Source of the DNA: Actinomycetota bacterium
GTDB lineage: Bacteria; Actinomycetota; Thermoleophilia; Gaiellales; Gaiellaceae
Length of the DNA: 64,000 nucleotides
Direction of reading: 5' to 3'
NCBI GenBank assembly: GCA_004366385.1
Contig: SIRU01000062.1
Span: forward strand, 1 to 64,000
Made by a program: the position numbers and the translations under genes. Under the pieces are notes generated by a model that had not been told where the DNA came from, searched no databases, and was given only the letters and a program-made list of their open reading frames with translations. Positions 1-64,000 of this stretch are shown in pieces. Numbering within the stretch: the first letter of the stretch is position 1; each line of letters starts with the position of its first letter.

Positions 1-648
1 TTCGAGGCGCTCGCGCGCGGCGACGCCACGATCCACGCGCCCGTCCACGTCGACTCGCTGCGCCATGTCCTCGACGGGGAGCCGGAGGGCGTCGAGCGCG
101 CCGGCCCGTGGGCGTTCTCACGTACCTGGCTGCACGAGCTGGAGCGCGACCTCCGCGCCCGCATCGCCGCCGCCGACCCGATCGACCCGGGCGTCGCACC
201 TCCCCCCGAGCCGTGGTCAGCGGACGTCCTCCCGCTACTTCCCTTCGAGCTCCGCGGCGCGAAGCTGTACGAGCCGGGCGCGACCGCGTCCCTCGGCGCG
301 CGCGAAGAGGAGGCGGCCACGCTGGAGCACGAGGTCGCCGAGGCCGGCATGCGCGTGACCAAGATCGAGGACGGCGAGCTCGCGCGGTTCCTCGAGACGC
401 GCGGCGCCCTCGTCAGGCTCGGCCCCAAGCACGCGATCTCGCGCGAGGCCTACGAGCGCGCGCGGGAGGCGCTCTTCACCGAGTGCGCGGCGGCAGGAGA
501 CATAGCGCTCGCCCGCTTCCGCGACCTCGTCGGCACGGGCCGGCGCGACGCGCAGCTCCTGCTGGAGCGCTTCGATCGCGACGGGCTCACGCGCCGCGTC
601 GGAGACCGGCGAGTCCTGCGGCGGGCGGCTACGAGCAGGCGGTCGTAG
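1..648 (+). CDS. selB: Selenocysteine-specific elongation factor SelB, C-terminal part (5' truncated by window edge)
   Basis: The frame is open from base 1 to the TAG at 646-648, giving the last 215 residues. SelB is the EF-Tu-like GTPase that carries Sec-tRNA to an in-frame UGA; its C-terminal winged-helix repeats bind the SECIS hairpin in the mRNA. The GTPase domains lie left of the window. What is visible is the winged-helix region, ending in the family signature FRDLVGTGRRDAQLLLERFD followed by GLTRRVGDRRVLR, very like the last SelB winged helix. A tRNA-Sec gene at 7994-8086 and a UGA-containing peroxidase gene at 1009-1569 lie close by, which supports the call. The 3' end overlaps the convergent prepilin gene by 20 bases. 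selA and selD are not in view and may lie to the left. Confidence 0.88.
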   Translation, partial: FEALARGDATIHAPVHVDSLRHVLDGEPEGVERAGPWAFSRTWLHELERDLRARIAAADPIDPGVAPPPEPWSADVLPLLPFELRGAKLYEPGATASLGAREEEAATLEHEVAEAGMRVTKIEDGELARFLETRGALVRLGPKHAISREAYERAREALFTECAAAGDIALARFRDLVGTGRRDAQLLLERFDRDGLTRRVGDRRVLRRAATSRRS

Positions 649-985
649 TCAGGTCGCCGTCGGGCCCGTCCTTGTACCAGGCCCGTCCGGCCGAGACCGC
701 TCGGATGCAGTAGCCCGCGTCGTCGGCCGAGAGGATCTCGAACCCGTGGATGCCAGGGCTGTAGGTCGCCCGCAGCGCGGCGAGCGTCATCCCGGAGTAC
801 GTGCCCGCGTCCGCGCGGTACGACTCGATCGCCGGGACCGCGACGCGGAGGTTCGAGCGGGCGGTCGCGTCCCCGGCGCGCTCGCGTGCGGAGCTGTGGA
901 ACCCGACGGCCAGCGCGAGCAGTGTCGTGATGATCGCGAGCACGACGATCAGCTCGACGAGCGTGAATCCGTCCTCTCCCCGCAT
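629..985 (-). CDS. Type IV prepilin-like protein (N-methylation motif)
   Basis: A short protein of 118 residues that starts MRGEDGFTLVELIVVLAII. This is the class III signal: a short basic/acidic leader, cleavage after Gly by prepilin peptidase, then Phe-1, Glu+5 and a hydrophobic helix. The rest is a small pseudopilin-type globular domain ending ...GDLTTTACS, with two cysteines (in YCIRA and near the C-terminus) that could form the usual C-terminal disulfide loop. The start at 985 places the leader correctly; an upstream in-frame start at 1012 would add nine residues. No other pilus assembly genes are visible, so it is an orphan pilin or type II secretion-like pseudopilin. Its 3' end overlaps selB tail to tail. 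Confidence 0.8.
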   Translation of the reverse strand: MRGEDGFTLVELIVVLAIITTLLALAVGFHSSARERAGDATARSNLRVAVPAIESYRADAGTYSGMTLAALRATYSPGIHGFEILSADDAGYCIRAVSAGRAWYKDGPDGDLTTTACS

Positions 986-1008
986 GCCGCCTCTATCGGC
1001 GGCGAGCG

Positions 1009-1569
1009 TCACTCACTTGAGGGATGCCAGTCCGGCTCGTCCTCGATCCCCACGCCGTCGGCGACCCGGGTCACGTAGTTGAAGTAGCCGACGACCTGGA
1101 TCGCGTCCGAGATCGCCGCGTCGTCCAGCCCGTGCGGACGGAGAGCGTCGATGTCCGCCTGTTCGATCTCGGCGGCGAGGTGCGTCAGCTTCACCGCGAG
1201 CTCGCAGAGCGCACGCTCGCGCGGGGAGAGCTCGGCAGCACGCCAGTCGTGCGCGACGTGTGCTGCGAGCTCGGCTGCTGCGCCCTCGGCACGGAGGTCG
1301 TCGGCGTGCGCCTGCGTTCAGTAGTGGCAGCTCTGCTCGGCGGACGCCACGGTCGCGAGCAGCTCGCGCTCTTGTCGCGAGAGCCCCGACTCGCCGAACA
1401 TGATCTCCCGGTACAGGGCCATCGACGCCTTGAGCACGCCCGGCCGCAGGCTCATCGCCTTCACGATGTTGAAGACCTTCCCCGCGCGCTCGAGCGCCGC
1501 GTCGTACTCCTCCCGGAGCTCCCCCTCGGCCTCGTCCTCGTCGATGAGGCGGATGAACGGGCGAGGCAA
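1009..1569 (-). CDS. AhpD-like peroxidase-related selenoprotein (UGA = Sec at codon 84)
   Basis: The reading frame from TTG 1569 to TGA 1009 contains one internal TGA at 1318-1320. Before it the protein reads ...ERELLATVASAEQSCHY; after it the same frame continues TQAHADDLRAEG... and ends VADGVGIEDEPDWHPSSE. Both halves match one family, the AhpD/carboxymuconolactone decarboxylase 'peroxidase-related enzyme' group, and together give its normal length of about 186 residues. The active site is therefore Cys81-His-Tyr-Sec84 with His88, aligning with the CxxC...H motif of AhpD (peroxidatic Cys and activating His four residues on). The UGA replaces exactly the catalytic Cys. Family members reduce hydroperoxides, often using thiol partners; the substrate is unknown here. 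TTG is the only usable start: the mmsA TAG lies in frame 9 nt upstream and no ATG or GTG follows nearby. The gene is downstream of mmsA and likely cotranscribed. Without recoding it would be called as two broken genes. Confidence 0.87.
1289..1309 (-). promoter_or_regulatory. Candidate bacterial SECIS hairpin just after the UGA codon
   Basis: In the mRNA, 8 nt after the UGA, GCACG (1309-1305) can pair with CGUGC (1293-1289) around an 11-nt loop. A bulged extra pair with the next C is possible. Position within about 10-30 nt of the UGA fits bacterial SECIS elements read by SelB. The exact fold was judged by eye and the apical loop does not copy the E. coli fdhF loop, so this is a candidate only. 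Confidence 0.4.
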
Positions 1570-1582
1570 GCCTCGCCCCTAC
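1558..1582 (-). repeat. GGCGAGGC palindrome (family R), between mmsA and the selenoprotein gene
   Basis: A perfect inverted repeat of GGGCGAGGC and GCCTCGCCC (1559-1567, 1570-1578) around AA. On the minus strand the mmsA stop TAG forms its left edge, and the TTG start of the next gene lies in its centre. Related copies are at 15885, 18596, 22731, 39676 and 46010. Confidence 0.8.
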
Positions 1583-3090
1583 CGAGTCTGCGGGAAGCCG
1601 AGGTCGACCTTGCTCGTCGCCGGGTCCGGCCAGCGGCTCGTGACTGCCTTCGTGCGCGTGTAGAAGTCGATGCCCTCCGGGCCGTAGATGTGCCGGTCGC
1701 CGAAGAGCGAGCTCTTCCACCCGCCGAACGAGTAGTACGCCACGGGCACCGGGATCGGGACGTTGATCCCGACCATCCCCACGTTCACGTCGAACTGGAA
1801 CGCACGTGCGACGCCGCCGTCCCGGGTGAAGAGCGCGACCCCGTTCCCGTACGGGTTGTCGTTCACGAGCCGGAGCGCCTCGTCGTAGGTCGGCACGCGC
1901 ACGACCGACAGCACCGGGCCGAAGATCTCGTCGCGGTAGGCGTCCATCTCCGGCGTCACGTCGTCGAGCAGCGAGACGCCGAGGAAGAAGCCGTCCCCGT
2001 CGGGCGCCGTCTCGCGGCCGTCCGCGACCAGCGTGGCGCCCTGCTCCGGCCCGGAGTCGAGGTACGACGCGACCTTGTCGCGGTGCTCGCGCGTGACGAG
2101 CGGGCCCATCTCCGAGGTCGGGTCGAAGCCGTCGCCGACCTTCACGTTCGGCAGCCGCTGCTTGATCGCCTCCACGAGCGGGTCGGCGGAGTCGCCGACC
2201 GCCACCACCACCGACACCGCCATGCAGCGCTCGCCCGCGGAGCCGTACGCCGCGCTCACGGCCGCGTCCGCGGCCATGTCGAGGTCCGCGTCCGGGAGCA
2301 CGACCATGTGGTTCTTCGCGCCGCCGAGCGCCTGCACGCGCTTCCCGTGCCTCGTCCCCGTCTCGTAGACGTAGCGCGCGATCGGGGTCGAGCCGACGAA
2401 GCTGACCGCGGCGATGCCCGGATGCTCGAGGATCGCGTCGACCGCGACCTTGTCGCCCTGGATTACGTTGAAGACGCCGTCCGGGAGCCCGGCCTCCTTC
2501 AGCAGCTCGGCGGTCAGGGTCGACGCGGACGGGTCCTTCTCCGACGGCTTCAGGATGAAGGCGTTCCCGCATGCGATCGCGGGCGCCCACATCCACATGG
2601 GCACCATCGCGGGGAAGTTGAACGGCGTGATCCCGGCCACGACGCCGAGCGGCTGGCGGATCGAGTACACGTCGATCCCGGTCGCCGCCTGCTCGGAGAA
2701 GCCGCCCTTGAGCAGGGTCGGGATCCCGCACACGTACTCGATCACCTCGAGGCCGCGCTGCACCTCGCCGAGCGCGTCCGAGAGCACCTTCCCGTGCTCG
2801 GCCGTGAGCAGGCGCGCGAGGTCCTCGCGGTGCTCGTCGAAGAGCGCGTAGATGCGGAAGAAGAGGTCGGCGCGCTTCGAGAGCGAGGTCGCGCGCCACG
2901 TGGTGAACGCCTCGCGCGCGACCGAGACTGCGCGGTCGAGCTCCTCGGCGCTCGCGAGGACGACCTCGCCGGTCTGCGCCCCGGTGGCGGGGTTGTAGAC
3001 GGGGCCCGTGCGCCCCGAGGTCCCCGCGACTGCCGCCCCTCCGATCCAGTGGTCGATGGTCTTGAGCTCGGTCGTGACCGCTGCGTTCAT
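1579..3090 (-). CDS. mmsA: CoA-acylating methylmalonate-semialdehyde dehydrogenase
   Basis: A 503-residue aldehyde dehydrogenase of the MmsA/IolA type, which converts methylmalonate or malonate semialdehyde plus CoA and NAD to propionyl- or acetyl-CoA in valine, thymine and inositol catabolism. Visible motifs are GVVAGITPFNFPAMVPMWMW (cofactor domain), FVGSTPIARYVYETG, ALGGAKNHMVV where other aldehyde dehydrogenases have a catalytic Glu (Asn is typical of this subfamily), and GSAGERCMA with the catalytic Cys near residue 289. Length matches the family. An SD-like GGGAGG lies just before the ATG, and a TAGTCT hexamer at 3121-3126 could be its -10. The selenoprotein gene follows after 9 bases. 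Confidence 0.93.
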   Translation of the reverse strand: MNAAVTTELKTIDHWIGGAAVAGTSGRTGPVYNPATGAQTGEVVLASAEELDRAVSVAREAFTTWRATSLSKRADLFFRIYALFDEHREDLARLLTAEHGKVLSDALGEVQRGLEVIEYVCGIPTLLKGGFSEQAATGIDVYSIRQPLGVVAGITPFNFPAMVPMWMWAPAIACGNAFILKPSEKDPSASTLTAELLKEAGLPDGVFNVIQGDKVAVDAILEHPGIAAVSFVGSTPIARYVYETGTRHGKRVQALGGAKNHMVVLPDADLDMAADAAVSAAYGSAGERCMAVSVVVAVGDSADPLVEAIKQRLPNVKVGDGFDPTSEMGPLVTREHRDKVASYLDSGPEQGATLVADGRETAPDGDGFFLGVSLLDDVTPEMDAYRDEIFGPVLSVVRVPTYDEALRLVNDNPYGNGVALFTRDGGVARAFQFDVNVGMVGINVPIPVPVAYYSFGGWKSSLFGDRHIYGPEGIDFYTRTKAVTSRWPDPATSKVDLGFPQTR

Positions 3091-3123
3091 ATCGCCTCCC
3101 GCGCGTCGTCCGGTCGCTCAAGA

Positions 3124-3783
3124 CTAGCGCGGTGCTCTCTCCGTGGCGGCGAGCGAAGCGGCGCCGAACGCGACCGAGAACGCGCGGCACCAGACCAGCA
3201 CGGTCGCGTCTCCCGCGAGCCGGAGGTCATCGGGGAGCGCGTACTGCTGGTTCCCGACGTTGCCCTTCAGGCGGGCGATCCGCGTGCCGCCCTCGACGTC
3301 CTCGGCACCTGCGCGCGGGACGACGTAGACGTACAGGTCGGGCCCGGGATCCGTGCGGAACTCGGTGAGCGTGAGCACGCGCGAGCCGCCGGGCTCCACC
3401 ACGCGCGCGGTGCCCTCCGTGGAGTGCGCAAGCGAGACGAACGAGCCCTGCGCGAGAGCCGGGCCGGTCGCCACCGTCTCGTTCACGGTCACGTCGCGCA
3501 TCGAGAGGAAGGCGAGCGCGCCGCCGATCACCACGAAGGTTCCGACCGCGACCGCCGAGACGGGAAGCCGGAGCGCGGGCCGGCGCCGCCAGACGGCGAC
3601 CGAGACGGCGAGCACGACCACGAACCAGAGGCCGGTCAGCACCATGGAGACGGCGAAGTCGTCCGTGACCTTCCCGCCGGCGACCCAGATCCCGAGCAGG
3701 ACGACGATCGCCGTGACGGGCGCGAGCAGCACCCGTAGCCACGGCGTGGGCAGCCAGGGGGCGGGGCGTGCGTCGACGGCCAT
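3124..3783 (-). CDS. Membrane-anchored DM13-domain protein
   Basis: A 219-residue protein with three predicted membrane helices in the first half (about residues 16-37, 45-68 and 74-96). A C-terminal DM13 domain follows (about 105-210): LAQGSFVSLAHSTEGTARVV, then LTLTEFRTDPGPDLYVYVVP, LKGNVGNQQYALPDDL and VLVWCRAFSVAFGAASL. The Cys at about 199 is the conserved DM13 cysteine. DM13 domains are proposed to act in electron transfer or redox at the cell surface; the role here is unknown. The domain probably faces outside, as the helices precede it. The gene stands alone between mmsA and a divergent small gene. Confidence 0.8.
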   Translation of the reverse strand: MAVDARPAPWLPTPWLRVLLAPVTAIVVLLGIWVAGGKVTDDFAVSMVLTGLWFVVVLAVSVAVWRRRPALRLPVSAVAVGTFVVIGGALAFLSMRDVTVNETVATGPALAQGSFVSLAHSTEGTARVVEPGGSRVLTLTEFRTDPGPDLYVYVVPRAGAEDVEGGTRIARLKGNVGNQQYALPDDLRLAGDATVLVWCRAFSVAFGAASLAATERAPR

Positions 3784-3864
3784 GCGCGTACCGTCGCCGG
3801 CCGCGCGGCGGCGTTACACGCAGCCGGGTCTCAGGAGGCCCGCGGAGCGTCCGATAACCGAACC

Positions 3865-4107
3865 GTGGGCACCGAGCCGAGACGACTGGAGCGGCTGACG
3901 GCGGAAGAGCGCTCGCTGTCGGCGCAGCGCCGCCGGCTCCAGGACCGCATCGACTTCCTGCGCTCCGGCGGGCGCGGGCCGGACGACGACGTGACGGAAC
4001 TGCTCGACGAGCTCCTCCGGCGCGAGCGTGAGCTCTCCGAGCGGCGCCGCGAGCTGCACGAGGAGATCGAGCTCGCGCGCGTCGAGCTGCTCCGCCGGCG
4101 CGGCTAG
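3865..4107 (+). CDS. RsiG-like small coiled-coil protein, putative c-di-GMP-binding anti-sigma factor
   Basis: An 80-residue, almost wholly helical and charged protein (GTG start). Residues 15-30 match the published RsiG c-di-GMP motif E(X)3S(X)2R(X)3Q(X)3D exactly: E15, S19, R22, Q26, D30. A second helix after a Gly-Pro turn (about residues 34-42) carries a degenerate copy with the same spacing: E54, S58, R61, H65, E69. In Streptomyces, RsiG binds c-di-GMP through two such motifs on an antiparallel coiled coil and holds the sigma factor WhiG. Rubrobacter has a shorter RsiG with one motif that dimerises. This protein looks like an intermediate helical hairpin. No WhiG-type sigma gene is in the window, so its partner is unknown. 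Its stop shares the tetranucleotide CTAG with the convergent ATP-grasp gene. Confidence 0.72.
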   Translation: MGTEPRRLERLTAEERSLSAQRRRLQDRIDFLRSGGRGPDDDVTELLDELLRRERELSERRRELHEEIELARVELLRRRG

Positions 4108-5210
4108 CCGGCGGCCTTCGTCTTGGTCTTCGCCTGGTGCGGCGGGCGCCTGATCACCGCGTCGTCGGCCGGGAAGTAGATCGACTCGTGATCGTCCTCC
4201 CAGCGGACGCGGAAGCGCTCGTGGCCCGGCTCGCCGAGCACCTCGAGGATGACCGCGGTGCGCGGGGAGTCGCCGACCGAGTGGCCGGTGATGACGATCT
4301 CGTCTCCGGGACGGGCGGGCTCGCCTCGCATGCTCTTGGGCATGGCTCGCTCCTTCCTGACGTCGTCTTCCAGTATGGCGTGCTCGATGCCGAGGGCGTC
4401 GGCGATCGCCGCGTACGGATCGGGCCAGCCGGGGACGGCGTAGCGCCCGTCGAAGTCCACGGCGCCGTTCAGCTCCAGCACGACCCAGCCGTCTCCGGAC
4501 GGGAGGAGGTCGACGCCGCCGAAGTCGAGCCCGACCGCCTGGGCCGCCCGGATCCCCAGCTCGCACGCCGCCGCCGGCACGTCCGCGCTGGCGAAGCTGC
4601 CGCCGAGGCTGATGTTCGTCCGCCACTCCGACTCCGCCGCGATGCGCCGGGCCGCGCCGGCCACGCGCCCGCCGGCGACGACGAGCCTGAGATCCTCGCG
4701 CACCGGGCCGACGAGCTCCTGCACGAGCGCGCCGTGCTTGCGGCACCACGGGCGGTCGCGCACGAGCGCAAGCGTCTCCTCGAGCTCCTCGCGGTCACGG
4801 CAGCGGAAGACGTCGTGTCCCCAGCTGCCGAACCGCGGCTTGAGCACGCACGGGAACGGGACCGCGTGCAGGCGCCCGCCCGCCTCGACGTGGCACGTCC
4901 ACGGATGGGGCAGCGATGCCGCCTCGAGCCGCTCGCAGGTGAGCAGCTTGTCGTGCGCCGCGAGGAGCGCGGCCGGGCGGTTGAGGACCCGGACGCCGCG
5001 CTCCTCGAGCGCCTCGACGACCTCCAGCCCCGGCTCGACGCCGTCGAGCGAGGGGAGGACGTCGAGGCGTGTGATCGCGACGTCGCCCGGCCCGAGGACG
5101 TCCGGCGCCTCCTCGGGCCGGAGCGTGCAGGAGGCGATCCCCAACGCCCGCCACGCCTGCACGAGTTCCCAGTTCGTGCGCGTCGGAGTCGCGAGGATCG
5201 CCACGCTCAT
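4104..5210 (-). CDS. RimK-like ATP-grasp protein fused in frame to a DUF1918 domain
   Basis: A 368-residue protein. Residues about 1-285 form an ATP-grasp ligase of the RimK/glutathione-synthetase type: LLAAHDKLLTCERLEAASLP (lid and N-domain), FPCVLKPRFGSWGHDVF (ATP-binding Lys, Gly-rich loop), VVLELNGAVDF (metal-binding Glu/Asn). Such enzymes join a carboxylate to an amine through an acyl-phosphate; the substrate is unknown. Residues about 290-368 are a complete DUF1918 domain (RPGDEIVITGHSVGD, FRVRWEDDHESIYFPADDAV), usually a free small protein. No stop separates the two, and a strong internal AGGAAGGAG sits 7 nt before an in-frame ATG at 4343, so the domain may also be made separately. The 3' end shares CTAG with the RsiG-like gene. 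Confidence 0.82.
   Translation of the reverse strand: MSVAILATPTRTNWELVQAWRALGIASCTLRPEEAPDVLGPGDVAITRLDVLPSLDGVEPGLEVVEALEERGVRVLNRPAALLAAHDKLLTCERLEAASLPHPWTCHVEAGGRLHAVPFPCVLKPRFGSWGHDVFRCRDREELEETLALVRDRPWCRKHGALVQELVGPVREDLRLVVAGGRVAGAARRIAAESEWRTNISLGGSFASADVPAAACELGIRAAQAVGLDFGGVDLLPSGDGWVVLELNGAVDFDGRYAVPGWPDPYAAIADALGIEHAILEDDVRKERAMPKSMRGEPARPGDEIVITGHSVGDSPRTAVILEVLGEPGHERFRVRWEDDHESIYFPADDAVIRRPPHQAKTKTKAAG
4341..4358 (-). promoter_or_regulatory. Internal ribosome binding site before the DUF1918 part
   Basis: On the minus strand AGGAAGGAG (4358-4350) lies 6-7 nt upstream of ATG 4343-4341, in frame with the ATP-grasp gene. It is one of the strongest SD sequences in the window and would start a 79-residue DUF1918 protein. 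Confidence 0.6.
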
Positions 5211-5275
5211 GGCTCCAGGCTCGCGCGCCCGCGGGGATGCGGCATCGGGGTCGACCCGGATGCCGCCTGCGGGTT

Positions 5276-6466
5276 TCAGGCCGGGATGACGAGGCTCGCG
5301 AGGTCGCGCGGGTAGTACGTGAGGATCTCGATGCCGTCGTCCGTCACGAGCACGGTGTCCGAGTGCCGGTACCCGCCGAGCTCCGGGTCATAGAGACCCG
5401 GTTCGACCGTGAACACCATCCCGGGCCGGATCTCCGTGTGGTCGCCGGAGTCGAGGAACGGGCCCTCGTGATAGCGCAGGCCGATCGCGTGGCCGGTGTG
5501 GTGGCGCCAGTGCGCGAAGAGGTCGTGCTGCGCGAAGTACGAGCGCACGGCCTTGTCCACGTCCGAGCAGAGCGCGCCGGGCCGGATCGCGTCGAACGCC
5601 GTCTCCTGGAGCGCCTTCATGTGCCCGAACAGGCGCGCCTGGTCGTCCGTCGGCTCGCCGACGAACATCGTCCGCTCGAGCTCCGAGAGGTACCCCCACA
5701 CCGGCGCACTCGCACCGGTCACGAGCACGTCTCCCTGCTCGAACACGATGTTCCCGGCGAGCGCGTGCGGGACGGCGGAGTTGCGCCCGATCTGGCCCCG
5801 GTAGCCCGCGTGCGCGCCGCCGCGCCCCCAGCTCTGCGCGCGGTAGATCTCCCCGATCGCGTCGGGCGTCGCGCAGGTCGCCTCCGCGCTCGCGCGCTGC
5901 TCGACCTCGGTCTCCGTGACCCCGGGCTTCGTATAGCGCTGGAGGAGGCGGTGCGCGAGGTTCGACCAACGGACGCTCTCCTTGACGAGCGCGATCTCGG
6001 CCTCGGACTTGACAGCCATCTGCTCCTCGATCTGCTCGACCACCCGCACGACCTCCCCGCCCGAGAGCTCGGACAAGGAGGGCCCGCGGTAGCCTAGGAT
6101 CCACGGGTAGCCGTCCTGGTCGGCGCCGATCGTCCCCTTCAGGGCGAGCGCTTCGAGCGCGCGCTCGAGCGCGGCCTCCGAGCGCGGCTCGCCCGGGTAC
6201 TCGTCGTAGTGCTCGACGCGGTCGAAGACACCCTTGGCCTGCGCGTGCTCGACCTCGAGCCGCGGCACGACGAGCGCGCGCGTCCCGTCCCCGCCGAGCA
6301 CGAGCGCGATCGGCCGCTCGGTCGGCGCGAACGCGAAGCCGGCGTAGTAGAGGACGTAGTACGGGTCGAAGAGAACGACGCCCGAGACCTCCCCGGAGAC
6401 CCGCTCGAGGAGCGCGTCGCAGCGCGCGCGGTGCTCCTCCGCCGAGATCGCGAGCGAGGTGACCAC
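5276..6466 (-). CDS. M24 (creatinase/prolidase-fold) family protein, metal ligands incomplete
   Basis: A 396-residue creatinase-type protein: N-terminal domain (about 1-150, VVLFDPYYVLYYAGFAFAPT) and a C-terminal pita-bread domain. The GHAIGLRYHEGPF and TVEPGLYD motifs keep one His and one Glu. The usual two Asp of GDxxxxDxGxxYxGYxxDxTRT are Gly and Glu here (LVTGASAPVWGYLSELERT), and the last Glu of RxEDTVLVT is Ser (YRHSDTVLV). Three of five metal ligands are thus altered, as in metal-free creatinase, so a hydrolase other than aminopeptidase is likely. The GTG start at 6466 is chosen because a TAGGCT hexamer sits 8 nt upstream and longer forms would run into the divergent gene. Confidence 0.78.
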   Translation of the reverse strand: MVTSLAISAEEHRARCDALLERVSGEVSGVVLFDPYYVLYYAGFAFAPTERPIALVLGGDGTRALVVPRLEVEHAQAKGVFDRVEHYDEYPGEPRSEAALERALEALALKGTIGADQDGYPWILGYRGPSLSELSGGEVVRVVEQIEEQMAVKSEAEIALVKESVRWSNLAHRLLQRYTKPGVTETEVEQRASAEATCATPDAIGEIYRAQSWGRGGAHAGYRGQIGRNSAVPHALAGNIVFEQGDVLVTGASAPVWGYLSELERTMFVGEPTDDQARLFGHMKALQETAFDAIRPGALCSDVDKAVRSYFAQHDLFAHWRHHTGHAIGLRYHEGPFLDSGDHTEIRPGMVFTVEPGLYDPELGGYRHSDTVLVTDDGIEILTYYPRDLASLVIPA

Positions 6467-6474
6467 GAGGCAGG

Positions 6475-6480
6475 AGCCTA
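6475..6480 (-). promoter_or_regulatory. -10-like hexamer TAGGCT for a leaderless M24 gene
   Basis: TAGGCT ends 8 nt before the GTG start at 6466. It faces the divergent TACCCT at 6491-6496. Confidence 0.45.
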
Positions 6481-6490
6481 CTCGCGCGGG

Positions 6491-6496
6491 TACCCT
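6491..6496 (+). promoter_or_regulatory. -10-like hexamer TACCCT for the secreted-protein gene
   Basis: TACCCT lies 10 nt before the GTG at 6507, giving a nearly leaderless transcript. Confidence 0.45.
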
Positions 6497-6506
6497 GGGT
6501 CGCGGA

Positions 6507-7124
6507 GTGAGGGGGCTCCTCGCGTCAGCCGCGATTCTCTGCGCGGTGCTGAGCGGCACCGCGAATGCCGCAGGCAGCCCCGGGTTCACCTACGACCGGG
6601 AGCTCGGGCGCATCGCACGCGAGACGCTGTGGCGCGCCACCGAGCCCGAGCGCCAGGTGAAGCGGGCAGAGGTCTACCGCGCGTACGTGCGCTGCTACCG
6701 CAGCACGCGGGCCTTCGAGCGGGAGTTCGAGCGGCGCTACGGCGTGTCCGCGAAGAGCGTCATCGCGTTCTACGCCGGTCGCACGGACGTGTTCCTGCGG
6801 CATACGACCTGCCGCAACGTCCACCTCTTCGTCTCCGGCCGGCACACGCTGATCACGTCGGCCGCGTTCTCGATCCTCCTGCACGAGGTGCTGCACCGGC
6901 AGGGCGTCCGAGACGAGCGGATCACGACGTGCCTCGCCAACGCCGCCGTGGCCACGGGGACGGAGTGGCTCGGCTTCTCGAAACCGCGCGCAGTGCGCGC
7001 TCGCGACCTCGCGTTTGCCTTCACCAAGCGATACTCCCCGCGGGAGTACCGCATGGGAAAGCCGCACTGCATGCTGCTGAACCGCCGCACCGACTGGCCG
7101 GACCACCGCATCCCGGGCCGCTGA
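6507..7124 (+). CDS. Secreted protein of unknown function
   Basis: Starting at GTG 6507 the product (about 205 residues) begins with a signal peptide: a short basic start, a hydrophobic stretch ASAAILCAVLSG and a likely cleavage after TANAA. The mature part has several Cys and the segment SAAFSILLHEVLHRQGVRDER. That is a possible HExxH-like zinc motif, except that it reads H-E-V-L-H, i.e. a true HExxH. This suggests a putative metallopeptidase-like fold, with TTCLANAAVATGTEWLG following. I do not recognise the family; a zinc protease is a guess from this motif only. An upstream ATG at 6459 would overlap the divergent M24 gene and spoil the signal peptide. The next gene starts 2 bases downstream. 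Confidence 0.7.
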   Translation: MRGLLASAAILCAVLSGTANAAGSPGFTYDRELGRIARETLWRATEPERQVKRAEVYRAYVRCYRSTRAFEREFERRYGVSAKSVIAFYAGRTDVFLRHTTCRNVHLFVSGRHTLITSAAFSILLHEVLHRQGVRDERITTCLANAAVATGTEWLGFSKPRAVRARDLAFAFTKRYSPREYRMGKPHCMLLNRRTDWPDHRIPGR

Positions 7125-7126
7125 CG

Positions 7127-7633
7127 GTGTCGTCGCCGGACTCGACCCGCGCCCGCATCGAGGCGGAGGAGCAGCACGAGGAGCTCAAGCTGCGCCTGGA
7201 GCGCGAGCACAACGAGCTGCTCCAGGAGCTGCGGTCGCTGATCCCGGGCGCCGAGGTGCTCCTCGGGTTCCTGCTCGCGATCACGTTCACGGAGAAGTTC
7301 GATCTGCTGACGGACGGCCAGCGCTACGTCTACTACGTGACGCTCGTGAGCACGGCCTCCGCGATCGTGCTCTTCCTGGCACCCGCCGCCCACCACCGGA
7401 TTCGCTTCCGCGCCGGCGACAAGGAGCGCCTGCTGCGCAAGGGGAACCGCGAGGCGATCGCGGGGACGGTCGCCGCCGCGATCTCGCTCACCAGCGTCAT
7501 CTATCTCGTGAGCGACCTGCTGTTCGGGACGACGGAGGCGATCGTCGCGGCGATCGTGTTCTTCGGCTTCGTCGCGTGGCGCTGGTGGGCGTACGGCGTG
7601 TGGCGCGCGTGGCAGGACCGCGCACACCCGTGA
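7127..7633 (+). CDS. DUF6328-like four-helix membrane protein
   Basis: A 168-residue protein from GTG 7127. A charged helical N-terminus (RARIEAEEQHEELKLRLERE) leads into HNELLQELRSLIPGAEVLLG and four membrane helices (about residues 46-62, 68-90, 107-128 and 133-155). The NELLQELR...LLGFLLAITF pattern is typical of DUF6328 membrane proteins, whose function is not known. It lies two bases after the secreted-protein gene and is probably cotranscribed with it. Confidence 0.7.
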   Translation: MSSPDSTRARIEAEEQHEELKLRLEREHNELLQELRSLIPGAEVLLGFLLAITFTEKFDLLTDGQRYVYYVTLVSTASAIVLFLAPAAHHRIRFRAGDKERLLRKGNREAIAGTVAAAISLTSVIYLVSDLLFGTTEAIVAAIVFFGFVAWRWWAYGVWRAWQDRAHP

Positions 7634-7644
7634 ACGGCGTCTCC

Positions 7645-7947
7645 TCAGTCCTTCGGGATGCGTAGCTCGCGCCCGACGTAGACGCCCGAGCTCTCCGCCT
7701 CCACGAACGGCGCCATCGCCCGCCGGCGGGCCGACTCGACGTCGGAGAGCCGGTAGCGCTCGCGCGCCTCGAGCGACTCCCACGTCGAGATGCCGACCAC
7801 CTCGCCCCGCTCCTCGGAGAAGCACTCGTACGCGCGCAGCATCCCCTCGGGCAGCGCGCCCGGGCGCCACGCCTTCCGGAACTCCTCGTAGGTGCCCGGC
7901 TTGATGCGCCGGGTCGTGATCCAGACGACGTGCTGCTCGCGATCCAT
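7645..7947 (-). CDS. Small dimeric alpha/beta-barrel (ABM-like) protein
   Basis: A 100-residue protein: HVVWITTRRIKPGTYEEFRK, EVVGISTWESLEARERYR and a tail VYVGRELRIPKD. The beta-alpha-beta pattern with a 'monitoring' Trp fits the antibiotic biosynthesis monooxygenase/dimeric alpha-beta barrel superfamily. No catalytic residue can be named, and function is open. The gene is single, close to selC, with a TACGGT hexamer 7 nt before its ATG. Confidence 0.65.
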   Translation of the reverse strand: MDREQHVVWITTRRIKPGTYEEFRKAWRPGALPEGMLRAYECFSEERGEVVGISTWESLEARERYRLSDVESARRRAMAPFVEAESSGVYVGRELRIPKD

Positions 7948-7954
7948 GCCGCTG

Positions 7955-7960
7955 ACCGTA
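7955..7960 (-). promoter_or_regulatory. -10-like hexamer TACGGT for the ABM-like gene
   Basis: TACGGT ends 7 nt before the ATG at 7947, leaving no room for a separate SD. Confidence 0.4.
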
Positions 7961-7993
7961 GCGAACCCGGTCTCCCGCTGGAGCTTCCGGCGA

Positions 7994-8086
7994 CGGAGCG
8001 GCGCCGGAGTCGAACCGACCGAGCCGTGGTTTGCACGACCGCACTGGTTTTGAAGACCAGCTGGGCCACCGGGCCCATGCCGCTCC
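7994..8086 (-). tRNA. selC: tRNA-Sec (anticodon UCA)
   Basis: A 93-nt tRNA folds on the minus strand. It has an 8-bp acceptor stem GGAGCGGC/GCCGCTCC, D-arm GGGCC-CGGT-GGCCC, anticodon stem CTGGT/ACCAG with loop CTTCAAA (anticodon TCA), a long variable arm (GTCGTG/CACGGC), T-stem GTCGG/CCGGC and loop TTCGACT. The discriminator is G and CCA is not encoded. The 8-bp acceptor plus 5-bp T-stem, long variable arm and UCA anticodon are the defining marks of bacterial tRNA-Sec, which reads UGA. It matches the UGA codon of the peroxidase gene at 1009-1569 and the selB fragment at the left edge. Confidence 0.95.
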
Positions 8087-8107
8087 GGCGCGCAGGGTAG
8101 TCGACGC

Positions 8108-9151
8108 CTAGCCGCCCGAGTCCGCGTCCCGCCGCCAGCTCGTCAGGTCGTAGCGCTCGTGCAGCTTCTTGAGCACCTGGCGCGCGATCAGGTCGCCCGC
8201 AGCGCGCTCGAAGTGGACGCCGTCGTCGGAGCGCATCTTCACGAGCGAACCGCGCGCGTTCGCGACGTACTCCGCGTAGCCGCCGTCGGGGCCGGCGAAG
8301 AAGAAGTAGGTGTCGAGGTAGGAGACGCGGCCGCGGCGCTTCTCGGCCTCCGCCTGGACGATCCCGTTGATCGTGTCGAAGCGGACCGTCTGTGCGGGGT
8401 CGGTCGTGATCGGGAGGCCGATCCAGACGAGGTGGGCGCCGGAGCGCGTGACCGTGTCCATGATCCCGCCCACGCGGCGCCGGTACTCGGCCGTCCAGCT
8501 CTCGCTCGCGAACCCGCCCTCGAGCTCGACGCCCGGCGGAAGGCCGGTCATGAAGCCGTGGTCGTCGTTCGCGCCGAACATGAGCACGACTGCGCCCGGC
8601 TTGTCCACGCGCACGCGCTTCTCGATCTCCTTGAACCAGTTGAAGACGTCGGGTCGCTCGAGGCCGCTCGCGACGCGGCCGTCGACCTCGCCCACCGGCT
8701 CCATGACCGGGCTCCCGCCGATCGCGCGCAGGAGCGACCGGCCCGGGACGATCACGAGCGAGTCGCCCGCGACCCAGATCCGGAGCCTCCGGTCGGGCGT
8801 GAACGTCTTCCGCGGCGGCGGGGCCGCCGGCGGCTCGGCCGCCGGCTCCGGGACGGCGACGCCGGTGTCGATCTCGTCCTCGCCGGAGCGTCCGGCGACC
8901 GCCTGCAGGCCCTCGCGCGGACGGTCGAGGAGCAGCGCCTCGCTCGTCTCCCTCAGCGGGGCGGTGAAGGCGAGCGCGAGGTCGCGCTTCCAGCCCTCGC
9001 CCTGGTTCGTCGCCGACTTGTGGATCCCGGGCGCGTTCAGGAGCAGCGCGAGGCCGACCGCGAGGAAGGACACGGCCACGGCCGAGCCGGCCGAGTGGAG
9101 CCTCCGGCCGTCCTCTCCGATCCTGCCTCGGGGTCTTCGTCTCTCGGGCAT
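8108..9151 (-). CDS. SGNH-like (DUF459) hydrolase/acyltransferase partner of MBOAT
   Basis: A 347-residue protein with an N-terminal signal anchor (SAVAVSFLAVGLALLL), a Pro/Ala-rich linker and an SGNH domain. Block I is VAGDSLVIVPGRSL (Ser), block III FGANDDHGF (Asn) and block V SDDGVHFERAAGDL (Asp/His). Together with the MBOAT gene just upstream (ATGA overlap), it resembles two-component O-acylation systems in which the MBOAT protein moves an acyl group across the membrane and the SGNH protein transfers it to a surface glycan. The acceptor is unknown. The gene is the last of this short operon and ends just before selC. Confidence 0.82.
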   Translation of the reverse strand: MPERRRPRGRIGEDGRRLHSAGSAVAVSFLAVGLALLLNAPGIHKSATNQGEGWKRDLALAFTAPLRETSEALLLDRPREGLQAVAGRSGEDEIDTGVAVPEPAAEPPAAPPPRKTFTPDRRLRIWVAGDSLVIVPGRSLLRAIGGSPVMEPVGEVDGRVASGLERPDVFNWFKEIEKRVRVDKPGAVVLMFGANDDHGFMTGLPPGVELEGGFASESWTAEYRRRVGGIMDTVTRSGAHLVWIGLPITTDPAQTVRFDTINGIVQAEAEKRRGRVSYLDTYFFFAGPDGGYAEYVANARGSLVKMRSDDGVHFERAAGDLIARQVLKKLHERYDLTSWRRDADSGG

Positions 9152-10569
9152 CAGAACTGGAAGTAGATGAAGGGGGCCACGCCCTCGGGCCCGAGCGCGT
9201 GGACGACGAGGAGGCCGAGCGAGAGGACGACCGCCTGGGCCGGGATCGGAAGGCGCGAGAAGCGCGCCATGAGCGCGAGCGGCAGGCGGCGCGGGAGGTA
9301 CTGCGAGCCGATGCCGATCGCGATCGCGAGCAGCACGCCGCCCGTGACGAGCTGCGACGGCTCGCCCCAAGCCGTGAACAGGCGCACGATCATCTCCCAC
9401 GCGTCCACGAAGGACTCGGAGCGGAAGAAGATCCAGGCGAAGCAGACGACGTGGAAGGTCACGAGCCGCTTCCACGCCCGGCTCCACACGGTCGAGGGGC
9501 GCTCGACGTAGCCGGGCCGGTCGCGCCACCAGCGCTCGGCGACGAGCGCGACGCCGTGGATCCCGCCCCAGACCACGAACGTCCAGCCGGCGCCGTGCCA
9601 GAGGCCGCCGATCAGCATCGTCAGCATGAGGTTCCGGTACGTGAACAGCCGCCCGCCGCGGTTCCCGCCGAGCGGGATGTAGACGTAGTCGCGCAGCCAC
9701 CGCGAGAGCGTCATGTGCCAGCGCCGCCAGAAGTCCTGGATCGAGGTCGCCGCGTACGGCGAGTCGAAGTTCTGCGGGAAGCGGAAGCCGAGCAGGAGCG
9801 CGATCCCGATCGCGATGTTCGTGTACCCGAGGAAGTCCGCGTAGATCTGCACCGCGTACGCGTAGATCGCGACCAGCACGTCGAGGGACGAGTACTGGCT
9901 CGGCGCCCCGAAGACGTCGTCCACGATCGACGACGCGAGGTGATTCGAGATCACCACCTTCATGAAGAGCCCGGTCGCGATCAGGAAGAACGCGCGCGAG
10001 GTGTCGACGTAGCGGGGGTCTCTGGGGGAGTCGAGCTGCGGGATCAGCTCGCCCGGGCGGACGATCGGGCCGGCGACGAGGTGCGGGAAGAACGAGAGGT
10101 AGGCGGCGAACTTGCCGAGGCCGGTGGGCGTGAAGTCGCCGCGGTAGACGTCCACGACGTAGCTGATCGCCATGAACGTGAAGAAGGAGATCCCGACCGG
10201 GAGGATGATCGAGCGGGCCTCCAGCGGGACGTCGATCCCGAACCAGGCGAACGCGTTGTTCGTCGAGGTGACGAAGAAGTCGGCGTACTTGAAGTAGCCG
10301 AGCACCGCGAGGTTCCCGGCGACGGCCACGGCCAGGAGCCGCTTGCGCGTTCGGGTGTCCGGGCGGCGGTGGATCGCGAGCGCGAACCACTGGTTCCAGA
10401 CGATCGAGCCGGCGAGCAGGAAGCAGAAGCGCCAGTCCCACCCCGCGTAGAAGACGAAGCTCGCGGCGACGATGAACGGCCGCCAGCGCTCCCCGCGCGG
10501 CATGAGCAGCCACGAGAGCGGCAGGACGACGAGGAAGAAGATCGCGAAGGTGGCGGTCGGGAAGAGCAC
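9151..10569 (-). CDS. MBOAT family membrane O-acyltransferase (AlgI/DltB-like)
   Basis: A 472-residue polytopic membrane protein. It opens MLFPTATFAIFFLVVLPLSW and contains the MBOAT signatures FFPHLVAGPIVRPGEL, IQDFWRRWHMTLSRWLRDYV, YIPLGGNRGG and LTMLIGGLWHGAGWTFVVWG, including the conserved catalytic His of GLWHG. Such proteins move acyl groups for alginate, peptidoglycan or other polysaccharide O-acetylation. Translational coupling (ATGA) to the downstream SGNH protein supports an O-acetylation pair. The polysaccharide island further right is a possible but unproven target. Confidence 0.9.
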   Translation of the reverse strand: MLFPTATFAIFFLVVLPLSWLLMPRGERWRPFIVAASFVFYAGWDWRFCFLLAGSIVWNQWFALAIHRRPDTRTRKRLLAVAVAGNLAVLGYFKYADFFVTSTNNAFAWFGIDVPLEARSIILPVGISFFTFMAISYVVDVYRGDFTPTGLGKFAAYLSFFPHLVAGPIVRPGELIPQLDSPRDPRYVDTSRAFFLIATGLFMKVVISNHLASSIVDDVFGAPSQYSSLDVLVAIYAYAVQIYADFLGYTNIAIGIALLLGFRFPQNFDSPYAATSIQDFWRRWHMTLSRWLRDYVYIPLGGNRGGRLFTYRNLMLTMLIGGLWHGAGWTFVVWGGIHGVALVAERWWRDRPGYVERPSTVWSRAWKRLVTFHVVCFAWIFFRSESFVDAWEMIVRLFTAWGEPSQLVTGGVLLAIAIGIGSQYLPRRLPLALMARFSRLPIPAQAVVLSLGLLVVHALGPEGVAPFIYFQF

Positions 10570-10594
10570 GCGGCGCGGTCGTCTCAGGCGGGGG

Positions 10595-10609
10595 CGGTGT
10601 CAGACACCG
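10595..10609. repeat. GGTGTCAGACACC palindrome (family P), copy 1
   Basis: A 15-bp palindrome CGGTGTCAGACACCG lies in the 115-bp gap upstream of the MBOAT gene. A flank reading GATTGTCAC on the minus strand resembles the GATTGGCAC before the copy at 59366, so the repeat unit is longer than the palindrome. Other copies: 59214, 59366 and 63191. Confidence 0.75.
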
Positions 10610-10684
10610 GCGTCGTTGGCGAAGGATCCGTGCCAAGAGCGTGACAATCGATCCACAGGCGTCGCCCTCCGCGTGGTCTCGCGC

Positions 10685-11263
10685 TCACGTCGAGCAGCGA
10701 GTCGTGACCACCTTCGCGACCGCGGCGGCGCGCGCCCGGTAGCCGGCGGCGCTCACGTGGACGCCGTCGCGGGAGAGCCACCGCGGGTGCCGCTGCACGA
10801 GCGCGGGCCAGTCGACGAGGACGAGGTTGGAGTGCCTGGCGGAGGCGCGCACGAGGACGCGGTTCAGCGCGTCGTAGCTCCGGCCCGAGACCGGAGGCCG
10901 CAGGATCAGGGGCCAGACGACGCAGCGCCCGCGGCCGGCCGCTGCCAGGAGGCGCGCGACCGCGCGCGAGAAGACGGCGACCTGCCGCGGGTCGTCGTTC
11001 GTCCCGGCGCTCACCACGAGGACGGGCGGAAGCGCCGCCCGCCGCCCGGCGACGAACCGCGCCGCCTCGGGCGCGTGCAGCCCGATGTCGTGGGCCTGCT
11101 CGATCCGGTACCCGCGGAGCCGGCCCTTGAGGTACGGGGCGGCGCCGACGCTGAGCGAGTCACCGAGGTCGAGCACCGCGCGGCTGCTCTCCGCCGCCGG
11201 CCCGTCCTGCGCCGCGAGCGCCACGACGAGCACGACGAGGGACGCGGCGAGGACGTTCCGCAC
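10685..11263 (-). CDS. Secreted SGNH/GDSL hydrolase
   Basis: A 192-residue protein with a signal peptide (VLAASLVVLVVALAAQ, likely cleavage after GPAA). Its SGNH blocks are VLDLGDSLSVGAAPYLKG (block I Ser), VVSAGTNDDPRQ (block III Gly/Asn) and SRDGVHVSAAGY (block V Asp/His). It is a small secreted esterase/lipase-fold enzyme of unknown substrate. It is separated from the MBOAT operon by a repeat, so it probably has its own promoter (TACCCT at 11271-11276). Confidence 0.8.
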   Translation of the reverse strand: MRNVLAASLVVLVVALAAQDGPAAESSRAVLDLGDSLSVGAAPYLKGRLRGYRIEQAHDIGLHAPEAARFVAGRRAALPPVLVVSAGTNDDPRQVAVFSRAVARLLAAAGRGRCVVWPLILRPPVSGRSYDALNRVLVRASARHSNLVLVDWPALVQRHPRWLSRDGVHVSAAGYRARAAAVAKVVTTRCST

Positions 11264-11270
11264 GCGGACG

Positions 11271-11276
11271 AGGGTA
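11271..11276 (-). promoter_or_regulatory. -10-like hexamer TACCCT for the small SGNH gene
   Basis: The hexamer ends 7 nt before the GTG at 11263. Confidence 0.4.
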
Positions 11277-11315
11277 CCCCTGCCGCACGGCCGGCGTCGC
11301 GTCCGCGTCGCGCGG

Positions 11316-11885
11316 CTAGGAGCGTGGCGCGGGCGTCAGCCCGGGATCGGTGTCCTCGTCGTCGGGCACCGGCTCGAGGGGGATGCGCTCGACTGGAGGC
11401 CGGAACCACGAGGGATCGTCGGCCAGGATCGCGTCTCCGGAGAGGGGCGCGAGCGAGAGCTCGGCCCGCCGGCGCGCCTCACGCGCCGCCAGCCACTCCG
11501 CGAGCGCCACCAGCCCCCAGGCGCCCCCCATGAGGAGGAGGATCGCGGTCGCGTCGAGCCGGGCGACCACGGCGGCCACCGCCACCGCCGCGAGGAAGAG
11601 CACCTCGAGCAGGAGCCTCGGCACGGCCGGCTGCCGCGGGACGGGGCCGTCGAGCGAGCGGATCCACGCCGAGTCCCTGCGCTGCGCCTGCGCGCGGTCT
11701 TCCCACCCCGGCAGCTCGCGCACGACTGCGGGCGGAAGCCCTCGCGACTGCTCCCGAAGCCCCTCGAGCTCGGCCTGGAGGCTCCCGATCTGGTCGGAGA
11801 CCGACCGGATGGCGTCGACGAGCTCCGCCGCGTCCGGCTCGGCCGCGCCGCGCGACACCTGTGTCGTCTCGGAGGGATCGGCCAT
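11316..11885 (-). CDS. Hypothetical two-helix membrane protein
   Basis: A 189-residue protein. An N-terminal coiled-coil segment (VDAIRSVSDQIGSLQAELEG) is followed by two membrane helices (LLLEVLFLAAVAVAAVVARL and ATAILLLMGGAWGLVALAEW) and a Pro/Asp-rich acidic tail. The layout suggests a cytoplasmic helical head and tail around a membrane hairpin. I do not recognise a family. It lies 3 bases downstream of another small membrane gene, so the two probably form a pair. Confidence 0.6.
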   Translation of the reverse strand: MADPSETTQVSRGAAEPDAAELVDAIRSVSDQIGSLQAELEGLREQSRGLPPAVVRELPGWEDRAQAQRRDSAWIRSLDGPVPRQPAVPRLLLEVLFLAAVAVAAVVARLDATAILLLMGGAWGLVALAEWLAAREARRRAELSLAPLSGDAILADDPSWFRPPVERIPLEPVPDDEDTDPGLTPAPRS

Positions 11886-11888
11886 GCG

Positions 11889-12197
11889 CTACTCCTCGCT
11901 CGACTTGCGCATCTCGTCGAGCGCGGCCCGGCCCTGCTCGTGCACGCCCGCGCGCCGCTCGTCGGCCGTCGCCGGGGCGGCAGAAGCCGGCGAGCCGGCC
12001 TCCGCCTCGTCGCCCGCACGCGACGCGGCCAGCCTGCGCCGCAGCTCCTCGGCCGGGTCCTCGTCGGCGCCGGCCTCGTCGGCCGGGGCGGCCGCGTCGT
12101 CGGACGCCCCGTCGTGCGAGCGGCCCCGTCGCCGCAGCCTCCTCGCCACGGCGGCGATCCCGAGTGTCACGACGGCCCAGGTCAGCAGTCGACGCAC
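11889..12197 (-). CDS. Hypothetical single-helix membrane protein with acidic tail
   Basis: From GTG 12197 the product has 102 residues: a single N-terminal membrane helix (RRLLTWAVVTLGIAAVARRL), a basic stretch, then a long Ala/Asp/Glu-rich region ending DEMRKSSEE. No family is recognised. The start is supported by TACCAT 7 nt upstream; longer starts would run into the rpsF leader. It is paired with the downstream two-helix gene. Confidence 0.55.
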   Translation of the reverse strand: MRRLLTWAVVTLGIAAVARRLRRRGRSHDGASDDAAAPADEAGADEDPAEELRRRLAASRAGDEAEAGSPASAAPATADERRAGVHEQGRAALDEMRKSSEE

Positions 12198-12204
12198 GAG
12201 GCCG

Positions 12205-12210
12205 ATGGTA
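12205..12210 (-). promoter_or_regulatory. -10-like hexamer TACCAT for the small membrane gene pair
   Basis: The hexamer ends 7 nt before the GTG at 12197. Confidence 0.4.
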
Positions 12211-12240
12211 CCGCCCGCCGCAGAGGGCGGTGACCCGGGC

Positions 12241-12249
12241 TGGTAGACT
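12241..12249 (+). promoter_or_regulatory. Extended -10 (TGG-TAGACT) of the rpsF operon
   Basis: TGGTAGACT has the TGn extension and a TAnnnT hexamer. It lies about 97 bases before rpsF, which leaves a GC-rich leader ending in GGAAGGAG before the GTG. The leader could carry the S6:S18 regulatory RNA, but I could not establish its fold by eye. Confidence 0.45.
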
Positions 12250-12345
12250 GCCGCGGCTTCCTGCCTCACCCGTGCCCGCCCGTTCCCGGCGGTGTCACGC
12301 CCCGGCGAGGCCGACCCAGACCGAAGGAAGGAGATACGGGAACCC

Positions 12346-12717
12346 GTGACCGAGTACGAGATCCTGCTGCTGCTCGACCCCGACCTCGACGAGGCGCGCC
12401 AGGAGGAGGTCGTCGTCCGCACCCGCGAGCTCGTGGAGCACTCCGGCGGCTCCTGGGACCTCCACGACGTGTGGGGCCGGAGGAAGCTCGCCTACGAGAT
12501 CGCGCACAAGGGCGACGGCATCTACCACCTGCTGCACTTCACCTGCGACGCCGACACGCTCGACGAGATCTCGCGCGTGCTCCGGATCGACGACGCCGTC
12601 ATGCGGCACATGGCGACACGTCGGATTCAGGGGAGTCCCGCACGGCCAGTAGCGGTCGGCGCGCCGACGCGCGAGGATGGAGACATCGCACCCGAGATCG
12701 AGGAAGAGGAGGAGTAG
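12346..12717 (+). CDS. rpsF: 30S ribosomal protein S6
   Basis: A 123-residue protein beginning MTEYEILLLLDPDLDE. It includes DVWGRRKLAYEIAHKGDGIYHLLHF, split by S6-typical helices, and RVLRIDDAVMRHMATRR, the core S6 pattern. The acidic tail IEEEEE is common. S6 binds the central domain of 16S rRNA with S18, encoded two genes downstream. The GTG at 12346 follows an AAGGAAGGAG SD; an earlier in-frame ATG at 12292 would add unsupported residues. It is first gene of the rpsF-ssb-rpsR-rplI-dnaB order. Confidence 0.95.
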   Translation: MTEYEILLLLDPDLDEARQEEVVVRTRELVEHSGGSWDLHDVWGRRKLAYEIAHKGDGIYHLLHFTCDADTLDEISRVLRIDDAVMRHMATRRIQGSPARPVAVGAPTREDGDIAPEIEEEEE

Positions 12718-12720
12718 CGC

Positions 12721-13152
12721 ATGGCTCGCAACATCAACCGCGTGATCGTCGTCGGCAACCTCACCCGCGATCCCGAGCTCCGGCACACGCCGTCCGGCAC
12801 CGCCGTCTGCTCGCTGCGCATCGCCGTCAACACGAGCCGGAAGGACGAGAGCGGCCAGTGGGTGGACAAGCCGAACTACTTCGACGTCACCGTCTGGGGC
12901 CAGCAGGGAGAGAACTGCGCCCAGTACCTCGCCAAGGGCCGGCCCGTCGGCATCGACGGCAGGCTCGAGTGGCGCGAGTGGGAGGCCCAGGACGGCAGCA
13001 AGCGGCAGGCGGTCGAGATCGTGGCCGACACGGTGCAGTTCCTCGGCGGCCGCGGCGACTCCGAGGGCGGCCAGTACGTCCCCGCCGGCGCCGCCGCCTC
13101 CACGGGAGACGACTTCCCCCCCTCACCCACCGACGACGACATCCCGTTCTAG
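12721..13152 (+). CDS. ssb: Single-stranded DNA-binding protein
   Basis: A 143-residue SSB. The OB fold is MARNINRVIVVGNLTRDPEL, then LRIAVNTSRKDESGQWVDKP, FDVTVWGQQGENCAQYL and KGRPVGIDGRLEWREWEAQD. A Gly/Ala-rich linker leads to the acidic protein-interaction tip DDDIPF. It binds single-stranded DNA during replication and repair. It starts 3 bases after rpsF. Confidence 0.96.
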   Translation: MARNINRVIVVGNLTRDPELRHTPSGTAVCSLRIAVNTSRKDESGQWVDKPNYFDVTVWGQQGENCAQYLAKGRPVGIDGRLEWREWEAQDGSKRQAVEIVADTVQFLGGRGDSEGGQYVPAGAAASTGDDFPPSPTDDDIPF

Positions 13153-13224
13153 TGCGCAAGGTGGAATCCCTGAAGCCGGCCGCTCCGCGGCCGGGACGCA
13201 ACGAGCACACGAGGTAAGCGAGAC

Positions 13225-13485
13225 ATGGCACCGAAGAAGACGCAACCACGCAGGCGCACCGGCCCGTCCACGGCGCCCGGCCGGCGCAAGAGCTGCCACC
13301 TCTGCCGAGACAAGGTGGTCGAGGTCGACTACAAGAACCTCGCGCAGCTCCGGCGCTACATCTCCGAGAAGGGCAAGATCCGCTCCCGCCGCATCACGGG
13401 CGCGTGCCGCCGCCATCAGATCCAGGTCGCGGCCGCCGTCAAGCGCGCGCGGGAGATGGCTCTGCTCCCGTACGTCTCCCAGTAG
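13225..13485 (+). CDS. rpsR: 30S ribosomal protein S18
   Basis: An 86-residue protein. A basic N-terminal extension precedes the core [20 protein letters not shown], then [20 protein letters not shown] and [14 protein letters not shown]. It has the CxxC plus later Cys of the zinc-binding (C+) S18 form; many bacteria also keep a Cys-free paralogue for zinc limitation. S18 pairs with S6 on the 30S platform. rplI follows 2 bases downstream. Confidence 0.96.
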
Positions 13486-13487
13486 CC

Positions 13488-14243
13488 ATGGACGTCATCC
13501 TCCTGAAGGACGTCGAGAAGCTCGGGCTGCGCGGGGACGTCGTAGCGGTCGCCCGCGGCTACGCCCGCAACTACCTCCTGCCGCGGCGGCTCGCCGAGGT
13601 CGCGACCCCCGCCCGCGTCGCCGAGGTCCGCCGCGTCGAGGCGCAGCGCGCGAGGTACGAGGCACGAAGCGCCGAGCAGGCCCATGAGATCGCGGAGGTG
13701 CTCGGCAAGACCGTCCTCACGTTCGAGGTGAAGTCCGGCCCGACCGGGTCGCTCTTCGGCTCGGTGACCCCGTCCGACGTGGTCGACGAGATCTGGCGCA
13801 CGCGGAAGGTCCGCGTGGACCGCCGCAAGGTGGCCACCGACCCGATCAAGCGCATCGGCCGCTACTCGATCCCGATCGAGGTCTTCGAGGGCGTCGAGGT
13901 CGAGATCAAGACGCTGGTCGTGCCGGAGGGCGGGGAGCTGCCGCCGGAGGAGGAGCTCGCCGCGATCGAGGCCGCCGAGGCCGAGGCCGCCGCCGCCGCC
14001 GAAGCCGAGGCCGAGGCCGAGCACGAGGAGGCCGAGGCCGCGATCGCCGAGGTGATCGCAGAGGAGGAGCCCGAGGAGGAGCCCGCAGAGGCGCCTGACG
14101 TGGAGCAGGGAACGGCGGACGTCGAGGGCGCCCCCGTGCTCGTCGCCGAGGCGGATCCCGGCGCGGGCGGCGACGGGACGCAGGTCGAGACCGAGGCTGC
14201 CGAGACCGAGGCCGAGGCCGGCTCGCCCGACCAGCCCGCGTAG
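13488..14243 (+). CDS. rplI: 50S ribosomal protein L9 with long acidic C-terminal extension
   Basis: The first ~148 residues are a complete L9: N-domain MDVILLKDVEKLGLRGDVVA, VARGYARNYLLPRRLA, the connecting helix and the C-domain GSLFGSVTPSDVVDEIWRTR, RYSIPIEVFEGVEVEIKTLV. About 100 further residues are almost only Glu, Ala and a few Asp/Pro (AAIEAAEAEAAAAAEAEAEA and similar), roughly doubling the charge of the protein. L9 is normally ~150 residues. The tail is low complexity and may be disordered or form a charged helix; its role is unknown. L9 binds 23S rRNA near the L1 stalk and limits frameshifting. Confidence 0.94.
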   Translation: MDVILLKDVEKLGLRGDVVAVARGYARNYLLPRRLAEVATPARVAEVRRVEAQRARYEARSAEQAHEIAEVLGKTVLTFEVKSGPTGSLFGSVTPSDVVDEIWRTRKVRVDRRKVATDPIKRIGRYSIPIEVFEGVEVEIKTLVVPEGGELPPEEELAAIEAAEAEAAAAAEAEAEAEHEEAEAAIAEVIAEEEPEEEPAEAPDVEQGTADVEGAPVLVAEADPGAGGDGTQVETEAAETEAEAGSPDQPA

Positions 14244-14252
14244 CGCGTTCCC

Positions 14253-14272
14253 CAGGCCTGCCCACAGGCCTG
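14253..14272 (+). terminator. Hairpin CAGGCCTG-CCCA-CAGGCCTG after rplI
   Basis: Two copies of the self-complementary octamer CAGGCCTG flank a 4-nt loop, 10 bases after the rplI stop, giving an 8-bp perfect stem. There is no U-run, so it may be a weak terminator or a processing site. A second palindrome, TCCGCTC-G-GAGCGGA (14292-14306), sits between two GGACGATT copies just downstream. Confidence 0.4.
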
Positions 14273-14362
14273 TTGACGACCGGACGATTTCTCCGCTCGG
14301 AGCGGACGATTCTGCTTGGAAAACTCGCGCGCGGCCGTGGGAAGCTCGTCCGTCGCCGTGGA

Positions 14363-14368
14363 TAGGAT
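14363..14368 (+). promoter_or_regulatory. -10-like hexamer TAGGAT upstream of dnaB
   Basis: GATAGGAT in the 222-base gap between rplI and dnaB could give dnaB its own promoter with a leader of about 90 bases if the ATG at 14466 is used. No clear -35 is seen. Confidence 0.3.
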
Positions 14369-14465
14369 GCGAACGCATGTTCCGTTCTCCCCGCACAGCG
14401 GCTCGCCGCCGCGCGACACCCTCGAACTGGACGCCGCGCGCGGCGACCGCTTGACTGGCGCGCGG

Positions 14466-15842
14466 ATGGCACGGGCGGAGCTAGCGGGGAGCGCCGAGCG
14501 GCAGCGCCCGGAGGGGCTGGGAGCGCACGTGCCGCCGCAGAACCTCGAGGCGGAGGAGTCGGTCCTCGGCGCGATGCTGCTCTCCGCGACCGCGGTCGGC
14601 ACCGTCAGCGAGATCCTCGACGCGTCCGACTTCTACCGCGAGAGCCACGCGAAGGCCTACCGCGCCTGCCTCGGCCTGTGGGCGAAGGGCGAGCCGGTCG
14701 ACGCGATCACGCTCGCGGACGAGCTCGACGCGCGGAGCGAGCTCGAGAGCGTCGGCGGCGCCTCGCGCATCGCCGAGCTCGCCGCGCTCGTCCCCTCGAC
14801 CTCGAACGTCGAGCACTACGCGCGCATCGTCAAGGAGATGGCGATGCTGCGCGGCCTCGTCCGCACGGGCCAGGAGATCGCCCGCCTCGGCCAGGAGCGC
14901 CCGGGCGAGGTGCAGGACCTCGTCGACCGCGCGGAGCAGATGGTCTTCGAGCTCGGCCAGCGGCGCGCGACGAGCGACTTCTCGCACATCGAGGCGCTGC
15001 TGAAGGAGAGCTTCGAGCGCATCTCGCAGCTCGTGGAGATGGGCGCCGAGGTCACCGGCACGCCGAGCGGGTTCAAGGAGCTGGACCTGCTCACGTCCGG
15101 CTTCCAGCCCGGCAACCTCATCATCCTCGCGGCCCGGCCGTCGATGGGGAAGTCCGGCCTCGGCCTCTGCATCGCGGCGAACCTCGCGGTCCGCGAAGGC
15201 ACTCCGGTCGGGCTCTTCACGCTCGAGATGTCGAAGGCGGAGGTCACGCAGCGGATGATGTGCAGCGAGGGCAAGGTCGAGTCGCAGCGCCTGCGGACGG
15301 GGCACCTCGCCCCCGACGACTGGCCGCGTCTGACGGCTGCCTGCGACCGGCTCTCGAAGGCGCCCATCTGGGTCGACGACACGGGCTCGACCACGATCAT
15401 GGAGCTCCGCTCGAAAGCGCGGCGGCTGAAGTCACGCGAGCCGAGCCTCGGGCTCATCGTCGTCGACTACATCCAGCTCATGACCTCGGGCGCGTCGGTC
15501 GAGAACCGCGTGCAGGAGGTCTCGCAGATCTCGCGCTCGCTGAAGGTGCTCGCGCGCGACCTCGACGTCCCGATCCTCGCCATGTCCCAGCTCTCCAGGG
15601 CCGTCGAGCAGCGTCACGACAAGCGCCCGCTGCTCTCGGACCTCCGGGAGTCCGGGTCGCTCGAGCAGGACGCCGATCTCGTGGCCTTCATCTACCGCGA
15701 CGAGTACTACAACCAGGAGGAGTCCGACCAGCAGGGCATCGCCGAGGTGATCCTCGCCAAGCACCGCAACGGCCCGACCGGCACGGTCAAGCTCTCGTTC
15801 CTCCGCCGCTACGCGAAGTTCGCCGACCTCGCACCGGCGTAG
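14466..15842 (+). CDS. dnaB: Replicative DNA helicase DnaB
   Basis: A 458-residue DnaB: N-terminal domain VPPQNLEAEESVLGAMLLS, then the RecA-like helicase core. Walker A lies in ILAARPSMGKSGLGLCIAAN, Walker B in GLIVVDYIQLM and the arginine-finger region in LLSDLRESGSLEQDADLVAF. C-terminal ILAKHRNGPTGTVKLSF is the last DnaB motif. It unwinds the replication fork as a hexamer and is loaded by DnaA/loader proteins. No intein is present. The start is uncertain: ATG 14466 gives the usual short N-terminus; TTG 14451 and ATG 14367 are in-frame alternatives. Confidence 0.95.
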   Translation: MARAELAGSAERQRPEGLGAHVPPQNLEAEESVLGAMLLSATAVGTVSEILDASDFYRESHAKAYRACLGLWAKGEPVDAITLADELDARSELESVGGASRIAELAALVPSTSNVEHYARIVKEMAMLRGLVRTGQEIARLGQERPGEVQDLVDRAEQMVFELGQRRATSDFSHIEALLKESFERISQLVEMGAEVTGTPSGFKELDLLTSGFQPGNLIILAARPSMGKSGLGLCIAANLAVREGTPVGLFTLEMSKAEVTQRMMCSEGKVESQRLRTGHLAPDDWPRLTAACDRLSKAPIWVDDTGSTTIMELRSKARRLKSREPSLGLIVVDYIQLMTSGASVENRVQEVSQISRSLKVLARDLDVPILAMSQLSRAVEQRHDKRPLLSDLRESGSLEQDADLVAFIYRDEYYNQEESDQQGIAEVILAKHRNGPTGTVKLSFLRRYAKFADLAPA

Positions 15843-15884
15843 CGGCGACCCGCGCCTCGTCCCCGGTCCACCCCGCAGCCGGCG

Positions 15885-15910
15885 TCGAGGCGAGGCTCGC
15901 CTCGCCCTCA
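15885..15910. repeat. GGCGAGGC palindrome (family R) between dnaB and the ZIP gene
   Basis: AGGCGAG-G-CTCGCCT (15888-15902), extended by CGCCCTCA, fills the 65-bp convergent gap. It probably acts as a two-way terminator. Its right edge supplies the TGA stop of the ZIP gene. Confidence 0.65.
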
Positions 15911-16651
15911 GTACAAGAGCAATGTCTGGAACGCGAGCATGGCCGCGAACGCGACGCCTGCCGTCAGCGCGACCGCCCGCCGCGAGGTGTGCTCGAGCGC
16001 GTCCGGGAGCAGCTCCCGCGCGACCATCCACACCATCGCCCCCGCCGCGAACCCGAGCGCCGCGGGGAGCACGCCTTCGAACGCGTCGACGAACAGGAAC
16101 GCGGGGACCGCGAGCAGCGGCTGCGGGAGGCTCGAGAAGATGCTCCACCCCGCCGAAGCGCGGACCGACGTCCCCCGCGGCACCAGCACGAGGCTGATGG
16201 CGAGGCCCTCCGGGATGTTGTGCACGGCGATGGCGACCGTGACCAGCAGGCCGAGCGTCGCACCGCCTCCGAATGCGGCGCCGACGCCCACGCCCTCGGC
16301 GACCGAGTGCACCGTCATCACCGCGACGATGAGCAGGCCCTTCACGGCGTCGTCGCCACGCAGCGACCCCAGCTCGAAGTCTCGGTGGGGAGCGTGCAGG
16401 AAGCGGGACGCGGCGAGGATGAACACGACGCCCGCGCCGACGCCGAGCGCCGTGCGGCCGGAGCTGCGGTCGGCCCCTTCGAGCACGAGGCTCAGGCTGG
16501 CCCCGAGCATGACGCCGCTCGCGACCGCGTTCGCGAGGCCGAGCGCGGAGCGGTCGTTCAGGCGCCGGGAGAGGAGCGGGAGCGCGCCGAGGCCGGTGGC
16601 GAGCGCGGTCGCAAGCGCCGCGAGGAACACGGCGAGCACGTCGGCGGCCAC
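15908..16651 (-). CDS. ZIP family divalent metal transporter
   Basis: A 247-residue protein with about eight membrane helices. Helix IV has VMTVHSVAEGVGVG and helix V has IAVHNIPEGLAISLVL, the paired His/Glu motifs that form the binuclear metal site of ZIP transporters. The short HAPHRDFELG loop may serve as the variable cytosolic loop. It probably imports zinc or iron. It is a single gene, convergent with dnaB; TAGGCT lies 6 nt before the GTG start. Confidence 0.9.
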   Translation of the reverse strand: MAADVLAVFLAALATALATGLGALPLLSRRLNDRSALGLANAVASGVMLGASLSLVLEGADRSSGRTALGVGAGVVFILAASRFLHAPHRDFELGSLRGDDAVKGLLIVAVMTVHSVAEGVGVGAAFGGGATLGLLVTVAIAVHNIPEGLAISLVLVPRGTSVRASAGWSIFSSLPQPLLAVPAFLFVDAFEGVLPAALGFAAGAMVWMVARELLPDALEHTSRRAVALTAGVAFAAMLAFQTLLLY

Positions 16652-16657
16652 GCGCGC

Positions 16658-16663
16658 AGCCTA
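16658..16663 (-). promoter_or_regulatory. -10-like hexamer TAGGCT for the ZIP gene
   Basis: The hexamer ends 6 nt before the GTG at 16651. Confidence 0.45.
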
Positions 16664-16735
16664 GATCGCAGCGGCCGCGCGGGCCTGCGTAGGTTCTACG
16701 GTTGCCACCGCGGACGCTGTCGGCAAACTGCGCGT

Positions 16736-17476
16736 GTGGCCCGCAAGCCGAAGGTCAAGGCGCCCGCCCAGAAACAGAGCGCCCAGAAGCGCCCGTCCGG
16801 AGGGATGGTCGTGCTCGCGTTCGGGATCGCGATCGGCGCCGCCGTCGCGCTCATCGCGACGGCGCTGCTCCTGCGCGACGGCGACGGCCCGGCGCCGCCC
16901 TCGACGACGCCTGCGGTCGACCTCTCCGGGATCGCGCAGGACGGCGTCTTCCTCGGCTCGGCCGACACGACGGTCACGCTGATCGAGTACGCGGACCTGC
17001 AGTGCCCGTTCTGCCGCGCGTACTCCGAGGACGTGTTCCCGACCGTCGTCGACGAGTACATCCGCCCGGGCCGCGTGCGGAACGAGTTCCGCGGGCTCGC
17101 GTTCCTGGGTGAGGACTCGGTCAAGGCGCTCCGCTACGTACAGGCAGCCGGGCTCCAGGATCGCCTGTGGGAGATGCAGGAAGCGCTGTTCCGGAACCAG
17201 GGCGCCGAGAACTCGGGCTGGGTCACGGACGACCTCGTGCGCTCGCTGGCGGAGGAGATCGGCGGGCTCGACGTCGACCGCATGTTCGCGGACGCCGAGA
17301 GCGCCGAGGTCACCGAGCTGATCGACCGTGCGGCCGCCCAGGCACAGGCGGCCGAGGTCCGGGGCACGCCGAGCTTCTTCATCCAGATCGGCGACGACGA
17401 GCCGTACGCGATCGAGCTCACGTCGCTCGACCCGTCCGCGCTCCGGCCCGCGCTGGACGACGCCCTCTCCGGTTGA
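16736..17476 (+). CDS. Membrane-anchored DsbA-like thiol-disulfide oxidoreductase
   Basis: A 246-residue protein: basic cytoplasmic N-terminus, one membrane helix (about 24-46), then a thioredoxin-like DsbA domain. The active site is C90-P-F-C93 in YADLQCPFCRAYSED, with the cis-Pro loop VRGTPSFFIQIGDD. It should introduce or shuffle disulfides in exported proteins. The VKOR gene just downstream (TTGA overlap) would reoxidise it, as in other actinobacterial DsbA-VKOR pairs. Confidence 0.9.
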   Translation: MARKPKVKAPAQKQSAQKRPSGGMVVLAFGIAIGAAVALIATALLLRDGDGPAPPSTTPAVDLSGIAQDGVFLGSADTTVTLIEYADLQCPFCRAYSEDVFPTVVDEYIRPGRVRNEFRGLAFLGEDSVKALRYVQAAGLQDRLWEMQEALFRNQGAENSGWVTDDLVRSLAEEIGGLDVDRMFADAESAEVTELIDRAAAQAQAAEVRGTPSFFIQIGDDEPYAIELTSLDPSALRPALDDALSG

Positions 17477-17880
17477 GCGACCGGGCGCTCCGGCTCGCCG
17501 CAGGCCTCGTCGCGCTCGCCGGCGTGGGCGTCGCCGGCTACCTGACGTGGGCGCACTTCGCCGACACATCGGTCCTCTGCGTCGCGGGGGGCGGCTGCGA
17601 GACGGTGCAAGAGTCCGAGTACGCGGAGATCGCGGGCATCCCCGTGGCCGTCCTCGGCCTCGGCGCGTACGTGACGATCCTCGTGCTCGTCCTCTGGGAC
17701 TCGGTCGGCGCACGGCTCGCCGCCGCCTCGCTCGCGTTCGTCGGTCTCCTCTTCAGCATGTACCTGCTCGTGCTCCAGCTCTTCGTGATCGAGGCCGTCT
17801 GCATCTGGTGCATGGCGAACGACGTCGTCGTCGCGCCGGCGCTCGCGGTGCTGACAGGGCTGAGACTCAGGAGCCCGTGA
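17473..17880 (+). CDS. Vitamin K epoxide reductase (VKOR) family protein, DsbB-like
   Basis: A 135-residue membrane protein with four helices. Cys36 and Cys42 (VLCVAGGGCETVQ) are the loop pair and C110-I-W-C113 the quinone-proximal active site, the standard VKOR arrangement. It passes electrons from DsbA-like proteins to quinone. The start is TTG 17473, overlapping the dsbA stop as TTGA; the next gene starts within its own stop (GTGA). These overlaps show tight translational coupling. Confidence 0.9.
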   Translation: MSDRALRLAAGLVALAGVGVAGYLTWAHFADTSVLCVAGGGCETVQESEYAEIAGIPVAVLGLGAYVTILVLVLWDSVGARLAAASLAFVGLLFSMYLLVLQLFVIEAVCIWCMANDVVVAPALAVLTGLRLRSP

Positions 17881-18599
17881 CCCCGGACGAAGCGCTCTGG
17901 CAGGCGGCCCGGAGGCTCGCCCACGAGGTCGACGCGCTCTCGTTCGGATCACCGGTCACGCACGTCTACGACCCGCTCGTCTACGCCGGCGCAGCGCACC
18001 GCGAGTACCTGCGGCGCTACGCGGCGGCGCCGAAGCACCTTGTCTACGTCGGGATGAACCCGGGCCCGTGGGGCATGGCGCAGACCGGGGTCCCGTTCGG
18101 CGAGGTCGGCGCCGTTCGCGACTGGCTCGGGATCACCGCCGTGGTCGGCAAGCCCGAGCAGGAGCACCCGAAGCGACCGGTCGAGGGCTTTGCGTGCCGA
18201 CGGAGCGAGGTCAGCGGCCGCCGGCTCTGGGGCGCGTTCGCGGCGCGGTACGGCGCGCCCGAGCGCTTCTTCTCCGATCGCTTCGTCGCGAACTACTGCC
18301 CGCTGCTGTTCCTGGAGGCGAGCGGCCGGAACCGCACGCCCGACAAGCTGCCGGCGGCCGAGCGCGAGCCGCTCTTCGCCGCCTGCGACGAGCACCTGCG
18401 AACGGTGTGCCGGGCGCTCGCGCCGGCGTGGGTGATCGGCGTCGGCGCGTTCGCCGCGGGGCGTGCGGAAGCGGCGCTCGCCGGCACCGGCGTCGCGGTC
18501 GGGAGCATCCTCCACCCGTCGCCGGCGAGCCCGGCGGCGAACCGGGGCTGGGCGGAGCAGGCCGACGCGCAGCTCGCGCGCTACGGGCTGACGCTGTAG
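17877..18599 (+). CDS. SMUG1-type uracil-DNA glycosylase
   Basis: A 240-residue protein. Motif 1 VYVGMNPGPWGMAQTGVPFG and motif 2 SILHPSPASPAANRGW are nearly identical to the catalytic and intercalating motifs of SMUG1 (family 3 UDG), with Asn in motif 1 and His in motif 2. It would remove uracil or 5-hydroxymethyluracil from DNA. The GTG at 17877 overlaps the VKOR stop. SMUG1 is uncommon in bacteria; its place in an oxidative-folding operon may be chance or a link to oxidative stress. The stop TAG is part of a family R repeat. Confidence 0.88.
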   Translation: MTPDEALWQAARRLAHEVDALSFGSPVTHVYDPLVYAGAAHREYLRRYAAAPKHLVYVGMNPGPWGMAQTGVPFGEVGAVRDWLGITAVVGKPEQEHPKRPVEGFACRRSEVSGRRLWGAFAARYGAPERFFSDRFVANYCPLLFLEASGRNRTPDKLPAAEREPLFAACDEHLRTVCRALAPAWVIGVGAFAAGRAEAALAGTGVAVGSILHPSPASPAANRGWAEQADAQLARYGLTL

Positions 18600-18632
18600 G
18601 GGCGCCGAAGGCGAGGCAAGCCTCGCCTCTAC
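18596..18632. repeat. Complete family R element with GTAG...CTAC ends
   Basis: The element runs from GTAGGGGCG to GCCTCTAC with the core GGCGAGGC-AA-GCCTCGCC (18610-18627). The left GTAG gives the SMUG1 stop (TAG 18597-18599) and the right CTAC gives the TAG stop of the opposite gene (18631-18629). Confidence 0.75.
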
Positions 18633-19684
18633 GTCATCGGGACTTGCCGGAGGACCTTCGGCGCGACGCGGTCCAGGATCTCAGACAGGCTGTCGCCCGT
18701 GCAGGTGAGGCCGTGGTTGCGCAGGCCGATGACGGCGTGCGCGGGATCGGGCTCGCGCGCGACGAGGTCAGCGACGGCGACCGCGAGCTCCTGCGTGCCG
18801 CACGGGTAGTTCACGTCGGTCGCGGGGATGTCCTCCATCCACGCGTGGATGTGGAGGATCGCGCCGACGTCGGGATGCGCCTGGTAGATCATCCAGTGCT
18901 CGATCGCGTCCACGGACACCCGCTTGGGCTCGATCCCGGGCGGGACGCTGAGCACGATCACGCCGCGCTCGTCGTCGAAGTCCTTGACCATGAGGATGTC
19001 GCGCCCGACGACCTCGAGCTTCGACTTGTCGACGCCGCTGGCGCTCATCCAGAAGCGCGTCTCGTCCTTGCGCGCGGAGAGGTTCCCGTACGAGAGCCCG
19101 CCGACGGAGTAGAGGCGCATGACGTGGCGGAGGTCGCGGCCCGAGAGGTACTCCTCGACCGGGAACGGCGAGGGAAGCAGGTCGAGCTCGTCGAGCCGGC
19201 GCCCGGACTCCGCGATGTCCGCGGTGACCTCGTCGCCGTCCCAGAGCTCCGGCTCGAGGTCGGGGATCCACTCGTTGTCGATGACGAGGCGCGAGGTCGC
19301 GAGCGGCTCGAGGCGCTCGTAGATCGCGGCAGGGTCCTCGGCCACGTGGTAGGTGCCTTGCTCCATGGTCGTGAACCAGACGCCCCGACCGGGTACGCGC
19401 AGGAGGACGACGTTGGAGAGGGTGCGTACGAGCATCGGGTAGCTGGCCTTCAACGCGTCCTCCGGCGCCTCCGCCAACTCGTAGAACGCGGCCGAGTAGG
19501 TGCCGCGGGACGCGCGTCGGAACGCCTTCGGGTCGTCGGGGTCGAACATGTTCAGGACGAAGTCCGCGTCGGCGATGTCGTCGACGCGCACGAACTCGTC
19601 CCCCTCGAACGCCTTGCCGATGGCCTCGACCCACGCCTCGTGCCCGGGCGACGTCGCCGTGCCCCAGATCGCGTACTTCCGCAC
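18629..19684 (-). CDS. Class II aldolase/adducin-domain protein with extra N-terminal domain
   Basis: A 351-residue protein. The C-terminal ~200 residues are a class II aldolase fold: GGLSYGNLSARKDETRFWMS, GAILHIHAW (zinc His pair) and GLRNHGLTCTGDSL (third His). This family includes fuculose-phosphate aldolase, ribulose-phosphate epimerase and MtnB. The first ~150 residues (YAIWGTATSPGHEAWVEAI, LNMFDPDDPKAFRRASRGTY) are not part of that fold and I do not recognise them. The substrate cannot be named. It is a single gene with TAGACT 6 nt before GTG 19684. Confidence 0.75.
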   Translation of the reverse strand: MRKYAIWGTATSPGHEAWVEAIGKAFEGDEFVRVDDIADADFVLNMFDPDDPKAFRRASRGTYSAAFYELAEAPEDALKASYPMLVRTLSNVVLLRVPGRGVWFTTMEQGTYHVAEDPAAIYERLEPLATSRLVIDNEWIPDLEPELWDGDEVTADIAESGRRLDELDLLPSPFPVEEYLSGRDLRHVMRLYSVGGLSYGNLSARKDETRFWMSASGVDKSKLEVVGRDILMVKDFDDERGVIVLSVPPGIEPKRVSVDAIEHWMIYQAHPDVGAILHIHAWMEDIPATDVNYPCGTQELAVAVADLVAREPDPAHAVIGLRNHGLTCTGDSLSEILDRVAPKVLRQVPMT

Positions 19685-19930
19685 GGCCCGAGTCTAACCG
19701 CGCGGGCTGCGGGCCAGGCGTGATCCGGTCCCCAGATCGCGTCGCGCGGGCGGAGCGTCCGGGCTCGAGTGCCGTTCGAGAATCGGCACGAACTCGTCAC
19801 CCACGCGTGAGCGGATCCTCGATACCGTGACCGAAGGGACACGGGAGTGCCCCTGGGGGCACGTGGGAGCGAGGACGATGGTGCGCGCACGGCTCGAGGG
19901 CCGCCCGACCGACCTCCACGGCCACGCGTG
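19685..19930. other. 246-base gap between the aldolase and cofE genes
   Basis: Besides the TAGACT hexamer (19691-19696, minus strand) it holds two hairpins: GTGCCG...CGGCAC (about 19771-19791) and GTGCCCC-TG-GGGGCAC (about 19847-19862). The second could terminate the F420 operon, whose last gene ends at 19931. No convincing coding region was found. Confidence 0.4.
19691..19696 (-). promoter_or_regulatory. -10-like hexamer TAGACT for the class II aldolase-domain gene
   Basis: The hexamer ends 6 nt before the GTG at 19684. Confidence 0.45.
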
Positions 19931-20662
19931 CTACCGGAAGAGGTCTCGCTCGCGCGGCATCACGAGGTCTGCGCCGCGGCCCTCGCCGGCGACGGAGAGC
20001 CCGCGCACGACCGCCGCCGGCACGCCGTCGGTCTTGCCCATCACCAGCTCCGCCGCGCCCGCGATCTCGTCGGCGACCGCGATCTCCGTCGCGTGCAGCT
20101 CGTACCCGGTCGAGTCGCGGCGCCCCTTCAGGTCGAGGAGGGCGTGAATCCCGGCGACGCCGAGCGCGACGTCGGTCGTCCCCCGCCGCCACGCGCGGCC
20201 GCACGAGTCCGAGACGATCACGCCGACGTCCACGCCGGTCAGCTCCCCGAGCCGTTCGCGCAGCCGGCGCGCGGACGCGTCGGGGTCGAGCGGGAGCAGG
20301 ACGAGCGTGCCCGGGCCTTTCGCGTTCGAGGCGTCGACGCCAGCCGAGGCGCAGACGAAGCCGTGGCGCGTCTCGGCGATCACGAGCGGCGGCCGGGCGC
20401 GCACGACCTCGCGGCTCTCGCGCAGGATCACCTCGAACCGGCGCGCGTCCTCGTCGCCGGCGAGCTCGCGCGCCTGCGCGGACGGCTCGACGTCGTCCAG
20501 GGACACGACTCTCCCCTCCACCTTCGACACCGCTTTCTGCGCCACCACGAGCACGTCCCCCGGTTCGAGCGTGACCGCCTCCGCCAGCAGCGCGCCCAGG
20601 TCGTCGCCCTCCTCGAGCTCGGGAAGCCCGCGGATCGGGACGACGCGCAGCTCGCAGGTCAC
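19931..20662 (-). CDS. cofE: Coenzyme F420-0:L-glutamate ligase
   Basis: A 243-residue CofE: PIRGLPELEEGDDLGALLAE, LVVAQKAVSKVEGRVV, ETRHGFVCASAGVDASNAKG, VIVSDSCGRAWRRGTTDVAL and VAGIHALLDLKGRRD are the family motifs for GTP, metal and F420-0 binding. It adds glutamates to F420-0. It corresponds only to the N-terminal half of mycobacterial FbiB; the FMN-dependent reductase half is absent, so reduction of dehydro-F420 must be done by another protein. Last gene of the cofC-cofD-npdG-cofE operon. Confidence 0.93.
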   Translation of the reverse strand: MTCELRVVPIRGLPELEEGDDLGALLAEAVTLEPGDVLVVAQKAVSKVEGRVVSLDDVEPSAQARELAGDEDARRFEVILRESREVVRARPPLVIAETRHGFVCASAGVDASNAKGPGTLVLLPLDPDASARRLRERLGELTGVDVGVIVSDSCGRAWRRGTTDVALGVAGIHALLDLKGRRDSTGYELHATEIAVADEIAGAAELVMGKTDGVPAAVVRGLSVAGEGRGADLVMPRERDLFR

Positions 20663-21276
20663 GGGAGGCCGGTGACCCGAATGCCGGCGTGCCCGCGGTA
20701 GCGCTTGTTCAGGTTGACGATCACAGCCGTCAGGCCCTCGAGCGCGCGGGCGCTGGCGAGCGGGCCCGCGTCGAGGGCGCGGCCGGCGACTAGCAGCGCC
20801 GCCAGCTCGAGCGCGAGCGCCTTCGCCTCGGCGTCGTCGCCGCAGACGAACGCGTCCTCGTCCGGCGCCTCTGCGGAGAGCGTCGCCGCAGCGAGCGAGT
20901 GAAGCCCCGCCAGCACCGGCCCGTCGAGCTCGGCCTGCACCCGCTCCGCGAGCGAGGCGGCGTCCTCGGACGGCAGCACGCCTGCGGACGCGAAGCGGAG
21001 CTCCGACGCGACGCAGAGCACCGGCGTCTCGCCGATGGCCGCGCGCAGGTCGCGGGCGGTGGGGAGCGCGGCCTCGGCCTTCGTCGCGAGGACGACGAGG
21101 TCGGCCCCGGCGACGGCGTCGGCGTTCGTGGCTCCATCCGCGCCGACCTCGGCTGCCGCGGAGGCGGCGCGCCCGGCGTCGCGCGACCCGATCACCACCG
21201 GGTGCGCGCCGCCGGCGAGCCGCCTCGCGAGCGCCGTCCCGAACGGCCCTGTCCCGCCGACGATCGCTACGCGCAC
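20659..21276 (-). CDS. npdG: NADPH:F420 oxidoreductase (F420-dependent NADP reductase)
   Basis: A 205-residue Rossmann protein: MRVAIVGGTGPFGTALARRL, then VVIGSRDAGRA (the SRD loop binds the NADP phosphate) and DLVVLATKAEAALPTARDL. The length and order match Fno/NpdG enzymes that pass hydride between F420H2 and NADP. Its place inside the F420 biosynthesis operon, with 4-base and 10-base overlaps on either side, supports the call. Confidence 0.87.
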   Translation of the reverse strand: MRVAIVGGTGPFGTALARRLAGGAHPVVIGSRDAGRAASAAAEVGADGATNADAVAGADLVVLATKAEAALPTARDLRAAIGETPVLCVASELRFASAGVLPSEDAASLAERVQAELDGPVLAGLHSLAAATLSAEAPDEDAFVCGDDAEAKALALELAALLVAGRALDAGPLASARALEGLTAVIVNLNKRYRGHAGIRVTGLP

Positions 21277-22181
21277 GCGATCTCCAGCACGCGCTCGGCG
21301 AGCCGCCGCTCGTCGTCGCGCGTGCGCATGAGCGTCGAGGAGGGGACGAGCTCGACCGCCGCCTCGGCCGGCAGGTCCGCCTCGTCGACCACGAGCGCGT
21401 CGATCAGACCTTTGTGGCTCAGAGCCACAAAGTCCGGAGTGGTGCCGCCTGCCATGCGGCGGAGCATACGGTCGAGCGGGCCCGTCACCGACCTGCCGCC
21501 GACGAGCGGGCTGACGGCGACGCAGCGCACACGGCGGGCCGCGACCGCGTCACGGATTCCCGGCACGGCGAGGATCGGGCCGAGCGAGAGGTACGGGTTG
21601 CTCGGCGCCAGCAGGATCGCGTCCGCGGCCGCGAGCGCCTCCAGCACGCCCGGCGCGGGCGTCGCCTCGCGCGCGCTCTCGTACTCGACCGCGTCGACCT
21701 CGTCCTCGTGCCGGCGGCCGACGTACCACTCCTGGAAGCCGAACGTCCCCGCAGGCGTGACGATGCGCGTCCGCAGCCGGTCGTCCGTCGCCGGGAGGAT
21801 CCGCGTCGCAACCCCGGTCCGCACGCAGAACTCCGCCGTCACCTGGGAGAGGGGAGCTCCCTCCCGGAGCCGCTGCGCCCGCACGAGGTGGAGTCCGAGG
21901 TCGAGGTCGCCGATGCGGAACCAGTCCTCCCCGCCCCACCCGCCCGCTGCCGCGAGCACGTTCCACGTCTCCCCGGCCCGGCCCCAGCCGCGCTCGTCGT
22001 CGATGAGGCCCGCGAGCGTGTAGAGGAGGCTGTCGAGGTCCGGGGAGACGTGCAGGCCCAGCACCTCGACGTCGTCGCCGACGTTCCCGACCACGGTGAG
22101 CTCGCCCGGCTCGAGCACGCCGGCGAGCCCGCGCGCGAAGCGGGCGCCGCCCCCGCCGCCCGAGAGGAGGACGGCTCTCAC
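21267..22181 (-). CDS. cofD: 2-phospho-L-lactate (or PEP) transferase CofD/FbiA
   Basis: A 304-residue CofD: GTG start, VRAVLLSGGGGGARFARGLA, GNVGDDVEVLGLHVSPDLD, LIDDERGWGRAGETWNVL, GDLDLGLHLVRAQRL and LLAPSNPYLSLGPILAVPG are diagnostic. It transfers a phospholactate or PEP unit to the deazaflavin FO to form (dehydro)F420-0. Near its 3' end the code for DFVALSHKGL is a perfect 21-bp palindrome (21411-21431) that also occurs in the intergenic region at 22774-22800, so a repeat seems to have become coding. Confidence 0.93.
   Translation of the reverse strand: MRAVLLSGGGGGARFARGLAGVLEPGELTVVGNVGDDVEVLGLHVSPDLDSLLYTLAGLIDDERGWGRAGETWNVLAAAGGWGGEDWFRIGDLDLGLHLVRAQRLREGAPLSQVTAEFCVRTGVATRILPATDDRLRTRIVTPAGTFGFQEWYVGRRHEDEVDAVEYESAREATPAPGVLEALAAADAILLAPSNPYLSLGPILAVPGIRDAVAARRVRCVAVSPLVGGRSVTGPLDRMLRRMAGGTTPDFVALSHKGLIDALVVDEADLPAEAAVELVPSSTLMRTRDDERRLAERVLEIACA
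21411..21431. repeat. TTTGTGGCTC palindrome (family Q) inside cofD
   Basis: TTTGTGGCTC-A-GAGCCACAAA is a perfect inverted repeat with 10-bp arms inside the cofD reading frame. A second copy is at 22774-22800. Confidence 0.8.
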
Positions 22182-22720
22182 GCGTGGACGGCGACGAGAG
22201 CGCGCGTCCGCGGGCCGCCGCGGGGAGCGAGCCGCTCGAGATCCTCGCCCGTGTCCACGTCGGCCTCGAGCTCGGGGATCGCGACGGTTGCGAACCCGGC
22301 GTGAGCGCGAAAGCGCGCGGCACTTCCCGGGCCGTACAGCGGGGCGAAGAGCGAGGGATCGGGAAGCGAGAGCGCGTTCGTCGTCCCGTCGGCGGCCTCG
22401 ACGAGCGCGAGCCCGGCAGCGGCCAGCCGCTCGAGCGCGACGGTCGTCGCGCACGGGACATCGGCGTTCACGACGAGCGCGTGGCCCTCGACCCGCTCGA
22501 GCCCGGCCGCCACCGCCGCGCTCAGCCCCTCTCCGGGATCGGCCACGACCTCCACGCCCGGCGGGACTACCACCGAGTCGTCGGTGACGACCACGACGCG
22601 CCCGACCGCGAGCGCCGCCGCGACGACGTCGCCGAGCATCGCGACCGCGGCCGCCGCCCGGAGCTCGGACGGGAGCCGCCGCTTCGCGTCCCCGCGGTAC
22701 GGGATCACGGTCGTGAGCAC
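22178..22720 (-). CDS. cofC: Nucleotidyltransferase CofC/FbiD (F420 biosynthesis)
   Basis: A 180-residue MobA-like nucleotidyltransferase: VLTTVIPYRGDAKRRLPSEL (the start aligns with the CofC loop), VVVVTDDSVVVPPGVEVVAD, GHALVVNADVPCATTVALER and ALVEAADGTTNALSLPDPSL. It activates 2-phospholactate or PEP with GTP for CofD. GTG 22720 is chosen because TACACT lies 7 nt upstream and the family starts here. First gene of the F420 operon. Confidence 0.88.
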   Translation of the reverse strand: MLTTVIPYRGDAKRRLPSELRAAAAVAMLGDVVAAALAVGRVVVVTDDSVVVPPGVEVVADPGEGLSAAVAAGLERVEGHALVVNADVPCATTVALERLAAAGLALVEAADGTTNALSLPDPSLFAPLYGPGSAARFRAHAGFATVAIPELEADVDTGEDLERLAPRGGPRTRALVAVHA

Positions 22721-22727
22721 GCGCGCA

Positions 22728-22733
22728 AGTGTA
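22728..22733 (-). promoter_or_regulatory. -10-like hexamer TACACT for the F420 operon
   Basis: The hexamer ends 7 nt before GTG 22720 and partly lies in the edge of a family R repeat (GTAGGGGCGAGGC from 22731). Confidence 0.45.
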
Positions 22734-22800
22734 GGGGCGAGGCGCACTTCACCCTCGTCGCGCAGGCGACCCCACCTAGTGGCTCAGAGCCACAAAGTGC
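22731..22800. repeat. Family R arm plus family Q palindrome upstream of cofC
   Basis: GTAGGGGCGAGGC (22731-22743) is a family R left arm with a weak right arm GCGACCCCACCTA. It abuts the family Q palindrome CAC-CTA-GTGGCTC-A-GAGCCAC-AAA-GTG (22774-22800). The latter ends one base before the stop of the next gene, so it may terminate that operon. Confidence 0.65.
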
Positions 22801-22801
22801 T

Positions 22802-23104
22802 TCAGGCGGCGTTCGAGGATGCGCTGGCCCCGGCATCCGCCCCCGGCCCCGAGCTCGCCCACTCGTGCACGTCGAACCAGTGCGAGGCGCGGAGCGCCTC
22901 GGCGATCTCCGGGTCGGTGTGCGCCGGGTTGAAGACGTGCTTGTCGAGGTCACAGCAGATCTCGACGTCGGAGAGCGACACGTGCGAGACGGTCGCCAGC
23001 GCGTCCGCCGGCAGCTGCGCCTCGGCGACGGTGTAGTGCTTGAACTGGAGATCCGGGTCGAGCTCCATGAGAGCCGGCCAGTCGGGGCAGGTGCGTGCGG
23101 TCAC
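22802..23104 (-). CDS. Hypothetical 100-residue protein coupled to Wzt
   Basis: From GTG 23104 the frame gives TARTCPDWPALMELDPDLQF, KHYTVAEAQLPADAL, VSLSDVEICCDLDKHVFNPA and a low-complexity Ala/Ser tail. The GTG overlaps the stop of the ABC ATPase gene by 4 bases, so the two are translationally coupled. Codon use and the overlap make it a real gene. I do not recognise a family. The CC and two His might bind a metal, but that is a guess. It may act with the ABC exporter or the polysaccharide pathway. Confidence 0.6.
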   Translation of the reverse strand: MTARTCPDWPALMELDPDLQFKHYTVAEAQLPADALATVSHVSLSDVEICCDLDKHVFNPAHTDPEIAEALRASHWFDVHEWASSGPGADAGASASSNAA

Positions 23105-24309
23105 GGGGTTGTCTCCTTCGCCTCGAGCGCCCAGTCCCCTGCAAAGCGCACGACGCCACGCTGCTCGCCCCCCGGGTACACGACGAAGACGAGGGCGTCG
23201 TCCAGCTGGTGGTAGAGGTGCTCGCCGGTGTCGTCGGTGAGCCCGAGCCGCAGGTGGAAGCGACCGTCGGCGAGCGGGAGCTCCGGGACGTCGAAGCGGA
23301 CGCGGCGGGCGCCGTTCCCGACGGACCAGCCGAGCTCGCCGAGCGAGACGGCCTCCCCGGCCACGAGCACGCCGTCGTCGTCGCGGAGCTCGAGCTGCAG
23401 GCGGGGCGGGGGGAGCGCGTCGCGGACGTGGACGCCCACCTCGAGCGCGAACGGCTCTCCGGAGAGGAACTGGAGCCGCTCCGCGCCCTCTTCGCCGACG
23501 AGCGTCGCCGACTCGATCGTCGCCTCGCGAGACCCCCACTCGCGCAGGCCGGCCTCGCGCTCGGCCGGGTCGACCTCGTCGGCGAGCGCGCTCTGATAGC
23601 GGGCCGTCGCCTCCCGTGTCGACCCGTCGAAGGTGACGCGGCCGCGGTCGAGCAGGACGGCGCGGTTGCAGAGGCGCTGGACCGCGGCCGCGTCGTGCGA
23701 GACGAGCACGATCGTGCCGCCGCCGTCCTTGAACTGGTGGATCCGTGCGAAGCACTTCCGCTGGAACGCCTCGTCCCCGACGGCGAACACCTCGTCGAGC
23801 AGCAGGATGTCGGCGTCGAGGAAGGCGGCGATGGCGAAGCCGAGGCGCATCGTCATCCCGGACGAGTACGTGCGCACCGGGCGGTCGATCGCATGCTCGA
23901 TCTCCGCGAAGGCGACGATCTCGTCGAAGCGCTCGCGGATGTCCGCGCGGCGCAGGCCCTGGATCGCGCCGTTCAGGAAGACGTTCTCGCGCCCGGTGAA
24001 GTCGGGGTGGAATCCCGCCCCGAGCTCGAGGAGCGAGCCGATGCGCCCGGCCGTCCGGATCCGGCCCGTGGTGGGCTTGATGATCCCGGCGACGACCCGC
24101 AGCAGCGTCGTCTTCCCGGAGCCGTTCCGGCCGATGAAGCCCACGGCCTCCCCGGGCTCGACGTCGAGCGTGACGTCGCGCAGCGCCCATACGTCCGTGC
24201 CCTGCGGGCGGCCCCGTTCGACGAAGAGGTCCTTGAGCGTCCGGATCTCGCGCGCGTGAACCCGGAAGCGGCGCGAGACTCCGTCGACACGTATCGCACC
24301 GGTCTCCAT
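23101..24309 (-). CDS. wzt: Polysaccharide ABC exporter ATPase with Wzt C-terminal carbohydrate-binding domain
   Basis: A 402-residue protein. The ABC domain (about 1-245) has Walker A VGFIGRNGSGKTTLLRVV, signature TYSSGMTMRLGFAIA, Walker B ADILLLDEVFAVGDEAFQRK and the H-loop VLVSHD. A Wzt-type beta-sandwich (about 270-395) follows, with FALEVGVHVRDALPPPRLQL and FHLRLGLTDDTGEHLYHQLD. In O-antigen systems this domain recognises the glycan end before export. The permease partner is at 25122-25931. TAGGTT lies 5 nt before its ATG. Confidence 0.92.
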   Translation of the reverse strand: METGAIRVDGVSRRFRVHAREIRTLKDLFVERGRPQGTDVWALRDVTLDVEPGEAVGFIGRNGSGKTTLLRVVAGIIKPTTGRIRTAGRIGSLLELGAGFHPDFTGRENVFLNGAIQGLRRADIRERFDEIVAFAEIEHAIDRPVRTYSSGMTMRLGFAIAAFLDADILLLDEVFAVGDEAFQRKCFARIHQFKDGGGTIVLVSHDAAAVQRLCNRAVLLDRGRVTFDGSTREATARYQSALADEVDPAEREAGLREWGSREATIESATLVGEEGAERLQFLSGEPFALEVGVHVRDALPPPRLQLELRDDDGVLVAGEAVSLGELGWSVGNGARRVRFDVPELPLADGRFHLRLGLTDDTGEHLYHQLDDALVFVVYPGGEQRGVVRFAGDWALEAKETTP

Positions 24310-24314
24310 GCTCG

Positions 24315-24324
24315 AACCTAGACT
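24315..24324. promoter_or_regulatory. Overlapping divergent -10-like hexamers between wzt and the next gene
   Basis: TAGGTT on the minus strand (24320-24315) lies 5 nt before the wzt ATG. TAGACT on the plus strand (24319-24324) lies 10 nt before ATG 24335. With only 25 bases between the starts, both transcripts would be leaderless and the promoters would compete. Confidence 0.4.
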
Positions 24325-24334
24325 AACCCTCGCA

Positions 24335-25159
24335 ATGGTGCCCGTCGGCGAGCACGCCGTGCCCGTGGGGCCGCTCGCCGTCCGCTGGCTCGCCTACGAC
24401 CTGGGAGCGCCGCGGGCGGGCACGAGCGGGCAGGTCAGGCTGGAACTCGAGAACGCGGGGAGCGCGCCGTGGCGCTCGCGCGGCGCGGCCGGCGTCCAGC
24501 TCGCGCACCACTGGCTCGACCCGCAGGGCGGCGTGCTCGTCTGGGACGGGCCGCGCACGCCCCTGCCGCGCGTCGTGCAGCCGGGGGAGACGGTCGCGCT
24601 CGAGACCCGGCTCGTCGCGCCGCGGCCACACGGCCGCTACCGCCTCGCGTTCGACCTCGTCGAGGACCCGCGCTTCTGGTTCGAGGAGGTCGGCTCCTGG
24701 GTGCTCGAGCTCCCCGTCGACGTGCAGCCCCGGATCGCCGAGCGCCGGCTCGGCGTGGTCGTCCACGGGCCGGACGATCCGAGGACGGCGGCCGCGCTCG
24801 CCGCGCAGGAGGAGCCGCCCGTGACCGAAGCGGCCGCGGCAATCGCGCACCTCGTCCCGGGGGCGGCGCCCGAGCCGGACTGGTCACGGCTTCTGCTCGA
24901 CGCGCACGAGGAGGGCTGGGCCGCTGTCGGGCCCGGCGTCAAGGCGTCCGGCTTCCGCGAGCGCAAGCGCTTCGCGCCGTGGTCGCCGGACGGGCAGCGC
25001 GACACGCGCTTCCCACAGCCCTTGCTGCTGCCCTCGCTGCTCGCGGGCCTCGAGCCGCACGCGCACGAAGGGCTCCCCGCGTGGGCCGGCGGCGACGGGC
25101 TCTTCGAGGGCCGCGCCGTGGTCAGACTTCGACGGCGATCCGGTCGTCCGAGCGACTGA
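24335..25159 (+). CDS. Hypothetical protein with Ig-like domain in the polysaccharide locus
   Basis: About 274 residues from ATG 24335 (an ATG at 24308 would share CATG with the wzt start). Residues about 8-130 look like a beta-sandwich: WLAYDLGAPRAGTSGQVRLE, NAGSAPWRSRGAAGVQLAHH, VQPGETVALETRLVAP and YRLAFDLVEDPRFWFEEVGS. This resembles the NBR1-type Ig-like domains found next to glycan genes. The C-terminal half is rich in Pro/Leu/Ala (FAPWSPDGQRDTRFPQPLLL). No catalytic motif is seen. It overlaps the convergent ABC permease by 38 bases. Function is unknown; a role in surface glycan assembly is inferred from place only. Confidence 0.6.
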   Translation: MVPVGEHAVPVGPLAVRWLAYDLGAPRAGTSGQVRLELENAGSAPWRSRGAAGVQLAHHWLDPQGGVLVWDGPRTPLPRVVQPGETVALETRLVAPRPHGRYRLAFDLVEDPRFWFEEVGSWVLELPVDVQPRIAERRLGVVVHGPDDPRTAAALAAQEEPPVTEAAAAIAHLVPGAAPEPDWSRLLLDAHEEGWAAVGPGVKASGFRERKRFAPWSPDGQRDTRFPQPLLLPSLLAGLEPHAHEGLPAWAGGDGLFEGRAVVRLRRRSGRPSD

Positions 25160-25931
25160 AGACGAACGCGCCCAGGGCGAGCGCCACGACCGCGGCCACG
25201 GCCGTGTAGACCGTGTCGGCGGTCGCGGGGGCGACGCCCTCGAACAGCACCGCCCGCAGCGCCTCGACCGGCGGCGTCAGGAAGTTCACCCAGTGCAGCA
25301 CGAACTCGGCCGCCGGGTAGTCGTCCACGCCGGGGAGGTCCTCGAGGCTGTACAGGATCGGCGTGAGGAAGAACCAGGGCAGGAGCAGCGCGGCGAGGAT
25401 GTGCTCGACGTCGCGGTAGAGCGCGTTCAGCGACGCGGTCGCCAGCGTCGTTCCCGCGACGATGCACGCGAAGAGCGCCCCGAGCGGGATCGAGAGCAGC
25501 ACCGTGTCCCGCGCCTCGGGGATGCGGACGAGGCTGAGCAGGACCACGAACCCGAGCATCACCGCGAAGCCGACCAGGTTCGTCGCGACCACCGAGAGCG
25601 GCACGAGCTGGCGCGGGAAGCGGACCTTCCTGATCAGGTTCGCGTTCTCGAGCAGGCTCGGCGCGGAGCCCTGCATCGCGGTCGCGAAGAAGACCCAGGC
25701 CGGGAGACCGCAGAGCAGGAACAGCCAGTAGTCGCTGCTCCCGACCGATGCCACCCGCCAGAGGAGCGAGAACACGAGCAGGTACACGCCCATGAGCACG
25801 AGCGGGTGCAGGAGCGACCACGCGAGCCCGAGCACGGAGCCGCGGTACTTCGCCCGCAGGTCGCGCCGGAAGAGGCTCGCGAAGAGCTCCCGATGGCGGA
25901 AGACGTCCGCGTAGATCGACACCGCGCGCAT
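25122..25931 (-). CDS. wzm: ABC-2 type polysaccharide exporter permease
   Basis: A 269-residue protein with six membrane helices. The N-terminal HRELFASLFRRDLRAKYRGS plus LGLAWSLLHPLVLMGVYLLV and the LIRKVRFPRQLVPLSVV segment are typical of Wzm/TagG permeases. It pairs with the Wzt ATPase at 23101-24309 to move a lipid-linked glycan across the membrane. The two are split by a convergent hypothetical gene, which is unusual for this pair. Confidence 0.9.
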   Translation of the reverse strand: MRAVSIYADVFRHRELFASLFRRDLRAKYRGSVLGLAWSLLHPLVLMGVYLLVFSLLWRVASVGSSDYWLFLLCGLPAWVFFATAMQGSAPSLLENANLIRKVRFPRQLVPLSVVATNLVGFAVMLGFVVLLSLVRIPEARDTVLLSIPLGALFACIVAGTTLATASLNALYRDVEHILAALLLPWFFLTPILYSLEDLPGVDDYPAAEFVLHWVNFLTPPVEALRAVLFEGVAPATADTVYTAVAAVVALALGAFVFSRSDDRIAVEV

Positions 25932-25944
25932 CGTAGAGCCCGCA

Positions 25945-26703
25945 CTAGAGGGCGAGCAGCCGCTCCGGGTGCTTGCGCACGAAGCGCGCCATCCCGCGCG
26001 CGTGCCACAGGGTGTGGCGGGAGAGGAAGCGCTTGTCGATGACGGCCGCGTAGTCGTGCGTCACCACCGCGGCAGGCACGTACCAGCGCTCCCAGCCGGC
26101 CCGCGCGGCGCGGTAGCAGAGGTCGATGTCCTCGCAGTAGTGCCGGTAGCCCGCGTCCCACCCGCCGAGCTCGTCGAGCATGGCGCGCCGCTGGAGCAGG
26201 AACGCGCCGAGCAGCCAGTCGGCCTGCACCGGCTCCGCCGGGCGCTCGTCCAGGAGGTAGTGCTCGCGCTGCGCGTAGGCGCCGCCGCGAAGCTTCCGGA
26301 GCGGCGTCCTGCGGACGAGCGTCCCGCCGACCGTGGGAAAGCGGCGGCGCGACGGCTGCCAGGTTCCGTCCGGCCACCGCAGCTCCGGGCCGAGGATCCC
26401 CGCACGGGGACGCGCGTCGGCGGTCTCGACGAGCGCCGCCACGGCCCCGGGCGCCGGGAGCGCGTCCGGGTTCGCCGAGAGCACCCACTCGCCGCTCGTC
26501 GCCGCGATCCCGAGGTTCACGTTCGCGGCGAGCGGGAGCGGACGCGGGTTCTCGAGCACGCGCACGTCGTCGGGAACGCCCGCCCCCGACCCGGGCGTGT
26601 TCGCGACGACGAGGAGCTCGTCCACCTGGGGCAGGAGCACGGGGAGCATCCGGCCCAGCTCCTCTGCGTGCCCGTGCGAGACGACGACTGCCGAGACCTT
26701 CAC
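25945..26703 (-). CDS. Family 2 glycosyltransferase (rhamnosyltransferase-like)
   Basis: A 252-residue GT-A enzyme: VKVSAVVVSHGHAEELGRML start, ANPDALPAPGAVAAL with the N-x-D metal motif, ADWLLGAFLLQRRAMLDELG, and CEDIDLCYRAARAGWERWYV, the ED(V/I)D motif of WbbL-type rhamnosyltransferases. It adds a sugar from a nucleotide donor. The GTG start overlaps the stop of the upstream GT by 4 bases; it is the last of a run of GTs that read leftward. Confidence 0.85.
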   Translation of the reverse strand: MKVSAVVVSHGHAEELGRMLPVLLPQVDELLVVANTPGSGAGVPDDVRVLENPRPLPLAANVNLGIAATSGEWVLSANPDALPAPGAVAALVETADARPRAGILGPELRWPDGTWQPSRRRFPTVGGTLVRRTPLRKLRGGAYAQREHYLLDERPAEPVQADWLLGAFLLQRRAMLDELGGWDAGYRHYCEDIDLCYRAARAGWERWYVPAAVVTHDYAAVIDKRFLSRHTLWHARGMARFVRKHPERLLAL

Positions 26704-27719
26704 GCGCCGAGTATGTCCTGGTACACGGCGAGCGTCCGCTCGGCGGTCTCTCGCCACGAGAAGGCCCGCGCCCGCTCCAGGCCCGCGGCGACGAGACGAT
26801 CGCGCTCGGCGAGCGCGCAGCGGATCGCGTCCGCGAGGCCGTCCTCGTCGACGAGCACGGCCGCGTCGCCTGCGACCTCCTCGAGCGCCGGCTCCCGCAC
26901 CGCGACGACCGGCGTCCCGCACGCCATCGCCTCGATCACCGGGAGCCCGAAGCCCTCGTACCGCGACGGCTGGACGAGGCAGGCGGCGCCGCGATAGAGC
27001 TCGGCCAGCCGCTCGGTCTCGACGTAGCCCTCGAGGCGCGCGCCGCGCGCACGGAGCTCCGCCGCGAGCGCGGAGTCCTTCTCCGGGCCGGCGACGACGA
27101 GCGGGAGCCCCGCCTCGCCCGCGGCCTCGAGCGCGGCGAGCTGGTTCTTCCGGGACTGGATCGCGCCCACCGCGAGCGCGTACCCGTGCGGCGCCCCCGG
27201 CTCGCCCGGCCGGAACGCCGGGTCGACGCCGTTCGGCGTGACGACGACGCGCTCCTCCGGGATCTCGTATAGGTCGAGCAGGTCTCGCTTCGAGCGCTCC
27301 GAGACGGTGAGCACACGCGCCGCGCGGCGCGCCGCGCGCGGCACCACGCCTCGGAAGACGAGCCGGTCCTTCCGCGGCATCATCCCCGGCTCCCGCTCGA
27401 AGGAGAGGTCGTGGACGGTGACGACGACGGGGCACGGGGAGCGCAGCGGCAGCGCGTACTGCGTGTGCACGAGGTCGGCGCCGAGGCGGCGGAGCGCGCG
27501 CGGAAGCGAGACGGCCAGGCGCAGCTCCTGCACGCGCGTCGCCAGCTCGACGGGCTCGACGCCGTCCGGGACGAGGTCGGGGCGGCGCGTGACCGCTGCG
27601 ACCCGGAGACCGGCCGCGGGGGCGAGCTCGCCGAGCTCGCGGAGGAGGTTCCGCACGTACGTCTCGTCCCCCGTGCGCTGCCGCCCGAGCACGTCCGCGT
27701 CCACCACGATGAGCGTCAC
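26700..27719 (-). CDS. Family 4 glycosyltransferase
   Basis: A 339-residue GT-B protein. The N-lobe ends in VVTVHDLSFEREPGMMPRKD; VLTVSERSKRDLLDLYEIPE and VVVTPNGVDPAFRPG lead to the C-lobe with LAVGAIQSRKNQLAALEAAG, YVETERLAELYRGAACLVQP and the donor-binding SRYEGFGLPVIEAMACGTPV (E-x7-E motif). It is a retaining transferase, probably mannosyl or rhamnosyl. It overlaps its neighbours by 4 bases at both ends, so the run is one operon. Confidence 0.88.
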   Translation of the reverse strand: MTLIVVDADVLGRQRTGDETYVRNLLRELGELAPAAGLRVAAVTRRPDLVPDGVEPVELATRVQELRLAVSLPRALRRLGADLVHTQYALPLRSPCPVVVTVHDLSFEREPGMMPRKDRLVFRGVVPRAARRAARVLTVSERSKRDLLDLYEIPEERVVVTPNGVDPAFRPGEPGAPHGYALAVGAIQSRKNQLAALEAAGEAGLPLVVAGPEKDSALAAELRARGARLEGYVETERLAELYRGAACLVQPSRYEGFGLPVIEAMACGTPVVAVREPALEEVAGDAAVLVDEDGLADAIRCALAERDRLVAAGLERARAFSWRETAERTLAVYQDILGA

Positions 27720-28681
27720 GCGAGCTCCCTCCAGAGCGCCTCGGCCGCGTCCGCCGCGCGCCTCCACGTGAAGCCGCGGGCGCGGGCGAGGCCGGCCGGC
27801 ACGAGCTCGTCGCGCCGCGCCTCCGCCTCGGCGATTCCCGCCGCGATCGACACCGGGTCGAGCGGGTCGACGAGCACGGCCGCGCCGCCCGCGACCTCTT
27901 CGAGCGCGCCGCCGCGGGAGATGACGGCCGGCGTCCCGCACGCCATCGCCTCGACCACCGGGAGCCCGAACCCCTCGTACAGCGACGGATAGACGAGGCA
28001 GCGCGCGCCGCGCACGAGGCGCGCGAGCTCGCTGTCCGGGATCTCGCCCACCCACCCCGGCACGTCGACCCCGCCCCACCCGCGCGCGCCGACGACGCGC
28101 AGCTCCACGCCCGCGAGGCGCGCGGCCTCGACCACGCGCGCGAGGTTCTTCCGCGGCTCGAGCGTGCCGAGCGCGAGCACGTAGTCGCCCTCGCCGAGCG
28201 GGCCCTCGGGCGAGAACACCTCGTCCACGCCGTTCGGGATCACGCGCACACGCTCGGCCGGCACGCCGAGGAGCTCCACCGTCTCGCCCTTGGTGAACTC
28301 CGAGACCGCGACCACCACGTCCGCCGCGCGCACGACGCGGGCAAGTCCCGCTCTCCCGTACAGCCGGTGCCAGCGCGGCAGTGACTCCGGTTGCCGGAGG
28401 ATCGCCAGGTCGTGAACGGTGACGACGGTCGGCACCGACGAGCGCATGGGCCCGCGGAACGTGGTGCAGTGAAGGACGTCGAGCGGCCGCCCACGCCCGA
28501 TCCGCCGCGGGTACCACCAGGCGTCGCGCAGGACGCTCGATGCGCGGCCGGTCCCGCCGAACGAGAGCAGCTCGAGCTCGATCCCCGGCCGGTCGCGCAG
28601 CTCGCCGACGAGACCGCGGACGTGGCGCGCCGTCCCAGCGCGCGTCTGCACGAGCGGCGAGACGTCGATCCCGACTCTCAC
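27716..28681 (-). CDS. Family 4 glycosyltransferase
   Basis: A 321-residue GT-B protein close in sequence to the gene downstream: VRVGIDVSPLVQTRAGTARH, TVVTVHDLAILRQPESLPRW, RVIPNGVDEVFSPEG, LALGTLEPRKNLARVVEAAR and SLYEGFGLPVVEAMACGTPA. The strong likeness to 26700-27719 suggests tandem duplication followed by change of acceptor or donor. The GTG at 28681 overlaps the Nudix gene by 4 bases. Confidence 0.88.
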   Translation of the reverse strand: MRVGIDVSPLVQTRAGTARHVRGLVGELRDRPGIELELLSFGGTGRASSVLRDAWWYPRRIGRGRPLDVLHCTTFRGPMRSSVPTVVTVHDLAILRQPESLPRWHRLYGRAGLARVVRAADVVVAVSEFTKGETVELLGVPAERVRVIPNGVDEVFSPEGPLGEGDYVLALGTLEPRKNLARVVEAARLAGVELRVVGARGWGGVDVPGWVGEIPDSELARLVRGARCLVYPSLYEGFGLPVVEAMACGTPAVISRGGALEEVAGGAAVLVDPLDPVSIAAGIAEAEARRDELVPAGLARARGFTWRRAADAAEALWRELA

Positions 28682-29100
28682 GCCACCTCCTCGAGCGCGC
28701 GGGCGACGTGCGCGAGCGCCGCACGCGGCTCCGGGTACTCGAGCAGCGCGAGCGCCGCCGCCTCGTCGCACCAGCGGTACTCGTGGTGCTCGTCGTTCAG
28801 CACCGGCTCCCAGCCGGCGGGCGCAGCGGCCGCGAACGCGTGCAGCGTGATCCACGCCCCGTCCGGACGGCGGTAGCCGAGCTCGAGCGGGATCGCGTCG
28901 AGCGCGGGCGGCACGAGCCCGGTCTCCTCCTCGAGCTCGCGCCGCGCGGCCTCCCCCGGCGACTCGCCCTCCTCGATCCCGCCGGCGACCAGGTGCCAGT
29001 AGCCGTCCTCACCGGTGCGGAGGAGGACGAGGAGCTCCGGCGCTGTGCCTGCACGCGCCGGCCGGTGCACGACGAGCAAGGCCTCGTGATCCGTTCTCAT
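28678..29100 (-). CDS. Nudix hydrolase embedded in the glycosyltransferase operon
   Basis: A 140-residue protein with a full Nudix box: GGIEEGESPGEAARRELEEE plus TGL, i.e. Gx5Ex7REVxEExGU. Start MRTDHEALLVVHRP and later WEPVLNDEHHEYRWCDEAAA resemble small Nudix enzymes acting on nucleotides such as dihydroneopterin triphosphate. It sits between two GT4 genes with 4-base overlaps on both sides, so it may clear a nucleotide sugar or by-product in this pathway; that is inference. Confidence 0.85.
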   Translation of the reverse strand: MRTDHEALLVVHRPARAGTAPELLVLLRTGEDGYWHLVAGGIEEGESPGEAARRELEEETGLVPPALDAIPLELGYRRPDGAWITLHAFAAAAPAGWEPVLNDEHHEYRWCDEAAALALLEYPEPRAALAHVARALEEVA

Positions 29101-30182
29101 CGCGCCAGGGCCTCCTCGTAGCCGCGCAGGAAGGTCTCGCCGACCGCGCGCCACGTGAAGCGGCGCGCGTGCTCGAGCCCGGCGGGCACGAGGCGCCCAC
29201 GCTCGGCCACCGCCTGCTCGATCGCGGCTGCGATCGCAGCCGGGTCGTCGGGATCGGCGCGCACGGCCGCGTCGCCGCTCGCCTCGTCCAGCGACGAGTG
29301 CGACGACGAGACAGTCGGGCAGCCGCACGCCATCGCCTCGGTCACCGGCATCCCGAACCCCTCGAAGCGCGAGGGGTACACCGCGACCGCGGCGCCGCGG
29401 TAGAGGCGCGCGAGCTCCTCGTCGGAGACGAAGCCGAGCGCGCGCACGTTGGCCCCGCTCAGCGACGGCTGGTCGCCCCACCCCTCACCGCCGGCGACCG
29501 CGAGCAGGAGGTCGCCGCCGAGCAGCCGGTGCGCGTCGACGAGCGCCTGGAGGTTCTTGCGCGGCTCCAGCGTCGCGACGGTGAGGACGTACGGCGCGCC
29601 GAGGTCCGCGGCAGGCCCGTCCGGGCGAAAGGCCTCCTTCACGCCGGGCGGCGCGACGTGGATCCGCTCGCGCGGCACGCCCAGCGTCTGCTCGACGTCG
29701 CGCGCGGTGTGCTCGGAGATCGCGAAGACGACGTCGCACGTCTCCGCCGTCTCGCGGTACTTCCGCGAGTGCATCGCGTACGTGCGCGGCGTCACCCACT
29801 CGCGGAAGTGGAGCGGGACGAGGTCGTAGATCGTCGTCGCGCGCACGCCGCCCCGCTGCGGCGGGTACATCCAGTCCGAGAAGTGCAGCACGTCGAACGG
29901 GCCGAGGAGGCGCTCGGCGGCCGGCCGGCCGGCGCGGCTCCAGGCCGTCCGGAGCGCATGCGAGGCGGGGAGCGGCCACGTCCGGACCTCGACGTCGATC
30001 CCGGAGAGCGCCGCCCGGATCCGCGCAGGCCCGCGCAGGCTCGTCGGCGCGAACGCGACGAGCTCGTGCTCGTCCGCGGCCGCGGCCGCCGCCGCCGCGA
30101 GCCCGGCGAGCGCGCCGCGCATGTAGCCGCCGATCCCGAGCAGGGCGTGGGAGAGCGGGGAGACGTCGAAGGCGATCCTCAC
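29097..30182 (-). CDS. Family 4 glycosyltransferase
   Basis: A 361-residue GT-B enzyme: VRIAFDVSPLSHALLGIGGY, FDVLHFSDWMYPPQRGGV, VVFAISEHTARDVEQTLGVP, VAPPGVKEAFRPDG, LTVATLEPRKNLQALVDAHR, LGFVSDEELARLYRGAAVAV and SRFEGFGMPVTEAMACGCPT. The GTG at 30182 overlaps the upstream membrane transferase by 4 bases. Third of three related GT4 genes in this run. Confidence 0.88.
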   Translation of the reverse strand: MRIAFDVSPLSHALLGIGGYMRGALAGLAAAAAAAADEHELVAFAPTSLRGPARIRAALSGIDVEVRTWPLPASHALRTAWSRAGRPAAERLLGPFDVLHFSDWMYPPQRGGVRATTIYDLVPLHFREWVTPRTYAMHSRKYRETAETCDVVFAISEHTARDVEQTLGVPRERIHVAPPGVKEAFRPDGPAADLGAPYVLTVATLEPRKNLQALVDAHRLLGGDLLLAVAGGEGWGDQPSLSGANVRALGFVSDEELARLYRGAAVAVYPSRFEGFGMPVTEAMACGCPTVSSSHSSLDEASGDAAVRADPDDPAAIAAAIEQAVAERGRLVPAGLEHARRFTWRAVGETFLRGYEEALAR

Positions 30183-32254
30183 GGTGCGGGCCTGTGGACG
30201 ACGAGATCGAAGCGCACGCCGAGCTCGCGCGTGTCGCCGCTGCCGGGGATCACCTCGGCGGGGACCGCGGTCGGGCCGACCGCGAAGCGGACGGCACACG
30301 AGCTCGCCCCGTCGACGAGCGGCACGCGGAGCGGAGCGCTCTCCCCGGGGTCGAGGATCGCGCGGAACGTCCTGCCGGCGTGGGTCGCCGTCACGGTCTG
30401 CTCCCCGTCGAAGAGCGTCGGGTCGCTCGAGAGCCAGACCCAGAGCTCGCCGCCGCGGCACCGCCAACCCTTCCAGGTCACCGCCTTCCCGGACCACGTG
30501 TCGTTCGGGTACAGGCCGGACACCTGCGACGCCAGCGACGCCGTCCCACCGACGCGCCAGACGGACGTCCCGATCGCGTCGTCCCGCGCGACCAGCTCGC
30601 CCGCCGGCGCGTGCGAGCGGTCGGTGAGGAGGTACTCGGCCTCGACCGGCGAGCCGTCCTCGAGGCGGAGAACGCCGTCCGGCCCGGCTTCGACGCGCAG
30701 CTCACCGACACCGCCCGGAGTCGGAGCGTCCGTGTAGTACACGCGGCCGACCGCGCGGTTGAAGAACTCGTTGTGGTTGACGGTGAAGCGGTCGCTCCGC
30801 CCGGTCCAGAGCACGGCCACCGAGCCGCTCCCGTCCACCTCGGCGTCGATCCAGTCGCGCTCGCCGGCGATCCCCTGCCGCGTGAAGGCCTCCGAGGCGG
30901 TCGTCCACCCGTGCGGCCCCGACCACACCTGCTGGAGCACCGCGGCGTAGAACACGAGGACGGCGAGCGGGAGCGCGAGGCCGAGCCGCCTCGGGACGAG
31001 GAGGAACGCGCACGCCGCGGCGACCGCGAGCCCCAGGACGAGCCAGGAGATCCAGTCCGCTCCGATGCGGTCCTGCACCGACCACAGCGGGAGCATGATC
31101 AGCGTGTCCGTCGTCGCCGAGATGTCGATGAAGCGCTCGAACGGGATGAGGAGCACGAGCCCCGCCGCGACCGCCGCCGCGATCGGCGCGACCAGGCGTG
31201 GGCGCGGCGCCCCGCGCTCGATCCACGCGAGCAGGAGCGCGAAGAAGAGCGGAGCGACGAAGAACATGTTCCGCTCCTCGATCCGGGGCACGAACACCGA
31301 GGCGAAGGCCGAGACGGTCAGCAGCAGCCAGAACGAGACGGCGAGCGTCGCGGCGAGGAGCGCCTGGAGGGGCCGGTCGAGCGAGCGGGCACACGCCACG
31401 AGCACGATCGCCGCGGCCACCGGGAAGATCCCGAGATAGATGTCCAGCTCCGCGACGTGGTACCCGAGGTAGCGCAGGACCTCGGCGGGCTCGTAGCCGG
31501 TCTCCGCCACGGGCCGGTAGCCGCCGAGCAGGCTCGAGAGCTCACGCCCGCGCGCGAGCTGCAGGACGACGACGAGCGCGCCGCCGGCGAGCGTCAGGCC
31601 GTACAGCCAGCGGAAGCGGCCGACGACGCCGAGCACCGGCTCGCGCCGGAAGAGCGCGAGCAGGGGCGGCGCGCACAGCGCCCCGGCCAGGAGCACGACG
31701 GCCTGGAGGCGCGTCGCGGTCGCCACCCCGATCGCAGCCAGCACCGCGAGCTGCCACCACGCGGTCGGGCGCTCGAGCGCCACGACGAGCACGAGCACGG
31801 CCCCCAGGAACACGGGGTAGAAAACGTTCTCCGTCATCACCGTGCCCGTGTAGACGAGCGACGGGATCGAGACCGCGAGCACGGCGCAGAGCAGCGAGAG
31901 CCACGGGCCGACGACGCGGCGCGCGATCAGGTACGCGGGCACGGCGGCGAGCGACATGACGAGCGCGTTGATCGTCTTCACCGCGGCGTAGGCGTCGACC
32001 AGCGAGTCGAACGCCGCGTACGCCGGGCTCAGGAGCAGCGGGTACACGGCGCCGTAGCCGCTCGAGGGGACGTCACGGATCAGGAACTCGCGGGAGGCCG
32101 CGAAGCTCTTCGCGAGCTCCGAGTAGACGATCTCGTCGAAGAGGACGATCGGGCCCACCATCCCGCGCGCCAGCCACGCCCGGAAGGCGAACGACGCGAG
32201 AACGAGACACCCGAGCCAGGCCCACGGCGGGACCCGGCGCAGGCTAGCGCCCAA
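30179..32254 (-). CDS. Polytopic GT-C (PMT/ArnT-like) glycosyltransferase
   Basis: About 691 residues with some 11-12 membrane helices and a long C-terminal soluble domain (about 480-690). The first outer loop has VLFDEIVYSELAKSFAASRE; the Asp-Glu pair is typical of the catalytic loop of GT-C enzymes that use polyprenyl-phosphate sugars. The C-terminal part (beta-rich, VTWKGWRCRGGELWVWLSSD) may bind glycan. The start is uncertain: TTG 32254 overlaps the end of the upstream GT by 11 bases and begins right before the first helix; longer forms add a basic low-complexity stretch. Confidence 0.78.
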   Translation of the reverse strand: MGASLRRVPPWAWLGCLVLASFAFRAWLARGMVGPIVLFDEIVYSELAKSFAASREFLIRDVPSSGYGAVYPLLLSPAYAAFDSLVDAYAAVKTINALVMSLAAVPAYLIARRVVGPWLSLLCAVLAVSIPSLVYTGTVMTENVFYPVFLGAVLVLVVALERPTAWWQLAVLAAIGVATATRLQAVVLLAGALCAPPLLALFRREPVLGVVGRFRWLYGLTLAGGALVVVLQLARGRELSSLLGGYRPVAETGYEPAEVLRYLGYHVAELDIYLGIFPVAAAIVLVACARSLDRPLQALLAATLAVSFWLLLTVSAFASVFVPRIEERNMFFVAPLFFALLLAWIERGAPRPRLVAPIAAAVAAGLVLLIPFERFIDISATTDTLIMLPLWSVQDRIGADWISWLVLGLAVAAACAFLLVPRRLGLALPLAVLVFYAAVLQQVWSGPHGWTTASEAFTRQGIAGERDWIDAEVDGSGSVAVLWTGRSDRFTVNHNEFFNRAVGRVYYTDAPTPGGVGELRVEAGPDGVLRLEDGSPVEAEYLLTDRSHAPAGELVARDDAIGTSVWRVGGTASLASQVSGLYPNDTWSGKAVTWKGWRCRGGELWVWLSSDPTLFDGEQTVTATHAGRTFRAILDPGESAPLRVPLVDGASSCAVRFAVGPTAVPAEVIPGSGDTRELGVRFDLVVHRPAP

Positions 32255-33482
32255 GCTCGACCTCGGCGAGGCGCCGCGCAATCTCGGCCGCGTCGGCGTC
32301 CCGGCGCGAGATCCCGACCTCGGAGGCCGCCTCGCTGACCTCGGCGAGGACCGCCTCCGCGACCGCCGCACCGCCCGCCGACGCCTCGAGCGCCGCCAGG
32401 TAGAGGTCGGCGACGTGGCCGAGGTCGTGCTCGCTCTTCGCCAGCTCCGCGGCCGCCGCGCCCAGCGACCGGCGGAGGCCCTCCTGCGTGACGAGGAGCT
32501 CGAGCGCCGCCTCGAGCCGCTCCACCTCGTCGGCGGCGACCGGCACCTTGAGCGCGACCTCGTCGGGCAGCTCCGAGAACCAGCCGACGTCGCTCACCAC
32601 GAGCGGGAGCCCGAGCGTCAGCGAGCGGATCGCGCTGCCCGACGTCTCGCCCATCGTCGGATGGCGGAGGTTCACGGAGACGTCGACGCCCGCCATGAGC
32701 TCCCACAGCAGCTGCTCGTCGACCCACTTCCGGCGCACGAGGCCCTCGCCGTCGACGCCCAGGCTCCGAAGCCGGCGCTCGAGGTCGAAGCCCGGCGAGG
32801 ACGCGCCGACGAGGAGGAGCGTCGCGTCCGGGTGACGCGCTCGCACGGCGGCGAAGGCGTGGCAGAGCTCGGGGATGCGCTTGCTCCCGTTGAGGATGCC
32901 GAAGCAGCCGACGACCGGGCCAGGCGCAATCCGCCGCGGCTCGACGCTCGGCACGGGCCACGCCGGCATCGGGACGATCCAGATCGGGCCCTCGTACCCT
33001 GCCTTGCGGGCGAGATCGTGAACCGTCCGCGAATGCACGATCAGCCCGGTCGCGTGCTCCAGGACGAACCACGCGAGCGGGAAGTCGAGGGGACGCGACT
33101 CCCAGAGCGACGGGATCCTCCGCTCCACCACCGCGTACCCGAGGAGCCGGCCGGGGACGCCGTGCTCGCGCTCCAGCGCGTCGAGGTACCCGGGCACGTC
33201 GTTCCGCCCGATCGTCATCCCGGCCACGAGGTGGTGGAGGACGAAGTCGTGCAGCACAACGACGCCCGGGCGCCTCCGGAGCGCCTCGACGATCCACGTG
33301 TGCGCGTCCGGGTTGTTCCCGACGTGGTAGAGCGCGACGTCCGTCCCGCGGGGCGAGCGCTTGCGGCCGCGGCGAACGACGACCACGTCCATCCGCTCGC
33401 GGAGCGCAGGGACGAGCAGGGCGCTGTAGTCCGAGATCCCGGACCGCTCCGGCGGCATGGGCGAGAAGTACGCGACCCTCAT
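32244..33482 (-). CDS. Family 4 glycosyltransferase
   Basis: A 412-residue GT-B protein: MRVAYFSPMPPERSGISDYS, VALYHVGNNPDAHTWIVEAL, VVLHDFVLHHLVAG, GCFGILNGSKRIPELCHAFA, LLLVGASSPGFDLERRLRSL and SVNLRHPTMGETSGSAIRSL (a variant donor loop with GETSG in place of EGFGLP). The C-terminal ~40 residues form an extra charged helix. The ATG overlaps the upstream gene stop by 4 bases. Confidence 0.85.
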   Translation of the reverse strand: MRVAYFSPMPPERSGISDYSALLVPALRERMDVVVVRRGRKRSPRGTDVALYHVGNNPDAHTWIVEALRRRPGVVVLHDFVLHHLVAGMTIGRNDVPGYLDALEREHGVPGRLLGYAVVERRIPSLWESRPLDFPLAWFVLEHATGLIVHSRTVHDLARKAGYEGPIWIVPMPAWPVPSVEPRRIAPGPVVGCFGILNGSKRIPELCHAFAAVRARHPDATLLLVGASSPGFDLERRLRSLGVDGEGLVRRKWVDEQLLWELMAGVDVSVNLRHPTMGETSGSAIRSLTLGLPLVVSDVGWFSELPDEVALKVPVAADEVERLEAALELLVTQEGLRRSLGAAAAELAKSEHDLGHVADLYLAALEASAGGAAVAEAVLAEVSEAASEVGISRRDADAAEIARRLAEVELGR

Positions 33483-34504
33483 GCGAGGAGTCTGGCGATC
33501 GCGCGGTCCCACGTCACCTCTGCTGCGATCGCCTTCCCCGCGCGCCCGAACGACGCCGCCTCGGCGCGGTTCTCCCGGAGGCGGCCGGCGGCACGCGCGA
33601 CCTCGCCCGGCTCGGGCGCCACGACGAGGCCCGTGTCCCCGTCGGAGACGATCTCGAGCGGCCCGCCCGCGTCGCGCGTCGTGAGCACGGGCTTCTCCGA
33701 GAGGAACGCCTCGAACGGGACCATGCCGTAGTCCTCGTCCACCGGCGCGTAGAACACCGCGAGACAGCGGCCGTAGAGATCGGCGAGCTCGGCCTCCGAG
33801 ACGCGCCCCACGAACCTGGCGCGCCCATCGAGCCCACGGTCGCGCGCGAGCTCCTCCAGCCGCCGCCGGTCGGGGCCTTCGCCCGCGATCACGACCTCGA
33901 GCGCGGGGTCGAGCGCGGCCGCCTCCAGCAGGAGGTCGATCCGCTTCGCCCGGTCGAGCCTGTTCACGGAGAGCACGAAGTCGCCGTACTCGCTGCACCG
34001 GTAGTCGAGCTCCTGCGGCGGGGGCGGCAGGTACTCGGCCTCGAGGCCGGTCGCGCGCTCGAGCCGGGCGGCGACGTTGCGCGAGATCGCGAACAGCCGC
34101 GTCGCCTCGGAGAGCGCCACGCGGTCGAGCTCGTGCACCTTGCGCCGCAGCGCGCGCTCCTCGAGCGACTCCCCGAACTGGCCGAGGTCCGTGCGGTCGA
34201 GCTCGTACGCCTGCCGGAACTGGTGGATCAGCCAGACGCGCTTCTCCGGATGGCGAACGACGTACGAGGGGAACTTGGTGGCGACGACCATGTCGACCGG
34301 GCGGCCGTCGACCTCCTCGAGGTCGAGCATCCGCCAGAGGAACGCCTGCGTGAGCACACGCACGCCGGGATACCACTTGAACGGGATCGTCAGCAGGTCG
34401 GCTTCGTGGCCGCGCGCACGCAGCTCGGCGACGAGCCGGTCGGTCATGACCTCCGTCCCGCCCCAGGCGAACGGCACGTGCGGCCGGCAGACCGCGATCC
34501 GCAT
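33479..34504 (-). CDS. Family 4 glycosyltransferase
   Basis: A 341-residue GT-B protein: MRIAVCRPHVPFAWGGTEVM, VVATKFPSYVVRHPEKRVWL, LFAISRNVAARLERATGLEA, LSVNRLDRAKRIDLLLEAAA, VIAGEGPDRRRLEELAR and PVDEDYGMVPFEAFLSEKPV (E-x7-E). Related to the WsaF/mannosyl transferases of surface glycans. Its ATG overlaps the upstream methyltransferase stop (TGATG). Confidence 0.87.
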   Translation of the reverse strand: MRIAVCRPHVPFAWGGTEVMTDRLVAELRARGHEADLLTIPFKWYPGVRVLTQAFLWRMLDLEEVDGRPVDMVVATKFPSYVVRHPEKRVWLIHQFRQAYELDRTDLGQFGESLEERALRRKVHELDRVALSEATRLFAISRNVAARLERATGLEAEYLPPPPQELDYRCSEYGDFVLSVNRLDRAKRIDLLLEAAALDPALEVVIAGEGPDRRRLEELARDRGLDGRARFVGRVSEAELADLYGRCLAVFYAPVDEDYGMVPFEAFLSEKPVLTTRDAGGPLEIVSDGDTGLVVAPEPGEVARAAGRLRENRAEAASFGRAGKAIAAEVTWDRAIARLLA

Positions 34505-35460
34505 CAGCGCCGGCCCAGCCGGCGGCCCACGAGGCTGACGCCCTGGTAGCCGCAGCACGACTGCGTGTACAGCGTGGCGGCCGCCCTGCCGACGAGCGGC
34601 AGCCGGAGCAGCGTCCCGCCCGCACGCGTGCCGGCGATCCCGTCGTAGCCGTCCGCCTGGAAGATCCTCCGGACGAGCACGCCGTGCCGCGCCAGCGCCC
34701 AGACGTAGGCGTAGATCGTGTGCACGTGCTCGTTGATGCCGAAGCCGAGCGCCTCCTCCTGCGTCGGGGCGTTGGCGCCCTGGCGCAGCGCCCGCGAGCC
34801 CTCGTTGAGCGCGAGGACGTGACCGCCGGGGCGCGTGACGCGGCTCATCTCTCCCACCATCGCCCCGAGATCGAGGGCGTGGTGCAGGGTTGCGACGCAG
34901 TACGTGACGTCGAACGAGGCGGACGCGAAAGGGAGCCCCTCGCCGTCCGCCTGGACGCGGAGGAAGGGCTGCCCCGCGAGCTCCTCGTAGAACAACCCCC
35001 GGCCGAGGCCGATGTTGGGGTCGGCGAGGATGTCCGCGCCGACGTAGGTGCAGCCTCGGGCGATGACGTGCTGAGAGCCCCAGCACTTCGCCGCCCCGAT
35101 CTCGAGGACACGCATGCCCGGGCGCAGGAGCTCGAGCAGGCTGGCGAACGAGTACTCCGTCGCCCGCCACGTCGGGTCGTCCCAGCCGAGGTCGCGGCAC
35201 ACGTACGGGAGCACGGCGTCGACCTCGTCGTCCGGCTCGTACCACTCCTGCTCCCGCGCCATCGAGACCCAACCCTCCATCTCGCGCCGCTTCTCGGCGA
35301 TGCCGGGAGCGTTCTCGTCGAGCATGCGGCGGACGCCGTCGACCAGCGGGTAGTCGACGCCGCACCGCTCGCAGCGGCGGGGCTCAGCGGCCGAGAGCGG
35401 CCCCCGGCACGTCGGGCAGCGGACGAGGGACTCGACCTCGAGCAGCGCGGTCGCGGTCAC
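34504..35460 (-). CDS. Class I SAM methyltransferase with N-terminal zinc ribbon
   Basis: A 318-residue protein. Residues about 15-45 hold CPTCRGPL...CERCG, a Trm112-like zinc ribbon. Then the Rossmann fold: RVLEIGAAKCWGSQHVIARG (motif I), ASFDVTYCVATLHHALDLGA (motif post I to IV) and VTRPGGHVLALNEG. It probably methylates a sugar or the glycan end in this cluster. The preceding gene (35457-35840) overlaps by 4 bases and may be a helper. Confidence 0.85.
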   Translation of the reverse strand: MTATALLEVESLVRCPTCRGPLSAAEPRRCERCGVDYPLVDGVRRMLDENAPGIAEKRREMEGWVSMAREQEWYEPDDEVDAVLPYVCRDLGWDDPTWRATEYSFASLLELLRPGMRVLEIGAAKCWGSQHVIARGCTYVGADILADPNIGLGRGLFYEELAGQPFLRVQADGEGLPFASASFDVTYCVATLHHALDLGAMVGEMSRVTRPGGHVLALNEGSRALRQGANAPTQEEALGFGINEHVHTIYAYVWALARHGVLVRRIFQADGYDGIAGTRAGGTLLRLPLVGRAAATLYTQSCCGYQGVSLVGRRLGRR

Positions 35461-35840
35461 GTCGCCGCGCTCTGGTCGGCCTCGCCGCGCTCGGCCACCT
35501 CGCGTGCCTCGAGCGCGGAGACGCGCTCCTGGAGGTCGTCGACGAGGCGCAGCACGGCGGCGTTGAACGAGCGCTGGTCGTAGGCGACCGGCTCCACGTA
35601 CCAGCGCATCAGCTTGCGGAGCACCCACTTCGGCGGGGACTTGAGCTTCCCCCGGAAACCGGGCCGGAGCTGGAGGCCGCGGTCCGCGGAGACGGCCCAG
35701 AGCCGCTCGGCCTCCTCGCGGAGCGCCCTCCACTCGGCTTCGGCGCCCGCCGCGTCGTCGGGGTGGCTGCCGGAGCGCGGTACCTCCTCGCGCAGCCACT
35801 CGAGGAGCTCCTCGGCATCGGAAAGCCCTGCATACGGCAT
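35457..35840 (-). CDS. Hypothetical protein preceding the methyltransferase
   Basis: A 127-residue helical protein from ATG 35840, chosen because GAGGGG lies 8 nt upstream. It has AEELLEWLREEVPRSGSHPD, LRKLMRWYVEPVAYDQRSFN and a C-terminal coiled coil VDDLQERVSALEAREVAERG. The segment with WYVEPV and QRSFNAAV is common ahead of or within glycan methyltransferases and glycosyltransferases, often called a helical linker. No enzyme motif is seen. It is coupled to the methyltransferase by a 4-base overlap. Confidence 0.6.
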   Translation of the reverse strand: MPYAGLSDAEELLEWLREEVPRSGSHPDDAAGAEAEWRALREEAERLWAVSADRGLQLRPGFRGKLKSPPKWVLRKLMRWYVEPVAYDQRSFNAAVLRLVDDLQERVSALEAREVAERGEADQSAAT

Positions 35841-35909
35841 GGGTTCATCCCCTCGATCCCCCGGCACGCGGGGATTCTAGCCGGGGGATGTGAACGTTCC
35901 GTTCGGGCC

Positions 35910-35915
35910 TAGGAT
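35910..35915 (+). promoter_or_regulatory. -10-like hexamer TAGGAT for a GT4 gene
   Basis: The hexamer lies 9 nt before GTG 35925. Confidence 0.45.
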
Positions 35916-35924
35916 GAGACGGGA

Positions 35925-37001
35925 GTGCGCGTCGGGATCTCGCTGTTGCCTCTCGCGCCGGGCGAGCCCGGCCGCTCGGGCACGTCCGCGCGGCAGCTCG
36001 TGCGCGCGCTCGGGGCGGTCGGGACGCTCGAGTACGTCGTCTTCGTCCCCGCCCAGGAGCACGACCCCGTGGACGGGCTGCCCGCGGTCGGCGTCCCGGA
36101 GCCGCGCGACTCCGGCAGCCGTCCCGTCCGGCTCGCGACCTACGCGGTCACAGCCTTCCGGAGCCGTCGCGTGCAGGCGCACGCCGGCACCCTGGACGTG
36201 CTCCACTACGCGCTCACGAGCCCCGTGCCCCGGGCGGATGCGCCGACCGTCGTGACGCTGCACGACTCGCAGCACCGCGTCGTCCCGGAGTCGGTCGAGC
36301 CCTCCCGCCGGTCGTTCCGCCGCGCGGAGCACGACGCCGCGGTGCACGAGGCGGATGCGATCGTCGTCCCCAGCGAGTTCGTCCGCGAGCGGGCGCTCGA
36401 GCTCCTCGGCCTCGGCAGCGGGCGCGTGCACGTCATCCCGCCCGGGATCAACCGGACGCTCTTTCACCCGGGCGGGGAGGAGCGGGAGCCGTTCCTCCTC
36501 TACCCGGCCCGGGCCTGGCCGCACAAGAACCACGCGCGCCTCTTCGACGCGTTCGCGATCCTGCGCAAGGATCGCCCAAAGCTGCGCCTCGTGCTCGCAG
36601 GCGACGGCCTCGACCGCCTGGGGCCGCTCCCCGACGGCGTGGAGCGCTGGGGCGTGGTCGCGCCGGCCGAGCTCGCGTCGCTCTACCGCAGGGCGGCGTG
36701 CGTCGTGTACCCGAGCCTGTACGAGGGCTTCGCGCTGCCGCCGCTCGAGGCGATGGCGTGCGGCTGTCCCGTGGCCGCGTCGGACGCCGCGGCGATCCCG
36801 GAGGTCTGCGACGGCACGGCCGTCCTCTTCGACCCACTCGACCCGGAGGCGATGGCGCAGGCGATCCTCGAGACGGACGAGCGCCGCGAGGAGCTCCGCG
36901 AGCTCGGCCTCGAGCGAGCCGCCGCCTTCACATGGGAGGCGTCGGCGAGGAGGCACGAGGGGCTGTACCGCTCGCTGGCCCCTGCCGCAACCCCGGTCTA
37001 G
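35925..37001 (+). CDS. Family 4 glycosyltransferase
   Basis: A 358-residue GT-B protein: VRVGISLLPLAPGEPGRSGT, TVVTLHDSQHRVVPE, VVPSEFVRERALELLGLGSG, VIPPGINRTLFHPGGE, LYPARAWPHKNHARLFDAFA, VVAPAELASLYRRAACVVYP and SLYEGFALPPLEAMACGCPV. It is the only plus-strand GT4 in this half of the island. Its stop TAG overlaps that of the convergent flippase in the tetramer CTAG (36998-37001). Confidence 0.88.
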   Translation: MRVGISLLPLAPGEPGRSGTSARQLVRALGAVGTLEYVVFVPAQEHDPVDGLPAVGVPEPRDSGSRPVRLATYAVTAFRSRRVQAHAGTLDVLHYALTSPVPRADAPTVVTLHDSQHRVVPESVEPSRRSFRRAEHDAAVHEADAIVVPSEFVRERALELLGLGSGRVHVIPPGINRTLFHPGGEEREPFLLYPARAWPHKNHARLFDAFAILRKDRPKLRLVLAGDGLDRLGPLPDGVERWGVVAPAELASLYRRAACVVYPSLYEGFALPPLEAMACGCPVAASDAAAIPEVCDGTAVLFDPLDPEAMAQAILETDERREELRELGLERAAAFTWEASARRHEGLYRSLAPAATPV

Positions 37002-38488
37002 GCGAGTGCGCGCAGGTACCGCCAGCCGGCGAGCAGGCCGCGCGGGCGGAGAGCGGCGAGCAGCGCGCCGTAGACGACCGCGCCGACGACCGCGGACGCG
37101 ACCGGGCCGAGGACGAGCGCAGGCGGGACGAACGCGGCGACGGTCAGCCCGCCCACGACGAGCGCCGCGCGGCCCAGCTCCCGCGCCGTCTCCGCGAGCG
37201 CGCCCAGCTCACGGAGCAGCCCTGCCAGGATCACGAGCGTCGCCAGCCCGAGCGCGAGCGCGAGGCCCTCCAGCTCGAGAGCCCGCGCGCCGAGCCACGC
37301 CAGCGGGAGCTGCACAGCGAGCGCCGCGGCCGCGATCCACGGGAGCCTCTCCGTCCGGCGAGCGACGAAGGCGAGCGGGAAGGTCACGGTAACGCCGATC
37401 GAGGCGAGCATCCAGAGGCTGAGCACCACGATCAGCCGGCCGAGCTCGGCGCCGATCTCCGCTCCGTACGCGCCGCCCAGGACCGCCGCGACGAGATCGC
37501 CGCCCGCGAGCGCGAACACCCCCGCGGTGACACCGGCGAACGCGAGCGCGATCCACGACGTCGCCGAGACGTGACGCGCGGTTTCCGTCGGGCTCACGCC
37601 GGCGCGCGACAGCGGCACCGAGGTCACGAGCCCGAGCGAGCCGGCCGTGACCGCCACGACGCTCGTGGCGGCGAGGTACGCGTAGACGAAGCTGGTCGCG
37701 GCGCCGGTGCCGAGCCGCGCGGCGAACGGCAGGCAGACGAGGTACAGAAGCTGTTGGGCGAGCGGCACCGCGGCGCCCACGGCGAACGCCCCCACACGCG
37801 CGGGCAGCGGCGGCCCGGTCGGGAGCACGGCCGTCGTCGGCATGCGCAGGCGAACCGCCCTGACGGCGAGGGCGAGCGAGGGCACCGCGAGCGCGATCCC
37901 CGCGTTGAGCGCCATCCCCCACGCGATCGCGACGATGCCGTCGGGCTCGACCCGGAGCAGGATCAGCGCGAGCCCCGTCGCGCTACCCGCCGCGTAGCCG
38001 ACGGCGGCCGTCACGTAGTCGTCGAGCGCCGCGAGCGTGCTGGCCGCGAGCGCGGCGAAGAGCTGGGCGACGGCCGCGGGAACGAGCCAGCGAAGCGCGT
38101 CGGCTGCCGTCTCCTTCGCGACCTCGGACTCGCCGGTGAGGAGCCCGGCGAGCGCGTCGACGCCGAAGACAGCGACGAGCAGGAGCGGCACGGCGAGCAC
38201 CGAGACGGCGAGCGCGGAGCCGGCCACTTCGCCGGCGAGGCGCCGCTCCGCGCGTGCGCGGGCCAGCTGAGGCAGGACCGCGATCCGGATCGCCTGGGCG
38301 GCGATCGCGATCACGACGAACACGCCGTACGCGGCGAGCAGCCCGTCCGTCTCGTCGCTCCGGCCGAACTCGCGGGCGATGACGACTCCGATCGCCGCCG
38401 CCACGCCCGCGGTCAGCAGGAGGGAGATCGCCGTCACCGCACCGCTGCCGAGCGAGCCGAGGCCGGGCGAGTCTGTACGCTTGCTCAC
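36998..38488 (-). CDS. MurJ/Wzx-like polysaccharide flippase
   Basis: A 496-residue protein from GTG 38488, with 12-14 membrane helices throughout and few charges. The pattern GVVIAREFGRSDETDGLLAA, IRIAVLPQLARARAERRLAG, LAASTLAALDDYVTAAVGYA and LAQQLLYLVCLPFAARLGTG matches the MviN/MurJ branch of the MOP superfamily. It would flip a polyprenyl-linked sugar unit outward. It offers a second export route besides Wzm/Wzt. It shares a 21-base divergent gap with the SDR gene. Confidence 0.82.
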   Translation of the reverse strand: MSKRTDSPGLGSLGSGAVTAISLLLTAGVAAAIGVVIAREFGRSDETDGLLAAYGVFVVIAIAAQAIRIAVLPQLARARAERRLAGEVAGSALAVSVLAVPLLLVAVFGVDALAGLLTGESEVAKETAADALRWLVPAAVAQLFAALAASTLAALDDYVTAAVGYAAGSATGLALILLRVEPDGIVAIAWGMALNAGIALAVPSLALAVRAVRLRMPTTAVLPTGPPLPARVGAFAVGAAVPLAQQLLYLVCLPFAARLGTGAATSFVYAYLAATSVVAVTAGSLGLVTSVPLSRAGVSPTETARHVSATSWIALAFAGVTAGVFALAGGDLVAAVLGGAYGAEIGAELGRLIVVLSLWMLASIGVTVTFPLAFVARRTERLPWIAAAALAVQLPLAWLGARALELEGLALALGLATLVILAGLLRELGALAETARELGRAALVVGGLTVAAFVPPALVLGPVASAVVGAVVYGALLAALRPRGLLAGWRYLRALA

Positions 38489-38504
38489 CGACGCGGAAGC
38501 GTAC
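38475..38504. promoter_or_regulatory. Inverted repeat GTACGCTT-n14-AAGCGTAC between flippase and SDR genes
   Basis: Perfect 8-bp arms (38475-38482, 38497-38504) are centred between the two divergent starts. This could be an operator for a dimeric regulator controlling both genes, or a cruciform; no matching regulator is seen. Confidence 0.4.
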
Positions 38505-38509
38505 GCACC

Positions 38510-39679
38510 ATGGCGAACGACACCCTCTGGACAGGCCGCGCGCTCGACGAGCTCCGCCGCGAGTTCGGCGAGATCTACGGCGGCCGCACCGCGCTCGTCA
38601 CCGGCGCGGACGGGTTCATGGGCTCGCACCTGACCGAGGCGCTGGTCGAGCTCGGCGCCACCGTGCACGCGTTCGTCCGCGCGACGTCGAGCGGCGCGCT
38701 CGCCAACATCGCGCACCTGCGCGGCCGGCTGAAGGTGCACTTCGCCGACCTCACGGACAAGCACTCGATCGACCTGCTCGTCCGCCAGGACCTGCTCGAG
38801 GCACCCGACAAGCCGTACGTCTTCCACCTCGGCGCGCAGGCGCACGTCGGCGAGTCGTGGCACCGGCCGTACGAGACGTTCCAGGCGAACACGATCGGGA
38901 CGCTGAACCTGTTGCAGTCGATCATCGACCACGGCCTCGAGCTCGAGAAGTTCGACACCGCCGGCACGTCGGAGGAGTACGGGAACGTGCGCGAGTCGGT
39001 CTCGCACCACCACGACTTCGACGATGCGGGCAGCCTCATCCTGCACGAGCGCTCGCCGATCAACCCGAAGTCGGTCTACGCGACGTCGAAGGTGGCCGCG
39101 GACTACCTGACGATGAACTACTTCGACGCGTACGGGGTCCCCGGCCTCGTCACGCGCATGTTCAACAACTACGGGCCGCGGCAGAACCCGCGCTACGTCA
39201 CCGGGACGATCATCACGCAGGCGCTCGAGCGGCCCGAGGTCGAGCTCGGCGCGCTCGACCCGCTCCGCGACTTCTGCTTCTGCACCGACGGCGTCCGCGG
39301 GCACCTCGTCGTCGCCGCGCACGGGAGGCCCGGCGAGCACTACGTCTACGGGCAGGGCGAGAACGTCTCGATGGCAGACTGGGCGGCCATGATCTTCAAG
39401 ATCGGCGCCGAGCTCGGCTACTGGCCGGAGGGGTCGCGCGAGATCGTCCAGACGCAGGCGCGCTTCCGGCCCGGCTCCAGCGACGTGATGGCGCTGCGCG
39501 TCGGGTACGAGAAGCTGCGGTCGGAGACGGGGTGGGACCCGAAGGTCTCGTGGGAGGAGGGCCTCGCGCAGACGATCCGCTGGTACGCCGAGCACCGCGA
39601 CAAGTGGATCGGCCGCGTCGACTGGCTCGGCGGGACGCACCCGACCGTGCGGCCCCGCAGCGAGGCTCAGCCCGCGTAG
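38510..39679 (+). CDS. NDP-sugar dehydratase/epimerase (extended SDR)
   Basis: A 389-residue extended SDR: ALVTGADGFMGSHLTEALVE (TGxxGxxG), VFHLGAQAHVGESW, FDTAGTSEEYGNVRE (Ser-Glu catalytic region), SVYATSKVAADYLTMNYFDA (YxxxK), RMFNNYGPRQNPRYVTGTII and DFCFCTDGVRG. The TSEEYG and NPKSVYATSK pattern resembles dTDP-glucose 4,6-dehydratase and UDP-sugar dehydratases. The exact nucleotide sugar is unclear. The stop TAG is part of a family R repeat. Confidence 0.85.
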   Translation: MANDTLWTGRALDELRREFGEIYGGRTALVTGADGFMGSHLTEALVELGATVHAFVRATSSGALANIAHLRGRLKVHFADLTDKHSIDLLVRQDLLEAPDKPYVFHLGAQAHVGESWHRPYETFQANTIGTLNLLQSIIDHGLELEKFDTAGTSEEYGNVRESVSHHHDFDDAGSLILHERSPINPKSVYATSKVAADYLTMNYFDAYGVPGLVTRMFNNYGPRQNPRYVTGTIITQALERPEVELGALDPLRDFCFCTDGVRGHLVVAAHGRPGEHYVYGQGENVSMADWAAMIFKIGAELGYWPEGSREIVQTQARFRPGSSDVMALRVGYEKLRSETGWDPKVSWEEGLAQTIRWYAEHRDKWIGRVDWLGGTHPTVRPRSEAQPA

Positions 39680-39703
39680 GGCAGAGGACGAGCCTCGCCC
39701 TAC
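39676..39703. repeat. Family R element with GTAGGGC...GCCCTAC ends
   Basis: Seven-base arms GTAGGGC (39676-39682) and GCCCTAC (39697-39703) enclose GAGG...CCTC. The left arm carries the TAG of the SDR gene and the right arm carries the TAG (minus strand, 39702-39700) of the convergent DUF2304 gene. Confidence 0.75.
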
Positions 39704-40077
39704 GGCTCCGGGGGCTCCGCCTTCGGCTCGGCCTCCGCGCGGTGCAGCCGCTCCTCGAGGAGCGCGAGCCGCTGCGCGAGGACGGTGTTCTGGTCGGAGA
39801 GCCGCGAGAGCACGGTCGAGTAGTCGAGCAGGACCACGATGATGAAGAGCGTCGCGACGGCGAACAGGATCGCCGGCGGATAGCCGACGCCGAGCCAGCC
39901 CGCGATCGTGTTGAGCCCCTCGCGCCACACGGAGAGCACCAGCAGCACGAGGCCGGTCGCGAGCCACAGCAGCGCGTAGCGCTCCTTCAGGCGGCGGCCC
40001 CGGATCAGCTCGAGCACGACGAGGAGCAGGAGCACCGAGGCGAGCGACGCCGCGATCGAGACCCGGAGCGGGGTCAC
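39700..40077 (-). CDS. DUF2304 membrane protein
   Basis: A 125-residue protein with three membrane helices (about residues 5-22, 32-51 and 63-90) and a C-terminal coiled coil (LSDQNTVLAQRLALLEERLH). The segment GRRLKERYALLWLATGLVLL is the hallmark of DUF2304. These proteins commonly sit next to DPM1-like GT2 genes, as here with a 4-base overlap, and may help that enzyme at the membrane. GTG 40077 is used; an upstream start adds unsupported residues. Confidence 0.82.
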   Translation of the reverse strand: MTPLRVSIAASLASVLLLLVVLELIRGRRLKERYALLWLATGLVLLVLSVWREGLNTIAGWLGVGYPPAILFAVATLFIIVVLLDYSTVLSRLSDQNTVLAQRLALLEERLHRAEAEPKAEPPEP

Positions 40078-40814
40078 GTCCGGGCCTTCGCGTCCTCGGG
40101 AAGGGCGTACTTGCGGCACATGGCGACGAGGAGAGCCAGGGTGACCTTGAGCATGTAGTAGATCGACCGGACGAACGTGATCGACGACTGCCCGTGCTCG
40201 CGGTCGCGCATGCGGACGGGGACCTCCATCAGGCGCAGCCGGTGCTTGTGCACGAGGACGGTCGCCTCCACCTCCGGGTAGTCGTTCGGGTAGTCGCGCG
40301 CGAAGAGCTCGATGCCGTGGTGGTTGAGCGCCTGGAAGCCGGACGTCGTGTCGGTCACGCGCTGGCGCGTGAGCAGCGAGACGAGCTTGGCGAAGAACGC
40401 GATGCCGACCCGGCGCGCGAGCGCGGGTCGGTGCCCGGCCTCGCCGCTCTCGAAGGCGAAGCGCGACCCCGTGACGATGTCCGCCTCGTCGCGCTCGAGC
40501 GGGACGAGCAGCTTCGCGATCTCCCCCGGGTCGTGCTGGCCGTCGCCGTCGAGACGGACGGCGCGGTCGTAGCCGCGCGCGAGCGCGTACTGGAACCCGG
40601 TCTGCACCGCGCCTCCGATGCCCAGGTTGAACGGGAGCGACACGACCGCCGCGCCGTGCCGCGCTGCGGCCTCGGCCGTCCCGTCAGAGGAGCCGTCGTC
40701 GACGACGACGACGTCGAAGGACGGGTCGAACGCCCGGATGCCGTCCACCACGGCGCCGATGGCGGCGCTCTCGTTGCGGGCAGGCACGATCGCGATCGTC
40801 CGCACGGCGCTCAC
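40074..40814 (-). CDS. DPM1-like family 2 glycosyltransferase
   Basis: A 246-residue GT-A protein: TIAIVPARNESAAIGAVVDG, FDVVVVDDGSSDGTAEAAAR, NLGIGGAVQTGFQYALARGY, AVRLDGDGQHDPGEIAKLL (DxD), TGSRFAFESGEAGHRP and TDTTSGFQALNHHG. It is close to dolichol/polyprenyl-phosphate mannosyl or glucosyl synthases, which make lipid-linked donor sugars for GT-C enzymes such as 30179-32254. Coupled to DUF2304 and to the upstream methyltransferase by 4-base overlaps. Confidence 0.88.
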   Translation of the reverse strand: MSAVRTIAIVPARNESAAIGAVVDGIRAFDPSFDVVVVDDGSSDGTAEAAARHGAAVVSLPFNLGIGGAVQTGFQYALARGYDRAVRLDGDGQHDPGEIAKLLVPLERDEADIVTGSRFAFESGEAGHRPALARRVGIAFFAKLVSLLTRQRVTDTTSGFQALNHHGIELFARDYPNDYPEVEATVLVHKHRLRLMEVPVRMRDREHGQSSITFVRSIYYMLKVTLALLVAMCRKYALPEDAKART

Positions 40815-41500
40815 ATCACTCCCGAGGCGACGGCGGTCGACGGCTCGGCCGCGACGACGAACTGGTACGCGAAGAGCGGCGGGCGCACCCGGCCGACGGC
40901 GTGCGCGACCCGCTCGACGGCGTCCGTCCGCACGAGGGGCACCGGCACCGTGTAGTCGAGCACCGTGACCCGGTACCCCGCGCGCTCGAGCGTCTCCACG
41001 AGCGTGCGCCGCGTGAAGAGGTGCGTGTGCGTGCGGTCGAGGATCCCGCGCTCCGTGTAGCGCCAGCGACCGCCGAGCAGCGACAGGCGGATCGCCCAGT
41101 TCGCGACGTTCGGGGTCGAGAGCACGAGGCGCCCGTCGGGCCGCAGCAGCGGGCGCACGCGCGCGAGGAAGCGCTCGGGGTCGCGAAGGTGCTCGATCAG
41201 GTCGCCGCAGAGCACGACGTCGAAGGACGCGGGCTCGAAGGGCAGCTGCATCGTCTCGACGTCGCCGACGAGCACCTGCTCGCAGACGCTCCGCGCCTCC
41301 GCGGCCGCGGCTTCGTCGAGCTCGAGCCCGACCACCGTGCACCCGCGCTCGACGAGGGGCCGCGCGAGGTAGCCGCTCGAGCAGCCGACGTCGAGGACCC
41401 GCATCCCCGAGCCGACGAGGCCGAGCAGCTTGGCGTGGGCGCCGTGCGGCCGCTCGCTCAAGGCGACGTAGCCGGGTGTCGTGGGAGCGGGGTCTGACAT
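40811..41500 (-). CDS. Class I SAM-dependent methyltransferase
   Basis: A 229-residue protein: GMRVLDVGCSSGYLARPLVE (motif I), VGLELDEAAAAEARS, LPFEPASFDVVLCGDLIEHL and RPDGRLVLSTPNVANWAIRL. UbiE/Coq5-type fold; substrate likely a sugar or glycan in this cluster. It starts the methyltransferase-GT2-DUF2304 operon, in divergent orientation to the next gene. Confidence 0.85.
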   Translation of the reverse strand: MSDPAPTTPGYVALSERPHGAHAKLLGLVGSGMRVLDVGCSSGYLARPLVERGCTVVGLELDEAAAAEARSVCEQVLVGDVETMQLPFEPASFDVVLCGDLIEHLRDPERFLARVRPLLRPDGRLVLSTPNVANWAIRLSLLGGRWRYTERGILDRTHTHLFTRRTLVETLERAGYRVTVLDYTVPVPLVRTDAVERVAHAVGRVRPPLFAYQFVVAAEPSTAVASGVM

Positions 41501-41590
41501 GGGACGTCGTCGGTGAGAGTAGGCGAGCCGGGCCGGCGCCTGCCCGCCCTCGCCGTCACCTCGGGGAGATCCGCTGCGAGTATTCCGGCC

Positions 41591-42616
41591 GTGCCGAGCC
41601 TGGCGGTGATCGTGGTCACCTACAACCATGCCGACGCGATCGGCCGTCCACTCGCCGCGCTCGCCGACGAGCTGCGGGACGAGGACGAGCTGATCGTCGT
41701 CGACAACGCCTCCTCCGACGGCACGCCAGCCGTCGTCGCGGAGTTGGCGCCGGCCGCGACGCTCCTCGAGGCGGCCGCGAACCTCGGCTTCCCGGCCGCC
41801 TGCAACCTGGGAGCGGGAGCGGCGCGCGCCGACCTCCTCTGCTTCCTCAATCCCGACGCCGTGCCCGAGCCCGGCTTCCGCGACGCGATCGAGCGGCCTG
41901 CGCTCGACGGCTCCGGCTGGACGGCGTGGCAGGCGCTCGTCGCGTCGGACGGCGGAGAGCGCGTGAGCTCGGCCGGCGGCGTGCTGCACTTCAGCGGCGT
42001 CGCCTGGGCCGGGGCGGCCGGCCGGCCGCGCGGCGCGACGGTCGAGCGGGTCGGCTTCCTGAGCGGCGCCTGCCTCGCCGTCGGGCGCGAGCGCTTCCTC
42101 CAGCTCGGCGGCTTCGCCGGCGACTACTTCCTCTACCACGAGGACGTCGACCTCTCGCTGCGCGTGCTGCTCGCCGGCGGCTCGATCGGCGTGTGCGCGG
42201 ACGCCGTGGTCGACCACGACTACGACTTCGACAAGGGCCCCGCGAAGTGGCGCCACCTCGAGCGCAACCGCTGGGCGACGATCGTGAGGACGTACCCGGC
42301 GCCGCTGCTCCTCCTGCTCGCGCCGGCACTCGTCCTCGTCGAGCTCGCCGTGCTGGCGGCGGCGATCCACGGCGGCTGGTGGCGGCAGAAGCTGCTCGCC
42401 GGCGGCGACTGCGTGCGGCGGCTCCCGGCCTGGGCCCGGGAGCGCCGCCGGATCCAGCAGGCCCGCGCGATCTCGTCGTCGCGCTTCGCGGGCGGCATGG
42501 TCGCGACGCTCGATTCCGAGTTCGTCGGCGCCGCGGCCCGCTCGCCGCTCGTGTCGGCGCCGCTGCGCGCGTACTGGCGGGCCGTCCGGGCCCTCCTCGC
42601 CCTGGGCAGCTCGTAG
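41591..42616 (+). CDS. Family 2 glycosyltransferase
   Basis: A 341-residue protein from GTG 41591, right before VPSLAVIVVTYNHADAIGRP; upstream ATG 41513 adds an unrelated stretch. Motifs: ELIVVDNASSDGTPAVV, FLNPDAVPEPGFRDAIERPA, GACLAVGRERFLQLGGFAGD and YHEDVDLSLRVLLAGGSIGV (ED-x-D). C-terminal two membrane segments (LLLLLAPALVLVELAVLAAA). WbbL-like rhamnosyltransferase branch. It converges with the sugar transferase gene; 15 bases separate the stops. Confidence 0.85.
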   Translation: MPSLAVIVVTYNHADAIGRPLAALADELRDEDELIVVDNASSDGTPAVVAELAPAATLLEAAANLGFPAACNLGAGAARADLLCFLNPDAVPEPGFRDAIERPALDGSGWTAWQALVASDGGERVSSAGGVLHFSGVAWAGAAGRPRGATVERVGFLSGACLAVGRERFLQLGGFAGDYFLYHEDVDLSLRVLLAGGSIGVCADAVVDHDYDFDKGPAKWRHLERNRWATIVRTYPAPLLLLLAPALVLVELAVLAAAIHGGWWRQKLLAGGDCVRRLPAWARERRRIQQARAISSSRFAGGMVATLDSEFVGAAARSPLVSAPLRAYWRAVRALLALGSS

Positions 42617-42631
42617 GGGGGCTGCCTCGGC

Positions 42632-44140
42632 CTAGTACGCCCCGCGCCCGGTCAGAACCGCCGGGATCGTCCGCGCGATGATCGTGACGTCGAGCCAGAT
42701 CGACCAGTTCTCGATGTACGTGAAGTCGAGCCGCACGAGGTCGTCGAAGTCGAGGCCGGAGCGGCCGGAGATCTGCCACAGGCCGGTCATCCCCGGGAGC
42801 ACCGCGTACCGCGCGCGGTGCCACTCCTCGAGCAGCTCGTAGTCGCGGAGCGGGAGCGGGCGGGGGCCGACGAGGCTCATCTCGCCCTTGAGCACGTTGA
42901 CGATCTGCGGGAACTCGTCGAGCGAGAGCCGCCGCAGCACGCGCCCGACGCGCGTCACGCGCGGGTCGTCCTTGATCTTGAAGAGCGCGCCCTCCGCCTC
43001 GTTCGCGTCCTCGAGCTCGGCCTGGAGCGCGAGCGCGTCCGCGACCATCGTCCGGAACTTCAGCATCCCGAACTCCTTCTCCCCGACGCCGATCCGGCGG
43101 TCGACGAAGAGCACCGGGCCGCGCGAGTCGAGCTTCACCGCGAGCGCGATCAGCAGCCAGACCGGGAGCAGCAGGACGGCGACGAGCGCACTGACGACGA
43201 CGTCGAACGCGCGCTTCAGCGCCCACTCCCAGCCGCGGAGGACGGGCGGGCGGAGCTCGAAGAGCGGGATGCCCGGTACCGGGACGTACTCGCCGCGCTG
43301 CACGAGGATCTCGGTCGTGTCGGGGGCGAGTCGCACCTTGATCCCCTGCCTGTGCGCCTGCTCGACGATGTCGAAGACGTCGCGCTCCTCGAGCTGCGCC
43401 TCGGCGAGGATGATCTCGTCCGGCCGCACGCGCTCGAGGACGGCGGGGAGCTCCTCGCGCGAGCCGAGGCGGCGCAGGCCGCCCGCGCCCTCGGTCGCGA
43501 CGGCGCCCACGAACTCGTAGCCGAGGCCGCCGCGCACCGCCGCGAGCGACGCGCGCAACCGCCTGAGCCCCTCCCCCTCGCCGACGAGCACCACACGGCG
43601 CCGCATGCCCACGGCCCGCATCAGCTCGAGCGTCATCGAGTCGTAGGCGACGCGGAGGAGCCCGATCGTGATCGCGCACGTGACGACCGCGGTCGGGATC
43701 AGCCCCGAGGTCGTGAAGTCGTAGTCCGTCCCCAGGCCGAACGCGAGCACGACGAGGGCGACGACGATGAGCGAGGAGAGAATGCGGCCTGCGCCCGGGC
43801 GGCGGTCTCGCTGGCGGTAGAGCCCGGCCTGCGCGAAGACGAGGATCGTGATCGGCGCGACGAAGTCGAGCCACTCGCGCGGTCCCTCGCGCCAGAGCAG
43901 GCCCCAGAGGATGGTTCCCTGGCCGCGGAGCGCCTCGCGGATCACGAGCGCGAAGTAGATCCCGAGCGCGAGCCCGGCGATGTCCAGCACGAGGAGCGCG
44001 CAGACCGACAGCGTCCGCCGCCCGACGTTCAGCGCGTTGCTGCGGGAAAGCAGGTAGAGGCGCGACGCGCGGACGTCGCCGCCGGCTCCCGGCGAGGCGA
44101 GCGGCGGACGCGAGCCGGCGGGCGGAGCTGCCTTCGACAC
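42632..44140 (-). CDS. Polyprenyl-phosphate sugar-1-phosphate transferase, long (WbaP/WcaJ-like) form
   Basis: A 502-residue protein. The N-terminal part has five membrane helices and a CoA-binding-like Rossmann domain (RRRVVLVGEGEGLRRLRASL). The C-terminal catalytic domain has LKRAFDVVVSALVAVLLLPV, GPVLFVDRRIGVGEKEFGML, KFRTMV, RVTRVGRVLRRLSLDEFPQI, VLKGEMSLVGPRPLPLRDYE and PGMTGLWQISGRSGLDFDDL. It starts glycan synthesis by putting a hexose-1-phosphate on undecaprenyl phosphate. A second, short initiating enzyme is at 50689-51267. TACGAT lies 6 nt before GTG 44140. Confidence 0.93.
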   Translation of the reverse strand: MSKAAPPAGSRPPLASPGAGGDVRASRLYLLSRSNALNVGRRTLSVCALLVLDIAGLALGIYFALVIREALRGQGTILWGLLWREGPREWLDFVAPITILVFAQAGLYRQRDRRPGAGRILSSLIVVALVVLAFGLGTDYDFTTSGLIPTAVVTCAITIGLLRVAYDSMTLELMRAVGMRRRVVLVGEGEGLRRLRASLAAVRGGLGYEFVGAVATEGAGGLRRLGSREELPAVLERVRPDEIILAEAQLEERDVFDIVEQAHRQGIKVRLAPDTTEILVQRGEYVPVPGIPLFELRPPVLRGWEWALKRAFDVVVSALVAVLLLPVWLLIALAVKLDSRGPVLFVDRRIGVGEKEFGMLKFRTMVADALALQAELEDANEAEGALFKIKDDPRVTRVGRVLRRLSLDEFPQIVNVLKGEMSLVGPRPLPLRDYELLEEWHRARYAVLPGMTGLWQISGRSGLDFDDLVRLDFTYIENWSIWLDVTIIARTIPAVLTGRGAY

Positions 44141-44146
44141 GCCGTG

Positions 44147-44152
44147 ATCGTA
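44147..44152 (-). promoter_or_regulatory. -10-like hexamer TACGAT for the long sugar transferase
   Basis: The hexamer ends 6 nt before GTG 44140. Confidence 0.4.
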
Positions 44153-44195
44153 GAACGCGCGACGGCGCTGGGCCGAGCCGGCGGCGCGGGCCGTC

Positions 44196-44201
44196 TAGAG
44201 T
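44196..44201 (+). promoter_or_regulatory. -10-like hexamer TAGAGT for the ligase/polymerase gene
   Basis: The hexamer lies 9 nt before ATG 44211, divergent from the TACGAT at 44147-44152. Confidence 0.45.
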
Positions 44202-44210
44202 CCTCGTCCG

Positions 44211-45572
44211 ATGAGGCTCCGCCGCGTGTTGGCCCGCGAGTCGCTCGGCGCGCTCGTCCTCGCGCTCGCGATCCCGCTGCTCTTCCTCGACGAGAGCCAC
44301 CAGCCGGCGCTCGTCGTGGACGTCGGCTCCACGGACGTCCACGCGCGCCTCTCCGACGCCGCGGTCGTCGCGGTCCTGATCGCTGCGCTGATCGCCGCCG
44401 CGCTCCAGGGCGGCTGGCGCCTGACGGCGGCCCGGATCATCTGGATCCCGGGAGTCGCCCTGCTGCTGTGGCTCGGCTTCCAGGCGTTCCGACCGGCCGC
44501 GTACGAGGGAGCACAGTTCGCGCCCAACGTGGTGGCCTACGTCGAGCTGATCGAGTACGCCCTCCTGGCCGTCGCGGTGCCGCTCCTCGTCCGGCGCGCG
44601 CTCGACCTCTCGATCGTCGTGGGAGGCTTCGTCCTCTGGTCGCTCGCCGCGACCTCGGTCGCGGTCGCGCAACTCCTCGGCGCGGGCATCCTCGGCGCGG
44701 GAGCGATCGGAGGGCGGCAGCCGTCCTTCCTCACCGTGCACGACCTCGCGGCGCTCAGCGCGCTCGCGCTCGGCATCGCGGTGGCGGGGATCCTCGCGAC
44801 GCCGAAGCGCGTCCCGGCGTCCGCGCTCTTCCCGGTCGCGCTCGTCGCGGGAGCGCTCGGGCTCGTGCTCGCGGGGTCGTTCGGCGCGCTCGCGGGCTTC
44901 GCGGCCGGCGTGCTCGGCGCGATGGCGGCCGCCCGGGGCCGGCTCGCGCCCTCGGGCCAGTCCGGCCGCCGGCTGGTCGCGCTCCTGGTGCTCGTCGCGT
45001 TCGTCACGGTGGGGACGACCGCCGTCCGCGCGGGCTGGGTCGAGCGCGCGCTCGACGCTACCGGGATCGCAGAGGAGGCCGGCGCCGAGGCCGAGCCGGA
45101 GCAACGGCGCGAGGTCGTCACGTACCTCGGGCTCCGCACGTTCCAGGATCATCCGGTCCTCGGCGTGGGGTGGCTGCGCTCGAGCAGCTTCGAGGTCGTC
45201 GAGCCGTACCTGGCCGACGCGCGCGCACGCTACGCCGACGCCCCCGAGGAAGCCTTCCCGACCGCCGAGCGGGAGCTGCCGCCGCGGAGCCTGTACGTCC
45301 AGCTGCTCGCCGAGGCGGGCGCGCTCGGCCTCCTCCTCCTCGTGGGGCTCGGTGCAGGCGGGCTCGTGCTCTGCTGGCGGACCGCCGCCTTCGCCTCGAG
45401 CCCGTGGGCGGCGGGAGCGGGCCTCGCGATGATCTGCGCCCTCCTCACACTCTCCGGGGAGTGGGCGCTGTCCGGCCTCGTGCCGGGGAGCCCGCTCCAG
45501 TCGGCGACGGCGATAGCGCTCGGCCTGGCGGCGGCGGGGGCGGCGACGGTCGAGGAGGAGAGCGGAGGGTGA
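44211..45572 (+). CDS. O-antigen ligase/polymerase-like membrane protein
   Basis: A 453-residue protein with 10-12 membrane helices. A large outer loop near residues 290-370 carries EVVTYLGLRTFQDHPVLGVG and ELPPRSLYVQLLAEAGALGL, the H/P-L-G-x-G and S/NxYLxLLxExG pattern of Wzy/WaaL proteins. It would polymerise repeat units or attach a glycan to its carrier. A second such protein is at 56562-57944. Confidence 0.85.
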   Translation: MRLRRVLARESLGALVLALAIPLLFLDESHQPALVVDVGSTDVHARLSDAAVVAVLIAALIAAALQGGWRLTAARIIWIPGVALLLWLGFQAFRPAAYEGAQFAPNVVAYVELIEYALLAVAVPLLVRRALDLSIVVGGFVLWSLAATSVAVAQLLGAGILGAGAIGGRQPSFLTVHDLAALSALALGIAVAGILATPKRVPASALFPVALVAGALGLVLAGSFGALAGFAAGVLGAMAAARGRLAPSGQSGRRLVALLVLVAFVTVGTTAVRAGWVERALDATGIAEEAGAEAEPEQRREVVTYLGLRTFQDHPVLGVGWLRSSSFEVVEPYLADARARYADAPEEAFPTAERELPPRSLYVQLLAEAGALGLLLLVGLGAGGLVLCWRTAAFASSPWAAGAGLAMICALLTLSGEWALSGLVPGSPLQSATAIALGLAAAGAATVEEESGG

Positions 45573-45611
45573 ACTCGCGGCCGCGCGCGGCCGCCCGAGA
45601 GAGGAGACGAC

Positions 45612-46013
45612 ATGGCACACGCATTCGGGACGATCGACGAGCTGGGCGAGGAGTACGGCTTCCGGAAGGTCCGGGTTCCGCTCGGCGTGACGGCGTTCGG
45701 CGTGAACGCGATCGTGTACCCGCCCGGCTTCGAGGGCTTCCACCACTACCACGACACGCAGGACGAGCTCTACTTCGTGCACTCGGGCGAGGCGCGCTTC
45801 GAGGTCGACGGGGAGGAGCGCGTGCTCGGTGCGGGCGGGCTCTGCCACGTCGAGTCGACGACCCCGCGGAGGGTGTCGAACGCGAGCGAGAGGGACGACC
45901 TCGTCCTGCTCGTCGTGGGAGGGAGCGGCGGCTACGTCGAGCGCGACGGGCACATGGTCGACGAGGCCGACAGCACGCGGCGCGCCTCGTTCGGGACCTC
46001 GGGAGGCTCGTAG
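45612..46013 (+). CDS. Small cupin-domain protein
   Basis: A 133-residue single cupin: GFEGFHHYHDTQDELYFVHS (motif 1, HxHx4-5E) and LCHVESTTPRRVSNAS (motif 2). It could bind a metal and act as a sugar epimerase/isomerase or a sensor; the substrate is unknown. A good SD (GAGAGGAG) lies 6 nt before ATG. The stop TAG belongs to a family R palindrome. Confidence 0.8.
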   Translation: MAHAFGTIDELGEEYGFRKVRVPLGVTAFGVNAIVYPPGFEGFHHYHDTQDELYFVHSGEARFEVDGEERVLGAGGLCHVESTTPRRVSNASERDDLVLLVVGGSGGYVERDGHMVDEADSTRRASFGTSGGS

Positions 46014-46041
46014 GGCGAGGCGCGCCTCGCCCGGTCGCTAC
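46010..46041. repeat. Family R palindrome with GTAG...CTAC ends
   Basis: The perfect 20-bp palindrome GGGCGAGGCGCGCCTCGCCC lies at 46013-46032. The left GTAG gives the stop of the cupin gene (46011-46013), and CTA at 46038-46040 gives the stop of the convergent UXS gene. Confidence 0.8.
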
Positions 46042-46979
46042 GACGCGACCCTGGCCTCGTGCCGGAGCGAGGCGATCGTACGGCGCAGGCCGTCCTCGAG
46101 CGCGACCTCCGGCTCCCAGCCGAGGAGCTGCTTCGCGCGCGTGACGTCCGGCTGCCGGACCTGCGGGTCGTCGACGGGGAGCGCCTCGAACACGATCTCG
46201 CTCGTCGAGCCCGTGAGGCGGATGATCGTCTCGGCCAGCTCGAGCAGCGTCTTCTCGTCCGGGTTGCCCAGGTTCACGGGCAGGTGCTCGCTGGACTCCG
46301 CGAGCAGGATGATCCCGCGGATCAGGTCGTCGACGTGGCAGAAGCTCCGCGTCTGCGAGCCGTCGCCGAAGACGGTCAGGGGCTTGGACGCGAGCGCCTG
46401 GCGCAGGAAGGTGGGGATCGCGCGGCCGTCGTAGGAGCGCATCCGAGGGCCGTACGTATTGAAGATGCGGACGATCGCGGAGTCGACTCCCTGCTGCGAG
46501 TGGTACGCCATCGTCAGCGCCTCGGCGTAGCGCTTCGCCTCGTCGTACACCCCGCGCGGCCCGATCGGGTTCACGTGCCCCCAGTACGTCTCCGGCTGCG
46601 GGTGCACCTGCGGGTCGCCGTACACCTCGCTCGTCGACGCGAGCACGAAGCGCGCGCGCTTCCACTTCGCGAGCCCGACCGCGTGGTGCGTCCCGTACGA
46701 CCCCGTCTTCAGCGAGTGCAGCGGCATGCGCAGGTAGTCGACGGGGCTCGCGAGCGCCGCGAGGTGGTAGACGACGTCCACCGGCTCGTCGATCGCGATC
46801 GGCTCGATCACGTCGTGGTTCAGGAACGTGAAGGCGTCGTCGCGCAGGTGGTCGATGTTCTCGAGCGTCGAGACGACGAGATTGTCGATGCAGATCACGC
46901 GCTGCCCGCGCCCGAGCAGCGCCTCGCAGAGGTGTGAGCCGAGGAAGCCGGCTCCGCCCGTCACGACCGACGTGAGCAT
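46038..46979 (-). CDS. UDP-glucuronate decarboxylase (UDP-xylose synthase)
   Basis: A 313-residue extended [121 protein letters not shown] (YxxxK) and [16 protein letters not shown]. These are characteristic of UXS, which makes UDP-xylose from UDP-glucuronate. It supplies pentose for the surface glycan. TAGCAT lies 6 nt before ATG. Confidence 0.92.
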
Positions 46980-46985
46980 GGTCGG

Positions 46986-46991
46986 ATGCTA
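46986..46991 (-). promoter_or_regulatory. -10-like hexamer TAGCAT for the UXS gene
   Basis: The hexamer ends 6 nt before ATG 46979 and overlaps the gap to the upstream gene's stop. Confidence 0.45.
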
Positions 46992-46992
46992 C

Positions 46993-47724
46993 TCAGTCGG
47001 GTGGGACGGGCCAGGGGTAGAAGGCGAGGTGGAGCAGCAGGATCACGAGCAGCGCGGCGACGAGGCCGGCGACCAGCTGGAGGCGGCGGCCGAGGAAGCT
47101 GATCGTGAAGAAGAGGTTCGTGAACGGGAAGTCCCTCCGGAAGAAGTACGCGGAGAGGTTGGGGATCACGATCCAGAAGATGGCGATGAGCGAGTAGAGG
47201 ACGTAGCCGACGACGTACCGGTCGTCGCTCCTCGACGCGAGGAGGCTACCGGCGACGACGGCCACGGTGGCAAACGCGAAGTAGGGGACGACCGGCCACT
47301 GCCGTCGCTCGCCGCCCGTCGCCGGCACGCCGCCTCCACGGAGCTCTTCGAACGGCACGTCCTGCTTCGCGAGGCGGCCTTCGGGCGTGCGCCCGAAGGC
47401 CTGGAGGTCGGCCTGCACGACGGTGTCGCCGATCTCCCGCACCCGGAAGATCGAGTAGCCGCCCATCACGATCACCGCCACCGGCAGGAGGGCGACCACC
47501 GGCCAGAGCTCCTGGAGGTGGCCGATCGTGGTCGAGATCGTCGGCCAGTAGAAGTCGTCCCCTGCGATCGCCGCCCAGATCTCCGGCACGCCGACGACGA
47601 CACCCATCGCGCTCCACACGGCGTACCCCCACGCCTCGCTGCGCGACACGTTGGCGAACCGCTCGGCGAGCGCGCGCCGCACCCGCCCCGGGACGAGCTT
47701 CCACAGCCGGCGCAGCGACGACAT
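46993..47724 (-). CDS. Hypothetical membrane protein
   Basis: A 243-residue protein with about five membrane helices (SEAWGYAVWSAMGVVVGVPE, LWPVVALLPVAVIVMGGYSI, FAFATVAVVAGSLLA, YVLYSLIAIFWIVIPNLSAY, LQLVAGLVAALLVILLLHLA) and a cytosolic loop with FGRTPEGRLAKQDVPFEELR. No family recognised. TAGCGT lies 7 nt before ATG 47724, so it is transcribed separately from the GT2 behind it. Confidence 0.6.
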   Translation of the reverse strand: MSSLRRLWKLVPGRVRRALAERFANVSRSEAWGYAVWSAMGVVVGVPEIWAAIAGDDFYWPTISTTIGHLQELWPVVALLPVAVIVMGGYSIFRVREIGDTVVQADLQAFGRTPEGRLAKQDVPFEELRGGGVPATGGERRQWPVVPYFAFATVAVVAGSLLASRSDDRYVVGYVLYSLIAIFWIVIPNLSAYFFRRDFPFTNLFFTISFLGRRLQLVAGLVAALLVILLLHLAFYPWPVPPD

Positions 47725-47731
47725 GCGGAGG

Positions 47732-47737
47732 ACGCTA
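47732..47737 (-). promoter_or_regulatory. -10-like hexamer TAGCGT for the membrane protein gene
   Basis: The hexamer ends 7 nt before ATG 47724. Confidence 0.4.
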
Positions 47738-47762
47738 CGCCTGGGGTCGGACCGCTCGGCGC

Positions 47763-48701
47763 TCAGCGCAGCTCCTTGTTCGCCTCCATGTCGAACCACA
47801 TCGCGAACAAGGTGAGCTGGAGCCCCGCGATGAGGAGCACTGCGACCAGCACGATCGTCGCGGCCGGGATCTCGTTCCCGGCGAAGCGCAGGACGACCTC
47901 GACCACGCCCAGCACCAGCCCCGCGAGCGTCATCAGCACCCCGAACGCGTAGAAGAACACGAGCGGGTGGAAGTCGCGGATGACGTACTTCTGCGCCATC
48001 CGCCACCAGAACGCCTTGAAGAGGAGCCACGAGATCCGCGGCACGACCGAGCGGAGCTTGATCCCGGAGGTCTCGTCGGCGTAGATCGGGCGCGAAGGGA
48101 TGTCGCGCACGCGCGCGCTCTGCACGTTCAGGTGCACGAGCAGGTCGTTCGGGAAGCCGTAGCGCGGGTACAGGCGGTCGAGGTCGAGCCGGCGCAGCGC
48201 GTCCAGCGAGAGCGCCGTGTACCCGGCCTGCGAGTCGGCGACGTGCCAGTAGCCGGAGGCGATCTTCGTCAGCAGCGAGAGGACGGCGTTCCCGAGGTAG
48301 CGCGTGCGCGGGATCACCTTCCAGGCCTCGCCGGAGACGAGCCGGTTCGCCTTCGCGTACTCGACTTCGCCGCGCGCGACCGGGCCGGCGATCGCCTCCA
48401 GCTCGGACGGGTCCATCTGGTTGTCGGCGGCCATGACGCACGTGACGTCGATCGCCTCGTCGAGCGCTCGGCGATAGCCCGTGGCGATGGCCGCGCCCAC
48501 GCCCCGGTTCGCGTCGTGCCGGGCGGCCTCGACGCGGGGGTCGCCGACCTCGCGCGCCCGCTCGCCGGTCGCGTCGCGCGAGGCGTCGTCGACCAGGACG
48601 ATCCGGTCGACGAAGTCGGGGATCCCGCGCAGCGTGTCCGCGACCAGGCGCTCCTCGTCGTAGGCCGGGACGACGACCGCGACGCGCTTGCCGTCGAGCA
48701 T
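47763..48701 (-). CDS. Membrane-bound family 2 glycosyltransferase
   Basis: A 312-residue protein: GKRVAVVVPAYDEERLVADT, VDRIVLVDDASRDATGERAR, NRGVGAAIATGYRRALDEAI, VMAADNQMDPSELEAIAGPV (DxQ variant of DxD) and LGNAVLSLLTKIASGYWHVA. Two C-terminal membrane helices. Similar to DPM1/GtrB-type enzymes that load sugars on polyprenyl phosphate. The ATG overlaps the stop of the Wzz-like gene by one base. Confidence 0.86.
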   Translation of the reverse strand: MLDGKRVAVVVPAYDEERLVADTLRGIPDFVDRIVLVDDASRDATGERAREVGDPRVEAARHDANRGVGAAIATGYRRALDEAIDVTCVMAADNQMDPSELEAIAGPVARGEVEYAKANRLVSGEAWKVIPRTRYLGNAVLSLLTKIASGYWHVADSQAGYTALSLDALRRLDLDRLYPRYGFPNDLLVHLNVQSARVRDIPSRPIYADETSGIKLRSVVPRISWLLFKAFWWRMAQKYVIRDFHPLVFFYAFGVLMTLAGLVLGVVEVVLRFAGNEIPAATIVLVAVLLIAGLQLTLFAMWFDMEANKELR

Positions 48702-49609
48702 CAGGCCGGCGTCGGGCCCGCCCGCCGGCGCCGGGCGACGAACGGCTCCACGACGAGAGCCGCGACCGTCCCGATCAGCAGACCGGTGATCGCGCCCACG
48801 AGGACCGACGTGCGCAGGGAGCGCGCCGAGGTCCGCACGGCCACGGCCCGCTCCACCACGCGGCTCGACTCGACGTCGCGCGCGAGGTTGAGAAGCTGCT
48901 GCGCCTCGAAGAGGTTGTCCTGGAGCGCTGCGCGGCGCGCGTCGGCGGTCGTGATCGTGGAGTTGAGATTGAGGCTCAGGATCAGCCGCTGGTCGAGGGG
49001 GAGCGACTGGTCGTTGATGATCGTCGTCTGCTGCTGCTGCGCCTCGGCGATGCGGCGCTCGATGGCCTCGAGCTGGGACTGGCTCACCTCCACCTGCCCC
49101 TCGAGCAGCTCGATCTTCTGGAGCACGTACGACGAGACGTTCGCGACGACGCGCTCGGACAGGCCGTCGGCCGCCTCTTCGACCCGCTTGCGAGGAGCGT
49201 TCCCCTTCACCGAGATCTCGACGAGCGGATTCACGCCGCGAACCTGGCCCACCGTCGTCAGGTCCTTCACCGCGATGGACGTGCGCAGCCTGGCGACGGG
49301 GATCCCGGTCGCGCGCGACACCTCGCGGAGCACCGCCTCGGAGCGGACGATCTCGCTGACCGTGCGCGGGTTCGTCGCGAGGCTCTGGATCTGCCCGCCG
49401 CCGAGCGGCGCGAACGGCTGCCCGAGGTAGACGATCGTCTCCGCGCGCCAGAACGAGCCGCCCGAGAGCGCGAGCGCCAGCCCGAGCAGCGCCCCGAGCA
49501 CGAACCCGCCGGCCGGCAGCCACCAGCGCGTCTTGATCCGCACCCAGGCGGACGCGAGGTCGACTTCCTGCTCGTCGTCGGGCCCGAGCGCGGCGTGGCG
49601 GTCGCTCAT
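48701..49609 (-). CDS. Wzz/chain-length-determinant-like protein
   Basis: A 302-residue protein: N-terminal membrane helix (about 34-50), a long periplasmic/extracellular region with coiled coil (LLEGQVEVSQSQLEAIERRI) and a second helix near the C-terminus (TSVLVGAITGLLIGTVAALV). This is the Wzz/YveK topology that sets glycan chain length. No kinase domain (Walker boxes) is attached and none is encoded nearby. TAGGGT lies 9 nt before ATG 49609. Confidence 0.83.
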   Translation of the reverse strand: MSDRHAALGPDDEQEVDLASAWVRIKTRWWLPAGGFVLGALLGLALALSGGSFWRAETIVYLGQPFAPLGGGQIQSLATNPRTVSEIVRSEAVLREVSRATGIPVARLRTSIAVKDLTTVGQVRGVNPLVEISVKGNAPRKRVEEAADGLSERVVANVSSYVLQKIELLEGQVEVSQSQLEAIERRIAEAQQQQTTIINDQSLPLDQRLILSLNLNSTITTADARRAALQDNLFEAQQLLNLARDVESSRVVERAVAVRTSARSLRTSVLVGAITGLLIGTVAALVVEPFVARRRRAGPTPA

Positions 49610-49618
49610 CGGGCCGCG

Positions 49619-49624
49619 ACCCTA
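49619..49624 (-). promoter_or_regulatory. -10-like hexamer TAGGGT for the Wzz-like gene
   Basis: The hexamer ends 9 nt before ATG 49609. Confidence 0.45.
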
Positions 49625-49682
49625 TCAGCGTCGGCAGAGCACATTGCACGCGAATGCTAGGGAAGGCGGCGACACGCGCGGG

Positions 49683-50657
49683 TCAGGAACGGACGACGAC
49701 CGGGACGAGGGCGCCGTCGCCGTCGCGCCGCAGGCAGACCTCGGAGAAGTAGCGCGTCATGAGGATCCCCTCCTCGAAGTCGCCGAGGCGCGTCTCGGGG
49801 CGCTCCCCGCGCGCGAGCGCGAGCGCGAGCTCCGGGTAGGCGCTCCCGGCGGCGAGCGGAAGCGGGAAAGCGCCTCCGAAGCGCGTGTTGACGTCGGTCA
49901 CCGGGAGGGTCCCGTCCGGCTCGCGGAAGCACTGGATGTTCGCGGGCCCCTTGATCCCGACCGTCTCCGCGACGAGCCGGCCGTGCTCGATCAGCTCGAG
50001 GTCGCGGATCGACCTGCCCTTGATCGACTCGCCGCCCTTGGACTGGATCATCGTCCGCGGGATCGCGTTCAGGCAGCGGCTCTCCAGGTCGCAGAAGACG
50101 TCGATGGAGAACTCCTCGCCGAGGCAGCGCTCCTGCACGAACGACTCGACCTCCGTGTAGCCGAGGAAGAACGCGAGCTGCTCGGGGTCGTCGGCGCGGA
50201 AGATGTGGCGGGAGCCGAAGCCCTCGCGCGCCTTCACGAGCAGCGGGTAGCGCGCGTCGTCCGGAACCTCGTCCGGCCCCCAGCTCCGCGGCGATGCGAT
50301 GCCGCTCTCGACGAAGAAGCGATGCGCCTCGAGCTTGTCGGACATGCGCTCGCACGTCTCGGCGTCCGGGAGCAGCACGAGCGCGGGGGCGAGGTCGTCG
50401 CGCGCACGCGCCAGGATCGCGTGGTCGAGATCGGTGAGCGGGACGAGCAGGCGGACGTCGTGCTCGCGGACGATGTCGGCGAGCGCAGCGACGTAGCCCG
50501 GGTCGTCGACGCGCGGGACGTCGACCGCGCGGTCGGCGTGGTAGAGCGCCGGCGCCAGCGGGTCGAGGTCGGCCGCGACCGTGGTCGCGCCGGCGTCCTT
50601 GAAGGCGCGCACGATGTCGACGCGCTGCCCGGCGCACGTGAAGAGGACGGCGGTCAC
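49683..50657 (-). CDS. ATP-grasp protein (carbamoyl-phosphate-synthase-large-like)
   Basis: A 324-residue ATP-grasp protein: VLFTCAGQRVDIVRAFKDAG (N-domain), CERMSDKLEAHRFFVESGIA, YPLLVKAREGFGSRHIFRAD (ATP-binding Lys and Gly loop), SIDVFCDLESRCLNAIPRTM and VTDVNTRFGGAFPLPLAAGS (metal-binding Asp/Asn). It joins a carboxylate to an amine or similar group. It could add an amino acid to a glycan precursor, in view of its position, but the substrate is unknown. TACCCT lies 8 nt before GTG 50657. Confidence 0.83.
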   Translation of the reverse strand: MTAVLFTCAGQRVDIVRAFKDAGATTVAADLDPLAPALYHADRAVDVPRVDDPGYVAALADIVREHDVRLLVPLTDLDHAILARARDDLAPALVLLPDAETCERMSDKLEAHRFFVESGIASPRSWGPDEVPDDARYPLLVKAREGFGSRHIFRADDPEQLAFFLGYTEVESFVQERCLGEEFSIDVFCDLESRCLNAIPRTMIQSKGGESIKGRSIRDLELIEHGRLVAETVGIKGPANIQCFREPDGTLPVTDVNTRFGGAFPLPLAAGSAYPELALALARGERPETRLGDFEEGILMTRYFSEVCLRRDGDGALVPVVVRS

Positions 50658-50665
50658 GGGCGCAG

Positions 50666-50671
50666 AGGGTA
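50666..50671 (-). promoter_or_regulatory. -10-like hexamer TACCCT for the ATP-grasp gene
   Basis: The hexamer ends 8 nt before GTG 50657. Confidence 0.45.
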
Positions 50672-50688
50672 TCCGGGTCCAGGCGTGG

Positions 50689-51267
50689 CTACGACCGCCA
50701 GCCGCCGCCGGCGCCGCGGTACGTCCCGCGGAAGAGCGCGAGCGGCGTGCGGACGAGGATCTGGAGGTCGACCTTCGGCGAGCGGTTCTCGACGTACCAG
50801 ACGTCGAGCTCGATCCGCTCCGGCCACGAGAGCGCCGCGCGCCCGTTCACCTGCGCCCAGCCCGTCAGGCCGGGCCGGACCTCGAGCCTGCGCCGCTGGC
50901 GCTCGTCGTACTGCTCGACCTGGTAGCGCAGCGTCGGCCGCGGCCCGATCACCGACATGTCGCCGCGGAGCACGTTCCAGAGCTGCGGGAGCTCGTCGAT
51001 CGAGGTGCGCCGAAGAAAGCTGCCGACGCGGGTGATCCGCGGGTCGCCCTCGTCGACGGCGAAGCCGGCGCCCATCCCCTCGGCGCCCTCGACCATCGTC
51101 CGCAGCTTCAGGAGCTCGAAGTCGCGGCCGTCCTTCCCCACGCGCGTCTGGCGGTACAGGACCGACCCTCCGTCCTCGAGCTTCGTCGCGAGCGCGGCCG
51201 CCGCCAGGAGCGGGCTCGTGACGAGGAGCCCCGCGCCCGCGAGCGCGACGTCGAGCGCCCGGTTCAC
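50689..51267 (-). CDS. Polyprenyl-phosphate sugar-1-phosphate transferase, short form
   Basis: A 192-residue protein consisting of the catalytic domain only, with one N-terminal re-entrant helix: NRALDVALAGAGLLVTSPLL, LYRQTRVGKDGRDFELLKLR, ITRVGSFLRRTSIDELPQLW, NVLRGDMSVIGPRPTLRYQV and RPGLTGWAQVNGRAALSWPE. It starts a second glycan by transferring a sugar phosphate (Gal, GalNAc or a diamino sugar) to undecaprenyl phosphate. The GTG start overlaps the upstream GT2 by 4 bases. Confidence 0.92.
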   Translation of the reverse strand: MNRALDVALAGAGLLVTSPLLAAAALATKLEDGGSVLYRQTRVGKDGRDFELLKLRTMVEGAEGMGAGFAVDEGDPRITRVGSFLRRTSIDELPQLWNVLRGDMSVIGPRPTLRYQVEQYDERQRRRLEVRPGLTGWAQVNGRAALSWPERIELDVWYVENRSPKVDLQILVRTPLALFRGTYRGAGGGWRS

Positions 51268-52391
51268 CGCGTCCCCTTCGCCTTCTCCCAGGTCTGCGGC
51301 GTCCCGAAGCGGAGGTAGCGCACGAGCCCGGCGGCGGTCGCCTTCGTCACGACGAAGTAGTAGTAGGCGAGCCCGGCTCCCGGGATCGGGAGCCGCGCCT
51401 TCCCGGCGGCTGCGAGCCCTAGGCCGCCGAGCTGGAGGCCGAACGCGAGCCGGTAGACGAGCCCCTGCCCGAGCAGCGCGACGTTGGACACGAGCAGCAC
51501 GACGTGCAGGAGCCCGCTCGCGTACCGCAGCACGCGGTGCGAGATCAGCTCGACGAGATAGAGGGGCCGCGTCCGCCGGAACACGCGCCCCGTGACGATG
51601 TGGCCCCACGAGCGGGAGTTCATCCGCACCTTGCGGCCATACTCGTCCTCCGGCTCGCTCGCCGCCTTCTCGACCGCGACCGCGTCCGGGTCGTAGACGG
51701 CGCGCAGGCCGTTCTGCTCCATCAGGTACGGGAAGCCGAAGTCGTGCCCGAACTTCGGGTCGTCCTCGACGTACGCCCCGCGCCGCACGGCGTAGATCGC
51801 GCCGTTCCCGGCGGTGATCGAGCTCGCGCGCGACTCCTGCTCGCGCACCCAGACCTCGTAGCGCCAGTACAGGCCCTCGAGGTTCGCGCCGTCCGGGCTC
51901 TGGAGCCGGAGCTGCCCGCAGACGTAGCCGACCTCGGGGTCGGCGAGGTTGCGGACGAGGATGCGGAGCGCATCCGGCGCCCACTCCGTGTTCGCGTCCG
52001 TGAACGCGAGCACGTCGCTCTCCGTCTCGCGCACGGCCCGGTGCTGCGCCGCGACCTTGCCCTCGCGCGGGCAGCGCAGGAGCCGGACGCGCGAGTCGAG
52101 CGCGGCGACCTCCTCCACGATCTCGTCCGTGCGGTCGGTGGAGCCGTCGGAGGCGACGACGATCTCGAGCTGCTCGCGCGGGTAGTCGAGCTCGAGCAGG
52201 TTCTCCAGCCGGCGCCCGATCACGCCCTCCTCGTCGTGCGCGGAGACGACGAGCGCGACCGAGGGCTCGATCTCGGCGCGGGCCACGGGCCGCGGCCGCA
52301 CGCGCGCGAGCAGCCCCATCGCGGCCGCGTACCCGGCGTGCGTCCACGCGAGCGCCCCCAGCGAGCCCCAGAAGAGCGCCTTCGCGATCAC
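51264..52391 (-). CDS. Membrane family 2 glycosyltransferase
   Basis: A 375-residue protein: helix at the N-terminus, then SVALVVSAHDEEGVIGRRLE, EIVVASDGSTDRTDEIVEEV, DVLAFTDANTEWAPDALRIL (DxN), TAGNGAIYAVRRGAY, DFGFPYLMEQNGLRAVYDPD and RKVRMNSRSWG, followed by C-terminal helices. Similar to processive or hyaluronan-synthase-like GT2s. Coupled to the short sugar transferase. Confidence 0.87.
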   Translation of the reverse strand: MIAKALFWGSLGALAWTHAGYAAAMGLLARVRPRPVARAEIEPSVALVVSAHDEEGVIGRRLENLLELDYPREQLEIVVASDGSTDRTDEIVEEVAALDSRVRLLRCPREGKVAAQHRAVRETESDVLAFTDANTEWAPDALRILVRNLADPEVGYVCGQLRLQSPDGANLEGLYWRYEVWVREQESRASSITAGNGAIYAVRRGAYVEDDPKFGHDFGFPYLMEQNGLRAVYDPDAVAVEKAASEPEDEYGRKVRMNSRSWGHIVTGRVFRRTRPLYLVELISHRVLRYASGLLHVVLLVSNVALLGQGLVYRLAFGLQLGGLGLAAAGKARLPIPGAGLAYYYFVVTKATAAGLVRYLRFGTPQTWEKAKGTR

Positions 52392-52400
52392 GGCGGCAGG

Positions 52401-53543
52401 CTAGATGGTTGACGCCGCCTCGCGCACGGCGGCGACGAAGCCGTCGACGCTCGGGCCGAAGCCCCAGTCGCGCGCGAGCTCGCGCGAGCGGGCGCCGAAC
52501 GCTCGCCGCAGCGCCGGGTCGGAGGCGAGCCAGCCGAGCGCGGCGGACGCCTGCTCGACGCGGCCGGCCTCCACGAGCACGCCGTTCGAGCCGTCCCGGA
52601 GGAGGTCGTGCGCCGCGGCCGCGCGGCCGGAGAGCACGAGCGGCAGGCCGGAGGCCGCAGCCTCGGCGACGAGCGCCCACGCCTCCCGCTCGGACAGGAG
52701 CGCGAAGACGTCCGCCGCCGCGTACAGCTCGAGGCTCGGTCCCCGCGAGTCGCGCTCGCCGGCGACGACGAGCCGCACGTCGCGAACGCGCGCCAGCTCG
52801 GTGAGGCGCTCGCGCTCCTGGCCGTCCCCCGCGAGGACGAGCACCAGACGCGGGTCTCCCGTCTCCGCGAGCGCGTGCACGAGGTCCTCGTGCCGGCGCC
52901 CGCGCACGAGCGGCCCCGGCGAGAGGACGAGGACGTCGCCCGCGCCCGCCCCGAGCGCGTCGCGCAGCTCGTCGCGCCTGGCTCTCAGCCCCGCGACCCG
53001 CGCTCCGAGCTCCTCGGCGTCGACCGTCCGCGGGAGCACGCGGACGCGCTCCGGGACCGCGCCGTGCTCGAGCGCGCCGCGCCGCGACTCCGGGCTCTCG
53101 GCGAGCACGCCCGCGGCGCCCTGGACGATCGACGCGACGGCCGCGTCCGCGACGGCGCCGAGCCGCCCCTCGCGCGGCGCGCGCTCGCCGACGAGGAGCA
53201 CGTACGGGACGCGCGCGAGCCGACTCCACGCGATCGCGGTCTGCGAGGCCAGCGACCCCCAGCCCTCGGCGACGACCACGTCGGGGGAGAGCGAGGCCAG
53301 CGTGCGGCGCACGCCCAGGACCGACGCGGACGTGCGCTCGACGAGGCGGCGCGCCCGGCCGCGGCGGGCGACGTCCAGCACGCGCAGGTCGATCTCGGGA
53401 AGCGCGGCGACGCGGCGGAGGAGCGGCGCGCGGCGCGCGGCCGGCTCGGCGAGGACGGCCGCCACGCGCAACGCAGGCGCGCCGCGCGGCCTCCGCGAGC
53501 GCGGTCCCGCGACAGGCCCGAGCGCGCCGGTCGACGCTCCCAT
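52401..53543 (-). CDS. Family 4-like glycosyltransferase
   Basis: A 380-residue GT-B protein. The N-lobe contains DVVVAEGWGSLASQTAIAWS and VPYVLLVGERAPREGRLGAV; the C-lobe LVLSPGPLVRGRRHEDLVHA (more exactly VLVLSPGPL), LVLAGDGQERERLTELARVR, YAAADVFALLSEREAWALVA and EAAASGLPLVLSGRAAAAHD. The donor loop has EAWALVAEAAASG instead of EGFGLPVIEAMACG. It precedes the sugar transferase operon by 9 bases. Confidence 0.82.
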   Translation of the reverse strand: MGASTGALGPVAGPRSRRPRGAPALRVAAVLAEPAARRAPLLRRVAALPEIDLRVLDVARRGRARRLVERTSASVLGVRRTLASLSPDVVVAEGWGSLASQTAIAWSRLARVPYVLLVGERAPREGRLGAVADAAVASIVQGAAGVLAESPESRRGALEHGAVPERVRVLPRTVDAEELGARVAGLRARRDELRDALGAGAGDVLVLSPGPLVRGRRHEDLVHALAETGDPRLVLVLAGDGQERERLTELARVRDVRLVVAGERDSRGPSLELYAAADVFALLSEREAWALVAEAAASGLPLVLSGRAAAAHDLLRDGSNGVLVEAGRVEQASAALGWLASDPALRRAFGARSRELARDWGFGPSVDGFVAAVREAASTI

Positions 53544-53545
53544 GC

Positions 53546-54544
53546 TCAGCCCTCCACCACCGGCCCGGCGACCTCGTGCTGCGCGCGCAGACGCTCGAGG
53601 TCGGCGTCGACGAGGAGCCGGACGAGCGCGGCGAAGTCCACGGAGGGCGCCCAGCCGAGCCGCTCGCGCGCGCGAGCCGGGTCACCGACGAGGTCGTGCA
53701 GCTCCGCGCTCCCGCGCGTCAGGGACTCGTCCACGCGGACGTGCTCCTCGTAGTCGAGCCCGACGTGCGAGAAGGCGATCTCGGCGAGCTCCCGCACGCT
53801 GTGGCTCTCGCCGGTCGCGATGACGTAGTCGTCCCCCTCCGGCTGCTGGAGCGCGAGCCACATCGCCCGTACGTAGTCGGGGGCGTAGCCCCAGTCGCGA
53901 CGCGCGTCGAGGTTGCCGAGCTCGAGCTCTCGCTCGAGGCCGAGCGCGATCGCAGTGGCGGCGCGGGCGATCTTGCGCGGGACGAAGTCGACCGGCCGCC
54001 GCGGCGACTCGTGGTTGTAGAGGATCCCCGAGGTCGCGTGCAGGCCGTAGCGCCGCCGATAGCAGCGGGTGAGGAAGTGCCCGTACGCCTTCGCGGCGCC
54101 GTACGGCGTAAGCGGCGCGAGCGGAGTCTCCTCGGTCTGCGGCGACTCCCGCGGCTCGCCGAAGATCTCGCTCGAGGACGCCTGAAAGACGCGCGTCGAG
54201 GCGTCGATGCGCCGGATCGTCTCGAGCAGGACGGTGACGCCGACGGCGGAGTGCTCGGCGACCGCGACCGGCTCGCGCCACGACTGCGGGACGAAGGACG
54301 GGGCCGCGAGGTTGTACACCTCGCGCGGCCGCGTCGAGGAGAGCAGCGCCGCGAGCGCGTCGACGTCCAGGACGTCGGTCTCGTGGAGCTCGACCCGGTC
54401 GCGGACAGCGGCGAGGTTCTCGAGCGAGGCAGAGGCCGAGCGCACCACGCCGTGCACCTCGTAGCCCTCGGCCAGCAGCAGCTCGGCGAGGTAGGAGCCG
54501 TCCTGACCGGCAATACCGATGACGAGTGCCCGCTTGGCCGCCAT
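53546..54544 (-). CDS. gmd: GDP-mannose 4,6-dehydratase
   Basis: A 332-residue SDR: RALVIGIAGQDGSYLAELLL (with the GMD-specific GxxGQDGSYL), YNLAAPSFVPQSWREPV, FQASSSEIFGEPRESPQTEE, PLTPYGAAKAYGHFLTRCYR (YxxxK), GILYNHESPRRPVDFVPRKI, LGNLDARRDWGYAPDYVRAM and ATGESHSVRELAEIAF. All are signature GMD segments. It makes GDP-4-keto-6-deoxymannose, the precursor of GDP-rhamnose, GDP-fucose or perosamine. TAACGT lies 8 nt before ATG. Confidence 0.94.
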   Translation of the reverse strand: MAAKRALVIGIAGQDGSYLAELLLAEGYEVHGVVRSASASLENLAAVRDRVELHETDVLDVDALAALLSSTRPREVYNLAAPSFVPQSWREPVAVAEHSAVGVTVLLETIRRIDASTRVFQASSSEIFGEPRESPQTEETPLAPLTPYGAAKAYGHFLTRCYRRRYGLHATSGILYNHESPRRPVDFVPRKIARAATAIALGLERELELGNLDARRDWGYAPDYVRAMWLALQQPEGDDYVIATGESHSVRELAEIAFSHVGLDYEEHVRVDESLTRGSAELHDLVGDPARARERLGWAPSVDFAALVRLLVDADLERLRAQHEVAGPVVEG

Positions 54545-54552
54545 GCGGAAGC

Positions 54553-54558
54553 ACGTTA
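54553..54558 (-). promoter_or_regulatory. -10-like hexamer TAACGT for gmd
   Basis: The hexamer ends 8 nt before ATG 54544. Confidence 0.4.
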
Positions 54559-54595
54559 CCGAGCCGGCCGGGCGCGACCCGTCGCGGCGGCGCCG

Positions 54596-55489
54596 TCAGA
54601 GGTGCGCCGTGCGTGCCGCGAGCTCGGAGAGCACCGGGCACTCGACGCCGTGGCGTCGCGCGACCCGGAGCACCGACCCCGTGATCGCGTCCAGCTCGCT
54701 CGACCGCCCCTCGCGCACGTCGCGCGCGACCGACGTCGTCGCGTCGCCGTCCATCTCGGTGATCCGCGTCCACTGCGCGGACGGCATCAGGTGGACACCC
54801 TCGGCGTCGGCGACGGCGCACGCCTCCGCGACCGCCTCCTCGAGGCGCGGCCGCCACTCGTAGTCGGTCCGCAGCTCGCCGATCGGGCGCTGGGTCAGCG
54901 TCGTCGCCGGCGCGAGCACGGAGAGCCGGACCGCCTTGCGCCAGAGCACGCGCCGCTCGTCCTCGTCCAGCTCCACGTCGATGCCGGCGCCCTCGAGGAT
55001 GCGGGCCGCGCGCTCGAGCTCCTCCCGCGAAAGGTCGTCGGATGCCATCGTCACGAGCGCGGTCGGGCTCGGCTGAACGATCTGCATGCGGCCGACGCGG
55101 TACGCGTCGAAGCGCCAGAGGCTCGCCGCCGCGACCCGGCCCGGGAAGCGCGCGCGGAGGACGTCCATGTGCTCGAGCCCGTTCAGGAGCGGCACGACGA
55201 CGCCCTCGGCCACCGCCTCCGGCTCGATGCGCTCGAGCGCGTCCTCGAGCTGGTCGTTCCGGACGCTGACGAGGAGCAGCGAGACGGGGCACGTGAGCCG
55301 CTCGGCCACCTCCGGGCGGACGACGAGCGGCGGGCTGCCGTTCGACTCGATCGAGATCCCCGCGAAGGCCATCAGCCGCACCGTCGCCTCGGGCGCGACG
55401 CAGACGGTGCGGTAGTCCGCGGTGACGAACCGGGCTGCGAACGTGCCCCCGACGGTGCCGGGGCCGAGGACTGCGACGGTGGTGTTCAT
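54596..55489 (-). CDS. panE: 2-Dehydropantoate 2-reductase (ketopantoate reductase family)
   Basis: A 297-residue protein: TTVAVLGPGTVGGTFAARFV (Rossmann GxGxxG), CPVSLLLVSVRNDQLEDALE, VVPLLNGLEHMDVLRARFPG (with the NGLxH motif) and C-terminal LWRKAVRLSVLAPATTLTQR (catalytic Lys, here in the RKAV context). It reduces ketopantoate to pantoate for CoA synthesis, or a related 2-oxo acid. It is out of place in a glycan island and not obviously coupled to it. Confidence 0.82.
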   Translation of the reverse strand: MNTTVAVLGPGTVGGTFAARFVTADYRTVCVAPEATVRLMAFAGISIESNGSPPLVVRPEVAERLTCPVSLLLVSVRNDQLEDALERIEPEAVAEGVVVPLLNGLEHMDVLRARFPGRVAAASLWRFDAYRVGRMQIVQPSPTALVTMASDDLSREELERAARILEGAGIDVELDEDERRVLWRKAVRLSVLAPATTLTQRPIGELRTDYEWRPRLEEAVAEACAVADAEGVHLMPSAQWTRITEMDGDATTSVARDVREGRSSELDAITGSVLRVARRHGVECPVLSELAARTAHL

Positions 55490-55557
55490 CTCTCCCTACA
55501 GCTTCGGTGGGCGGGAGCGCCCACGCATCTGCATATCGGCTAGGGCCGCCAAGGCCG

Positions 55558-56565
55558 TTAGTCCAGAGCGGCGCGATACGCGTCCAGGACCTCGCGCGTC
55601 GCCGCCTCGCGCGAGAAGCGCTCGCGCGCCCGCTCCCGTGCGGCAGCCCCGAGACGGCGGCGCAGGTCGGCGTCCTCGAGGAGCCGCTCGAGCGCCGAGC
55701 GCAGCGCCGCCGGGTCGCGCGGCGGGACGAGGACGCCCGTGACGCCGTCCTCGACCGCGTCGACGAGGCCGCCGACCGCGGACGCGACCACCGGCCGCCC
55801 GTGCGCCATAGCCTCGCGCGCGACGACGCCGTAGCCCTCGCGCCGGGACGGGCAGACGACGACCGCGGCGCGCTCGTAGTAGGGGTCGAGCTCGCTCGGC
55901 GCTCTGAACCCCAGCGCGTCCGGGACGAGCTCGCGCAGCGGCCCGTCGCCGACGACGACGCGCGGGAGCCCGGCCGTCGCCTCGGCGAGCTCCGCCACGC
56001 CCTTCTCCTCGGAGAGCCGGCCGACGTAGAGGACGTGCGGCGGCTCCTCGGGCTCGGCCACCGTCTCCGGCAGCGTCACGCCCGAGGGCACCACGCGCAC
56101 CTCGCGCGCGCCGAGGCGGCGGGCGGCGTCGACGAGCGCGGTCGAGGGGCAGATCACGAGCCGCGCGCGCCGGACGAGCCGGCGGAGCGCCCACGGCGCC
56201 CTCAGCGCGAGCTCGGCGTCCGTCCCCCAGAGCTGCACGACGAACGGGCGGCGCGTCGCGAGCGCCGGCAGCGCGGAGACCAGCCAGTGCGCATGGACGA
56301 GGTCGGCATCCCGCGCGGCCCCGCGCGCCGCGCGCGCGAACGAGAGCAGGAAGAGCGGGACGAGGAGCACGCGCCACGGCTGCCGACGGAGGTTCCCCGC
56401 GATCCCGTGCCCGTAGGCGAGACCGTAGTGCCGGAACGACGCCGGCGAGACCACGGTCGGCTCGACGCCCGCTGCGCGCAGGTCCTCGACCGCGTCGCGC
56501 ACGAACACGCCTGCCACGTCGTCCTCCGAGCGCGGGTACGACGTGGTGAGGACGACGAGCCTCAC
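55558..56565 (-). CDS. Family 4 glycosyltransferase
   Basis: A 335-residue GT-B protein: LVVLTTSYPRSEDDVAGVFV, VVSPASFRHYGLAYGHGIAG, DADLVHAHWLVSALPALATR, LVICPSTALVDAARRLGARE, VVPSGVTLPETVAEPEEPPH, VLYVGRLSEEKGVAELAEAT and SRREGYGVVAREAMAHGRPV (E-x7-E). The GTG at 56565 overlaps the upstream ligase stop by 4 bases. Confidence 0.88.
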   Translation of the reverse strand: MRLVVLTTSYPRSEDDVAGVFVRDAVEDLRAAGVEPTVVSPASFRHYGLAYGHGIAGNLRRQPWRVLLVPLFLLSFARAARGAARDADLVHAHWLVSALPALATRRPFVVQLWGTDAELALRAPWALRRLVRRARLVICPSTALVDAARRLGAREVRVVPSGVTLPETVAEPEEPPHVLYVGRLSEEKGVAELAEATAGLPRVVVGDGPLRELVPDALGFRAPSELDPYYERAAVVVCPSRREGYGVVAREAMAHGRPVVASAVGGLVDAVEDGVTGVLVPPRDPAALRSALERLLEDADLRRRLGAAARERARERFSREAATREVLDAYRAALD

Positions 56566-57944
56566 GGCGCGCGCACGGCCCGGCCGAAGACGACGGGCAG
56601 GGCGACCGCGAGCGCCGCGAAGACGTAGAAGTAGTAGAAGGTCATCGTGAGGTAGAAGAGGTTCGCCGCGAGGGTCCCCACGAACGCGGCGGTCATCCCC
56701 CACGCGAGCGGCCGCAGGCGCTTCGAGAGCGGGTGGTCCTGGGCGGCGAACAGCCGGCCGAGCCGCCTCGCGTCCCCGAGCCGCCGGAAGACCCAGTACA
56801 CGAACGCGACGAAGAGCGCAGTGCCGATGAGGCCGGTCTCCACGAGCGTGGCGACGTAGAACGAGTGCGGCCCGAAGTCCGGCCTCCCGGTCACGAACTC
56901 GTAGTAGACGGAGAAGTTGTTCAGCCCCAGCCCGAGCAGCGGGTGCCGCGAGAGCACGTCCGGGATGAACTCGTAGACCGCGAAGTGAGGAGACGTCGAC
57001 GCGCGGCTGACGTTCGTCCGCACGCGGAAGATGGTCATGAAGAACTCGAGGCGGGAGAGGACGATCACGCCGACGATCGCGAGGAAGGCGCCGAAGGGGA
57101 CGAGGAACGCGGTGCGGCCGAGGTAGCGCCGGTACGGGAACGCGAGAACGAGAGCGCCGCAGCCGAGGCCGAGGAGGCCGCTCCGCGAGAGCGTCGCCAG
57201 CTCCACGACGAGCAGGAACACGAGCAGGGCCGCGATCGGCGCCCGCAGCGGGTGACGACGCTCCAGGCGCAGGTAGAGCGGGGCGAGCAGGAGGATCGGG
57301 ATCACGAGCTCGATCCCGATGTGGTTCGGATCGCCGGTGAGGGCGTTCGGGCGCAGGATCCGGTCGGTGCCGCCCACGACCCCGAACAGCCCGATCGCGG
57401 TCTCGCGGGCCGTGATCGGCTGGATGAGGATCGCGTCGAGGTTGACCCCGGCGAGCTCCTCGAACAGGAGCTGGGCGACCCCGTACAGCGCGTTCACGGC
57501 GATCCCGATCACGAACGCGCCGAGCGTCACCCAGTAGAAGGAGAGGCTCCGCCGCGCGAGGAGCGCCACCCCCGCGACGAGGAAGCCGCCGTGGAGGACG
57601 AACTTCACCATCCCCTTCGCCCACTGCGCGAGCGCCTCGCCGGTCTCGAGTGCGTAGAACCCGATCAGGTAGACGATCGCGAACGCGACCATGAACCCGA
57701 GCGCGACGGCGGCCGTGCGCTCCAGGCGTCCGTCCGAGCGCTCGATGCGGTCCCACACGAACAGCAGGAGGAACACCGACGTCAGGACGTCCGAGAGCGT
57801 CAGCGAACCCGCGAGCTGCCACTGGAGCTTGTGGTAGGTGACGGTGAAGACGGTCGCGAGGAAGAGCCCGTCGAGGACCGGCTGGACGATGACCCGCTCG
57901 CGCGGGCGGAGGGCCGCACGGAGCGAGACCGCGTACGCCGTCAT
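56562..57944 (-). CDS. O-antigen ligase/polymerase-like membrane protein
   Basis: A 460-residue protein with about 12 membrane helices. The outer loop has FIPDVLSRHPLLGLGLNNFS and DFGPHSFYVATLVETGLIGT, matching the Wzy/WaaL pattern (PxxGxGxxxF and HNxxLxxLxExG). GDPNHIGIELVIPILLLAPL is another loop typical of the family. It is the second ligase/polymerase candidate, in an operon with two GT4 genes. Confidence 0.86.
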   Translation of the reverse strand: MTAYAVSLRAALRPRERVIVQPVLDGLFLATVFTVTYHKLQWQLAGSLTLSDVLTSVFLLLFVWDRIERSDGRLERTAAVALGFMVAFAIVYLIGFYALETGEALAQWAKGMVKFVLHGGFLVAGVALLARRSLSFYWVTLGAFVIGIAVNALYGVAQLLFEELAGVNLDAILIQPITARETAIGLFGVVGGTDRILRPNALTGDPNHIGIELVIPILLLAPLYLRLERRHPLRAPIAALLVFLLVVELATLSRSGLLGLGCGALVLAFPYRRYLGRTAFLVPFGAFLAIVGVIVLSRLEFFMTIFRVRTNVSRASTSPHFAVYEFIPDVLSRHPLLGLGLNNFSVYYEFVTGRPDFGPHSFYVATLVETGLIGTALFVAFVYWVFRRLGDARRLGRLFAAQDHPLSKRLRPLAWGMTAAFVGTLAANLFYLTMTFYYFYVFAALAVALPVVFGRAVRAP

Positions 57945-59191
57945 CCCGCGATCTCCCTGAGCAGCTCGGCGGTCTCCTCGACGCGGGCGCGGCGGGAGAG
58001 ACGCTCCCGCACCTCGTCCGCGAGCTCGACCGCGGGCAGGCCGCCGTTCTCGTGGCGCGTCGCGAGATCGCGCACGGCCGCGGCGATCCCCTCGACGTCG
58101 TCGGGGGCGACGACGACCCCGGCGCCCGTCTCGCGAACGAGGTCGGCGGCGGCGCCGTCGGGCGGGACGACGGCGAGGATCGGCCGCCCGGCAGCCAGGT
58201 ACTCGAACACCTTCCCGGAGAGGACGCCCTTGCCGCGCCCGCCGGCGTCGGGGACGAGGAGCAGCAGCGCCTCGGAGTCGCGCTGGAGGCGAAGCGACTC
58301 GGCGCGCGGCGCGTACGGGACGAGCTCGAGGCGGTCGCCGAGGTCGAGCGTCTCCGCCCAGTCGCGATCCGACTGGCGGAAGTCGCCGACAAAGCGCGCG
58401 ACCGCGTCGACTCCCGAGTCGCTGAGCGCCTGGAGGAACGGCCGCGGGTCGCGCTTCCCGAAGAAGCTCCCGGTGTGGGTGATCCGGAGCCGCGGGGATG
58501 GGTGGTACTCGAGCCCGGCGAAGTCGTCGAAGTCGCAGCCGTTCGCGATGACGCGCATGGGGCCGTGCGCGCCGAGGGCGCGCATCTCCTCCGCGATCGC
58601 CTCGGAAACGGTCGAGATCGCGTCTGCGCGCTTGGCGACGAGGCGGGCGAGTTGCTCGTTCGTGGCCTGGCGCGCGCGGGCGGCGGTCGTGTCGGAGCGG
58701 CGGTGCGGGTTGGCGACGAGCGGGTCGCGGAGGTCGGCGAGCCAGCGAGCGCCGGTCGCCCGCCGTACGGCGGCGCCGACGAGGTGGACGGAGCCGGGCG
58801 GCGAGGTGGTGAGCACGGCGTCGATCCCCTCGCGACGCGCGATGCGGATCGCGGCCGGGATCGCGGTCAGGTTCCAGGTGACGCTCGCGTCGGGGACGAG
58901 GAGGCGGCGCGCGGTGTGGTGCGCCTGGACGAGCGCGCGCTCGATCCCGTCGGTCACCGCAAGCTCCTCCGACGGCTTGCCCGCGCGGGGGCCCAGATAC
59001 CGCGCGCGGTGCACCCAGGCCTGGGTCGGGACGCGGAGATCGGCGTCCGTGTGGATCCACTTCGGGTCGTCGGGCGCGAGCACGTGGGTCTCGATCCCGA
59101 GCGCGGGCAGGTACTGCGCGAGCTTCAGCGGCCGCTGCACGCCGCCGCCGCCCGCAGGCGGGAAGTGCTTCGTCACAAGCAGGACCTTCAC
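57941..59191 (-). CDS. Family 4 glycosyltransferase
   Basis: A 416-residue GT-B protein from GTG 59191: VKVLLVTKHFPPAGGGGVQR, GIDAVLTTSPPGSVHLVGAA, RWLADLRDPLVANPHRRSDT, AISTVSEAIAEEMRALGAHG, VIANGCDFDDFAGLEYHPSP, ITHTGSFFGKRDPRPFLQAL and LSGKVFEYLAAGRPILAVVP (donor-site FEYLAAG). This resembles WbuB-type fucosamine/GlcNAc transferases. First gene of the GT4-ligase-GT4 operon; TACGCT lies 8 nt before the GTG. A longer frame upstream runs through a palindromic repeat and is rejected. Confidence 0.87.
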   Translation of the reverse strand: MKVLLVTKHFPPAGGGGVQRPLKLAQYLPALGIETHVLAPDDPKWIHTDADLRVPTQAWVHRARYLGPRAGKPSEELAVTDGIERALVQAHHTARRLLVPDASVTWNLTAIPAAIRIARREGIDAVLTTSPPGSVHLVGAAVRRATGARWLADLRDPLVANPHRRSDTTAARARQATNEQLARLVAKRADAISTVSEAIAEEMRALGAHGPMRVIANGCDFDDFAGLEYHPSPRLRITHTGSFFGKRDPRPFLQALSDSGVDAVARFVGDFRQSDRDWAETLDLGDRLELVPYAPRAESLRLQRDSEALLLLVPDAGGRGKGVLSGKVFEYLAAGRPILAVVPPDGAAADLVRETGAGVVVAPDDVEGIAAAVRDLATRHENGGLPAVELADEVRERLSRRARVEETAELLREIAG

Positions 59192-59199
59192 GGGGGCGA

Positions 59200-59205
59200 A
59201 GCGTA
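59200..59205 (-). promoter_or_regulatory. -10-like hexamer TACGCT for the last GT4 operon
   Basis: The hexamer ends 8 nt before GTG 59191. Confidence 0.45.
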
Positions 59206-59213
59206 GAGACGAA

Positions 59214-59382
59214 CCGGTGTCAGACACCGGCATAGAGACGTCTTCGACATTCGCCTGCCCATGTCGGCGCATCTGGACATGTCCCAGAGCGGGGACGGCA
59301 CTCCCCGTGCCGTTCTGCCTGGGGAACGATTGGCACAGACTCGTAACGGTCAGGTCTTGACAAACCCGGTGTCTGACACCGG
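59214..59382. repeat. Pair of family P palindromes with a hairpin between them
   Basis: CCGGTGTCAGACACCGG (59214-59230) and CCGGTGTCTGACACCGG (59366-59382) lie about 150 bases apart in opposite sense. Between them ACGGCAC...GTGCCGT (about 59295-59313) forms a hairpin and GATTGGCAC recalls the flank of the copy at 10595. This resembles REP-doublet (REPIN/BIME) units. The rest of the 220-base gap (59192-59411) holds no gene. Confidence 0.65.
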
Positions 59383-59411
59383 TTTTTATCTTTCAGTGAG
59401 TCCCGGGGGCG

Positions 59412-60704
59412 TCAGCCGATCGCGGCCAGGGCCTCACCGACGGCCTCGATCGTCGCGTCGAGCTCGTCATCGCCGTGCGCGGTCGAGAGGAAGCCGGCCT
59501 CGAACTGGGAGGGCGCGAGGTAGACGCCGCGGTCGAGCATCGCGCGATGGAGGCGGGCGAAGCGCTCCGTGTCGGCGGCCTTCGCGTCCTCCCACGAGCG
59601 GACCGGAGCATCGGTGAAGAACAGCCCCCACATCGTCCCGACCCGAGCGAGCTGCACGGGCGCGCCGAGCGCGGCGAGCCCGGCGAGGAGGCGCTCCCCG
59701 GCTCGCTCGAGCCCGTCCCACACGCCCGGCTCGGCGAGAGCACGCAGCGTCTCGATCCCGGCGGTCATCGCGAGCGGGTTCCCGGACAGCGTCCCGGCCT
59801 GGTACACGGGCCCCGCGGGCGCGACGAGCTCCATGATCTCCCGCCGCCCGCCGTAGGCGCCGACGGGGAGGCCGCCGCCGATCACCTTCCCGAGCGTCGT
59901 CAGGTCGGGCGTCACTCCGTACAGCGCCTGCGCGCCGCCCGGATGGACGCGGAAACCCGTCATGACCTCGTCGAAGACGAGGAGCGCGCCCGCTGCGGCG
60001 GTGACCGTGCGGAGCCCTTCGAGGTAGCCGTCGAGTGGCGGGACGAGCCCCATGTTCCCGGCGACCGGCTCAACGATGACGGCCGCGACCTCGTGCTCGG
60101 CGAGCAGCCGCTCGACTGCCTCGACGTCGTTGTACGGAGCGACGAGCGAGTCCGCGGCCGCGCCGCGCGTGACTCCGGGCGAGTCCGGCAGCCCGAGCGT
60201 CGCCACCCCCGACCCGGCCTGCACGAGCAGGGAGTCCGCGTGCCCGTGGTAGCAGCCGGCGAGCTTGACGATCTTCTCGCGCCCGGTGAACGCACGCGCG
60301 AGCCGCAGCGCGCTCATGGTCGCCTCGGTGCCCGAGGAGACGAACCGGACGAGCTCGAGCGACGGCATCGCGTCGCGGATCAGCCCCGCGAGCTCGAGCT
60401 CGAGCGCGGACGGCGCGCCGTAGCTCGTCCCGCGCCGCACCGCCTCCTCGAGCGCGGCGACCACCCGCGGATGCGCGTGCCCGAGGATCAGCGGCCCCCA
60501 GGAGAGCACGTAGTCGACGTATCGGTTCCCGTCCGCGTCGACGAGGTACGCGCCCTCCCCGCGCTCGACGAAGAGCGGATCGCCGCCGACGGCCCTGAAC
60601 GCACGCACCGGCGAGCTGACCCCGCCCGGCATGAGCCCTGCCGCCTGCTCGAAGAGCTCCGCGGACGCCCGCGTCGTCCGGATCTCGTCTCGCGCCGTCG
60701 TCAT
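59412..60704 (-). CDS. hemL: Glutamate-1-semialdehyde 2,1-aminomutase
   Basis: A 430-residue PLP enzyme: [117 protein letters not shown] (PLP Lys) and [18 protein letters not shown]. It makes 5-aminolevulinate in the C5 pathway. Here it is at the end of the heme gene run, behind a 157-base gap with a repeated motif. Confidence 0.96.
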
Positions 60705-60710
60705 GGAGTC

Positions 60711-60863
60711 CAAGTTACAAGTTGCAACCAGGCGTCTCGCTCGGACACGTCCGCGGCGAGGCCGACGGTGGCCCAGGCGGCATCGCTGCGCAGGCTCGGC
60801 CTTCGGCGGCCCGAAGAGAGCCCAAGTAACACGTTGTAACTTGGCGTCGCTTTCCGACATGTC
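60711..60863. repeat. Two 41-base direct repeats upstream of hemL
   Basis: Copy A (60711-60751) and copy B (60823-60863) align along their length: CAAGTTAC/CAAGTAAC, GTTGCAAC/GTTGTAAC, GGCGTC, CTCGC/CGCTTTC, GGACACGTC/CGACATGTC. Each contains inner palindromic parts. Copy B covers the stop codon of hemG (60862) and copy A supplies the TAACTT hexamer 7 nt before the hemL ATG. They may be a mobile palindromic family or a paired regulatory site. Confidence 0.6.
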
Positions 60864-62226
60864 AGCGCGCGGCGCCCACGAGCGCGCGAGCGACCGCGCG
60901 CGCCGCCTCCTCGCCGGACGCGATGCAGTCCGGGATCCCGACGCCGCGGTATGCCGCGCCGGCAAGCGCAAGGCCCGGGTGACGCTCGAGCGCCGCGTCG
61001 ATCCGCTCGAGGCGCTCCGGGTGGCCGAGCGTGTACTGGGGCAGCCCGCGCGGCCAGCGGTGCGTCCACGTCAAGACGGGCTCTGCGCGGATCCCGAGCA
61101 GAGAGACCTCCTCCCGCGCGAGCCGGACGAGGTCGTCGTCCGACAGGTCGAACCGCCCCGCGAAGACGCGCAGCAGGACACGATCCTCGGGCGCGCGCCC
61201 CTCCCACTTGCTGGACGTCCACGTGCACGCGAGGACGTGCCCGCCTTCGCTGCGCGGCACGACGTAGCCGTAGCCGTCGAGCGGATGCTCGACCTCCTCG
61301 CGGCGGTACGCGAGCGTGACGACCGCGCTCCCCGCGTACGGGATCTCGGCGAGCGCCTCGGCGAGCTCGCCGTCGAGGGCAGCGACGAGCTCCGCCGTCG
61401 CGTACGCGGGTGTCGCGAGCACGACGCCGTCTGCAGGGACGGCGGCTCCGCTCTCGAGCTCGAGCGCATACCCGCCGTCCTGCGCACGGAGCGTGACTGC
61501 GCGGCTGCCGGTATCGATGGTCGTGCTCTGGAGATCGCCGGCGACGCTGTCCGCCAGCTCGTGCATCCCGCCTCGCAGGCTGACGAAGGGCGGATACGCA
61601 CCGCTGGGAGCCGCCGGCTGCGCTTGGAGTCCGCGGAGGACGCTCCCGTGCTCCTCCTCGAGCGCGCGAAGCTGGGGGAACGTCGCCCGGAGCGAGAGCT
61701 GCTCGCCGTCACCGCCGTAGATGCCGGTCGTCAGCGGCTCGACGAGGCGCTCCCACGCCTCGCGGCCGAGCCGCCGCCGGACGAACGACGCAAGCGACTC
61801 GTCGTCGCCGGGCGGCTCGGGCGGCAGGTCGGCCTCCTCGGCGAGGCGCCGCTTGCCCTCGTCCGACAGCAGCGTGCTCTCCTCGAGCGCGTCGAGGTCT
61901 GTCGGGACCAGTCCCGTCAGCCCCTCCGGCAGCGGATGCAGCTCGCGGCCGAGGCGCACGAACGAGCGCGCGTTCTCCGGCCGCCGGCCGACGAGCTCGT
62001 CCTGGATCCCGAGCTCCTCGCAGATGCCGACCCCGCGCGGCTTCCTCGAGAGGAAGCTGTCCGCGGCGGCTTCCACGAGGAACCCGTGCTCGTGCTCTGT
62101 GAGGAGCACGCCGCCGACGCCGTCGCCCTGCTCGACCAGCACGACCTCGGCGCCACGGAGCGCTCCCTCGAGCGTCCATGAGGCGGCGAGGCCCGCGATT
62201 CCGCCGCCGACGACCGTGACCTTCAT
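60862..62226 (-). CDS. hemY: Protoporphyrinogen/coproporphyrinogen III oxidase (HemY type)
   Basis: A 454-residue FAD protein: [20 protein letters not shown] (dinucleotide motif), [56 protein letters not shown] and a C-terminal [20 protein letters not shown] (FAD-binding). In actinobacteria this HemY-type enzyme (CgoX) oxidises coproporphyrinogen III in the coproporphyrin pathway. The ATG at 62226 overlaps the hemH stop by 4 bases. Confidence 0.93.
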
Positions 62227-63203
62227 GCGGTCACGACCTCGGCCACCCACGCCGCCGCGCGCTCCCGCACGAGCCCCGCGAGCGCCGCCACGAACACCGG
62301 GTCGTCGTTCAGGGCGGGCGGGCGCTCGAGACGGATCCCGACCTCGTCCGCGATCCCGTGTGCGCGGACGTCGATGTCGAACAGGATCTCGACATGGTCG
62401 GAGACGAACCCGACTGGGACGGCGACGACGTCTCGTACTCCGCGGGCGGCGAGGTCGTGCAGGTGGTCGCCGAGATCCGGCCCCGCCCACGGCTCCGGCG
62501 TGCGGCCGGCCGACTGGTAGCTCCACGACCACTGCTCGCCGGCGAGTCCCGCCCGTTGCGCGACCAGCCGCGCCGTCTCGCGGCACTGCTCGTCGTACGG
62601 GTCGCCGCCGGCGAGCACACGCTCGGGCAGGGAGTGCGCGCTGAAGACGACGTGCACTCGCTCGCGCTCCTCCTCCGGCCAGCGTGCGAGACCATCACGC
62701 ACGCGCGCGGCGAACGCCTCGATCAGCCCTAGCGCGTCGTGGTAGCTCGACACGTGCTCGATCTCGATCCGGCCGCGCGCGAGTTCGAGCCCGTCCGCGA
62801 CCCTCTGCTGGTACTTCGCCACCGAGAGCGCGCTGAACTGTGGGGCGAGGACGAGGCCGACCGCGTTCGTGACGCCGTCCTCGACCATGTCGCGCACCGC
62901 ATCCTCGATCCACGGCGACCAGTGGCGCATGCCGAGGTAGCAGCGGTAGTCGGGGCCGAGCTCGCGCGCGAGCGCGTCCACCTGGCGGCGCGTGACGTCG
63001 AGGAGCGGCGAGCGGCCGCCGATGGCGCGGTAGTTCTCCGTGATCTCGTCGAGCACCGCGCGCGGCGTCGGCCGGCCGGCGCGGATGTCGGCGAGGTAGC
63101 CGGGGAGCTCGTCCAGCGACTCCGGCCCGCCGTACGCCATGACGAGGACGCCGATCGGCGGCCGCGCGACGTGGTCACCTGGGCGAGAGACGGTGTCAGA
63201 CAC
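62223..63203 (-). CDS. hemH: Ferrochelatase (coproporphyrin III ferrochelatase type)
   Basis: A 326-residue HemH: PPIGVLVMAYGGPESLDELP, YLADIRAGRPTPRAVLDEIT, YRCYLGMRHWSPWIEDAV, VGLVLAPQFSALSVAKYQQR, VVFSAHSLPERVLAGGDPYD (catalytic His), WSWSYQSAGRTPEPWAGPDL and VVAVPVGFVSDHVEILFDID (Glu). It inserts iron into the porphyrin. The only start giving the full N-terminus is GTG 63203, which lies inside a GGTGTCTGACACC palindrome; the hemE stop is in the same palindrome. Chelatase of the CPD pathway is likely in this phylum; the partner HemQ is not in view. Confidence 0.93.
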   Translation of the reverse strand: MSDTVSRPGDHVARPPIGVLVMAYGGPESLDELPGYLADIRAGRPTPRAVLDEITENYRAIGGRSPLLDVTRRQVDALARELGPDYRCYLGMRHWSPWIEDAVRDMVEDGVTNAVGLVLAPQFSALSVAKYQQRVADGLELARGRIEIEHVSSYHDALGLIEAFAARVRDGLARWPEEERERVHVVFSAHSLPERVLAGGDPYDEQCRETARLVAQRAGLAGEQWSWSYQSAGRTPEPWAGPDLGDHLHDLAARGVRDVVAVPVGFVSDHVEILFDIDVRAHGIADEVGIRLERPPALNDDPVFVAALAGLVRERAAAWVAEVVTA

Positions 63204-63205
63204 CG
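63191..63205. repeat. Family P palindrome at the hemE-hemH junction
   Basis: CGGTGTCAGACACCG. On the minus strand it supplies hemE codons Gly-Val and its TGA stop (63198-63196), as well as the hemH GTG start (63203-63201). Confidence 0.8.
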
Positions 63206-64000
63206 TGTCTACTCGCTGACCACTCGTGGACGTGCTCGACCAGGCGTTTCACGTTGTCGGTAGGCGTCTGCGGTGCCAGACCGTGCCCGACGTTGAAGAC
63301 ATGTCCGGGACGGCCACCCGCGCGCTCGAGGACGTCGTCGATCCGCGCGCGCAGCTCCCGCCACGGCGCGAGCAGGGAGACGGGGTCGAGGTTCCCCTGC
63401 ACCGGCCGGTCGAGGCCGACGCGCGCCCACGCCTCGTCCAGCGGCAGCGTCCAGTCGAGCCCGACGACGTCGCCGCCGCACGCAGCCGTGTCCTCGAGGT
63501 AGGCGCTCGCCCCGAGCGTGAAGTTGATCACCGGGACACCGGCCCGCGCGACCGCCGCGTACAGCTCGCGATTCGCAGGGGCGACGCACTGCAGGTAGTC
63601 CTCCCGCCCGAGCGCGCGCCCCGCCCACGAGTCGAAGACCTGGAGCGCCTGCGCGCCCGCCTTCGCCTGGGCCACGAGGTAGTCCGCCTGCACCGTGGCG
63701 AGCTTCCCGAGCAGCCGCCGCCACGCGGCGGGCTCGGAGAGCATGAACGCCTTCGTGCGCGTGAAGTCTCTCGAGCTCCCGCCCTCGATCGCGTAGCTCG
63801 CGAGCGTGAACGGTGCGCCCGCGAACCCGATCACCGGAACGTCGCGTGACTCGAGCTCTCCGCGGACGATCCCGATCGCCCCCAGCGTCCCCGCCATCGT
63901 CTCCTCGGCCGGCGGTGTCCCCAGGAGATCGACGTCGCGTGCGGTCTCGATCCGGTTCCGGATCACCGGCCCCTCCCCTTGCGCGAACTCGAGCTCGAGC
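63196..64000 (-). CDS. hemE: Uroporphyrinogen decarboxylase (5' part beyond window)
   Basis: The frame is open to the window edge and gives 267 C-terminal residues: VIGFAGAPFTLASYAIEGGS, TRTKAFMLSEPAAWRRLLGK, GAQALQVFDSWAGRALGRED, VPVINFTLGASAYLEDTAAC, VGLDWTLPLDEAWARVGLDR, VQGNLDPVSLLAPWREL and HVFNVGHGLAPQTPTDNVKR are all HemE signatures. It decarboxylates uroporphyrinogen III to coproporphyrinogen III. First visible gene of the leftward heme operon; it overlaps hemH by 8 bases. Confidence 0.95.
   Translation of the reverse strand, partial: LELEFAQGEGPVIRNRIETARDVDLLGTPPAEETMAGTLGAIGIVRGELESRDVPVIGFAGAPFTLASYAIEGGSSRDFTRTKAFMLSEPAAWRRLLGKLATVQADYLVAQAKAGAQALQVFDSWAGRALGREDYLQCVAPANRELYAAVARAGVPVINFTLGASAYLEDTAACGGDVVGLDWTLPLDEAWARVGLDRPVQGNLDPVSLLAPWRELRARIDDVLERAGGRPGHVFNVGHGLAPQTPTDNVKRLVEHVHEWSASRHGV

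What the first reader, a model, noticed from the sequence alone, without database searches (positions are those of the whole stretch)
3865..4107. RsiG-like c-di-GMP switch protein with one perfect and one degenerate motif in a single short chain
Residues 15-30 match E(X)3S(X)2R(X)3Q(X)3D with no deviation; residues 54-69 repeat the same spacing with Q to H and D to E. Known RsiG proteins bind c-di-GMP by such motifs and control WhiG-type sigma factors; deep-branching actinobacteria have simpler forms. An 80-residue helical hairpin with a decaying second motif could be an evolutionary intermediate between one-motif dimers and two-motif monomers.
Basis: partly seen in the sequence, partly recalled or inferred. 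Interest (0 to 1): 0.62.

Follow-up and report, generated by a model that had tools for sequence, protein, structure and literature searches.

The report
Mini twin-motif RsiG under WhiG promoter
An 80-residue protein in a Thermoleophilia bacterium appears to pack both halves of a c-di-GMP-binding switch into one tiny helical hairpin, and its gene is preceded by the type of promoter used by the sigma factor (WhiG) that this switch normally controls, which suggests a built-in feedback loop and a separate origin of the fused switch.

Summary
Window 3865-4107 (+) encodes 80 aa with E15-S19-R22-Q26-D30 perfect and E54-S58-R61-H65-E69. No other motif match exists in six frames of 64 kb, and both halves match Pfam RsiG. 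It is a real gene: 13 relatives in one Thermoleophilia family share the architecture, and the E, S and R of both motifs and the second H are invariant. 'Decaying second motif' is wrong: His is a known functional variant, D->E is the only departure, and 10 of the 13 relatives keep both motifs intact. 'Evolutionary intermediate' is not supported: the genome also carries a canonical single-motif RsiG at the conserved rsiG locus, and helix trees put the compact twins in their own lineage. New here: a FliA/WhiG-type promoter (TCAG-N15-TCCGATA) ends 8 nt before the start codon; 9 of 11 family genes with a callable start have such a -10. In this genome the same pattern precedes pilT, pilB, a pilin inside the window, an HD-domain protein and a GGDEF-EAL gene. 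The protein lacks the terminal extensions by which Rubrobacter RsiG grips WhiG. Most likely it is a WhiG-induced, monomeric c-di-GMP-binding hairpin feeding back on the WhiG switch. Binding is untested.

The parts
3831..3856 (+). FliA/WhiG-type promoter: -35 TCAG, 15-nt spacer, -10 TCCGATA; the -10 ends 8 nt before the GTG start
   Evidence: one of 18 genome-wide matches to TMADN{14,16}BCCGATA, against 2 for the reversed control pattern
3865..4107 (+). compact twin-motif RsiG-like protein, 80 aa, GTG start, probably leaderless
3907..3954 (+). helix-1 c-di-GMP motif, residues 15-30, ERSLSAQRRRLQDRID (E15 S19 R22 Q26 D30)
3967..3984 (+). predicted turn between the two helices, residues 35-40
   Evidence: helices 3-34 and 41-79, mean pLDDT 88.8
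4024..4071 (+). helix-2 c-di-GMP motif, residues 54-69, ERELSERRRELHEEIE (E54 S58 R61 H65 E69)
994..1020 (-). second WhiG-type promoter in the window (TCAAG...GCCGATA), ATG 8 nt downstream: type IV pilin gene
629..985 (-). type IV pilin/pseudopilin, likely start at the ATG ending at 985 (118 aa); apparently co-regulated neighbour
3124..3783 (-). DM13-domain membrane protein, divergent neighbour. In same-genus genomes (G003, G005, G006) RimK/DUF1918 abuts MMSDH, so this gene and the mini-RsiG form a lineage-specific insertion
4104..5210 (-). RimK/DUF1918 ATP-grasp protein, convergent neighbour

Best explanation
[quoted passage not shown] A single 80-residue chain could therefore present the two-sided c-di-GMP-dimer site that canonical Thermoleophilia and Rubrobacter RsiGs build by homodimerising (shown: sequence, conservation, predicted hairpin; inferred: binding). 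It lies behind a WhiG-type promoter, as do the type IV pilus and c-di-GMP-turnover genes (shown: promoter pattern; inferred: transcription by WhiG). It is thus made when WhiG is free, that is when c-di-GMP is low. When c-di-GMP rises again, it binds c-di-GMP and feeds back on the WhiG/RsiG switch, most likely by docking c-di-GMP on WhiG as a second, weaker anti-sigma, and less likely by soaking up c-di-GMP (inferred).
For: Pfam RsiG above cut-off, both halves matching; RsiG structures are the top PDB profile hits. Across 14 homologues the E, S, R of both motifs and the second-motif H are invariant, with D30 in 13 of 14. AlphaFold gives a confident hairpin for both the 80-aa and 75-aa types. 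FliA/WhiG-type -10 at 8-10 nt before the start in 9 of 11 callable family members, against a background of 0.6% for 6-9 nt. In this genome the pattern gives 18 hits against 2 for the reversed control, including PilT, PilB with MshEN, a second MshEN protein, an HD_5 protein, a GGDEF-EAL gene and the window pilin, matching the pil and DGC/PDE WhiG targets found in Rubrobacter (PMC8325347). A FliA/WhiG sigma is present in all 9 other genomes that carry the compact form and here. The own WhiG and all 7 others where the region could be read keep K-x3-G-R, the spacing of the c-di-GMP-contacting K53/G57/R58 of Rubrobacter WhiG. The basic residues equivalent to K60, R72 and R77 of Rubrobacter RsiG, which touch WhiG, are kept as R16/R55, R28 and R33/R72.
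Against: [quoted passage not shown] The window copy has E for D at the second motif, where D reads the Watson-Crick face of guanine. Nothing here measures binding, oligomeric state or transcription. AlphaFold favours helical hairpins for any such heptad sequence, and the fold search was uninformative. Taking the Rubrobacter helix register, the turn of the window protein should centre near residue 39.5, while the model puts it at 35-40, so the register could be one helical turn off.
Confidence: 0.55

Rival explanations
1. A WhiG-induced c-di-GMP buffer or RsiG competitor: it binds c-di-GMP without touching WhiG, keeps the second messenger away from RsiG and so prolongs WhiG activity (positive feedback).
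For: Only the c-di-GMP-binding core is kept and the WhiG-binding extensions are gone. The ultra-compact clade is about 75 aa with little but the two motif helices. Several copies occur in one genome (G315: 3, G177: 2, G272: 2).
Against: RsiG without WhiG binds c-di-GMP only at 6.5-25 uM (PMC8325347), weak for a buffer unless the protein is very abundant. Basic residues that contact WhiG are kept in the window protein.
Confidence: 0.2
2. A c-di-GMP effector for another partner, for instance the type IV pilus machinery or another sigma factor, that merely borrows the RsiG fold.
For: Apparent co-regulation with pilT, pilB and pilin; one relative is fused in frame to the C-terminus of an acetoacetyl-CoA-synthetase-like ORF. 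The genome has other sigma-70 region 2-4 proteins.
Against: No conserved neighbour points to a specific partner (neighbours listed but not annotated); every genome carrying it has WhiG.
Confidence: 0.2
3. A chance ORF or decayed pseudogene in a GC-rich gap with a coincidental motif.
For: No orthologue at the same place in same-genus genomes, where the interval is missing; no obvious RBS; GTG start.
Against: Homologues with invariant motif columns in 9 other genomes, codon-position bias, promoter with fixed spacing, shuffle test.
Confidence: 0.03
4. One reading: a surviving evolutionary intermediate between the one-motif dimer and the Streptomyces two-motif monomer.
For: One chain with two motifs occurs in the class where single-motif RsiG is the rule; both helices resemble single-motif RsiG (mean identities 0.45 and 0.49 over 24 columns).
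Against: Coexists with a canonical single-motif RsiG; compact helices form their own group (support 0.96 on very short sequences), while most long-twin helices of genus g35 group separately (0.86); lacks WhiG-binding regions that both end forms have.
Confidence: 0.07

Closest known systems
Single-motif RsiG of Rubrobacter and Thermoleophilia (R. radiotolerans RsiG, PDB 7LQ2/7LQ3/7LQ4; Conexibacter woesei RsiG)
   Same: Same c-di-GMP motif on an antiparallel coiled coil, same bacterial class (Thermoleophilia), WhiG and WhiG-type pil and DGC/PDE promoters present
   Different: Two motif helices in one chain instead of a homodimer; no N/C-terminal WhiG-binding extensions; own WhiG-type promoter, whereas the upstream of canonical rsiG here shows a sigma-A-like element instead; not at the rsiG locus
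Twin-motif RsiG of Streptomyces (S. venezuelae RsiG, PDB 6PFJ/6PFV)
   Same: Two motifs in one chain, predicted antiparallel hairpin, His tolerated in place of Gln
   Different: 80 aa instead of about 176 aa or more; motifs 39 residues apart (26-27 in the ultra-compact clade) instead of a long loop that shields c-di-GMP and binds WhiG; the helix duplication appears independent
Long twin RsiG of genus g35 (this work, L090-L105)
   Same: Same family of bacteria, two motifs in one chain
   Different: 166-193 aa open frames (206 in L091), whole-unit duplication with both N-terminal LPDL..LSDDEL segments, located at the canonical rsiG locus (FHA-MerR downstream); likely the anti-sigma proper

Membership tests
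RsiG superfamily (Pfam PF22802) | Profile match above curated cut-off | tested here: met
   27.8 bits against 27; all 8 compact homologues in A1 match at E<=0.01; in the own genome the only matches at E<=1 are this ORF (twice) and canonical RsiG
RsiG superfamily (Pfam PF22802) | E(X)3S(X)2R(X)3[Q/H](X)3D motif | tested here: met
   Helix 1 perfect
Twin-motif RsiG | Second intact motif in the same chain | tested here: inconclusive
   E, S, R, H kept; D69 is Glu in the window copy; Asp in 11 of 14 homologues
Twin-motif RsiG | Monomeric antiparallel coiled coil placing both motifs face to face | tested here: inconclusive
   Hairpin predicted with pLDDT 89; oligomeric state and exact register not testable
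Single- or twin-motif RsiG anti-sigma | WhiG-binding N/C-terminal extensions or inter-helix loop | tested here: not met
   Chain ends within a few residues of each helix; extensions described in PMC8325347
rsiG orthologue | Conserved rsiG locus with FHA and MerR genes downstream | tested here: not met
   Canonical RsiG of this genome is at that locus, C30:102701; the window gene is elsewhere
RsiG anti-sigma | Cognate WhiG in the genome | tested here: met
   FliA/WhiG at C61:36231, 289.6 bits against cut-off 189.6; also in the 9 other carriers
RsiG anti-sigma | Binds c-di-GMP and WhiG | not testable with these tools
   Needs purified proteins
WhiG regulon | Promoter TAAA/TCAA-N15/16-GCCGATAA upstream | tested here: met
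   One mismatch to TCAR-N15-GCCGATA, start 8 nt downstream; 9 of 11 homologues have the -10

The most novel reading that the evidence does not exclude
Thermoleophilia have invented fused RsiGs at least twice: a long in-place duplication of the anti-sigma in one genus, and a separate 75-80 aa hairpin. The hairpin has shed its sigma-binding parts, is driven by WhiG itself, and works as a feedback c-di-GMP receptor or sponge rather than as a classical anti-sigma.
Probability: 0.4. Interest if true: 0.75.

Novelty: new variant of a known kind. Interest (0 to 1): 0.62.

Why it matters
RsiG is a model case of a homodimer becoming a monomer by internal duplication; the published picture has single-motif forms only in Rubrobacteria and Thermoleophilia, and twin forms elsewhere (PMC8325347). 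Here one Thermoleophilia family holds single-motif, long-twin and mini-twin forms together, so the dimer-to-monomer transition can be tested experimentally with natural proteins. If the 75-80 aa hairpin binds c-di-GMP, it would be a very small natural receptor, useful as a sensor or sponge, and the WhiG-type promoter would add a direct feedback arm to a switch for which only indirect feedback through DGC/PDE genes has been proposed.

Tried and rejected
Single-sequence PDB search: designed hairpins rank first and 6pfj only at E=3.3; set aside as uninformative, the family profile is decisive. Fold search: only generic helical hairpins in the listed hits, no RsiG; uninformative. Single-protein scan of GTDB contigs found nothing; the later scan with a 3-sequence alignment found four named Thermoleophilia MAGs. 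NCBIfam: no RsiG model hit. Synteny in same-genus genomes: no orthologue at this place, which first suggested a chance ORF; overturned by the non-syntenic homologues. A first synteny script used the wrong strand and was redone. Hits of the window protein in relatives at E 1e-4 to 1e-7 looked like orthologues; those read are canonical single-motif RsiGs aligning to the second half, and were kept apart. Literature search for RsiG with Thermoleophilia returned only the 2021 paper; a search for c-di-GMP sponges returned nothing useful. Genome-wide WhiG-contact check read only 8 of 13 sigma loci because the pattern used was narrow.

Full report
WHAT IS THERE. Window 3865-4107 (+) encodes an 80-residue protein starting with GTG. 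Residues 15-30 fit E(X)3S(X)2R(X)3Q(X)3D perfectly; residues 54-69 fit with Q->H and D->E. In the six-frame translation of the 64-kb window the perfect motif occurs once and the relaxed motif twice, both times in this ORF. In one million shuffles of the protein the pair never appeared. Codon-position G+C (0.85/0.46/0.94) is that of a coding frame. Pfam PF22802 (RsiG) is hit above its cut-off. In the whole genome that profile finds only three places at E<=1: canonical RsiG and the two halves of this ORF.

WHOSE GENOME. The genome (2.73 Mb, 63 contigs, 97% complete) is a high-GC actinobacterium. Homologues from the same family are titled Thermoleophilia bacterium in GenBank, so the class is Thermoleophilia. 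It has a canonical single-motif RsiG (EDEISYRRRMLHGRID) at C30:102701, next to pgsA-, FHA- and MerR-like genes; the FHA and MerR neighbours recur at rsiG in other members of the class and phylum. It also has a FliA/WhiG sigma at C61:36231 and eight GGDEF domains. The switch known from Rubrobacter is therefore present, and the window gene is an additional paralogue.

A FAMILY. Same-genus genomes G003, G005 and G006 lack the gene: there RimK/DUF1918 abuts the MMSDH gene, so the DM13 gene and this ORF are an insertion here. A search of 399 genomes of the class found full-length relatives (48-60% identity) in four genomes of another genus (g35) of the same family, up to three copies per genome. 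A profile search of 103 genomes of the family added a second, ultra-compact clade of about 75 residues in genera g36 and g19. No full-length match was seen outside this family among 396 genomes of the phylum. Across 14 sequences the invariant columns are L11, E15, S19, R22, L25, E54, S58, R61, H65 and I68, with D30 in 13 of 14 and D69 in 11 of 14. Seven of the ten invariant columns are motif positions. Ten of the 13 relatives keep both motifs intact; G177a, G232 and G315b each have one D->A. The window's H65 is the family norm and is a functional variant in studied RsiGs (PMC8325347); only E69 departs.

STRUCTURE. AlphaFold2, given only window sequence and loci fetched by the search for related loci, predicts two helices, 3-34 and 41-79, mean pLDDT 88.8, pTM 0.70; for the ultra-compact protein 2-35 and 43-74, 88.0, 0.67. 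Such models are easy for this composition, and fold search is uninformative. The PDB profile search is not: the four best hits are the RsiG entries 7lq2, 7lq3, 7lq4 (E 1e-4) and 6pfj (0.008). If the Rubrobacter coiled coil (residues 45-83, centre 64, motif E59-D74) is imposed, the hairpin turn should centre at residue 39.5 in the window protein and 38.5 in the ultra-compact one; the predicted loops are 35-40 and 36-42. The second agrees; the first is compatible only within about one helical turn (inference).

PROMOTER. TCAG-N15-TCCGATA lies at 3831-3856, ending 8 nt before the GTG. This is the flagellar/WhiG type (TAAA...GCCGATAA in PMC8325347; TCAA is a common -35 variant of FliA promoters, from general knowledge). 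Nine of the 11 family genes with a callable start have a matching -10 at 8-10 nt before the start codon, against 0.6% of start-like codons in background (6-9 nt), and seven of the nine also have TCAN 15-16 nt further up. The binomial P of 1.8e-16 overstates the case because the genes are related. Genome-wide the pattern TMADN{14,16}BCCGATA occurs 18 times against 2 for the reversed control. Genes that follow are PilT, PilB (MshEN+T2SSE), another MshEN-domain protein, an HD_5-domain protein, a GGDEF-EAL protein whose frame crosses an assembly gap, a LuxR-type regulator, small unknown proteins, the pilin in this window (promoter 994-1020 -) and the gene studied here. Some of the 18 sites have no convincing gene behind them. 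The set resembles the Rubrobacter WhiG targets: pilus plus c-di-GMP turnover genes. Upstream of canonical RsiG I see no such element but a sigma-A-like TTGACC...TTTACT (by eye).

HOW IT PROBABLY WORKS. In Rubrobacter, RsiG homodimers bind a c-di-GMP dimer with one motif from each subunit and hold WhiG with flexible N- and C-terminal extensions. The window protein keeps the two-motif core in one chain and lacks both extensions. It keeps basic residues equivalent to K60, R72 and R77, which touch WhiG (R16/R55, R28, R33/R72; the second-helix equivalent of R72 is Glu67). The WhiG of this genome keeps K-x3-G-R, matching K53/G57/R58 that touch c-di-GMP; seven of 12 other sigma loci could be read and agree. 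I infer that WhiG, once free, makes its own small c-di-GMP receptor, which then acts back on the switch when c-di-GMP rises. Mini anti-sigma is my first choice; sponge or competitor and another partner are close rivals. Shown: sequence, conservation, promoter pattern, WhiG in all carriers. Not shown: any binding, oligomeric state, transcription.

EVOLUTION. Genus g35 carries another surprise: its RsiG at the canonical locus is a long twin-motif protein (166-206 aa open frames) made of two RsiG units. That is not in the published distribution, where Thermoleophilia have only single motifs, although that study had just five single-motif sequences. In a tree of 31-residue helix units, all compact helices group together (0.96, with two long-twin helices, the L097 helices and the long-branched Streptomyces alpha-5), compact and ultra-compact first helices group (0.89), and most long-twin helices form their own group (0.86). 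With so few sites this is a lead only, but it favours separate fusions over the compact form being a step towards the Streptomyces form.

VERDICT. Observation confirmed; protein family right; 'decay' wrong; 'intermediate' not supported; the regulatory link to WhiG is the main new result. New variant of a known kind.

Noticed in passing
window 1009-1569 (-), 1-648 (+), 7995-8086 (-): Selenocysteine neighbourhood: an AhpD/CMD-like protein with in-frame TGA in a CHY-U motif, the C-terminal winged helix of SelB, and a tRNA-Sec (RF01852, 68.9 bits).
   Followed up: partly
L090, L091, L092, L101, L102, L103, L105 (genus g35): Long twin-motif RsiG (166-206 aa open frames) at the canonical rsiG locus in Thermoleophilia, apparently an in-place duplication of the whole single-motif unit; not in the published distribution.
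   Followed up: partly
L097 (G063:C1:402077) and G063:C1:426872: A fourth twin-motif RsiG-like ORF about 25 kb from a second WhiG-type sigma gene in the same genome: a possible second sigma/anti-sigma pair.
   Followed up: no
L081 5054-7303 (-) (G063:C7): Compact twin hairpin in frame with, and apparently fused to the C-terminus of, an acetoacetyl-CoA-synthetase-like ORF, with no separate start codon nearby.
   Followed up: no
L163 and L164 (genome G192): Two further weak relatives of the compact family with lost motif residues, possibly decayed or repurposed copies.
   Followed up: no
L174, L182, L183 (genome of the window): Small or unknown proteins exactly 8 nt behind WhiG-type promoters: candidate new WhiG targets.
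   Followed up: no
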